The position numbers and the translations under genes are program-made. Below the pieces are notes generated by a model. That model ran no database searches and was not told where the DNA came from. It saw only the letters and a program-made list of their open reading frames with translations. A stretch of 36,402 nt of DNA from an uncultured bacterium (GTDB lineage: Bacteria > Fidelibacterota > Marinisomatia > Marinisomatales > UBA1611). Positions 1 to 36,402 of the stretch are shown piece by piece. The stretch covers positions 1 to 36,402 of the forward strand of contig CAJQGZ010000029.1 of the NCBI GenBank assembly GCA_905478065.1, given 5' to 3'. Every line of letters begins with the position of its first letter. Within the stretch, counting starts at the first letter, position 1.

Positions 1-112
<112 letters not shown>

Positions 113-147
113 TTAAAAAAATCAAACACTAAACCAAAGAATCATAG

Positions 148-219
<72 letters not shown>

Positions 220-225
220 GGAAAG

Positions 226-296
226 AGCGAGTGATGGGGATCGAACCCACATCACCAGCTTGGAAGGCTGGGGTTCTACCATTGAACTACACTCGC
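226..296 (-). tRNA. glyT: tRNA-Gly (anticodon UCC)
   Basis: The minus strand gives a 71-nt cloverleaf with acceptor stem GCGAGTG/CACTCGC, anticodon stem CCAGC/GCTGG with loop CTTCCAA (anticodon TCC), and T-arm GGGTTCGATCCC. The CCA end is not encoded. It lies 6 nt upstream of the tRNA-Thr(GGU) gene on the same strand. Confidence 0.96.
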
Positions 297-300
297 AAAG

Positions 301-383
301 TGGGGACAGAAGGATTCGAACCTCCGAAGGCATACGCCGGCAGATTTACAGTCTGCTCCCTTTGGCCGCTCGGGCATATCCCC
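301..383 (-). tRNA. tyrU: tRNA-Tyr (anticodon GUA)
   Basis: An 83-nt class II tRNA with a long variable arm, as expected for bacterial tRNA-Tyr. The acceptor stem is GGGGATA/TGTCCCC with one T-G wobble and discriminator A. The anticodon stem GCAGA/TCTGC carries loop CTGTAAA (anticodon GTA). The D-arm contains GCCCGAGCGGCC and the T-arm AGGTTCGAATCCT. No CCA is encoded. Confidence 0.96.
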
Positions 384-434
384 GACAAACTTAACTCATG
401 CATTATTCAAACCGTAAAAAAACGCAAACTTACG

Positions 435-507
435 AGCCACCGAGAGGACTCGAACCTCCGACCGACTGATTACAAATCAGTTGCTCTACCAGCTGAGCTA
501 CGGTGGC
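435..507 (-). tRNA. thrU: tRNA-Thr (anticodon UGU)
   Basis: The minus strand folds with acceptor stem GCCACCG/CGGTGGC, D-arm TAGCTCAGCTGGTAGAGCA, anticodon stem ACTGA/TCAGT with loop TTTGTAA (anticodon TGT) and T-arm GGAGGTTCGAGTCC. The discriminator is T and there is no encoded CCA. It is the first tRNA of the four-gene cluster, corresponding to thrU in E. coli. Confidence 0.95.
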
Positions 508-518
508 AATTCAATTCT

Positions 519-532
519 TTGATAATTATCAA
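519..532. repeat. 14-bp perfect palindrome in tRNA operon leader
   Basis: The sequence TTGATAATTATCAA is its own reverse complement. It sits 12 bp upstream of the first tRNA in the transcribed leader. It could be a protein-binding site, part of a processing stem, or a -10-like GATAAT element. Short AT-rich palindromes also arise by chance, so its function is open. Confidence 0.35.
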
Positions 533-620
533 TTAGCTACACTGATTCTTATGTTTAAAGACATAAACGGTACAATTTTATTATTAAAATAGACCTACAG
601 CCTCATAACTTACAGATAAG

Positions 621-649
621 TATTTACTATTTACAATTATTTTTGTCAA
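621..649 (-). promoter_or_regulatory. Candidate sigma70-type promoter for the tRNA-tuf operon
   Basis: On the minus strand a perfect -35 hexamer TTGACA (positions 649-644) is followed after 17 bp by TAAATA (626-621), a weak -10. It lies in the 165-bp gap (508-672) between the ddl stop and the first tRNA, the only sizeable non-coding gap before the tRNA cluster, and would give a leader of roughly 105 nt. The -35 and spacing are good and the -10 is poor. Apart from this and the palindrome at 519-532 I see nothing else in the gap. Confidence 0.45.
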
Positions 650-672
650 AAATTTTCAACCTCATATTATCA

Positions 673-1560
673 CTACTTTAGACCTAAGTATATAATCTTT
701 TTTATTAAATCGTCAAATGATATGCCTGAGCTTTCTGCAGCTATCGGAAGCAAGCTAGTAGATGTCATTCCAGGGAGAGTATTTATCTCTAAAAAATAAT
801 GATTATTATTATTGTCGATTATATAATCGACTCTTCCATAACCTCGACAACCAAGCAATTCAAATATTTTGATTGTATCAATATTAATTTTTTCTTTTAA
901 ACTATTATCAAGCTCTATGGGGCATTTATAATTAGTCATTCCAGGCGTGTATTTGCACTCATAATCATAGAGCTTATGCTTTGGGAGAATTTCTACAATT
1001 GGCAATACTTCATTGTCTAAAACTCCAACCGTAATCTCCCGACCCCCAATATATTCCTCAATCAATACATTTGAATCAAATGCAAGACTATGATTTATTG
1101 CGTTCTCCAACAAACCCGGTTCTTTAACAAATGAAAGACCAAAAGTACTTCCTTGCGCATTTGGCTTGACTATGCAAGGGTAAAAAGCTGGATTGACGAC
1201 CATATCTTTTTTGGTTTCAATCCAGTCAGGAGTGCGAATATTATTTTCTCCAACTATTTTTTTACTTTTTATTTTATCCATGCAAATTTGTGAAGAAAAT
1301 GAATCCGACCCTGTAAATAAAATATTATTTTGCTCAAACCATTTTTGGATTGCTCCATCCTCACCAAAAGTCCCATGCAACCCATTAAACACTATGTCAA
1401 CGCCTTTTAACAACTGGAAGGAATCCTTGTAATTATCATCAAAAACTATAGGATAGACCTCAAAACCATTTGCTAAACATGCTTTGACAACGGCTTCACC
1501 TGTTTTTATTGAGACATCTTTTTCAGCACTAGAGCCGCCCATTATAACTGCAACTTTCAT
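673..1560 (-). CDS. ddl: D-alanine--D-alanine ligase
   Basis: A cytoplasmic ATP-grasp enzyme that joins two D-alanines for the peptidoglycan stem peptide. The 295 aa are close to the usual 300-310. Visible signatures are MGGSSAEKDVS near the N-terminus, GLHGTFGEDG (about 60-69), the ATP-grasp strand PCIVKPNAQGST, the EEYIGGREITVGV block, and the C-terminal EINTLPGMTSTSL loop that binds metal and the second D-Ala. The ATG overlaps the stop of the upstream gmhB-like gene in an ATGA junction (1557-1560), which suggests translational coupling. It is the last protein gene before the tRNA cluster. The motif set makes the family assignment firm; a D-Ala-D-Lac variant cannot be excluded by eye. Confidence 0.93.
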   Translation of the reverse strand: MKVAVIMGGSSAEKDVSIKTGEAVVKACLANGFEVYPIVFDDNYKDSFQLLKGVDIVFNGLHGTFGEDGAIQKWFEQNNILFTGSDSFSSQICMDKIKSKKIVGENNIRTPDWIETKKDMVVNPAFYPCIVKPNAQGSTFGLSFVKEPGLLENAINHSLAFDSNVLIEEYIGGREITVGVLDNEVLPIVEILPKHKLYDYECKYTPGMTNYKCPIELDNSLKEKINIDTIKIFELLGCRGYGRVDYIIDNNNNHYFLEINTLPGMTSTSLLPIAAESSGISFDDLIKKIIYLGLK

Positions 1561-2102
1561 TTTATCAATTCAATCGCCCCAAACATTAAATTTTTAAAAA
1601 TGTAATCAGGCTTTTCTTCTTCGTGAAAACTGTTTTTATATTTTTCGCCCTTCCCTGACAAAACCAACATTGATTCCATACCCAAAATCTTTGCGGGCAA
1701 TATATCCGTTTTCGAGTCACCAATCATTAAACACCTGGAAAGGTCAAGGCAATATTTATCTGAAGCTTCAACAAACATTTCGACACCTGGCTTTCTCCTT
1801 CCTGATGAGTTATCTGGGTGGTCTATACAATAATAAATATCTAATAATCCAAGGTTATTTTTTGAAAATTCTTCAAAAATATACTCATTTATTTTTATTA
1901 AATCTGCTTCAAGAATCAACCCCCTAGAAACCCCTGACTGATTTGTAATAATGATAAAATTATTAGTTAATGTTTTTAACATATCTAAAGCCGTAACAGC
2001 AAAGTCAAAAAATTTAAAATCTTGTAATTTAGAAATATATCCAGGGTCTATGTTTATAGTGCCATCTCTATCAAGAAAAATACAATCATATTTTTTACTC
2101 AC
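1557..2102 (-). CDS. gmhB: HAD-family heptose-bisphosphate phosphatase (GmhB-like)
   Basis: A 181-aa HAD phosphatase of the GmhB/HisB-N type. GmhB removes the 7-phosphate of D-glycero-manno-heptose 1,7-bisphosphate on the way to the ADP-heptose of the LPS core. HAD motif I is FLDRDGTIN (D11, D13), motif II is ITNQSG, the Lys region is RRKPG and motif IV is MIGDSKTD. The zinc-binding loop normal for this family (CPHHP...CxCRKP) is reduced to CIDHP...GRRKP: of the four usual ligands only C92 aligns, so the zinc site looks lost. The start is ATG, and 2 bp separate it from the UPF0104 gene upstream. Other HAD sugar or histidinol phosphatases are possible, but there is no histidine pathway nearby while envelope genes are. 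Confidence 0.8.
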   Translation of the reverse strand: MSKKYDCIFLDRDGTINIDPGYISKLQDFKFFDFAVTALDMLKTLTNNFIIITNQSGVSRGLILEADLIKINEYIFEEFSKNNLGLLDIYYCIDHPDNSSGRRKPGVEMFVEASDKYCLDLSRCLMIGDSKTDILPAKILGMESMLVLSGKGEKYKNSFHEEEKPDYIFKNLMFGAIELIK

Positions 2103-2104
2103 TC

Positions 2105-3091
2105 CTAAAAATTAGCCTTATTAATTGATCCAAATTTTAGACCACTCTTGAAAAAATAGAATGACCCTACCAACATGTAAGGTATGTAATTAGATGCATG
2201 AGAAACAATCGCATAAGTCAAAGATAAATCTTTAGAAACAAAAAACAACAATGTCATTGTATATGTTATTCCAGCCTCATAAGTGCCCAACCCCCCAGGC
2301 AAAGCCGGAACAGCTACTATAATCGCACCTATCAAAAGCATAATGAAAACTTTATCTAAACTTAACTCAATATGGCACGACTCCATTAGCAACATTGTCA
2401 TTATGAAATAGCATATCCAAATTAATACAGTACAAAGCATGATTTTAAGATTATGTTTGGTCTTAAAAATTAATTCGAGTCCTTTAAAAATTTTTTCTGT
2501 GACAGTTATAAGTTTATTTTTGAATGATTCATTCAGAATACTAAATGATAAAATCATATGCTTCCAGTTTATAAACTTTATTAGAAACAAAGAGCCTACA
2601 AAAATAATAGTAACTACTACAAAAGCAATAACCCAGTATCGGATAGTTTGATTTTCAAGAGGAATAAATGGCAGAAAAAAGACTATTAAAATAAAAACCG
2701 TAAGCGCATCCATTACCCTCTCTAACATAACAACCCCAAAAGATTCTGCAGTTTTAATATTATTGCCTTGAGAAATTGAAAAAGCTTTTAACAATTCACC
2801 TAATCGAAAAAAAAGTATACCATTACCAAAATAACCTATCATTGTTGCTCCAAATAAATGATGCGTAGATATATCAGTATCTAATGGCAATATAATATAC
2901 TTTAATCTTTTCGCTCTAATAATGGCCGATAACATAAGAATCGATATTGCTAATATTAATTTTAAAAGGTCAACAGAAATTATGCGGTGATACAGCTCAG
3001 AAAACTCAATGCTCTCAAAAGCATAATACAAACCGAAAAAGCTTAAAAAAACTAAAATTAATATTTTATAATACTTAGCCACGTAAATCAA
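2105..3091 (-). CDS. UPF0104 / lysylphosphatidylglycerol synthase TM-region family membrane protein
   Basis: A 328-aa integral membrane protein with about eight hydrophobic segments. The pattern resembles the flippase-like LPG_synthase_TM/UPF0104 family: a pair of N-terminal helices, ISILMLSAIIRAKRLKYIIL, a central FRLGELLKAFSIS motif, and a C-terminal VPALPGGLGTYEAG loop that is highly typical. Members without a catalytic domain are thought to move lipids or lipid-linked molecules; the substrate here is unknown. The given start is TTG (3091), overlapping lolA by 17 bp. A GTG at 3082 would shorten the overlap to 8 bp, and neither has a clear ribosome-binding site. It is followed at 2-bp spacing by the gmhB-like gene, which suggests a role in envelope lipid or glycan metabolism. 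Confidence 0.8.
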   Translation of the reverse strand: MIYVAKYYKILILVFLSFFGLYYAFESIEFSELYHRIISVDLLKLILAISILMLSAIIRAKRLKYIILPLDTDISTHHLFGATMIGYFGNGILFFRLGELLKAFSISQGNNIKTAESFGVVMLERVMDALTVFILIVFFLPFIPLENQTIRYWVIAFVVVTIIFVGSLFLIKFINWKHMILSFSILNESFKNKLITVTEKIFKGLELIFKTKHNLKIMLCTVLIWICYFIMTMLLMESCHIELSLDKVFIMLLIGAIIVAVPALPGGLGTYEAGITYTMTLLFFVSKDLSLTYAIVSHASNYIPYMLVGSFYFFKSGLKFGSINKANF

Positions 3092-3647
3092 TTAAATCAA
3101 AATTTTCAACATTTATTTTTGGCATAGAAAAATTATCAATCAACTCAATCGAAATAACTTCAATGTACATTGATTGATTTTGACCAATCTCTAAATTTAA
3201 ACCTTGTATAAGGCCAGTTTTGTTATTGAAGGAAAAAAAGCCATCAAATCCTAATTGAGGGACAGTAAAATGATAATTAAAATCTCGGTCATATTTATCA
3301 AAAAATTTAATTTTGTTTTTTTTACCTGACAATAAAGTCATTAAACTAAAATGGTCTTTATTTACTGAGTTATAAAGTACTTGTTTTGTCTTAAAGTTTT
3401 TGGTGACAATCTGATCAGCTTGAGCATATATTTCTATATCTTCGGATTGATAAAAATACTCACCTGGACCAATAAAATAACAAGTACCAACAGATTCAAA
3501 AACACTATCAAATTGGTTCTGAGAATACTTTATTTTAAATGCAGCTACGCCAGAATTTACTAACATCTTGTAAAAATCATCTACGTGATTTGCCATTGCA
3601 ATATGAAATAAATTAAAAATTACTAAAAAACGGACAGCTACTTTCAA
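3075..3647 (-). CDS. lolA: LolA-like outer-membrane lipoprotein carrier protein
   Basis: A 190-aa exported protein. The N-terminus MKVAVRFLVIFNLFHIAMA is a signal peptide with likely cleavage before NHVDDF. The rest looks like the LolA beta-fold: an amphipathic middle with GTCYFIGPGEYFYQSEDIEIYA and ADQIVTKNFKTKQVLYNSV, where LolA has its conserved 'display and no-cargo' strands. Periplasmic LolA carries lipoproteins from LolCDE to the outer membrane. It starts 5 bp after the ftsK stop, and ftsK-lolA adjacency is common in Gram-negative genomes, which supports the call. Sequence similarity is moderate by eye, so a LolA-related carrier rather than LolA proper is possible. Confidence 0.75.
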   Translation of the reverse strand: MKVAVRFLVIFNLFHIAMANHVDDFYKMLVNSGVAAFKIKYSQNQFDSVFESVGTCYFIGPGEYFYQSEDIEIYAQADQIVTKNFKTKQVLYNSVNKDHFSLMTLLSGKKNKIKFFDKYDRDFNYHFTVPQLGFDGFFSFNNKTGLIQGLNLEIGQNQSMYIEVISIELIDNFSMPKINVENFDLIDLRG

Positions 3648-3652
3648 GAAAA

Positions 3653-6040
3653 TCAGTCTTTTATTATTTCTAAATAGGACTCATCAACAAGGACTTCTCT
3701 CGCTTTACTTCCAGTAAAAGGCCCAACAATACCCGACTGTTCCATTTCATCAATTAATCGTGCTGCTCTTGAATAACCTACTTTTAACCGTCGCTGTAAA
3801 AGGGATATTGAACCTTGTTGGTGCGTTACAACAAGAGCTATGGCATCATTAAATAATTCATCATTAGAACCTTCATCGCTACCTCCATATTCATTGTGGA
3901 GAGATTCGCGAACAGATGGCAGAATATTACTTTCAGATTTAGGCTGTTCAATAACATGCCCCATAATTGCTTCTATCTCTTCTAAGGTTAAAAATGCATT
4001 ATGCATTCTAAAAACATCAGAACTACCAGTTCCAAGGTGCAACATATCACCCCTGCCAATTAATTTATCTGCTCCAGGTTGGTCAATAATAGTTCTTGAA
4101 TCAATTTTACTAGCAACTTGGAATGCGATTCTTGAAGGAAAATTTGCTTTAATAACACCAGTAATGACATCGACTGAAGGTCTCTGCGTCGCAATAACTA
4201 AATGAATACCTACGGCCCTAGCTAACTGAGCAAGCCTTGCTATAGGAGCCTCAACATCTTTTGCAGATAACATCATTAAATCAGCTAACTCATCTATAAC
4301 GAGAACGATATAAGGCATAATTAACTGATCGGCTTTTTTCATCTTATTATTATATTCAGAAATATTTCTTACAACAGCCTCAGCAAGAACGTTATAACGT
4401 CTATCCATTTCCTTTTCAAGTGCCCTTAACGAAAGGATAGCATTGTCTACTGAGGTTACAATTGGCTCGTCAATATCCGCCATTTTTAATAAATGATAGC
4501 CTTCTAACTTTTTATATAAAGTCATTTCAACTTTTTTAGGGTCAATCATTACAAATTTTACTTCATCTGGGCTCGCATGGTAAAGAATGCTGCATATAAT
4601 AGTATTAATACATACAGATTTACCTGAACCAGTTGTACCAGCAATTAATAAGTGCGGCATTTTCCCTAAATCAAGAGTTGCAATTTCTCCAGATGTTGTT
4701 TTACCAATAGCTAACGTGAGCATTGAATCAGATTCAGCAAATTCAGGACTATTAACAACCGATTTAAAATAAACAGTTGCTGGATTCCGATTAGGTATTT
4801 CAATACCCACAGAAGACCTCCCAGGAATTGGTGCAATAACCCTAACACTACTAGCTTCCATAACTCTTGCTAAATCATCAGATAGCTGGACAAATTTATT
4901 TACTCTTACGCCTTCGGCAGGCTCAACTTCAAATAAGGTAATAACAGGGCCCGGATGGACATTGACAACTTTGCCTTCTACCCCATAAGTAGAAAGAGAC
5001 TGAGTTAAGTAATTTGCTCTTTCGACTAATTCATCTCTACTCAAAGAATCTGATATACTTACCGGGTCTATCAGCAAATCCGATGAAGGTAGTATATATT
5101 TACGTTTTGGTTTTTTTCTATCTTCGATATCATCAATATCAACCTCCGCGTTTTTTGCCATTTCTTCGATATTTAAATCTTCAGCTATTTTTTGAGCAAT
5201 ATCGTCCAACTCAGTTGAATGTTCCTCAGTTGAATGTTCCTCAGTTGAATGTTCCTCAGTTGAATGTTCCTCAGTTGAATGTTCCTCAGTTGAATGTTCC
5301 TCAGTTGAATGTTCCTCAGTTGAATGTTCCTCAGTTGAACTAAGTTCTAAAACATCTATAGATTCTTCAATTATTGATTTATTATTTACATCGTCAACTA
5401 AATTAATTTTAGATTTTAGTTCATTTGTATGATTTCTTTTTTCATTTTCTTTTGCAATTAATTCACGGTTTTCTAAATAATCATTCCACGTTGATAACAT
5501 TTTTTCTTTTAAAATCAATATTGGCTTATATAAATCAAGATCGAAATATGCTCTAACCAACATTACATAACCAGCTATGATGAATATTATACAACCATAA
5601 ACACTAAACATATCCAAAAAAAAATCAGCAAGCATGCCTGAAAAAAATCCAGAATAATAAAATTTAGAAGGCCCTAGACTTAAATATATTGAAGCCACCC
5701 CTACATTAATGGATAGCAGCAGCATAGTAAGCAAACCATAAAAAGAAAGCCTAAGGGGCTGCTTTTTGTCTTTTTTAGAAAAAAAGACCCATCCCCAATA
5801 AATCCCCAAAACAGGCATCGCTAATGCAACATAACCAAAACCAAGTTTGATTAATAAATGTGATACAATAACACCTAAAATACCCATAGGATTATTAATT
5901 TGAGCATCTGGACTTATAACTAATTCTTCGCTTGAATCATGTCCAATAAGGCTAACAACAATAAATGTAGAAACAGCCAAAATTAAAACACCAAGAATTT
6001 CAAGGCGTTTATGATTTTTATTGGAAGTTTTCTTAGGCAT
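3653..6040 (-). CDS. ftsK: DNA translocase FtsK/SpoIIIE
   Basis: A 795-aa septal DNA pump that resolves chromosome dimers and clears DNA from the division site. The N-terminus has four or five membrane helices (about residues 15-165). Next comes a charged linker containing eight STEEH pentapeptides (about 235-274), then the alpha/beta motor with Walker A GTTGSGKS (468-475) and Walker B VLVIDELADLMM. The C-terminal gamma winged helix (GSISLLQRRLKVGYSRAARLID) recognises oriented KOPS-type DNA motifs. Total length is normal for short-linker FtsK/SpoIIIE. It begins 61 bp after gcvT in an AT-rich spacer and is followed 5 bp later by lolA. The odd part is the linker repeat, listed separately. Confidence 0.95.
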   Translation of the reverse strand: MPKKTSNKNHKRLEILGVLILAVSTFIVVSLIGHDSSEELVISPDAQINNPMGILGVIVSHLLIKLGFGYVALAMPVLGIYWGWVFFSKKDKKQPLRLSFYGLLTMLLLSINVGVASIYLSLGPSKFYYSGFFSGMLADFFLDMFSVYGCIIFIIAGYVMLVRAYFDLDLYKPILILKEKMLSTWNDYLENRELIAKENEKRNHTNELKSKINLVDDVNNKSIIEESIDVLELSSTEEHSTEEHSTEEHSTEEHSTEEHSTEEHSTEEHSTEEHSTELDDIAQKIAEDLNIEEMAKNAEVDIDDIEDRKKPKRKYILPSSDLLIDPVSISDSLSRDELVERANYLTQSLSTYGVEGKVVNVHPGPVITLFEVEPAEGVRVNKFVQLSDDLARVMEASSVRVIAPIPGRSSVGIEIPNRNPATVYFKSVVNSPEFAESDSMLTLAIGKTTSGEIATLDLGKMPHLLIAGTTGSGKSVCINTIICSILYHASPDEVKFVMIDPKKVEMTLYKKLEGYHLLKMADIDEPIVTSVDNAILSLRALEKEMDRRYNVLAEAVVRNISEYNNKMKKADQLIMPYIVLVIDELADLMMLSAKDVEAPIARLAQLARAVGIHLVIATQRPSVDVITGVIKANFPSRIAFQVASKIDSRTIIDQPGADKLIGRGDMLHLGTGSSDVFRMHNAFLTLEEIEAIMGHVIEQPKSESNILPSVRESLHNEYGGSDEGSNDELFNDAIALVVTHQQGSISLLQRRLKVGYSRAARLIDEMEQSGIVGPFTGSKAREVLVDESYLEIIKD
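5221..5340 (-). repeat. 15-bp tandem repeat, 8 copies, inside ftsK
   Basis: Eight back-to-back copies of a 15-bp unit (plus strand gttcctcagttgaat). They are identical except for the last base of the final copy and are preceded by a partial copy at 5211-5220. In the ftsK frame each unit encodes STEEH, giving an acidic/His linker between the membrane domain and the motor. The unit is a multiple of three, so copy-number change would alter linker length without a frameshift. The near-perfect identity at synonymous positions implies recent expansion or homogenisation. Confidence 0.97.
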
Positions 6041-6101
6041 ATTGGGCTGATTTAAAAATAAGTATAATAATTTAAATTATATATATAATTATGATCAATA
6101 A

Positions 6102-7205
6102 TTAGCTATTTAAACTACCTCTTTTATAAAAAGGAGCCTTTACCAACTCCCCTTTTTTATTTCGACCTCTAATTCTAATTGAAATCAGTTTATCTTTTCC
6201 TATATAATCTGCTTTTATATAACCAATACCTATACCTCTATTCAAACTAGGACTGATAGTACCACTAGTAACATAACCGACACTCTCATCTTTCATGATT
6301 ATATCACACCCAGATCTTGGAATACCTTTTTCAATCATGACAAAATATATTAATACAGTATCTATGGTTTTTCTATTTAATATTATTTCATCGCGACCAA
6401 TAAAAAAACCTTTATTTAGATTTGTAATCCATCCAAGACCAGCGTTGAAAGGATTAGTTTTAATATTCATATCATTTCCATAAAGAAGATAACCCATTTC
6501 TAGCCTTAAAGTATCTCTTGAGCCTAAGCCCGCAGGCTTCACACCAGTGCTCTTATATTCTTCAAGTATGGAATTCCAAATATAACTAGCTGCTTCATTA
6601 GAACAATAAATTTCAAAACCAAGTTCTCCTGTATAACCAGTCCTCGACAATAAAATGGTAAAACCAAGAAAATCAATACTTTCAATAAAATTATAGAACT
6701 TTAATTTTGAAATATCAACCGATGTATTAGCCTGAATAATTTTACGCGACAAAGGTCCTTGTATTGCAATCATTGAAAGCTCATTACTTCTGTTTTCAAT
6801 TTGGACACTTTTTGTTGAAGCTGATTTGAGCCACTTGTATTTTTTTTCAATGCCTGAAGCATTAACTACTATCATATAATCTGATTTACGTTTATAGACA
6901 ATAACATCATCAATCAACCCGCCTAATTCATTACATATTGCAGAATATTGAGCCTGTCCAAAATTCAGTTTACTGACATCATTTGTTGTGACTGTTTGAA
7001 CAAATTTTTCAGATTCTTTTCCACTTATTATTAATTGACCCATATGACTAACATCAAAAAGGGCTGCTTTTTTTCTTACTGCGCGGTGCTCATCTATTAT
7101 ACCACTGTAGAAAACAGGAAGATAAAATCCGGAAAAATCTACAACATTATTACTGTTTGCAATATGATAGTCATAAAGCGCTGTTTTTTTAGGTTTATTA
7201 GGCAT
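6102..7205 (-). CDS. gcvT: Aminomethyltransferase, glycine cleavage T protein
   Basis: A 367-aa T protein that moves the aminomethyl carbon from lipoyl-H protein to tetrahydrofolate, releasing ammonia and 5,10-methylene-THF. Family signatures are ALFDVSHMGQ (48-57), LGGLIDDVIVYK with the conserved Asp pair at 99-100, RTGYTGELGFEIY, GLGSRDTLRLEMGYLLYG, and GYVTSGTISPSLNRGIG in the C-terminal domain. The length is normal. The ATG overlaps the ruvA stop by 8 bp. No gcvH or gcvP is in the window, so the partners must be elsewhere. No glycine-riboswitch-like sequence is possible upstream because the gene starts inside ruvA. GcvT-like folate proteins such as YgfZ are less likely given the catalytic motifs. 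Confidence 0.93.
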   Translation of the reverse strand: MPNKPKKTALYDYHIANSNNVVDFSGFYLPVFYSGIIDEHRAVRKKAALFDVSHMGQLIISGKESEKFVQTVTTNDVSKLNFGQAQYSAICNELGGLIDDVIVYKRKSDYMIVVNASGIEKKYKWLKSASTKSVQIENRSNELSMIAIQGPLSRKIIQANTSVDISKLKFYNFIESIDFLGFTILLSRTGYTGELGFEIYCSNEAASYIWNSILEEYKSTGVKPAGLGSRDTLRLEMGYLLYGNDMNIKTNPFNAGLGWITNLNKGFFIGRDEIILNRKTIDTVLIYFVMIEKGIPRSGCDIIMKDESVGYVTSGTISPSLNRGIGIGYIKADYIGKDKLISIRIRGRNKKGELVKAPFYKRGSLNS

Positions 7206-7797
7206 TTAGTAGATCTAAGGCTTCTTTAATTAAAGTTTCAATTCTTTTATTATTCTGGTCAGAATTCAATAAACTTAACTTCTCAATTACTTTTTTTGAC
7301 TCGATTTCGCTATAACCAAGACTAATCAATGCATTCAAAATATTATTAATAATTTCAGAATTTTTATCATCATTGAAACCTAAATTTTCATCATCAACTT
7401 TAGAAAATTTATCCTTCAACTCAATAATAATCCGTTTAGCAGTCTTAGCACCAACTCCAGAAATAGAAGTCAATGTTTTTACATCACCTGCAATTATACA
7501 GTTTTTTAATTTTTCAGGCTCGATTCCACTTAATATTGTCATCCCAAGCTTCGGGCCAATTCCACTAATGGAAATTAACATTAAAAAGAGTTTTTTCCCT
7601 GATTCATTAATAAAACCAAATAAATCTAAGGCATCCTCTCTTACATGCATGTGCGTAACAAGAGATATAATTTCATTTAATTTAAAATTTCTAATGGCAG
7701 ATGTCGACATATTGACTTTTAATCCTAAACCGCTCAATTCTATAATTACAAACCCCTCATTTAAAGAAATTAGTTTTCCGGTAATTTGTGATATCAT
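7198..7797 (-). CDS. ruvA: Holliday junction branch-migration subunit RuvA
   Basis: The 199-aa tetrameric junction-binding protein of the RuvABC resolvasome. The N-terminal OB-fold opens MISQITGKLISLNEGFVIIE with the HMHVREDALDLFGF segment. Two helix-hairpin-helix motifs follow (LMLISISGIGPKLGMTIL and LTSISGVGAKTAKRIIIELK), and the C-terminal RuvB-binding helix bundle contains ALISLGYSEIESKKVIEKL. The length is typical. It starts 17 bp after ruvC, and yebC-ruvC-ruvA is a classic order. ruvB does not follow here; gcvT does. Confidence 0.95.
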   Translation of the reverse strand: MISQITGKLISLNEGFVIIELSGLGLKVNMSTSAIRNFKLNEIISLVTHMHVREDALDLFGFINESGKKLFLMLISISGIGPKLGMTILSGIEPEKLKNCIIAGDVKTLTSISGVGAKTAKRIIIELKDKFSKVDDENLGFNDDKNSEIINNILNALISLGYSEIESKKVIEKLSLLNSDQNNKRIETLIKEALDLLNA

Positions 7798-7814
7798 TCT
7801 TGTGCTCTTTTATT

Positions 7815-8300
7815 CTATATAGTGTTATAATTATTTACAAAACAAATCCCAACTGCCATAGCATCTGTTATATCTATTGGATGGGGAAGCGCATCTAACT
7901 TTAAAATACTTGCTACCATAAACTGCACTTGCTCTTTTGTTGCTGATCCATTACCACATAAGGACTGTTTTACTTTCCTAGGTGCAAATTGAAAAATATC
8001 AAGATCTAGTTTAGCTCCAGCTAACATCATTGAAGCACGCGACTGGCCTAAAACTACAGCAGATTTTACATTTTTGCTGTAGAAGCTATCTTCAATGGCC
8101 ATAATACTTGGATTGAATTTATTTATTATAGAATGAGTTTCATCATGTAAATGCAACAATCGTTTTTCAAGACGCTCTTTTTTATTTGGCTTTATTACAC
8201 CATAAGCAGCAAGCTTAATATGCGATTTTTGAAAGTCGATTATGCTAAAGCCCGTAATATTAATTCCTGGGTCAATGGATATAATTCTAGTTATACTCAA
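7815..8300 (-). CDS. ruvC: Crossover junction endodeoxyribonuclease RuvC
   Basis: A 161-aa Holliday-junction resolvase with an RNase H-like fold. Acidic catalytic residues are visible in ISIDPGINITGFSI (first Asp), MAIEDSFYSKN (Glu) and PHPIDITDAMAVGIC (C-terminal Asp pair). Conserved LGQSRASMMLAGA and APRKVKQSLCGNG blocks are also present. The start is TTG at 8300, one base after the yebC stop; no ATG or GTG lies between it and the first catalytic Asp, which makes the TTG start convincing. It acts with RuvA, encoded immediately downstream, and RuvB encoded elsewhere. Confidence 0.94.
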   Translation of the reverse strand: MSITRIISIDPGINITGFSIIDFQKSHIKLAAYGVIKPNKKERLEKRLLHLHDETHSIINKFNPSIMAIEDSFYSKNVKSAVVLGQSRASMMLAGAKLDLDIFQFAPRKVKQSLCGNGSATKEQVQFMVASILKLDALPHPIDITDAMAVGICFVNNYNTI

Positions 8301-8301
8301 C

Positions 8302-9027
8302 TTAGTCTTTTACGAAAAAGTTAGAATACACTTGATTTACATCATCATGATTATCAATAATTTCCATCAAATCCAAGACTTTATCAGCATCTTCAATATC
8401 AACACTTTGTAAAGAATTCGGGGACATTATAAGTTCTGATGATTTAATATTATATCCTCTTTTCTCAAGATTCTCTTTAACCACCATCAACTCATTTTGC
8501 TCTGTCGAGACATAAGCCTCATTTTCATTTATCTCAAAGTCATTAGCGCCACTTTCTAAAATATCATTTAACAAAGTATCTTCATCCGGTAAACTTGATA
8601 CCAATATTATCATTCCTACCCTTTTAAACATCCAAGAAACACTACCTGGCTCAGCTAAGCTACCATTATTTTTATTTAGGATATTCCTAAGCTCAGATAC
8701 AGTTCGGTTTTTATTATCTGTTATGACTTCCATATATATTGCTATACCAATCGGACCATATGCTTCATAAATCATTTCCTCATAATTAACTCCTTCAAGC
8801 TCTCCAGTGCCTTTTTTAATTGCTCTCAAAATATTATCTTGAGGCATATTATTGGACCGAGCATTAGATACTGCTCTTCTTAGCCGCGGATTTGCTTCTA
8901 AATCACCACCATTCAATCTAGCCGCAACTGTGATTTCTTTAATTATTTTTGTGAATACTTTCCCCCTTTTTGCATCTTGGGCTCCTTTACGATGTTTAAT
9001 ATTTGCCCACTTGCTATGCCCTGCCAT
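8302..9027 (-). CDS. yebC: YebC/PmpR-family regulatory protein
   Basis: The 241-aa protein has the hallmark N-terminus MAGHSKWANIKHRKGAQDAK, followed by FTKIIKEITVAAR, EAYGPIGIAIYMEVITDNKNRT and the GSVSWMFKRVG block. YebC proteins were long described as DNA-binding transcriptional regulators (PmpR, TACO1 relatives); more recent work links some members to translation of difficult sequences such as proline stretches. The length matches the family. It starts 5 bp after the SPOR-protein stop and leads directly into ruvC, which fits its usual neighbourhood. Confidence 0.95.
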   Translation of the reverse strand: MAGHSKWANIKHRKGAQDAKRGKVFTKIIKEITVAARLNGGDLEANPRLRRAVSNARSNNMPQDNILRAIKKGTGELEGVNYEEMIYEAYGPIGIAIYMEVITDNKNRTVSELRNILNKNNGSLAEPGSVSWMFKRVGMIILVSSLPDEDTLLNDILESGANDFEINENEAYVSTEQNELMVVKENLEKRGYNIKSSELIMSPNSLQSVDIEDADKVLDLMEIIDNHDDVNQVYSNFFVKD

Positions 9028-9032
9028 TATTT

Positions 9033-9467
9033 TCAGTCCTCAATGGTTGTTTTTGTTCTTATAATCCATGAATCTTTTACACCCAATCTAGAGATAGATT
9101 TAATTGCTTTTTCAGCATTTTTTCTAACCGTATAGTTTCCAATTCGAAGTTTATAAAGAGGGGTTTCAAAATCTATATAAACTGTATCGCCCAAAATATT
9201 TTGAAACCTTTTTGCTTCTGCTCTAGCAATTGAAGCAATTGAGGACTCAAAAATTTGAATTCGATAAACTTCGAATGTTCCAATTTTTATATTATTCATA
9301 GAGTCAATTAAGGGGATATGATACCCAGTTAACACTCTATTAATAATTAATGGAAACTCGGGTAATTTTTCATGTAAATCATTTTGATTAAACCAAAATA
9401 AAGAGTCACCTGATTGAGGAAAAGCATAAATATGAAGAAAAATAATTAGTATATTTTTTTTTATCAT
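9033..9467 (-). CDS. SPOR-domain protein, exported
   Basis: A 144-aa protein starting at the ATG that overlaps the batE stop (ATGA, 9464-9467), which gives a good signal peptide (MIKKNILIIFLHIYAFPQ). A start 30 bp further upstream is possible but would place charged residues before the signal. The C-terminal half (about 65-140: FEVYRIQIFESSIASIARAE, YKLRIGNYTVRKNAEKAIKS) has the repeating strand-helix-strand pattern of SPOR domains, which bind glycan strands denuded of stem peptides. The function is probably periplasmic and cell-wall-associated. It lies between the bat cluster and yebC. Confidence 0.72.
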   Translation of the reverse strand: MIKKNILIIFLHIYAFPQSGDSLFWFNQNDLHEKLPEFPLIINRVLTGYHIPLIDSMNNIKIGTFEVYRIQIFESSIASIARAEAKRFQNILGDTVYIDFETPLYKLRIGNYTVRKNAEKAIKSISRLGVKDSWIIRTKTTIED

Positions 9468-10213
9468 AGTTTTCGAAAAGTATTTGAAGGAATCCAAGCT
9501 TTATCGCCATTAATAATAGCTATTTCAATCCAATCTCCTTGCCTTTGATAAATTTTTGCTCTGGTACCTTCATTAATAGTAAAAAGCATTGTGTTTTCCC
9601 CAACAAAAGGACCGGAATATGCATTAACCTCATTTGAAATAATAATTCCAGGTTGCTGTGAATTTTGTTCAAAAAATAAGTCAATTAAAATCAAATGTAA
9701 TACGGTGATTAAAATAACAAGCATGAAAAGAGATTTTTGCACAATTCCATTACTTAATATAAAAAATTTTGATGCCACAAAAAAACAAACTGTGAATAGA
9801 ACAACTAAACTTCCAATAAGAAGCCATTCATTAAAAGTATAATTTGATTTAATGCTTATATATGTTTGAACAGGTAAAAACTCCGATGGTAATACTATTC
9901 GGTCTTTCATAGATGCCATTGCTATTTCTAAATTATATTTTGCATCACCCAATCTTGGATTAAGCAAGATTGCTTTGTTATATGCCCAAATAGATTGCCC
10001 AACAAACCCTTGTCTATAATAGGCATTTCCGAGATTATAATATAGATCACTACTATGAAGACCATCCAAAATAATCTTTTCATAAAGCTCAATTGAATCA
10101 CCATAATTACCTTCATTATAATGTGAATTTGCAGCTTCAAATATTCCAAATTCGTTATTTGCTGTAACGATTGAGATAATTGTGATGTATATAAAAGTTT
10201 TAATTATTAACAT
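9464..10213 (-). CDS. batE: BatE-like protein (TPR + bacterial SH3-like domain)
   Basis: A 249-aa membrane protein. It has a signal peptide (1-19), tetratricopeptide repeats (about 22-100: NSHYNEGNYGDSIELYEKII, DLYYNLGNAYYRQG, IWAYNKAILLNPRLGDAKYN), two membrane helices (about 130-150 and 160-180) and a C-terminal SH3-like domain (195-249) with VNAYSGPFVGENTMLF and GDWIEIAIINGDKAWIPS. This architecture is that of BatE in the Bacteroides aerotolerance operon. It overlaps batD by 7 bp. The exact biochemical role of Bat proteins is not established; they are proposed to act in the periplasm under oxidative stress. Confidence 0.82.
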   Translation of the reverse strand: MLIIKTFIYITIISIVTANNEFGIFEAANSHYNEGNYGDSIELYEKIILDGLHSSDLYYNLGNAYYRQGFVGQSIWAYNKAILLNPRLGDAKYNLEIAMASMKDRIVLPSEFLPVQTYISIKSNYTFNEWLLIGSLVVLFTVCFFVASKFFILSNGIVQKSLFMLVILITVLHLILIDLFFEQNSQQPGIIISNEVNAYSGPFVGENTMLFTINEGTRAKIYQRQGDWIEIAIINGDKAWIPSNTFRKL

Positions 10214-11934
10214 GTTTCATCAATTTTTTTAAGTATTTTAGAAATATTTTGGCTTACTATTTTCTTATCGTCAATCGATGCAAACCCATAAGACATTCTA
10301 TCGCAAATTTTTACTACTTCAATAAGCTCGTTTAATAGTTCTTTAGGTATAAAATCTTTAAGGAGGTCGCTGATAGACATAGTATCAAGGTTAGCATTGG
10401 AAAGTTGAAATCTATCTTTTAAAAAAACATAAATAATTTTTGAATTATCAAAAGAATCATCATAAGAATAATTTTCAATAGATCTAATAGCTTTTTTCAA
10501 TGCACTATTTTTTATTTTTCCAGGCAATCTATCTAGATTATAACCAATTACGTATTTAGCTAATAAAGGTGAAATTAAAATCAAGACACTTAATATGTAG
10601 ATATAAAAGGCATAAGAAAAGGAATGCGGAATTATTGGAGAGAACTGAACTTTACCCATGTGGATGTATTTAATATCTTTGCCAATCACTTCAATATCTC
10701 TCTTGGTAAGTCCATTATTTACTAAATAGTTCTTACTTAGTTTTTTAACAAAAACAGACTGTGGTTTTGATGTCAACCTTTGCCATTTTTCAAGTTTAGG
10801 ATTAAAATAAGTAAGTGCTATTGGAGGGATAGTTAATTTCCCTGGTAGCCTAGGAACCAAGATGTATTCCCATGTCATTTTACCAGAAAATTCATCTCTA
10901 AATACATTTTTCTCAAATCGCTCCTTGGGTGAAAATTGATCGATTTCGTCAGAAAATTTAATTTCAGGTAGAGTAAACAAACCCATATTACCAGTTCCAT
11001 TAATTGATATTTTAAATGTTATGGCTTCATTTACGATAGTCGAATCAACGTCAGTTTCAGTGAAAATTTTAAAACTCCCAACTCCACCAGTAAACCCACT
11101 AGGCCTTAGACCTGGATATTTTTTAATAGCCACTTTATTCTCCTGGGTCTTTAATATTTTAGTTTCGGTTTCTGTAAAAAAAGAGTCAAAAAAAGGATTG
11201 AAAAATGGGTCTCTATTGTTTCTTTTTTTATTTTTTTGTTTTTTCACTTTTACAGATAAAGGTTGTAAAACATGCTCTTTACCTGAAATAGGAAATAATG
11301 CTACCTTATATAAAGTACCCTCCTGATAGTTAACTCCGTTAAGAGAAATATTTTTAAACTTGATCTGATTTGGCCTAAAAATTTCTTCAGCCCAAAACCC
11401 TGCAAATTTCGGAATTTCAAATGGCTCAATTGAACACTCCACTTTCCTGTATATTTTATAAGTCAGTATAATTTGCTCTCCCAGATACACTTTATCTTTA
11501 TTTAATTCTGCTGAAATAAAAACGTCTAAGTCTTTCTTACTTAATTTAGATTTTTCCACCAGGATTATAATTTTATTTGTGGATATTTTTTCACCTCCAA
11601 TCGATATATTTAAAGAAGGTATTATTAACCTGCCTACTTTTTTTGGAGAAATCATCCAAGACATGATTTTTGAATTGGTCATTCGACCATTAATCCACTG
11701 CATAGTAGTTTGCTGACTCGGGCCACTAATTATATCAAAATCTTTAAAGATACTACTGGCATTGAGATCTCCAAACGAAATTGTACTTTCTAATTCAATT
11801 TTAAAATTTATAACATCGTCAAGAGTAACATTATTCTTATCAACAATTGCTTTAGCCTGAAAACCAAATATAAAAGACGATTTAAAAATTAATATAAAAC
11901 AAATTTTTATCATCTTATTACCAATCTTTTTCAT
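10207..11934 (-). CDS. batD: BatD-family membrane protein
   Basis: A 575-aa protein with a signal peptide (ICFILIFKSSFIFGFQA), a long beta-rich periplasmic region and one C-terminal membrane helix (around 452-475), followed by a cytoplasmic helical tail. BatD landmarks are visible: QAKAIVDKNNVTLDDVINFKI, the repeated Ig-like segment VYLGEQIILTYKIYRKVE, PFFNPFFDSFF, and a PRLPGKLTIPPIALTYFNP block near the end of the exported part. The ATG used overlaps the batC-like stop by 17 bp. A second in-frame ATG at 11913 would avoid the overlap and place the signal peptide at the N-terminus; both are plausible. Confidence 0.85.
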   Translation of the reverse strand: MKKIGNKMIKICFILIFKSSFIFGFQAKAIVDKNNVTLDDVINFKIELESTISFGDLNASSIFKDFDIISGPSQQTTMQWINGRMTNSKIMSWMISPKKVGRLIIPSLNISIGGEKISTNKIIILVEKSKLSKKDLDVFISAELNKDKVYLGEQIILTYKIYRKVECSIEPFEIPKFAGFWAEEIFRPNQIKFKNISLNGVNYQEGTLYKVALFPISGKEHVLQPLSVKVKKQKNKKRNNRDPFFNPFFDSFFTETETKILKTQENKVAIKKYPGLRPSGFTGGVGSFKIFTETDVDSTIVNEAITFKISINGTGNMGLFTLPEIKFSDEIDQFSPKERFEKNVFRDEFSGKMTWEYILVPRLPGKLTIPPIALTYFNPKLEKWQRLTSKPQSVFVKKLSKNYLVNNGLTKRDIEVIGKDIKYIHMGKVQFSPIIPHSFSYAFYIYILSVLILISPLLAKYVIGYNLDRLPGKIKNSALKKAIRSIENYSYDDSFDNSKIIYVFLKDRFQLSNANLDTMSISDLLKDFIPKELLNELIEVVKICDRMSYGFASIDDKKIVSQNISKILKKIDETC

Positions 11935-12715
11935 ATCTTAATATCTTTGATTTTAAAATTTTTTGTTTTTGATTAATCTCTTCTTGACCTTTAAGAGCAT
12001 TTAAAATAGCCTCTGCTTGAATCATCTGGTCAGATTTTTCTTTTTCAATATTATCAGCACTACTGCTACCCTCTTGGTCTTGATTCTCTTGCTGTTCTTG
12101 GCTACCCTCTTGGTCTTGATTCTCTTGCTGTTCTTGGCTACCCTCTTGATCTTGATTCTCTTGCTGTTCTTGGCTACCCTCTTGGTCTTGATTCTCTTGC
12201 TGTTCTTGGCTACCCTCTTGATCTTGATTCTCTTGCTGTTCTTGGCTACCCTCTTGATCTTGATTCTCTTGCTGTTCTTGGCTACCCTCTTGATCTTGAT
12301 TCTCTTGCTGTTCTTCATTTTTCATTTTTTTTAATATTTCATAATTGATTTTTGTATCAACATCACTTGGATTTAACTCTAAAGCTTTTTTATATAATTT
12401 CAAACTCTTACTTATTTCATCTTTATCCTGCAAAATTCGAGCAATATTATATAAAGCTTTGGATTGAATGATATCGTTATCTGATTTAGAAGCGTCTTCA
12501 AAGCTTTTCAAGGCAAGGTCGATGTTATCATTGTAATAAGCGCTTGAACCCAATCCCAATTCAGCAGCGGCATCACCTTTTCTCTTTTTGAGTACTTTTT
12601 TATAATATTCAATTGCTTCACTGTATTTTTTATCATTAAAAAGCTCTATTCCTTTATCTTGTGCAAAAGAAAAAGAAAAAAGAAAGGATAAAACATAAAT
12701 AGTTAATCTAGACAT
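11918..12715 (-). CDS. batC: BatC-like TPR protein with Gln/Glu-rich tandem repeat
   Basis: A 265-aa exported protein. I chose the ATG at 12715 because it gives a clean signal peptide (MSRLTIYVLSFLFSFSFA) 10 bp after batB; a longer open frame upstream merely overlaps batB. Residues 20-130 hold three TPR units (GIELFNDKKYSEAIEYYKKV, ELGLGSSAYYNDNIDLALKS, ALYNIARILQDKDEISKSLK). Residues 135-218 are seven copies of EQQENQDQEGSQ. The C-terminus (AEAILNALKGQEEINQK) resembles the BatC tail. Position between batB and batD and the TPR fold support BatC. The repeat is far more regular than the usual low-complexity tract of BatC proteins. Confidence 0.8.
   Translation of the reverse strand: MSRLTIYVLSFLFSFSFAQDKGIELFNDKKYSEAIEYYKKVLKKRKGDAAAELGLGSSAYYNDNIDLALKSFEDASKSDNDIIQSKALYNIARILQDKDEISKSLKLYKKALELNPSDVDTKINYEILKKMKNEEQQENQDQEGSQEQQENQDQEGSQEQQENQDQEGSQEQQENQDQEGSQEQQENQDQEGSQEQQENQDQEGSQEQQENQDQEGSSSADNIEKEKSDQMIQAEAILNALKGQEEINQKQKILKSKILRYEKDW
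12065..12316 (-). repeat. 36-bp tandem repeat, 7 copies, inside batC-like gene
   Basis: Seven head-to-tail 36-bp units encoding EQQENQDQEGSQ in the gene frame. Copies differ mainly at one synonymous base: the second Asp codon is GAC in the first, second and fourth units by plus-strand order and GAT in the others. The last base of the unit at the high-coordinate end also differs. Multiples of three preserve the frame. The repeat opens long shadow frames on both strands that are not genes. Confidence 0.97.
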
Positions 12716-12725
12716 TTTGATAAAC

Positions 12726-13718
12726 TTACAGTTTCCTTGTTGGTAATAGGAATGCCATAAAAAAGAACAAAAACGAAATAAATGCCAAAGGTTGAAAACG
12801 CTCTTCAAATTGAGAATATTCATGCGAATTAATTTGCCTCTTCTCCATTGCATCGATAACATTATTTAAATCCGAATAATTATCCCCTTCGTTTGAAAAG
12901 TGAAAAAAACGACCACCTCCAGCTAGTGCGATATCTTCAAGCATTTTTATATTAAGAATTGAATTTATAAGCTTACCATTTTTATCCCTTTTGTATTCAA
13001 TGTCATCGCTCTGTTTTTGTTTTATTGGTATCAAACTACCAATTTTAGAGCCAACCCCTATTGTATGAATTTCAACCCCTGCTTCATAAGCTTTTTTTGC
13101 CAAATTTATTGCGTTACCTTCATGGTCTTCACCATCAGTTACTAGAAGCATAACCTTATAATTATTTTGATCTTTTTTAACTGTAGTAATGGATAATTCC
13201 ATAGCAGAGCTAATAGAGGTACCCTGATTTGGAATCATTTCCGTATCAATTGCAGATAAAAACAATAATGCAGCCTCATAATCTGTTGTAAGAGGAAGAT
13301 ATAAATGACTAGTTCCCGCAAAAACTATTATCGAAACTCTATCTCCTTTTAATTTTTGAATTAGTTTACCAATTTCATATTTCGCTTTTTCTATCCTCGA
13401 CGGCTTAACGTCTGATGCATTCATACTTATGGATGTATCAAATGCGATAACTAAATCAACACCTTGCCTTTCAACTTTTTTCACTTTAGCTCCAAATTGA
13501 GGACCTGCTGTAGATAATATTAGACAAAAAATTCCAAATAAAATTAAATACCTAACTGTTTTTTGGTTTCTAAAGTTAATATTTTTGTAATTAATGTCTT
13601 TTATGTTTTGCTTAGCGTAAGGGAAAATATCTTTTTTAAAATTCGGGTATAATTCTAAAATAAATTGAACAATTAACGGAATCAGAAGTAAAAAAAGCCA
13701 AGGATTACTAAAATTCAT
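12726..13718 (-). CDS. batB: BatB-like von Willebrand factor A membrane protein
   Basis: A 330-aa protein from the ATG at 13718, which overlaps the batA stop by one base (TAATG); an upstream extension inside batA is not supported. It has N-terminal membrane helices (about 7-22 and 57-75), a VWA domain with MIDAS motif DTSIS (94-98), LPLTTDYEAALLFLS, VTDGEDHEG, and a C-terminal membrane helix. The layout is that of BatB, a membrane-anchored metal-dependent adhesion-type domain facing the periplasm. It is paralogous to batA next door. Confidence 0.88.
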   Translation of the reverse strand: MNFSNPWLFLLLIPLIVQFILELYPNFKKDIFPYAKQNIKDINYKNINFRNQKTVRYLILFGIFCLILSTAGPQFGAKVKKVERQGVDLVIAFDTSISMNASDVKPSRIEKAKYEIGKLIQKLKGDRVSIIVFAGTSHLYLPLTTDYEAALLFLSAIDTEMIPNQGTSISSAMELSITTVKKDQNNYKVMLLVTDGEDHEGNAINLAKKAYEAGVEIHTIGVGSKIGSLIPIKQKQSDDIEYKRDKNGKLINSILNIKMLEDIALAGGGRFFHFSNEGDNYSDLNNVIDAMEKRQINSHEYSQFEERFQPLAFISFLFFFMAFLLPTRKL

Positions 13719-14686
13719 TAAGTCGCAACCTTGAAAAAATATCTTTTTAAAAATAAATAGAAAAAAGACAATATTAATGCAGGTACTAAGAACCATCTGA
13801 ATAGCTCATAATATGTTGTAAAACTTTTTATTTCGATCTCAGATCTCTCTAAAATACTTATTTCATCATATATTGCTGATAAGGCTTCTTTATCAGTGGC
13901 TCTAAAAAACTTACCACCTGTTTCTTTTGAAATCATTTTTAATGTTTCTATATCTATTTCATTTCGAATTAATCCTCTACCCGGTATGCGAGAAACAGAG
14001 TTATCGGTCCCTGCGGCAATCGTATAAATTTTTATCCCAAACTCACTTGCTAAATTTGATGCTGTAGTGGGGTCTATTTCACCACTATTATTACTTCCAT
14101 CTGATAACAGAATCATTATTTTACTTTTAGATTGACTATCTCTTAGCCTATTTGTAGCATTAGCAATTGCCATTCCTATGGCTGTGCCGTCATAATCTTT
14201 ACTAGCAACACTAATTTCATCAACTAGCTTGGATAGAACATTTATATCAGTTGTAAGTGGACATTGAATGAATGATTGACCAGCGAAAACCAATATACCC
14301 AACCTATCACCTTCTCTTGATTCGATGAATTCTTTAGCTGTTTTTTTAACTACCTCTAAGCGATTTGGAGAGAAGTCATCTGCTAACATACTACTTGAGA
14401 TATCTAGAACAAGTAAGATGTCAATGATTTCAACCTTAGACTTAACTAATTCATCAATTTTTTGAGGTCTTGCAATGGCTACTATAATCAGTGCTAAAAT
14501 CGTAACTTCAATTATTTTTAGAATTTTATTCTTATACTCTCCATTAGTTTTAACATTGCTCGTAAAAAAATGCTCAGAAGAGAATAAAACTGTTCCCTCA
14601 AATTTATTACTATAGTACTTGTAATAATACACTATAAGGGGAACTAATAATAAAAAAAGTAGAAATAAAGGGTTTTGAAAATTCAA
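13718..14686 (-). CDS. batA: BatA-like von Willebrand factor A membrane protein
   Basis: The 322-aa protein has N-terminal membrane helices (about 7-22 and 57-73), a VWA domain with MIDAS motif DISSS (95-99), GDRLGILVFAGQSF, CPLTTDINVLSKLV, a threonine in DYDGTAIGMAIA and LLSDGSNNSG, and a C-terminal membrane helix. This is the first gene of the bat cluster. It is preceded by a 108-bp AT-rich gap (14687-14794), the largest break in this half of the window, in which I see no convincing promoter. The usual upstream moxR AAA+ ATPase and DUF58 genes are absent. Confidence 0.88.
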   Translation of the reverse strand: MNFQNPLFLLFLLLVPLIVYYYKYYSNKFEGTVLFSSEHFFTSNVKTNGEYKNKILKIIEVTILALIIVAIARPQKIDELVKSKVEIIDILLVLDISSSMLADDFSPNRLEVVKKTAKEFIESREGDRLGILVFAGQSFIQCPLTTDINVLSKLVDEISVASKDYDGTAIGMAIANATNRLRDSQSKSKIMILLSDGSNNSGEIDPTTASNLASEFGIKIYTIAAGTDNSVSRIPGRGLIRNEIDIETLKMISKETGGKFFRATDKEALSAIYDEISILERSEIEIKSFTTYYELFRWFLVPALILSFFYLFLKRYFFKVAT

Positions 14687-14794
14687 GATTATTTTTATTT
14701 AATTATCTAAAAAATAAACGTACCAAAGTAGGCATTGTTCAAAAATAATGTTTAAAAGATAATATTTAAAAAAATTAAATAATTATAATAGAGG

Positions 14795-15025
14795 CTACTC
14801 TTCCGAGTCGCTGCTCTTATTTTTATCTTCAGATTCAATAACATCCATTATTTCTTTTTTACTAGAGTCTACAGCCTCTCTGAACTCATTAATTCCTAGT
14901 CCTAACCCTCTAGCAAGCTCAGGCAACCTTTTTGCTCCAAATAAAACGAGCACGACAACAAGAACCAATAAAATTTCCCATGGCCCTAAATTAAAAAATG
15001 CTAATTGAAATTGTGATGACATCAT
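14795..15025 (-). CDS. tatA: Sec-independent translocase subunit TatA
   Basis: The 76-aa protein has a short periplasmic N-terminus, a single membrane helix (about 15-30: PWEILLVLVVVLVLFG), the family hinge FGAKRLPEL, an amphipathic helix (ARGLGLGINEFREAVDS) and a charged acidic tail. TatA forms the pore for folded, twin-arginine-tagged proteins. The start has two adjacent Met codons and either could be used. It sits 17 bp after a DUF4321 gene. tatC is not in the window. TatB is less likely because of the short tail. Confidence 0.92.
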   Translation of the reverse strand: MMSSQFQLAFFNLGPWEILLVLVVVLVLFGAKRLPELARGLGLGINEFREAVDSSKKEIMDVIESEDKNKSSDSEE

Positions 15026-15042
15026 AAAATCCCCATATTAAT

Positions 15043-15330
15043 TTATCGAAGGTATCTCAATATATAGTAAGCAATTGCTATACCAATTACACTAGTAAAA
15101 TTAAAACTCATAGATAACCCAAATTTCAGAACAATAACATTTAAATCTATAACAATCACTCCTAAATCATTACCAACTAATCCACCCAAATCAAAATTTA
15201 TTGAAGTAAGAAAAAAATCTTTCACCACACTTTCAGGAAGCATGAGAGAAAATACGTTGCCAAAAACGCTTCCAAAAATCGCACCTATAAAAAGTGAAAT
15301 GACTATTATGTTAACTTTACGTTTTTGCAC
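15043..15330 (-). CDS. DUF4321-like small membrane protein
   Basis: A 95-aa protein with two hydrophobic segments: an N-terminal helix (IIVISLFIGAIFGSVFGNVFS) and a C-terminal one ending KFGLSMSFNFTSVIGIAIAY. The closing FGLSxxxNxxSVIGI pattern and size resemble DUF4321, an uncharacterised family. The start is GTG at 15330. It lies directly upstream of tatA and downstream of pssA, and its function is unknown. A link to phospholipid synthesis or Tat export is suggested only by position. Confidence 0.6.
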   Translation of the reverse strand: MQKRKVNIIVISLFIGAIFGSVFGNVFSLMLPESVVKDFFLTSINFDLGGLVGNDLGVIVIDLNVIVLKFGLSMSFNFTSVIGIAIAYYILRYLR

Positions 15331-15373
15331 TATCTACTTTTTTCATTTTAATATCGTATCATATTAAGAATAC

Positions 15374-16099
15374 TTAAAGATTGGTTGTTCTAAGTCTATA
15401 TGCCCATAAAACGGTATTAGTTATGATGTAACCCATGCATATAGGTAAGAGCGCAAAACCCTTCCAAATAATTAAAGAAAATGATGAGACTATCAAAATT
15501 ATTAATAATAATGAATTAGAATGACTAGATTTAAAAGTAATTAATGGTGCTTTTGGAAAATGAATTGGACTAAGCATTAATAATCCCAAAACTCCAACTA
15601 GCGACAGGCCTAGTCTTGGATCGCCATAAAAGCCACCTCCAACAATTTTGTTATTAAAATACATAAACGCTAGAATAGTTACGGTGGATATTGGTGTAGA
15701 TAATCCAATAAAATAACTTTTAGGGTTATCTTCATCACTTACTAAATTATACTTTGCTAATCTAACAGTGCCTGCGACTAGAGGAATGAAGCTAAAAATA
15801 GAACCAACTATTGTATTTAATTCACTACAGTAAATATTATATACTAAAACTGAAGGTGCGACACAGAACGAGACAACATCAGCTAACGAATCAAACTCAA
15901 CACCAAACTTTGAAGAAATTCCTAATAACCTTGCAATTTTTCCATCAAAAATATCCATCAGCCCAGCAAGCAATATTAAAAAACCTGCCTCAATGTATTT
16001 CCCGTTCATTATAAGTAATATAGATGAAAAACCCAAAAACATATTTAATATAGTAAGGGTGTTAGGGAAAAATCTTTTTTTCGAAATTTTAACTTTCAT
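15374..16099 (-). CDS. pssA: CDP-diacylglycerol--serine O-phosphatidyltransferase
   Basis: A 241-aa membrane enzyme that makes phosphatidylserine from CDP-diacylglycerol and serine. It carries the full CDP-alcohol phosphatidyltransferase signature DG-x2-AR-x8-G-x3-D-x3-D: DGKIAR, eight residues, then GVEFDSLAD. It has about seven to eight hydrophobic helices and the FFPNTLTILNMFLGF opening typical of the Bacillus-type PssA. It overlaps psd by 11 bp, so the two consecutive steps to phosphatidylethanolamine are encoded together. Confidence 0.92.
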   Translation of the reverse strand: MKVKISKKRFFPNTLTILNMFLGFSSILLIMNGKYIEAGFLILLAGLMDIFDGKIARLLGISSKFGVEFDSLADVVSFCVAPSVLVYNIYCSELNTIVGSIFSFIPLVAGTVRLAKYNLVSDEDNPKSYFIGLSTPISTVTILAFMYFNNKIVGGGFYGDPRLGLSLVGVLGLLMLSPIHFPKAPLITFKSSHSNSLLLIILIVSSFSLIIWKGFALLPICMGYIITNTVLWAYRLRTTNL

Positions 16100-16733
16100 A
16101 AGTGCCTAAAATTGTCTCTCCTCCATATACTTTCTGATTTAGCTCAATATTTAAATTAATGTTATGAGGAAGGATGATATCGGTTCTTGAGCCAAATCTA
16201 ATAAACCCCAGTCTATCACCTGCTAACATTTTTTTACCTTCTTTTGCATAACACAATATTCTTCTAGCAACTAAGCCTGCAATTTGCTTAACTACAATAA
16301 TCCCAAATTCAGTATCTATCGAAATTTCCATTCTTTCATTTTTATCGGAGGCTCTATGATTAAAAGCAGCTAAAAAATCTCCTTTAACGTATTTAACATT
16401 AATAAATTTACCATCAACAGGCATTCTATTGGCATGAACATTAAAAACGCTTAGAAAGATAGAAATAAGTTTTAATTTCTTTCCACTTTTAGGATCTTCA
16501 AATTCTTTAATTTTGATTATTTTGCCATCTGCAGGCGATATTATTGAATTTTTATTTTTTGGTATAACTCTTGATGGATCTCTAAAAAAATTTAGACAAA
16601 AAAGTAATACTACAAAAATTGTTATTTGAACAAAAAGGATGTCAAATTCAGTTAAATAATTAAAAGCAGAAGTGATTCCAAAAATAACAATTAAAGGATA
16701 AACTATTATATTTCCTTCAGAAGCTAATCTCAT
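16089..16733 (-). CDS. psd: Phosphatidylserine decarboxylase (short, PSD-A type)
   Basis: A 214-aa pyruvoyl enzyme converting phosphatidylserine to phosphatidylethanolamine. Two N-terminal membrane helices (about 8-50) precede the catalytic part with FFRDPSR, ISPADGKI, SVFNVHANRMPVDG and, near the end, RFGSRTDI. Self-cleavage is expected between G181 and S182, and S182 becomes the pyruvoyl group. The short size is typical for the PSD-A family. Its ATG overlaps the protease stop as ATGA (16730-16733). Confidence 0.92.
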   Translation of the reverse strand: MRLASEGNIIVYPLIVIFGITSAFNYLTEFDILFVQITIFVVLLFCLNFFRDPSRVIPKNKNSIISPADGKIIKIKEFEDPKSGKKLKLISIFLSVFNVHANRMPVDGKFINVKYVKGDFLAAFNHRASDKNERMEISIDTEFGIIVVKQIAGLVARRILCYAKEGKKMLAGDRLGFIRFGSRTDIILPHNINLNIELNQKVYGGETILGTYES

Positions 16734-17815
16734 TTATATGTTCCTAACCTAAGTTTAATATTTAAATATACACCTTCACGATATATTTTAAATGCAATTC
16801 TATCACCAGACCTTAAATCTTTTTCGGTAATAATATCTCTAATATCCGAAGGTGAATTTACCTTTTTGTTTGCAGTCGTGACAATAATATCCCCAATTGA
16901 GATACCCGCTTTTTGAGCAGAACTATTTTTATCTACATGGACCACTATTACACCATCACGAAAAGGAATGTTTAAATGTCTAATCATACTCCTTGTAATT
17001 GGCTGGACAACTAAACCTGTTGTAAAGCTACGATCTATACTCCCTGATATTTTTAATTCTTTTGCTATTCTCTTTGCAGCATTTATTGGGATTGCAAAAC
17101 CAATACCAATCGAGCCCCTATTTTGATTTGAGCCTGTAAAAATAAATGTATTTATTCCAATTACTTCGCCATTAGCATTAACTAATGGCCCACCAGAATT
17201 TCCAGGGTTAATTGCAGCATCAGTTTGGATCATGTTTTGTAAAACGCGGCCTGATTCTTTTTGAATACCAAAGTCCATATGATTTGCACTAATTATACCT
17301 ATGCTTGCAGTGGGTTGATTACTAATACTGAACAACTCAAAAGGATTACCAAGAGCAATTACCCATTCCCCCACAATCAAATCATCAGAATCTCCTAGTA
17401 CTACAAATGGGAAATCTGATCCATCTAAAAGCAGTAAGGCTAAGTCTGAGGTTTTATCGATACCAACCACTTCTGCATTATACTCATCACCTCCTGATAA
17501 CGTGACAGTGATTTTAGATGCTTTTTCCACAACATGGGTGTTAGTTAGTACATAACCATCGGGACTAATCACTACTCCACTACCAGAACTTTTCATTGGA
17601 TAAATTTCAGGTGGAAAAAAATAACGAAAGAAGGGATCGGGTGAAGAATAAGCGCTAACATTTTGTTCTACATTTATGCAAGCAACCGCAGGCCCCACTA
17701 CTTCAATGGCTTTAGTTATTGCTGTTTTTCTTGATTCATTTATTGACTGCTGGGTTAATGCAGAAGAAACTATAAAAAATAGACCGACAGTGATTATTTT
17801 TGTGTTTTTATACAT
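16730..17815 (-). CDS. HtrA/Deg-type periplasmic serine protease
   Basis: A 361-aa S1C trypsin-like protease with one PDZ domain. It has a signal peptide or anchor (IITVGLFFIVSSALTQ), a catalytic triad at H94 (TNTHVV), D124 (TSDLALL) and S207 (NPGNSGGP), an LA loop with FFRYFFPP, and a C-terminal PDZ (about 270-355: GVIVVHVDKNSSAQKAGISIGDII). A single PDZ is DegS-like in architecture, but this does not show a DegS role. It acts in envelope protein quality control. It overlaps truA by 8 bp. Confidence 0.92.
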   Translation of the reverse strand: MYKNTKIITVGLFFIVSSALTQQSINESRKTAITKAIEVVGPAVACINVEQNVSAYSSPDPFFRYFFPPEIYPMKSSGSGVVISPDGYVLTNTHVVEKASKITVTLSGGDEYNAEVVGIDKTSDLALLLLDGSDFPFVVLGDSDDLIVGEWVIALGNPFELFSISNQPTASIGIISANHMDFGIQKESGRVLQNMIQTDAAINPGNSGGPLVNANGEVIGINTFIFTGSNQNRGSIGIGFAIPINAAKRIAKELKISGSIDRSFTTGLVVQPITRSMIRHLNIPFRDGVIVVHVDKNSSAQKAGISIGDIIVTTANKKVNSPSDIRDIITEKDLRSGDRIAFKIYREGVYLNIKLRLGTYK

Positions 17816-18542
17816 ATTCTACTTTTAATAATTGAAGTCCGCACGCTGGCGCTTTATGAATTTGTACATTTTTTCTCGGTGTTTGCAATAGTGATTTGAA
17901 TTGTTCTTCTGAAAAATTTTTTCGTGACACTTCTACCATCGTACCAACAATATACCTAATCATATGATGCAAAAATCTATTAGCTGATATAGAGTACGTC
18001 AATAAATCTCCATTTTTTATCCAGTCCGAAGCATAGATAATTGATAACGTATGTTTTTTTAATGGATCAAATTTTGAAAATGATAAAAAATCATGTTCCC
18101 CAATTATAAATTTAGACAACTGCTTTAAAACTATTAAATCAATATTGTCTACTAGCCATGCCTGATTATTATATAATATTGATGACCCCAGGTATAGCTG
18201 ATATATATAGGTCCTTTTTAAAGCATCATGCCTTGAATTAAAATCACTAGATATTTTACACAAAGACATAATTTTACAATGTTTTGATGTGTAAAAATTA
18301 ATTGCATTTTTTAATTCTAAATCAGTTAATCTAGTATCAATATCAAAATGTGCTACTTGCCCTAAAGCATGCACTCCAGAATCTGTACGTCCAGATCCTT
18401 TAATCGGAAAGCGATTTTTTGATTTTGTTATAACCTTGAGAGCATTCTCAATTTCACCTTGAACTGTTTTTTTTTCATTCTGCAATTGCCATCCATTAAA
18501 AAATGAACCATCATATTGAATAATAATTTTATATCTTCGCAA
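17808..18542 (-). CDS. truA: tRNA pseudouridine(38-40) synthase TruA
   Basis: A 244-aa enzyme that isomerises uridines 38-40 in the tRNA anticodon stem-loop. It opens with YKIIIQYDGSFFNGWQLQ and has the catalytic motif GRTDSGVHALGQVAHF with D54. The later FLHHMIRYIVGTMVEV block is also diagnostic. The length is normal. The ATG starts 33 bp after the small envelope-protein gene. Confidence 0.95.
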   Translation of the reverse strand: MRRYKIIIQYDGSFFNGWQLQNEKKTVQGEIENALKVITKSKNRFPIKGSGRTDSGVHALGQVAHFDIDTRLTDLELKNAINFYTSKHCKIMSLCKISSDFNSRHDALKRTYIYQLYLGSSILYNNQAWLVDNIDLIVLKQLSKFIIGEHDFLSFSKFDPLKKHTLSIIYASDWIKNGDLLTYSISANRFLHHMIRYIVGTMVEVSRKNFSEEQFKSLLQTPRKNVQIHKAPACGLQLLKVEYV

Positions 18543-18575
18543 AAATTTTAAATTTTGTGATTTATTTAAATATTA

Positions 18576-19178
18576 TTAAAATTCCATTGTAACAATATAT
18601 TGAAGGTTTTTCTGATTATAATTAATTGAGGATTTTAATGATAATTTTTTATCTTCATTTAATCTGAAAATGTACAATGTATTAATTGTTGAAATAATAT
18701 GATTCATAATAATACCCCCGATTAAAAATTTTCCGCCTAGGTAATACTTGTCGCTGGCAATTCTCATATTTTCAAATTTTTTGCGCTTATCATCATTATT
18801 ATCCCAATCCCATGGAAAATCTCCCCATTGACCTTCTTTATTGTCTCGCATTCGGAGATGTTCAGAATCAAAATTTAAATTAGTATTATAATTTCCTATA
18901 TCAACCCAATATCTATCATCGCTCGCGCTGCTTGCACCAGCGTGATCATTAGCATAAGTTATATATTTCTTTTCTATTAGGTTTGAAATTTTGAATGCAG
19001 AAAAACATCCAGTTAATAATATTATTTCAGATTGAATAAAAAACTTTGATGATTTTTTATATCCAAAATCCATTTCGCCCCAACCAGGAATTAAAAATGA
19101 TTTAGCCATGGAATTAATAGGCGAAGCACCAAAACCAAGATTTAAATAAAATAATGTTAAAAAAATTGTTTTATACAT
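18576..19178 (-). CDS. Uncharacterised exported/membrane protein (DUF5683-like)
   Basis: About 200 aa from the ATG at 19178, which gives a signal peptide (MYKTIFLTLFYLNLGFGA); a start at 19214 is also open but overlaps lnt further. The mature part starts with SMAKSFLIPGWGEMDFGYKKS, whose PGWG motif resembles DUF5683-type small membrane proteins of the FCB group. A hydrophobic segment (EIILLTGCFSAFKI) and a hydrophobic stretch GGKFLIGGIIMNHIISTINT follow. The middle is rich in Asp, Asn and Trp (WGDFPWDWDNNDD). I do not recognise a function. Confidence 0.55.
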   Translation of the reverse strand: MYKTIFLTLFYLNLGFGASPINSMAKSFLIPGWGEMDFGYKKSSKFFIQSEIILLTGCFSAFKISNLIEKKYITYANDHAGASSASDDRYWVDIGNYNTNLNFDSEHLRMRDNKEGQWGDFPWDWDNNDDKRKKFENMRIASDKYYLGGKFLIGGIIMNHIISTINTLYIFRLNEDKKLSLKSSINYNQKNLQYIVTMEF

Positions 19179-20659
19179 GAATAGAAAATAAAAACTAATG
19201 TTATAATAAAACAACTAAACGCAAACATATCACCATACTTTGTGTAAAAACTACTTTTAAAGCCAATATTTACGCTTTCAGATATGATACCTTTTTGATT
19301 TAGATCAATTATATTTTGTACAGTACCATCAGGTTTAATTATACCTGATATTCCAGTATTTGCACATCTAACGACTGGAACACGATTCTCAATTGCTCTC
19401 AAACGAGCAAGCTCAAAATGTTGATAGGGACCATAAGAATTCCCTAACCAACCATCATTTGCTTGAATTACTAAAAACTGCGCGCCCATAGAAACAAATT
19501 TTCTTGCAATTCGAGGAATGGAAGACTCGTAACAAATTAAATCAGAAAACAAAAAATTTTTCCAATTAAAAACAATAAACTCTTCGCCTGACTTAAAACG
19601 GCCTCTGTCAATATTTATATTTAATTTTGTCAACGGATGAAAAATTGCAGGCAATAGATCGTATTCAGCAAAAGGGACTAAATGTATTTTTGAATAGAGC
19701 TCATAATCAGAATGTGGCTTTAAAAACATAGCGCTATTAAAGTAGTATCTTGAACCGTTATAGTTAGAAGCGTGAATAGTCCCCGTCAAAAGCGGAATAT
19801 TAGAGCTATCAACGGTCTCTTGTAGGTTTTGCCTAGTATAATTATCCCTTACAAGGTAAGATGGTAAAGCAGTTTCAGGAAATATAACTAAGTCAGGTTT
19901 TAATTTATTTGATTCAAAATGTAGTGAGTCCATAATAGCAATAATTTTGTTTTTATTCCCCCATTTAGTATTTGGATCTATATTAGGTTGAACAATTGCT
20001 GTTTTGATTATTTTATCAAAACTTGAAAGTGATTTTATTTTGCTCCATCCTGTTAATGATAAGCTTATAAAGACAAATAAAATAAATGATAGTGCATACT
20101 TTAAATCTATTTTATTTTTGATTCCATTATAAAGTATCACATTAAAACTAATTATAATAAATGAAACACCATAAGTGCCCGTGATGTCAATGAATTGAAT
20201 AAAATAAATATATTTTGATTGAGAGAGTGCAATATTTGACCAAGGAAAACCCATCGCACCAAAGCTTCTAAGCCATTCAATAAAAACAATGAGGAATGGA
20301 AAAAGAACACCGCCAAAACGAGTTTTATGATTTTTAGATAGAAGAGAAAATAATATGCCAGCTAATGCATAAAATATAGATAGATAACCTGCTGCAGCTA
20401 CTAGACTACCAATTACAGTAAATTTGTCAGCACCTGAATTGGACCCAATCCAGTAAAAGGCTGTGATATTAAATGTAAATCCAAAAATATAGCCATAAAT
20501 CAAATTCTTTTTTAAACTTGAGTTCACAAACACATGAAACAAGGGTATGAAAGATACCCATGCCAAAAAGCCAAGATTTAACGGAAAAAATGCTAATCCT
20601 GTTGCTATTCCAGCAAAAGTCACCTGAATCCAGGGTTTTAAACTGAAAAATAAATTCAA
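19157..20659 (-). CDS. lnt: Apolipoprotein N-acyltransferase
   Basis: The 500-aa inner-membrane enzyme that adds the third acyl chain to lipoproteins. The N-terminal half has about seven membrane helices, followed by a nitrilase-like domain (about 217-470). The catalytic triad reads E262 (VIFPETALPS), K324 (YSKIHLVPFAEY) and C376 (SDLICYESSIPR); a final membrane helix closes the protein. The start is TTG at 20659, directly after the ruvX stop. With LolA elsewhere in the window this supports a complete lipoprotein maturation and sorting pathway. Confidence 0.94.
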   Translation of the reverse strand: MNLFFSLKPWIQVTFAGIATGLAFFPLNLGFLAWVSFIPLFHVFVNSSLKKNLIYGYIFGFTFNITAFYWIGSNSGADKFTVIGSLVAAAGYLSIFYALAGILFSLLSKNHKTRFGGVLFPFLIVFIEWLRSFGAMGFPWSNIALSQSKYIYFIQFIDITGTYGVSFIIISFNVILYNGIKNKIDLKYALSFILFVFISLSLTGWSKIKSLSSFDKIIKTAIVQPNIDPNTKWGNKNKIIAIMDSLHFESNKLKPDLVIFPETALPSYLVRDNYTRQNLQETVDSSNIPLLTGTIHASNYNGSRYYFNSAMFLKPHSDYELYSKIHLVPFAEYDLLPAIFHPLTKLNINIDRGRFKSGEEFIVFNWKNFLFSDLICYESSIPRIARKFVSMGAQFLVIQANDGWLGNSYGPYQHFELARLRAIENRVPVVRCANTGISGIIKPDGTVQNIIDLNQKGIISESVNIGFKSSFYTKYGDMFAFSCFIITLVFIFYSCIKQFF

Positions 20660-21070
20660 CTAAACCTTCTTATCTAGAAATTGTTGCAAAATAATTGCCG
20701 CTGCAGTTCTATCAATTTCTGCTTTATTATGTCCTGTTTTTACATTTTGCATCACAAGTGACTTTTTAGCACTTACGGAACTAAGCCTTTCGTCCTCATA
20801 TAGTATCGGTATATTTAATTTTGCAAGCGAAGCCTTGAAGGTTCTTACTTTTTTTGTCTGTTCGGTATCCACTCCACTCATATTCAAAGGCAATCCTAAA
20901 ATAATAGTTTTAACATTATTATCATTAATAATATCGCTCAGTTTCGATACTAAATCATCGTTATCTATGAATGTTAAAGTTTTAAATGGTGAAGCTATAA
21001 TATTTAAAGCATCTGAAAGAGCAAGGCCCACTCTTTTAGTTCCTAGGTCTATTCCAATACACCTACCCAT
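20660..21070 (-). CDS. ruvX: YqgF/RuvX-family RNase H-like nuclease (putative pre-16S rRNA nuclease)
   Basis: A 136-aa protein with the RuvX N-terminus MGRCIGIDLGTKRVGLALSD containing the first catalytic Asp, VKTIILGLPLNMSG, a YEDERLSSVSA motif and a late DRTAAAIILQQFL segment with the last Asp. Family members process the 5' end of 16S rRNA precursor and have been linked to Holliday-junction resolution. It starts 4 bp after the HU-like gene and its stop is followed immediately by lnt. Confidence 0.92.
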   Translation of the reverse strand: MGRCIGIDLGTKRVGLALSDALNIIASPFKTLTFIDNDDLVSKLSDIINDNNVKTIILGLPLNMSGVDTEQTKKVRTFKASLAKLNIPILYEDERLSSVSAKKSLVMQNVKTGHNKAEIDRTAAAIILQQFLDKKV

Positions 21071-21074
21071 ATTT

Positions 21075-21383
21075 TTATATAGGTTTTTTTAAATGATTTT
21101 TTAATATTTTACCAGGCTTAAAATGTGTTTTCTTGTGTGCCGGGACAAATATTTCTTCATTAGTCTTTGGATTTCTTGCCTTTGGTTTTGCTTTTGCAGG
21201 TTTACTTTCTAAAACTCCAAAGTTTCTTATTTCAACTCTTATATAATCATTATCTTCACACAATAGTTCACGAACAGCCTTAAAAACTTCATCTGTATAT
21301 ATAATTGATTTACGTATGCTCATATTAAGATTTTTTCCAACCTTAATTGCTATATCTCGCTTAGTAAAAGTTTTTACATCCAT
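21075..21383 (-). CDS. HU/IHF-family DNA-binding protein
   Basis: A 102-aa bacterial histone-like protein. It opens TFTKRDIAIKVGKNLNMS, has the dimerisation helices, and carries the DNA-binding arm with IRNFGVLESKPAKAKPKARNPKTNE where HU/IHF proteins have GFGxFxxxxRxxRxGRNPxTGE. A short basic tail follows. The SD-like GGAGAGAATAGGG lies in the end of rel, one base before the ATG region. HU versus an IHF subunit cannot be settled by eye. Confidence 0.92.
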   Translation of the reverse strand: MDVKTFTKRDIAIKVGKNLNMSIRKSIIYTDEVFKAVRELLCEDNDYIRVEIRNFGVLESKPAKAKPKARNPKTNEEIFVPAHKKTHFKPGKILKNHLKKPI

Positions 21384-21384
21384 T

Positions 21385-23577
21385 TTATTTCCCTATTCTC
21401 TCCACACTGTCAACATGCTTAACGTTATATATTTTCTTAATTAACCTATCCAATTGCCGCTTATTTTTTACCTGCACAATAAAATGGGCAGTTGCAATGG
21501 CTCCATTTACTTTTATATCAACACTGGAAATATTAATATTTTGACTTCCGATACATTCTGATAAATCTTTAAGCAAACCTTTATAATCCAGACCTATAAT
21601 TTTTAATCTAGAATTAAAAAATGCATCTTTCGGGAGATTCCAATCAACATCAACCAAACGGTCTTCATCATTAGTAACCAGGGGTAAACTATGGCACCTA
21701 GCTTTATGTACAGTTAAACCCCTTCCTCTAGTGACAAAACCAACTACATCATCACCAGGTATCGGATTACAACATTTCCCATATTTAATCATAAGGTTAT
21801 TAATCCCATCTAGGATTATTCCATCTGCTGGACGAAAAATATTTTCAATTGCATCCCCAAGTTTACTATATGAAGAATTGTCCTTATCAGTTTGATTAGT
21901 ACTTAATTTTTTATGAATTTCTCTAAACGAAGTTTTTCCTCGCCCAATAGAAGCAAAGTATGAATCTTCGTCACTAAACCCAAAACTACCGTAGGCATTT
22001 AAATAAATATTTTTTTGCCCATATATTTTTAATCTTCTGAGCGTTTTTAGTACGATTTCTTTACCCAGTTTGATACTTTCTAAACGGCTAGTGTTTTTTA
22101 AATATTTATTTATTGAATTCCTTGCTTTACTAGTAATAACAAATTTTTTCCAATTGATACTCGGCGTTTGACTTTTGCCAGTAATTATCTCTACTACATC
22201 ACCACTTCTCAACTCAACATTTAGAGTAACTAATTGATGATTTACTTTAGCACCCAGGCAATGCATACCTACTTGTGTATGAACTTCAAATGCAAAGTCA
22301 ACAGGCGTTGAACCAGCTGGTAATTGAACTAAATCTCCTGCAGGGGTAAAAACATAAATCTCTCTATCAAATAAATCAATTTTTAATAAATCCATAAATT
22401 CTTTAGGATTACTAGATTCGTTTTTTAAAATATCAATCAACTCTCTAAGCCATTTAATATCTGAACCTAAATCGTTCACACTGGTTTTACCTTCCTTATA
22501 AATCCAATGAGAAGCGATACCAATTTCAGCTGTTTCATTCATCGTACGAGTTCTTATTTGAATTTCTACCATTTTACCATCGGTTCCAATTATCGTAGTA
22601 TGAATAGATTGATAGCCATTCGTTTTTGGTGTTGCTATAAAATCTTTAAACCTTTCTTGTACAGGAGTAAAAACACTATGCACAACACCTAGAGCAGAGT
22701 AGCACTCTTCAATTTTATTTACGATAATTCTGATAGCATATAAGTCATAAATATCTTCAAAAGATTTTTTTCTATTAATCATTTTTCCATAAATAGAAGA
22801 AAAGGATTTCGATCTTCCAAAAATCTCGCTAGTAATTTTATAATTCTTCAAACCAGCATTAATTGGTTCAATGTAACTATTTATTAATTTTCTTCTTTGT
22901 TTATTTGTTGTTTTAATTTTAGAAGATATAGAATCATATTCATCTTTATTTAATACCTGAAAAGTGAGATCATCTAATTGTGATTTCACACTAGACATAC
23001 CCAAACGATGTGCTAAAGGAGAATAAACATCTCGTGTTTCTGTTGCAATCCGGTGCTGCTTAATTCTAGGAAGGTAGCTTATAGTTTTCATATTATGCAT
23101 TCTATCAGCAAACTTAATTATTATAACACGTATGTCTTTTGCTACAGATAATAACATTTTCATAAAATTACCTGCTTGTTTTTCTTTTCTTGTACTAAAC
23201 TCTATTCCACTAATTTTTGTTAAACCATCTACTAGATTAGCAAGATCTTCACCAAATTCTTTTTCTATATCATCAACAGTTAATTTTGTATCCTCAACAA
23301 CATCATGTAACAAGCCTGCCATAATAGTTGTATAATCCATATTCCATGATGCTAAAGTACTAGCTACCTCTATGCAATGATTAAAATAAGGCTCTCCTGA
23401 TTGTCTTTTCTGGCCCTCATGATATCTGCTACCGTAATCGTAAGCTTTCCATAATCTTTCTTTTAGAAACGCCTTATCTGTCTCAGGCGATATAAAAACT
23501 TGATTATATAAAGAAATGAAAGCTTTTGGATAATCCCCGAATAATTGAGGTGCTAATTTTACTAATGGGTTTTCCAT
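21385..23577 (-). CDS. rel: Bifunctional (p)ppGpp synthetase/hydrolase (Rel/SpoT)
   Basis: A 730-aa RSH protein controlling the stringent response. The hydrolase HD domain carries H53, HDVVEDT (91-97) and DRMHNMKT. The synthetase domain has FGRSKSFSSIYGKM, YDLYAIRII, PKTNGYQSIHTT and VEIQIRTRTM. The TGS domain contains YVFTPAGDLVQLPAGSTPVDFAF, and an ACT domain closes the protein (IIGLDYKGLLKDLSECI). An intact HD motif implies both synthesis and hydrolysis. The ATG shares a base with the dnaB stop (TAATG), which suggests coupled translation. Confidence 0.95.
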   Translation of the reverse strand: MENPLVKLAPQLFGDYPKAFISLYNQVFISPETDKAFLKERLWKAYDYGSRYHEGQKRQSGEPYFNHCIEVASTLASWNMDYTTIMAGLLHDVVEDTKLTVDDIEKEFGEDLANLVDGLTKISGIEFSTRKEKQAGNFMKMLLSVAKDIRVIIIKFADRMHNMKTISYLPRIKQHRIATETRDVYSPLAHRLGMSSVKSQLDDLTFQVLNKDEYDSISSKIKTTNKQRRKLINSYIEPINAGLKNYKITSEIFGRSKSFSSIYGKMINRKKSFEDIYDLYAIRIIVNKIEECYSALGVVHSVFTPVQERFKDFIATPKTNGYQSIHTTIIGTDGKMVEIQIRTRTMNETAEIGIASHWIYKEGKTSVNDLGSDIKWLRELIDILKNESSNPKEFMDLLKIDLFDREIYVFTPAGDLVQLPAGSTPVDFAFEVHTQVGMHCLGAKVNHQLVTLNVELRSGDVVEIITGKSQTPSINWKKFVITSKARNSINKYLKNTSRLESIKLGKEIVLKTLRRLKIYGQKNIYLNAYGSFGFSDEDSYFASIGRGKTSFREIHKKLSTNQTDKDNSSYSKLGDAIENIFRPADGIILDGINNLMIKYGKCCNPIPGDDVVGFVTRGRGLTVHKARCHSLPLVTNDEDRLVDVDWNLPKDAFFNSRLKIIGLDYKGLLKDLSECIGSQNINISSVDIKVNGAIATAHFIVQVKNKRQLDRLIKKIYNVKHVDSVERIGK

Positions 23578-24935
23578 TAAAAAGGAGCATCAGGATTATG
23601 GGCTAAATTTTCAAACCTTGTGTATCTATTTATATATGTAGCCTCAATGATTCCCGTAGGGCCATTACGTTGCTTAGCAATAATTATTTCTGCTTTTCCT
23701 TCATCTTCATCATCTCTAGAATAAACCCATGGTCTAAAAAGAAAGAGCACAACGTCTGCATCCTGTTCTATCGCACCGCTTTCCCTTAAATCTGACAACT
23801 GCGGTCTTTTAGAGCCTGTTCTTTGTTCAACTGCTCTAGATAATTGAGATAGAGCAACTATTGGTATGTCTAATTCTTTTGCTAATGCTTTCATAGATCT
23901 AGAGATTGTTGCGATCTCTTGTTGTCTACTTTCTACGCCTTTAGGACCTTGCATAAGCTGCAAATAGTCAACAATTATCATATCAATATCTATATCATTT
24001 TTTATCCTTCTAGCCTTCGCTCTTAATTCTAGAATACTTAAAGCGGGAGTATCATCTAAATGAATTTCCGCTTTTGATAAAGGACCAACAGCCAGACTTA
24101 AATTTCGATATTGTGATTTAGGCAATGTTCCGGACCTTACAAGGTTACTATCTACACGCGCCTCTGCACATAAAAGTCGCATAGCTAATTGATTATTTGC
24201 CATTTCCAAACTAAAGAAACCAATCTTCTTATTTGCATCAATTGCAGCATTACGCATCATGTTTAAGGCAAATGATGTTTTTCCCATACCAGGTCTACCA
24301 GCGATTATGACTAAATCACCCGCTTGGAAGCCCGTAGTCTTAGCATCTAAATCACTAAAACCAGTCGGAACACCAATTACTGAACCTTTATGTGAAGCTA
24401 TCCTATCAATATCTTCAAAAGTTTTATGTAAAACTGGGTCAATTTTCTCAAACCCTTTTTGTAGTCTATCTTGAGTAATGTTAAAAATTGATTTCTGTAC
24501 TGACTCCAAAATATCATCAACGTCCTTACTATCATCAAAAGCTTCTTTAGAAATATCATTTGACAAGTAAATCAAGTTTCTTAAAATAGCTTTTTCCATA
24601 ACAATTTTTATGTAGCGAGCAACATGTGCAGTTGTGGGGACTAAATCAACCAGACCGCTGATATAAAAAGCACCTCCGACTGTTTCTAAGTCATTGTTCT
24701 TTGTTAAAACATCAACTACAGAAACCGTATCAATTGGCTCGTTTTTTTTGTCAAGAATTGACATTGCCGCAAAAATTAGCGAATGGTTTTTTTTGTAAAA
24801 ATGAACCGCATCAAGTTTTTTTTCAAACGCTTTGTTTACTGCCTCTTTATCAGAAAGCATTGAACCTAATACTGCCTGTTCAGCTTCATCAGAATGAGGC
24901 TGAACATTTAATATTTCATTTTTTTTATTTGTCAT
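23577..24935 (-). CDS. dnaB: Replicative DNA helicase DnaB
   Basis: The 452-aa hexameric 5'-3' fork helicase. The N-terminal domain starts PHSDEAEQAVLGSMLSD. The RecA-like motor has Walker A GRPGMGKT (213-220), GFFSLEMANNQLAMRLL, Walker B IDMIIVDYLQLM, and the DnaB motif ALSQLSRAVEQR followed by LSDLRESGAIEQDADVV. There is no intein and the length is standard. It ends in a TAATG junction with rel. Confidence 0.97.
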   Translation of the reverse strand: MTNKKNEILNVQPHSDEAEQAVLGSMLSDKEAVNKAFEKKLDAVHFYKKNHSLIFAAMSILDKKNEPIDTVSVVDVLTKNNDLETVGGAFYISGLVDLVPTTAHVARYIKIVMEKAILRNLIYLSNDISKEAFDDSKDVDDILESVQKSIFNITQDRLQKGFEKIDPVLHKTFEDIDRIASHKGSVIGVPTGFSDLDAKTTGFQAGDLVIIAGRPGMGKTSFALNMMRNAAIDANKKIGFFSLEMANNQLAMRLLCAEARVDSNLVRSGTLPKSQYRNLSLAVGPLSKAEIHLDDTPALSILELRAKARRIKNDIDIDMIIVDYLQLMQGPKGVESRQQEIATISRSMKALAKELDIPIVALSQLSRAVEQRTGSKRPQLSDLRESGAIEQDADVVLFLFRPWVYSRDDEDEGKAEIIIAKQRNGPTGIIEATYINRYTRFENLAHNPDAPF

Positions 24936-24946
24936 ATTTTTTAAAA

Positions 24947-25606
24947 TTAATTAATAAAGTCACGCACAACCTGAAAATCTTCCCAAGCATTTTTTTTAAA
25001 AGCAGGGTCATTTAATAACGTTTGAGGATGGTAAGTCACTTTTAACGGGATGGAGTTAAACTCGTAAAACTGAGATCTAAATTCTTTTAAAGATAAGTCT
25101 TTATTCAATAATGACTTTCCAGCTACTTTCCCAAGGGCAACAATAATTTTTGGTTGGATTATTTCGATTTGCTTCAATAAGTAAGAATGACAGTTGTTTA
25201 TTTCAGATAGTAATGGATCTCTATTCCTTGGTGTCTTACACTTTAAAACATTTGTGAGGTAAACATTATTTGTCCGACTTAAACCAATTGCTTTTAGTAT
25301 TTTATCTAAAAGTTTTCCAGCTTTGCCAACAAATGGTCTTCCTTTTTCGTCTTCATATTCATTTGGAGCCTCACCAACAATTAACAAATCAGCATTTTTG
25401 TCTCCGCTACCAAAAACAATTTTTTTTCTTGAGGTACCCAATTCGCATTTCATACAACCTTCAACAGAAGATTCAAAAATACTTAAAACACTATTATTTA
25501 ATAAATCGCTTTTTATACTAAAAGTAGAAGGTGAATCAAAAAACAATTCATTTCCATAAAGTTCAATGTGCTGTTTTATGAACTTATTTTTATTGACGAT
25601 GTTCAT
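24947..25606 (-). CDS. Family 4 (Fe-S) uracil-DNA glycosylase
   Basis: A 219-aa base-excision enzyme. The four iron-sulfur cysteines are C51 and C54 (CMKC), C123 (VLKCKTPRNRDP) and C139 (NNCHSYL), with the 16-residue spacing of the last two expected for this family. Catalytic motif A is IVGEAPNEYED and motif B is TYHPQTLL. The N-terminal ~45 residues are an extra segment seen in many family-4 members. It removes uracil arising from cytosine deamination. It lies 11 bp upstream of dnaB. Confidence 0.88.
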   Translation of the reverse strand: MNIVNKNKFIKQHIELYGNELFFDSPSTFSIKSDLLNNSVLSIFESSVEGCMKCELGTSRKKIVFGSGDKNADLLIVGEAPNEYEDEKGRPFVGKAGKLLDKILKAIGLSRTNNVYLTNVLKCKTPRNRDPLLSEINNCHSYLLKQIEIIQPKIIVALGKVAGKSLLNKDLSLKEFRSQFYEFNSIPLKVTYHPQTLLNDPAFKKNAWEDFQVVRDFIN

Positions 25607-25613
25607 ACATTGT

Positions 25614-25892
25614 CTATAAAATCTTCTCCTTTTTACTCCACTTTACATCACCATCCATAAATTGCTTTATAGCAATACTAGTAGTTTTTTCTAACTCAAT
25701 GTAATCTTCAGGAGACTTCTCTTCAATCTCATCAAACACACCGTAATCTTCTTCTTCTGCCTCTTTTATTGATTTTTGAACAATACGTTCATCAAGGACT
25801 ATTTTAGCTTGACCAGACATTACGACAACAGCTTCGTAAATATTATCTGTTTTTTCTTCAATATTTCTCAATGGAATAGTTTTGATTCCCAT
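25614..25892 (-). CDS. rpoZ: RNA polymerase omega subunit
   Basis: A 92-aa protein whose core NIYEAVVVMSGQAKIVLDERI matches the omega motif (NRYEAVxVxAKRAR...), followed by an acidic middle and a C-terminal helix (EKTTSIAIKQFMDGDVKW). Omega stabilises the beta-prime subunit. The gene follows gmk directly, the standard gmk-rpoZ pair. A clear Shine-Dalgarno AAAGGAG lies in the last codons of gmk. The sequence is divergent, so the call rests partly on context. Confidence 0.8.
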   Translation of the reverse strand: MGIKTIPLRNIEEKTDNIYEAVVVMSGQAKIVLDERIVQKSIKEAEEEDYGVFDEIEEKSPEDYIELEKTTSIAIKQFMDGDVKWSKKEKIL

Positions 25893-25894
25893 TA

Positions 25895-26458
25895 TTACAC
25901 TCCTTTTATTACTTCATCTAATTTTATTAAAAAATCATTTTTTGCAACTTCAATATTATCATTTATTAATAGAGAATCAAACCGATCTTTATAAGCCATT
26001 TCTTTTTTAAATCGTTCCAACCTTTTTTTAATAGTGGCTTCAGTTTCACTACCCCTCATTTGCAATCTTTTTCTTAAGCTATCTATACTTGGTGGAACAA
26101 TGAAAACGGAATGCGAATTGTCTGGATATAATTTCTGAATTGAACTTGTCCCATTAACATCTAATTCAAGCAATACAATTTTTTCATTCAAAATCGCATT
26201 ATCTAATTCTTTTTTAACGGTACCATAATAGTTACCATGAACATTCTCCCATTCAGCTAAATCACCATTATCTATTAATATTTTAAAATCTTGTCGTTTT
26301 ACAAAATTATAATCTTCCCCATCAATCTCATTTTCTCTAGGAGCTCTAGTGGTATAAGATACAGACCATATAAACTCAGGTCTTATCTTTCTTACTACTT
26401 TACATAATGTAGTTTTACCTGATCCAGATGGTGCAGAGACACAAATTAAATTTTTCAT
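25895..26458 (-). CDS. gmk: Guanylate kinase
   Basis: A 187-aa enzyme phosphorylating GMP to GDP. The P-loop APSGSGKTTL is at about 9-18, followed by SVSYTTRAPRENEIDGEDYNFV (GMP-binding), AEWENVHGNYYGT and VLLELDVNGTSSIQK. The lid segment reads KRLQMRGSETEATIKKRLER. The length is standard. Its ATG shares base 26458 with the stop of yicC. Confidence 0.96.
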   Translation of the reverse strand: MKNLICVSAPSGSGKTTLCKVVRKIRPEFIWSVSYTTRAPRENEIDGEDYNFVKRQDFKILIDNGDLAEWENVHGNYYGTVKKELDNAILNEKIVLLELDVNGTSSIQKLYPDNSHSVFIVPPSIDSLRKRLQMRGSETEATIKKRLERFKKEMAYKDRFDSLLINDNIEVAKNDFLIKLDEVIKGV

Positions 26459-27318
26459 TATAGTATGTTTTGTATTTGCTCTTTAATTTTTTCTAATTCA
26501 TTCTTCACTTCTACGATTTTACTCGTAATTAATGGAATTGGACTTTTTGAACCAATCGTATTGACTTCTCGATTTATCTCTTGAGCTAAGAACCCCAACC
26601 TTTTACCCACTGGTTCATTTAATTTTAAATAATTTGTAAATGCATTTATGTGAATGTTCACTCGAACGATTTCTTCTGTAATATCTGACCTTTCGATTAG
26701 ATAAGCAACTTCTTGCATTAATCTGCCTTCATCAATAGAATCCTGTTCTGTGTAAAATCTTATTTTTTCAGAAATTTCCTTTTTTCTTGTTTTTGTCAAT
26801 TCAAATGTGAGTACTTCCATATCTTTAATTTCTTTTTTGATAAGGCCTAATCTTTTAAGAAAATCTTTTTCGATATGCTTACCTTCCTCCAAACGAGTTT
26901 TATCTAGGTTTTTTAAAGCTTCAGAAAACATCAATATAGTTTTTTCATCATCATTAATTTCTATTTCTTTATGTTTAAAAAGGTCATTTAAATTGACAAT
27001 ACTACTAAGATCTAACTTTTGATCATATTTTTCTTCTACTCGTTCAATAACTTCTAATATTGAATTGAAATTTCCTTCATCAAATGATTTAAATTTTTTA
27101 GCATCATGATTATCAAAGTCAATAAAAATTTTTACGCTACCTCTCTGAATTTGTTCCGATAATAGAGTTCTGATTTTTTGCTCTAATTCGGCAGAAAGAC
27201 TTAAACCAGAAAACTTTATATCAAGGTTTCGTGAATTCAAAGATCTTATCTCAATATTACAGCTTCCAATTTGGATTTTTGTAGATGCCCTACCATAACC
27301 AGTCATGCTTTTTATCAT
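26458..27318 (-). CDS. yicC: YicC-family endoribonuclease
   Basis: The 286-aa protein opens with the diagnostic MIKSMTGYGRAS and continues with IEIRSLNSRNLDIKFSGLS. The C-terminal half contains RLMQEVAYLIERSDITEEIVR and the closing GKRLGFLAQEINREVNTIGSKS, all characteristic of YicC. E. coli YicC has been reported to act as an endoribonuclease on small RNA. It is commonly next to gmk, as here. Confidence 0.94.
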   Translation of the reverse strand: MIKSMTGYGRASTKIQIGSCNIEIRSLNSRNLDIKFSGLSLSAELEQKIRTLLSEQIQRGSVKIFIDFDNHDAKKFKSFDEGNFNSILEVIERVEEKYDQKLDLSSIVNLNDLFKHKEIEINDDEKTILMFSEALKNLDKTRLEEGKHIEKDFLKRLGLIKKEIKDMEVLTFELTKTRKKEISEKIRFYTEQDSIDEGRLMQEVAYLIERSDITEEIVRVNIHINAFTNYLKLNEPVGKRLGFLAQEINREVNTIGSKSPIPLITSKIVEVKNELEKIKEQIQNIL

Positions 27319-27330
27319 TTATTTATCTTC

Positions 27331-28398
27331 TTAGTTTTTATTTAAAAATTGTTTTTTTACCCATTCCATTGAAACACCTATACTAAGTAAATGATTTTCG
27401 TCAATACCGCTAGTACCCCCTCCATTTAAAAAAGCATAATCAATACTTATATCTTTCCAATGTAGACCAATACCAGATGAAAATGTACCTCTTTGATACG
27501 ATCCGAATCTAAAAAATAAATTATTTCTATAGACTATTTCTAATCCTGTAGAAAGATTAGTTGGGATTTTATCAAATAATAGGTTTGAATCAATAGATTT
27601 ATCTAATGTCACAATGTCTATCTTCATCATAGGATTTAATTCTAATCCGTATTTATTAAGTAATAATTTACGGTGAACACCAAATGATATAAAAGAAGGC
27701 GAGATTTCTATATCACCATCATTCCAGATTAAACCAGATGAAGGAAAATTATTAAAGACAATACCTAAACTGGTTTTTTCAAAAAGCCTAAAAAAGCCGA
27801 CATTTACCCCGGTGCCCAGACCATATTCATCATCAATAGCATGTATTAAAAACTTAAGTCCAATGCCTAATCTCCATTTTTTCAAGATCTGACTATGAGA
27901 TGCATATAATCCGAAAATATTTTGACTAAAATATTTAACATTTTCGAGATTAAGGCGTTCCCCTTCATCAAGAATACCATTTCCCTCTCCAGGATCAAAG
28001 GTGCCAAATACTCCATCAATGCCCCAATCTAATAATTGCCCCCTAGTATCTGGGATACCACTAATTCCTTCATATAGGAAAACTAAACTAATCCAAGAGC
28101 TATCAGTTAAATACTTATCAAACCCTATGAATTCACTATTCGCAGTTCCTGCGATTTTTGACTGATGAGTTAAACCTATCTTATCATTATATGAAATAGA
28201 CAAAGAAGGATTAAGAAGGACAGAGCCTGATGTTTTAATTGGATATGCAATACTTGATTGAGCTAATGCACTAATTCTAGAATCAGTATTTCTATCAAAA
28301 ACTTCCCACCCATAAGAAGTAACTCGAATTTCTCCCTGAGCCATAGAAAATAAAATTATTAGTATAAAACTATTTATTATATTTTTTTTTAATATCAT
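27331..28398 (-). CDS. PorV/PorQ-family outer-membrane beta-barrel protein
   Basis: A 355-aa protein with a signal peptide (IINSFILIILFSMAQG) followed by many alternating-pattern strands. Features typical of the PorV/PorQ group are the early TDSRISALAQSSIAYP region, NPSLSISYNDKIGLTH, repeated strands such as WRLGIGLKFLIHAI, and the ending LLSIGVSMEW. An acidic, glycine-rich insertion (FDPGEGNGILDEGERLN) could bind calcium or form an extracellular loop. PorV relatives act in type IX secretion in Bacteroidetes, but this member may simply be a FadL-like barrel. It overlaps the mutS end by 29 bp. Confidence 0.65.
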   Translation of the reverse strand: MILKKNIINSFILIILFSMAQGEIRVTSYGWEVFDRNTDSRISALAQSSIAYPIKTSGSVLLNPSLSISYNDKIGLTHQSKIAGTANSEFIGFDKYLTDSSWISLVFLYEGISGIPDTRGQLLDWGIDGVFGTFDPGEGNGILDEGERLNLENVKYFSQNIFGLYASHSQILKKWRLGIGLKFLIHAIDDEYGLGTGVNVGFFRLFEKTSLGIVFNNFPSSGLIWNDGDIEISPSFISFGVHRKLLLNKYGLELNPMMKIDIVTLDKSIDSNLLFDKIPTNLSTGLEIVYRNNLFFRFGSYQRGTFSSGIGLHWKDISIDYAFLNGGGTSGIDENHLLSIGVSMEWVKKQFLNKN

Positions 28399-30958
28399 TT
28401 AAAATACTCAAAGCCTGAATCGGAGTAATTTGATTTAAGTCCAAAGCTTCAATTTCATCTTTTATTTTGAGTACATCACTATCTAGTTCTAAATGTTTTG
28501 AAAAACCCACATTATCGCTAACCAGGTTATCAATAAGCTGATTATTATTTTCAAATTTATGAACTAAAATTTCTTTAGCTCTTGAGATGACAGATGACGG
28601 CAGACCTGCCATTTTTGCAACCTGGATACCATAACTTTTATCTCCAGACCCCTCAATGATTTTCCTGAGAAATATAATTTTATCATTGTACTCTTTTACC
28701 TCAACGTGATAATTCTTTAACCTTTCTAGCTGATCTTCAAGAACTGATAATTCATGATAATGTGTCGCGAATAATGTTCTTGCATTAATTTCATTATTCT
28801 CATGAAGATATTCAACTATGGCCCAAGCGATTGATAATCCATCAAACGTAGCTGTCCCTCTACCTACTTCATCAAATAAAATCAAACTACGCTCTGTTGC
28901 GTTATTTAATATATTAGCAGCCTCATTCATTTCTACTAAAAAAGTTGACTCCCCTCCGGCAAGATTATCACTAGCCCCCACTCTCGTAAATAGTTTATCA
29001 ACGATTCCAATATCTGCAGATTTTGCTGGTACAAAACTACCAATTTGAGCTAGCAAGACTATAATTCCCGCTTGCCTTAAAAAAGTAGATTTACCTGCCA
29101 TGTTTGGCCCTGTGATGAGATGGATTTGGCTAGTCTTTATGTCCATAAGTAAATCATTCGATATGAACTTTTGAGTTGAAGGCAATAAGTCTTCAATTAC
29201 AGGATGTCTGCCATTAACAATTTTTAGAATTGATTTTTCTTTTATATTTGGCCTTACAAATTTTTTCGAAATTGCTAAGTAAGCAAAACTTGATAGGACA
29301 TCAATATCATTAAAAAGAGATGCATTATTTTGAATTTCTAAAACTCCAGTTGATACAATATCAACAAGTTTTTGAAAGATTTCATTTTCTAATTCATAGA
29401 TGTAGCTTTCCGCGTTCAATACTTTTTCTTCATAGATTTTTAAATCTTCAGTAATATATCTTTCTGAATTAACTAATGTTTGCTTCCTTATATAATCGTC
29501 TGGAACTTTGTTTTGATGTGTCTTAGTAATTTCAATATAGTAACCAAAGACTTTATTAAAACTGACTTTTAAACTGGAGATATCTAGACGCAGTCTTTCA
29601 TCATGTTGAAATTTTTCTATCCAACTTTTACCATTATTTAATATGTTTCTATATTCGTCTAATTGATTATCTACTCCTGACCTTATAACATTTCCTTTTT
29701 TAATGTTTGCGGGACAATCTTCATTCAAGGTTTTATTTATTTCTATCTTGAGCTTTGTCAATCTTTTGTAGTTAATCGTATAATTATTCAGGCTTTTAAA
29801 TTCCCGAAAACGTTCGAATGATTTATCATAGATATCCAAGGTGTTGGACAATCCTGCCAATTCACGAGGTGTGCCGCTGCGCCTGCATATTTTCGAAATT
29901 ATTCTTTCTACATCTATAGTTTTTTTAAGATTTATTCGCAGTTCTTTTAATAAAAAATTTTCACAAAAAAATGTTTCTACAATTTCTAACCTATTTTCAA
30001 TATTCTTTTTAACAGCAAGAGGCCTTTGCAGCCACTGTACTAGCATCCTAGATCCGCCTGCTGTAAGAGTGTAATCGATACTATTAATTAGCGTTCCTTT
30101 AACGTTTTGGGATGATAAAGAATTAAATATTTCTAAATTTTTAATGGTAAATCCATCTAATCCCATAATACCAATATTTTGTATGGGACTAATCTTTTTT
30201 AGATGGCTAACGCTCATTGATAAATTATTTTTTAAGTATGTAAATAAACCACCAGCTGAAATAATGCCAATTGGGAAATTTTCGCATCCGAAACCTTTTA
30301 GAGATTTTACTTTGAAGTGGTCAATTAAATCACGGTAAGAATTATCATAATTAAAAGTCCAATCTTCGATACTAGTAACATGCGGATGAAGCCTTAAATA
30401 CCATTCTTCAGTATTAAATACATCTGACTTAGATATTACAACTTCACTAGGGTTGTACTTTGACAACAAATCAGATAATTCACTTAAGTGACATTCTCCT
30501 GTATAAAACTCTCCAGTGGACGTATCAATAACAGATAAGCCCGCTCTTTTTTTTTGTTTTATAATACACGCAATGAAATTATTTCTCTTTTGATTTAAAA
30601 CCTGTTCTGAGGTTATGGTACCAGGTGTAACAACTTCAATAACCTTTCTTTTAACAATACCTTTAACTTGACTCGGATCTTCAATCTGTTCACAAATAGC
30701 AACTTTATATCCACCCTTGACTAATTTAGGTAAATAGTTATCGAGAGCATGATAAGGGAAGCCCGCTAAATCAACATCCGCTGCTTTGCCATTCGATCTC
30801 TTGGTCAAAACAATTCCAAGCAATTCAGAAACTATAATAGCATCAGATGAAAAAGTTTCATAAAAATCACCCATTCTAAAAAGAAGAATTGAATCAGTAT
30901 AATTTGATTTTATCTTATCATATTGTTTCATCAAAGGAGTTTTAGAATTATTGCTCAA
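28370..30958 (-). CDS. mutS: DNA mismatch repair protein MutS
   Basis: About 862 aa from a TTG start at 30958 (protein begins MSNNSKTPLMKQY). I prefer it to the ATG at 31009 because that overlaps selB by 62 bp, while the TTG has an AAGGG about 10 bp upstream and an 11-bp overlap. MutS domain I contains LLFRMGDFYETF, the mismatch-reading F-x-E motif. The ATPase has Walker A TGPNMAGKST (about 615), ESTFLVEMNEAANIL and the Walker B region LILFDEVGRGTATFDG. The HATFH-type motif is FATHYHEL. It is a full-length MutS1 with a C-terminal clamp/tetramer tail. Confidence 0.95.
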   Translation of the reverse strand: MSNNSKTPLMKQYDKIKSNYTDSILLFRMGDFYETFSSDAIIVSELLGIVLTKRSNGKAADVDLAGFPYHALDNYLPKLVKGGYKVAICEQIEDPSQVKGIVKRKVIEVVTPGTITSEQVLNQKRNNFIACIIKQKKRAGLSVIDTSTGEFYTGECHLSELSDLLSKYNPSEVVISKSDVFNTEEWYLRLHPHVTSIEDWTFNYDNSYRDLIDHFKVKSLKGFGCENFPIGIISAGGLFTYLKNNLSMSVSHLKKISPIQNIGIMGLDGFTIKNLEIFNSLSSQNVKGTLINSIDYTLTAGGSRMLVQWLQRPLAVKKNIENRLEIVETFFCENFLLKELRINLKKTIDVERIISKICRRSGTPRELAGLSNTLDIYDKSFERFREFKSLNNYTINYKRLTKLKIEINKTLNEDCPANIKKGNVIRSGVDNQLDEYRNILNNGKSWIEKFQHDERLRLDISSLKVSFNKVFGYYIEITKTHQNKVPDDYIRKQTLVNSERYITEDLKIYEEKVLNAESYIYELENEIFQKLVDIVSTGVLEIQNNASLFNDIDVLSSFAYLAISKKFVRPNIKEKSILKIVNGRHPVIEDLLPSTQKFISNDLLMDIKTSQIHLITGPNMAGKSTFLRQAGIIVLLAQIGSFVPAKSADIGIVDKLFTRVGASDNLAGGESTFLVEMNEAANILNNATERSLILFDEVGRGTATFDGLSIAWAIVEYLHENNEINARTLFATHYHELSVLEDQLERLKNYHVEVKEYNDKIIFLRKIIEGSGDKSYGIQVAKMAGLPSSVISRAKEILVHKFENNNQLIDNLVSDNVGFSKHLELDSDVLKIKDEIEALDLNQITPIQALSILNDIKKKYNK

Positions 30959-32807
30959 AAAAATAAGGCCCTTTTTTCCTATTTGCTCCATTTCTGATAG
31001 TGTAACCATTTATATCAAAGTACTCTAGCATTGGAATCGCATTTTTTCGTGAAAGCATAGATATTTCTTTAAAACTCGAAACAGATAATAATTCTTGACC
31101 ACTAAAATAAATTTGCAATTTTGATATTATGGCACCAAAAGCATCAGCACTAGTCACAATATCCATATTAATAATAACTACTTTTTTTCTATCATTTAAC
31201 ATAAACACCAAATCTTTAACGTATTTTGGATTTAATTTTGATTTCTTTACTAATTCATTAATGGATATAATTTTCAGCGGGCTATTATTTATCAAGTTTT
31301 TTATATTATCAATGTCAATTGCTATTTTTTTATCAATTTTTAAATCTTGATTTTTAATTTTTATTTTACCGTTTTTAAAAGTTAATAAATCTTCATTTAC
31401 TAAATCATTGACAACATATTTAGCCCAATCAGAAGATAAATTCAAATTGAGTTTTAAATTATTCATTTCAACATAACTATGAAATAAATCATGATTAGTT
31501 TTTTTTTTAACATATTTAACCACCGATTGTTTCACTGAGTTTAAATCATCAAAAAAGTAAACTAAATCACTCTTTGTTATTTTTGCTTTTATTAGTTTTA
31601 TTTTTTTAAGTATTTCAACTTCAGATAGAAAATATTTTTCACTCCACTGCTTAACTGTTAGCGGCTTTTTTAATCTACGAGATATCATGTATTTAAACCT
31701 TGCTACTTTATCAACTGGTATTTCTCCAAGATTATCTTTTTTTATTCTTTCATTTGTATCAAGTACAACACCACTAGCAATTGTTTCCATTGGGGAGTAT
31801 GAACGAACCACGAATAACTCATCGAGTGTTACTCCACATTTTTTCTCTAATCTTAAAATTGCATTGCAAGTTTTGCCAGGTTCAATTTTTTTTATATGAA
31901 GATTAATTCTAGCTAAAATTTCAGCAGTGCCTAAATGAATTCTCACTCGCTGATTGTTTTGAATTGTCCAAAGCGTATGTCTGGACATAGTTAAGTTCAC
32001 TATTAAATAATTCGTTACTATTATCTTATCAATGGCAGATAAAATTGAGCCTCTTTTTAATACATTTATATCAACTTTTGATAGATTTAAAGCTGCCCTG
32101 TCACCAAATTTGACATTGGTAACTTCACCACCATGAGTTTGAACACCCCTAACTGTTGCTGTTATTTTCTCTGGTAATATTTCTATACTATCACCTTTTG
32201 ATATATTACCACTCTTAATAGTTCCTGTTACAATAGAACCATATCCTTTTTTATTAAACACTCTATCAACATACATTTTAAAAAATTTTGAGTTATCAAG
32301 AACATTTAATGACTGAGATATAGAAATGATAGAATTCTTTAATTCACCTATTCCTTTCTGAGATAAACTATCTACTTTAAAAATACGACTATTTTGAAAA
32401 ATAGTATCTTTTTGAATCTTTTTAATATCAGATATAACTAGGTCTATCCATTCGTTATCAACCCCATCAATTTTTGTTATTACAGTAATTCCGATTAGAA
32501 TAGATAAACTATTCAAAATATGGAGATGCTCTAAAGTTTGTGGCATTACACCATCATCAGCAGCTATTACTAATAAACCAATATGAATAGTTGACGATCC
32601 CGCCACCATATTTCTAATAAACCTTTGATGACCTGGGACATCGACAATGGTGATTTGCTCATTTAAATAAGCAAACCCAAGGTCTATTGTAATTCCTCTA
32701 CTTTTTTCTTGTAAAAGAGTATCTGTATTGGTTCCAGTAAGAGCTTCTACCAAAGATGTTTTACCATGATCAATATGCCCAGCAGTTCCAATAACAATTT
32801 GCTGCAT
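30948..32807 (-). CDS. selB: Selenocysteine-specific elongation factor SelB
   Basis: The 619-aa GTPase delivers selenocysteyl-tRNA to UGA codons marked by a SECIS hairpin. The G domain has GTAGHIDHGKTSLVEALTG, the switch region EKSRGITIDLGF, DVPGHQRFIRNM and VITKIDG. EF-Tu-like beta-barrels follow (GYGSIVTGTIKSGNISKGDS and GDRAALNLS). The C-terminal ~260 residues carry the winged-helix repeats that bind SECIS RNA, ending KEISMLSRKNAIPMLEYFD. The ATG lies 2 bp after selA. Confidence 0.95.
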   Translation of the reverse strand: MQQIVIGTAGHIDHGKTSLVEALTGTNTDTLLQEKSRGITIDLGFAYLNEQITIVDVPGHQRFIRNMVAGSSTIHIGLLVIAADDGVMPQTLEHLHILNSLSILIGITVITKIDGVDNEWIDLVISDIKKIQKDTIFQNSRIFKVDSLSQKGIGELKNSIISISQSLNVLDNSKFFKMYVDRVFNKKGYGSIVTGTIKSGNISKGDSIEILPEKITATVRGVQTHGGEVTNVKFGDRAALNLSKVDINVLKRGSILSAIDKIIVTNYLIVNLTMSRHTLWTIQNNQRVRIHLGTAEILARINLHIKKIEPGKTCNAILRLEKKCGVTLDELFVVRSYSPMETIASGVVLDTNERIKKDNLGEIPVDKVARFKYMISRRLKKPLTVKQWSEKYFLSEVEILKKIKLIKAKITKSDLVYFFDDLNSVKQSVVKYVKKKTNHDLFHSYVEMNNLKLNLNLSSDWAKYVVNDLVNEDLLTFKNGKIKIKNQDLKIDKKIAIDIDNIKNLINNSPLKIISINELVKKSKLNPKYVKDLVFMLNDRKKVVIINMDIVTSADAFGAIISKLQIYFSGQELLSVSSFKEISMLSRKNAIPMLEYFDINGYTIRNGANRKKGPYFFEQ

Positions 32808-32809
32808 AA

Positions 32810-34180
32810 TTAAACTTTATTTATAGCATCAATTATATGAAAACTTTGAGAAGGTAAAACAGCTTTAAGGTCTATGAAAAATGAATTTCTATTGATATAA
32901 CCTATAATTGGAACCTTGTATTGTTTAAATGATTTTGATAGAACATCAATGGACATGTCCTTAGGCGAAAATTTCAGAGTAACACTTTTAAGGTTTTTTT
33001 CAGGTAAAGAACCGCTTCCAGCCTCAACCATAGAATTCTCAATGGTCAGACCAAGAGTCCGAAGTTTATACTCCTGAACACTATTTATTATTTTTTCAGC
33101 CATTTTTTTTAAGGTTTTTCTATTTTTCGTCAATAACATTAAAGCGAGATTAGATTTTAAAAATCCATTTTTTTTATAACTACGAAGAATATCATCTAAA
33201 ATGGCAATTGTAATTTTATCACATCTTACCGTGCGATAGATTGAGTTTGACTTGATAATGTTTATTAAAATTTTTGTAGACAGTATTATTCCTGATTGCG
33301 GCCCTCCAAGCATTTTGTCCCCTGAAAAAAGTGTGATATCAGGACCTTTTTTTACTATTTCAGAAACTGGGATTTCAGAAGGAATACCAAACTTACTCAT
33401 ATCTATAAAAGAGCCACTACCTAAATCTGCCACTACAGGAATTTTATATTTCTTACCTATAGAAACTATATCTTCTAAAGGCACTTCTTTAGTGTAACCT
33501 TTCATGATATAATTACTTGTATGAACCCATAACAATAGTTTAGTATTATTAGAAATTTCTTTTTCATAATCTTCAAGATGTGTGCGGTTGGTAGATCCAA
33601 CCTCCTTTAAAATGCCACCTCCTTTTTTAATAATTTCAGATATTCTAAATGAACCACCAATTTCAACAATTTGGCCTCTTGAACAGATAACTTCAGCATT
33701 TTCTGATAAAGAATTAATAATTAATAAAAGAGCCGCAGCATTATTATTGACGACGACTGAATTTTCAGTTCCACAAATAGAGGCAATGTGCTTGTCAATG
33801 TGTGATTGACGGTCTCCCCTCATATTTTTTTCTAGATTAAACTCGAGATTTGAATAGCCATTAATTTTATCTGCAATATTTTTTAAATGTGAACCTGCGA
33901 ATGGAGCTCTCCCAAACCCCGTGTGCAGCACAATACCAGTGCCATTAATAATATTAACAAAAGATGATCTAGCTTTTTCCGTCACTGCAGTAACGATTTT
34001 TTTGATAACTACATCTTTTTCAAAATCATAATTCTCATTAATTATTTTTGATCTCAATTCATCTAATTCTTGATTAATCAAATCTTTTAAAAAGTTCTCA
34101 TGAACACCTAAATCGTTATCAATCGAATTTATAATCGATGTAACTGACGGCATAGACTTGAATTTAGTGTTTTTTGTCAT
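32810..34180 (-). CDS. selA: L-seryl-tRNA(Sec) selenium transferase
   Basis: The 456-aa PLP enzyme converts seryl-tRNA(Sec) to selenocysteyl-tRNA(Sec) using selenophosphate. Diagnostic blocks are INGTGIVLHTGFGRAPF, VVVNNNAAALLLI, SRGQIVEIGGSFRI, EVGSTNRTHLEDY, VVADLGSGSFID and the PLP-lysine motif FSGDKMLGGPQSG (K289). The length is standard. It follows a terminator downstream of rplS, so it should begin its own transcription unit with selB and mutS. No tRNA-Sec and no selD occur in the window. Confidence 0.96.
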   Translation of the reverse strand: MTKNTKFKSMPSVTSIINSIDNDLGVHENFLKDLINQELDELRSKIINENYDFEKDVVIKKIVTAVTEKARSSFVNIINGTGIVLHTGFGRAPFAGSHLKNIADKINGYSNLEFNLEKNMRGDRQSHIDKHIASICGTENSVVVNNNAAALLLIINSLSENAEVICSRGQIVEIGGSFRISEIIKKGGGILKEVGSTNRTHLEDYEKEISNNTKLLLWVHTSNYIMKGYTKEVPLEDIVSIGKKYKIPVVADLGSGSFIDMSKFGIPSEIPVSEIVKKGPDITLFSGDKMLGGPQSGIILSTKILINIIKSNSIYRTVRCDKITIAILDDILRSYKKNGFLKSNLALMLLTKNRKTLKKMAEKIINSVQEYKLRTLGLTIENSMVEAGSGSLPEKNLKSVTLKFSPKDMSIDVLSKSFKQYKVPIIGYINRNSFFIDLKAVLPSQSFHIIDAINKV

Positions 34181-34185
34181 ATATA

Positions 34186-34224
34186 CTAAAAACCCCTAGG
34201 TTAATTGTTGTTTTGCTAGGGGTT
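34186..34224 (-). terminator. Rho-independent terminator after rplS operon
   Basis: On the minus strand a 9-bp perfect stem AACCCCTAG/CTAGGGGTT (34224-34216 and 34199-34191) with a 16-nt loop is followed by a run of T (TTTTT counting the stem end) before selA. It lies in the 97-bp gap between rplS and selA. This is the clearest intrinsic terminator in the window. Confidence 0.75.
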
Positions 34225-34226
34225 CT

Positions 34227-34249
34227 AAAAACGAACTTTGGTTAAGTTC
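34227..34249 (-). terminator. Possible second, weaker terminator hairpin after rplS
   Basis: On the minus strand GAACTT, a 5-nt loop, AAGTTC and then GTTTTT form a short 6-bp stem followed by a T tract. It sits just upstream of the stronger hairpin, giving a tandem arrangement. The stem is short and AT-rich, so it may be weak or fortuitous. Confidence 0.45.
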
Positions 34250-34277
34250 TAAATATTATTGAATAATTAATTATTTT

Positions 34278-34625
34278 TTATCGTTTCTCTTTAATTCTCG
34301 TTCCTTTGCTTCCAGAAATGTCTCTGAGGTAATTAAGTTTCGCTCTCCTAACTTTACCTTTCCTTTTGACATCAATATTAGAAATCATTGGAGAGTGTAA
34401 TGGGAAGATTCTTTCAACACCAATTCCATTAGAGATTTTTCTTACGGTGAATGTTGCATCTAAACTTTTTCCTGCTCTTCTTCCTATAACAACACCTTCA
34501 AAATTCTGAACTCGTTCTTTATTGCCTTCACGAACCAAAACACTTACAATAAGGGTGTCTCCTGTATCAAATTCTGGGATATCGTCTTTTAAATATTCTT
34601 TAGTTGCATCCTGCACTTTATTCAT
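34278..34625 (-). CDS. rplS: Ribosomal protein L19 (bL19)
   Basis: A 115-aa large-subunit protein at the 30S-50S interface. Signatures are [60 protein letters not shown] and the closing [14 protein letters not shown]. The length is typical. Its ATG overlaps the trmD stop by 8 bp, and the gene is followed by the hairpin terminators. Confidence 0.97.
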
Positions 34626-35346
34626 GATTGAACTCCATATGTTTAATTGATTTATTATATTTTTCCCAGATGTCTGGACGTTTTTGTTTTGTAAGAACCT
34701 CGGATTTATTTTTTCTCCAAAGTTTTATTTTCTCATGATGCCCTTCAAGAAGGACACCCGGTACAGTTAAGCCTTCAACTGTTCTTGGCTTTGTATAATG
34801 TGGATAATCTAAAAGCTCATTTGAGAAGCTATCAGTTCTAGCAGAATTAATATTATTTAATGTCCCCGGACTGAGCCTGATTATACTATCAATTATAACC
34901 ATGCTACTTAGTTCACCATTCGAGACAATATAATCACCAATGGAATATTCATGAGTGACATATTTATCAATAACTCTCTGATCGACACCCTTATATCGAC
35001 CACATATAAAAATAAAATTTTTGATATTAACGTTCTTTTCAGCTTGCTCTTGATTCCACTGCCTGCCATGAGGAGTTGGATAAACTATATTTGTATTTTC
35101 AATAGATGATGACATCAAATCAAATGAATGTTCAATTGATCGCATTAGAGGTTCCGCCATCAAAACCATACCATCGCCTCCACCGAAAGGCGTATCATCT
35201 ATTTGTTTATAATCATTATCAGCGAAGTCTCTTATATCAATTAAATGAAAGTCAACATGCTCTCCACTAACTGCCTTTCGAAGTATAGTTGAATCGATGC
35301 AACTTTTTATCATCTTAGGGGCCGAAGTAATGACAGTTATTTTCAT
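34618..35346 (-). CDS. trmD: tRNA (guanine37-N1)-methyltransferase TrmD
   Basis: A 242-aa SPOUT methyltransferase forming m1G37, which prevents frameshifting. It has [21 protein letters not shown], the [15 protein letters not shown] block, and the trefoil-knot SAM site [20 protein letters not shown] followed by RLSPGTL. The C-terminal domain includes [24 protein letters not shown]. Its ATG forms an ATGA overlap with the rimM stop (35343-35346). Confidence 0.97.
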
Positions 35347-35849
35347 AATTCTAATAAACCGTCAATATCGGCAATTATAATTTTTTTATTATCTACATCC
35401 AATCTTTTAATCACTTCACTAATTATAGGAATAAGTATCTCTTTTTCATCTTTAAGTACAACATAGACATCATTTGCAGGGAGCCACATAACATCCTTAA
35501 GAACTCCTGCTTTTCTGCCAGATTCAGTTTCTAAATCAAAGCCAATTATTTTTTCAGAGATAAGATTTATTTCATCATCTTTATCTGCTTTAATGTAAAT
35601 GGTCTTACCTACTAATCTATCAGCTTGATGGAGAGAATCAACACCTTGGAACTTAAATCTCATTTTTTTACCAAGACCAATAGTGCTCTCAAGTTTAATA
35701 TGAGATAGTTCTTCATTTTTGACACCAATATGCAAAGATTTATTTATTATATAATCGACACTATATCTCGAATAAGGCCTTAATCTAACTTCACCTTTAA
35801 ATCCAGATGATGTAGTAATTTTTGCTATGGCATGTTTTTGATCAAACAT
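35343..35849 (-). CDS. rimM: Ribosome maturation factor RimM
   Basis: A 168-aa 16S rRNA maturation factor that binds S19 during 30S assembly. The N-terminal barrel has AIAKITTSSGFKGEVRLRPYS and the C-terminal PRC-barrel contains VLKDVMWLPANDVYVV and EILIPIISEVIKRLD. The length is typical. It begins 8 bp after khpA. Confidence 0.93.
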   Translation of the reverse strand: MFDQKHAIAKITTSSGFKGEVRLRPYSRYSVDYIINKSLHIGVKNEELSHIKLESTIGLGKKMRFKFQGVDSLHQADRLVGKTIYIKADKDDEINLISEKIIGFDLETESGRKAGVLKDVMWLPANDVYVVLKDEKEILIPIISEVIKRLDVDNKKIIIADIDGLLEL

Positions 35850-35857
35850 AACAAATT

Positions 35858-36091
35858 TTAATCTATGACGTCCAATCTAGCTCTTTTGCCACCTTGCTTT
35901 GCATTAACGGCAAATACTATCGTTCTGAGCGCAGAAATATTTCGACCTTGCTTACCAATTACTTTACCGTAATCACCTTCGCCAACAGTTAGTTCATAAA
36001 TTAGTCGCTGCTCAGTTTCAACTATATTAACCTTTACCTCATCAGGCTTATCGACAAGAAGTCTAACAGCAATCTCTATAAATTCTAACAT
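35858..36091 (-). CDS. khpA: KH-domain RNA-binding protein KhpA
   Basis: A 77-aa protein made of a single type II KH domain, with the RNA-contacting GxxG loop as GKQG inside DYGKVIGKQGRNISALRTI. The start MLEFIEIAVRLLVDKPDEV is typical. A strong Shine-Dalgarno AAGGAGT (36103-36097, minus strand) lies about 6 bp before the ATG. The place between rpsP and rimM is the conserved one. KhpA relatives bind RNA with KhpB in other bacteria. Confidence 0.93.
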   Translation of the reverse strand: MLEFIEIAVRLLVDKPDEVKVNIVETEQRLIYELTVGEGDYGKVIGKQGRNISALRTIVFAVNAKQGGKRARLDVID

Positions 36092-36106
36092 AACTTACTC
36101 CTTTTT

Positions 36107-36402
36107 TTATTTCTTTTCAGATTCATCTTTCTTCTTTGGAGTCTTCGCAGGTTCTTCCTTCGCAGGTTCTTCCTTCGCAGGTTCTTCCTTCGCAGGTTCT
36201 TCCTTCGCAGGTTCTTCCTTCACAGGTTCTTCCTTCACAGGTTCTTCCTTCACAGGTTCTTCCTTCACAGGTTCTTCCTTCGCAGGTTCTTCCTTCACAG
36301 GTTCTTCCTTCACAGGTTCTTCCTTCACAGGTTCTTCCTTCACAGGTTCTTCCTTCACAGGTTCTTCCTTCACAGGTTCTTCCTTCACAGGTTCTTCCTT
36401 CA
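36107..36402 (-). CDS. rpsP: C-terminal part of a gene with KEEPV/KEEPA repeat tail, probably ribosomal protein S16
   Basis: Only the 3' end is in the window; the coding frame is open to the edge and no start is visible. What is seen is 17 pentapeptides KEEP(V/A) followed by KTPKKKDESEKK and a stop. No S16 core is visible, so the name rests on context: khpA, rimM, trmD and rplS follow in the order of the rpsP operon, and FCB-type S16 proteins often carry charged or Ala-rich C-terminal extensions. A GTG inside the repeat is only a Val codon, not a start. Another repeat-tailed protein cannot be excluded. Confidence 0.65.
   Translation of the reverse strand, partial: KEEPVKEEPVKEEPVKEEPVKEEPVKEEPVKEEPVKEEPAKEEPVKEEPVKEEPVKEEPVKEEPAKEEPAKEEPAKEEPAKEEPAKTPKKKDESEKK
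36146..36402 (-). repeat. 15-bp tandem repeat, about 17 copies, at window edge
   Basis: Tandem units of 15 bp (plus strand aggttcttccttcac or with cgc at the end) encode KEEPV or KEEPA depending on a single T/C difference in the Val/Ala codon (GTG or GCG). In translation order the visible pattern is seven V, one A, four V, then five A. The repeat continues to the window edge and probably beyond. Except for that alternating base, copies are identical. Confidence 0.97.

Follow-up and report, generated by a model that had tools for sequence, protein, structure and literature searches.

A 2019 study described low-complexity regions (LCRs) of ribosomal protein S16 for over 100 orthologs belonging to different genera, and 157 of the 187 S16 LCRs consisted mostly of Ala and Glu (PMC6821194). 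The bS16 proteins of M. smegmatis and C. acnes carry a partly disordered C-terminal extension of approximately 60–75 aa past the core, which contacts uS4 (PMC5876184, PMC6133939, PMC10085706), and in C. acnes this extension was proposed, among the same reports, to replace a short 16S h17. The closest solved long homologues of the S16 proteins of Neomarinimicrobiota, the phylum examined here, are the Bacteroidota bS16 proteins of 188–192 aa: the family profile of the phylum spans nearly the full length of F. johnsoniae 7JIL (188 aa, E 8e-36) and P. gingivalis 9I5V (192 aa, E 1e-40). These two proteins likewise consist of a core, a conserved post-core segment and an A/E/K-rich tail, and the structures lack most of the tail, with 85 of 188 aa modelled in F. 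johnsoniae and 97–118 of 192 aa in P. gingivalis. No report was found in the literature on Marinimicrobia ribosomal proteins and tandem repeats.

The locus described here is one more, unusually repetitive and regular, example of the simple-sequence S16 tails known in many bacteria, and the odd contig end in which it lies is thereby resolved: the trait is a known one, and the case, though extreme, is ordinary. The window, that is, the whole stretch of 36,402 nucleotides analysed, belongs as contig C29 to a fragmented MAG that comprises 146 contigs and is 82% complete. TRF detected a single array at its end (36143–36402, period 15, 17.3 copies, 98% matches, score 478), in which 17 complete 15-bp units were counted in frame on the minus strand (36146–36400). 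Eleven of these are AAGGAAGAACCTGTG (KEEPV) and six are AAGGAAGAACCTGCG (KEEPA), and the GTG versus GCG difference is the sole variable base among them. The array is followed by the non-repeat C-terminal end KTPKKKDESEKK and the stop codon at 36107 (36107–36145, minus strand). The frame, assigned below to the 3′ part of rpsP (bS16), comprises 97 codons plus stop (36107–36402, minus strand) and is open to the contig end, thus 17 copies are a minimum; the visible 97-aa tail has a net charge of −14. Three frames are open across the array because the unit is 15 bp long. The initial annotation was right about the 15-bp unit, its at least 17 copies, the encoded Lys/Glu/Pro tail and the two unit types distinguished by a GTG or GCG codon. 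It had also described the units both as forming blocks and, in its heading, as alternating; the N-to-C order VVVVVVVAVVVVAAAAA, that is, V7 A1 V4 A5, bears out the blocks and not the alternation.

Such an array is far above chance expectation. In 153.7 kb sampled from other stretches of this genome, no tandem repeat exceeded a score of 71, and no strong array was present in that sample or in 32 other contig starts, so the idea of a generally minisatellite-rich genome was dropped. Compared with the LCRs surveyed earlier (PMC6821194), that of the window differs in that its DNA is an almost perfect tandem repeat encoding K-E-E-P-V/A, and the one-base difference among its units marks it as recent. 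The tail of P. gingivalis bS16, as aligned, differs in the same respect: it is of low complexity but does not form a perfect short tandem array.

The genes that follow the array were identified by Pfam, all on the minus strand: khpA, encoding a KH-domain RNA-binding protein, is the next gene (35858–36091, PF13083) and is preceded by the SD-like stretch aaaggagtaagtt; then come rimM (35343–35849, PF01782 and PF24986), trmD (34618–35346, PF01746) and rplS, encoding bL19 (34278–34625, PF01245). The array thus occupies the rpsP position in the ffh-rpsP-khpA-rimM-trmD-rplS order. Most of the named close relatives of the khpA protein are from Candidatus Neomarinimicrobiota (Marinimicrobia/SAR406) MAGs. 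An S16 core (PF00886) had no match anywhere in the assembly of this MAG, and the only SRP54-type match it contains, a gene of 299 aa, is FtsY-like and does not encode Ffh. Since neither the core nor ffh was found, a location of the core on a second contig of the same bin was dropped, and the contig that should hold ffh together with the 5′ portion of rpsP must be absent from the bin. Probably, the core is missing because the assembly broke inside the array. Contigs of several other species also end or begin within such an S16 tail (L010, L042, L098 and L099), and breaks of this kind may explain the absence or truncation of rpsP in some MAGs of the phylum.

Because the S16 core of this strain itself was not seen, the tail was assigned through relatives. 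Two sister species of the same genus have contigs that cover the locus, namely L063 (genome G002) and L064 (genome G001). The gene order of L063 is ffh-rpsP-khpA-rimM-trmD-rplS-selA-selB, and its rpsP reads in frame through the S16 core into ...NAESKEEPAKEEPAKEEPAKTPKKKDESEKK. The in-frame core is followed by approximately three KEEPx-type units in L063 and approximately ten units of a related type in L064, and neither a stop nor a frameshift lies at the core-to-tail junction of either. From the array into selA, the DNA of the window and that of L063 are 93.5% identical without a gap over 3383 bp, and the last 12 residues, KTPKKKDESEKK, are the same in both. These comparisons support the assignment of the array as the C-terminal tail of bS16 in a marine, uncultured Neomarinimicrobiota (SAR406) bacterium, and the S16 identity that the initial annotation had proposed from synteny was upheld by them. 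Across three species of one genus, the copy number at this single site is thus approximately 3, approximately 10 and no fewer than 17.

Extended S16 proteins proved to be the rule in the phylum. A Pfam S16 search found the protein in 152 of 175 genomes; the 150 S16 open frames listed were 111–466 aa long (median 215, none of 100 aa or less), and all 72 complete distinct proteins were 138–461 aa. The comparison of lengths among relatives that the initial annotation had called for shows variation both between sister species, with approximately 3 and 10 units, and phylum-wide. In the other phyla sampled, 25 of 26 S16 proteins were 80–99 aa long (approximately 81 aa in most), while KSB1 and Calditrichota sequences were likewise tailed. 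The expectation that an extended charged tail on S16 would be unusual was therefore not supported, as the tail is universal in the phylum sample and low-complexity S16 tails occur in more than 100 genera (PMC6821194). Among 84 distinct tails, TRF detected tandem arrays in 38, but the 84 cores had none, so repeat expansion is limited to the tail, and all 81 array periods were divisible by 3. The units are unrelated between genera (e.g. 18 bp × 16, 54 bp × 6 and 159 bp × 3). Since arrays with unrelated units recur in tails across the phylum, that of the window is one of many independent expansions. Past residue 105, the tails of the 72 complete proteins were 33–356 aa long with a net charge of −133 to +4 (median −21.5), and only three of them were net-positive. 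Charged and other disorder-promoting residues dominate their composition, and aromatics and cysteine are nearly absent.

The proteins of the phylum fall into three conservation zones: the core (residues 1–80), a conserved segment (approximately 81–105) and a variable tail. The consensus of residues 81–105 is WHL..QGLDE..IEKEM.KW, and the conservation of this segment roughly matches that of the core's C-terminal half. Beyond it, entropy rises to approximately 2.6 bits per column, and no conserved motif was found past approximately residue 110. AlphaFold2, supplied with 30 related sequences, predicted helices at residues 79–88 and 92–127, for the most part confidently, whereas residues past 128 were left without structure; pLDDT was approximately 90 for the core and the proximal helices and 40–48 from residue 131. 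The bS16 of the phylum therefore consists of an ordinary core of approximately 80 aa, a conserved segment with two predicted helices (79–127) and a low-complexity, usually net-acidic tail for which disorder is predicted. The features of an FCB-type extended bS16, a conserved helix followed by an A/E/K/P-rich low-complexity tail, were both found, the helix in the relatives and the tail in the window. The phylum-wide comparison locates where the conserved bS16 structure ends and free drift starts.

The observations are probably best explained by a docked helix and a solvent-exposed charged S16 tail whose length drifts by slippage. The tail of this species arose as a single 15-bp unit was duplicated again and again, and at the corresponding site related species have either 3 to 10 copies of a related unit or arrays that are unrelated. 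The conserved helical segment probably docks on the 30S body, perhaps, by analogy with actinobacterial ribosomes, against uS4, while the distal K/E/P tail would be a charged, entropic appendage that stays disordered in the solvent; we infer both the docking and a disordered, length-tolerant tail. If only composition and presence matter in the distal tail, copy number would drift through replication slippage, or through unequal recombination, while the reading frame is preserved, and a sequence-specific contact would be unnecessary.

Against this explanation, retention of the tail by every member could mean a specific distal function beyond drift. The tail may act as a flexible, acidic arm whose length is tuned by repeat number and which attracts or repels a partner such as mRNA, rRNA, an assembly factor or a second ribosome. 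As the tail is missing in none of the 72 complete proteins and is nearly always net acidic, such a role is possible, and it would suit the part that bS16 plays in 30S assembly (PMC10931766) and the contact that the extended bS16 of C. acnes and M. smegmatis makes with uS4 close to the side of mRNA entry. Nevertheless, the absence of a motif past approximately residue 110, the wide variation in tail sequence, length and charge, and the Bacteroidota models that lack most of the tail make a specific distal function unlikely. A broader proposal is more doubtful still: a phylum-wide hypervariable acidic tail on an essential 30S protein, its length rapidly changed by coding minisatellites, could form a tunable charged arm that differs between the ribosomes of close relatives and affects 30S assembly or ribosome–ribosome and ribosome–mRNA encounters.

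Alternatively, the proximal helices could make up for a short 16S h17 through a bridge to uS4, as in C. acnes, the array being merely a tail on them. Conserved helices do come after the core, and the actinobacterial extension is similar in its position and partial disorder, but there the ordered part lies on uS4 and h17 of C. acnes is short, whereas here h17 is not short and the acidic repeat tail differs. The V3/h17 interval, measured directly, was 158 nt in this genome and 152–159 nt in this genome and its relatives, compared with 157 nt in E. coli, and a 16S V3 pattern search of 61 relatives found no short h17. The C. acnes-type compensation was therefore dropped as very improbable. That the array is not S16 at all, but belongs to a different protein, results from a chimeric assembly or is a repeat read out of frame, is hardly credible: the array is cut by the contig end, an S16 core is missing from the MAG and three frames are open, but the gapless match to L063, in which this frame leads into a complete S16 core, and the shared terminal 12 residues contradict it.

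The window contains further features apart from the rpsP tail. Counting the rpsP array, three strong coding minisatellites lie within 31 kb (5210–36402), all in Glu- or Gln/Glu-rich low-complexity segments, and none of similar score was present in the 153.7 kb sampled elsewhere. One is an in-frame STEEH array (5210–5339, 15 bp × 8.7, 100% identical) in the linker of an FtsK/SpoIIIE DNA translocase (3653–6040, minus strand); the translocase linkers of G001 and G002 contain TEEP/TEEH arrays, and their contigs break there too. Another is an in-frame array of seven 36-bp units (QEGSQEQQENQD, 12065–12315) in a TPR protein (11918–12862, minus strand), represented by approximately 4–5 copies in G001; a G002 contig begins inside it, and the corresponding position in G004 is taken by an unrelated DES repeat. 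Directly after rplS, selA (PF03841) and a gene for a SelB-like elongation factor occupy 30948–34180, in the same order as in L063, and from the presence of these two genes this lineage probably makes selenoproteins. Four tRNA genes (Thr-GGT, Gly-TCC, Tyr-GTA and Thr-TGT) are located at 147–507 on the minus strand, and the 121-aa ORF antisense to them (171–536, plus strand) is probably no gene.
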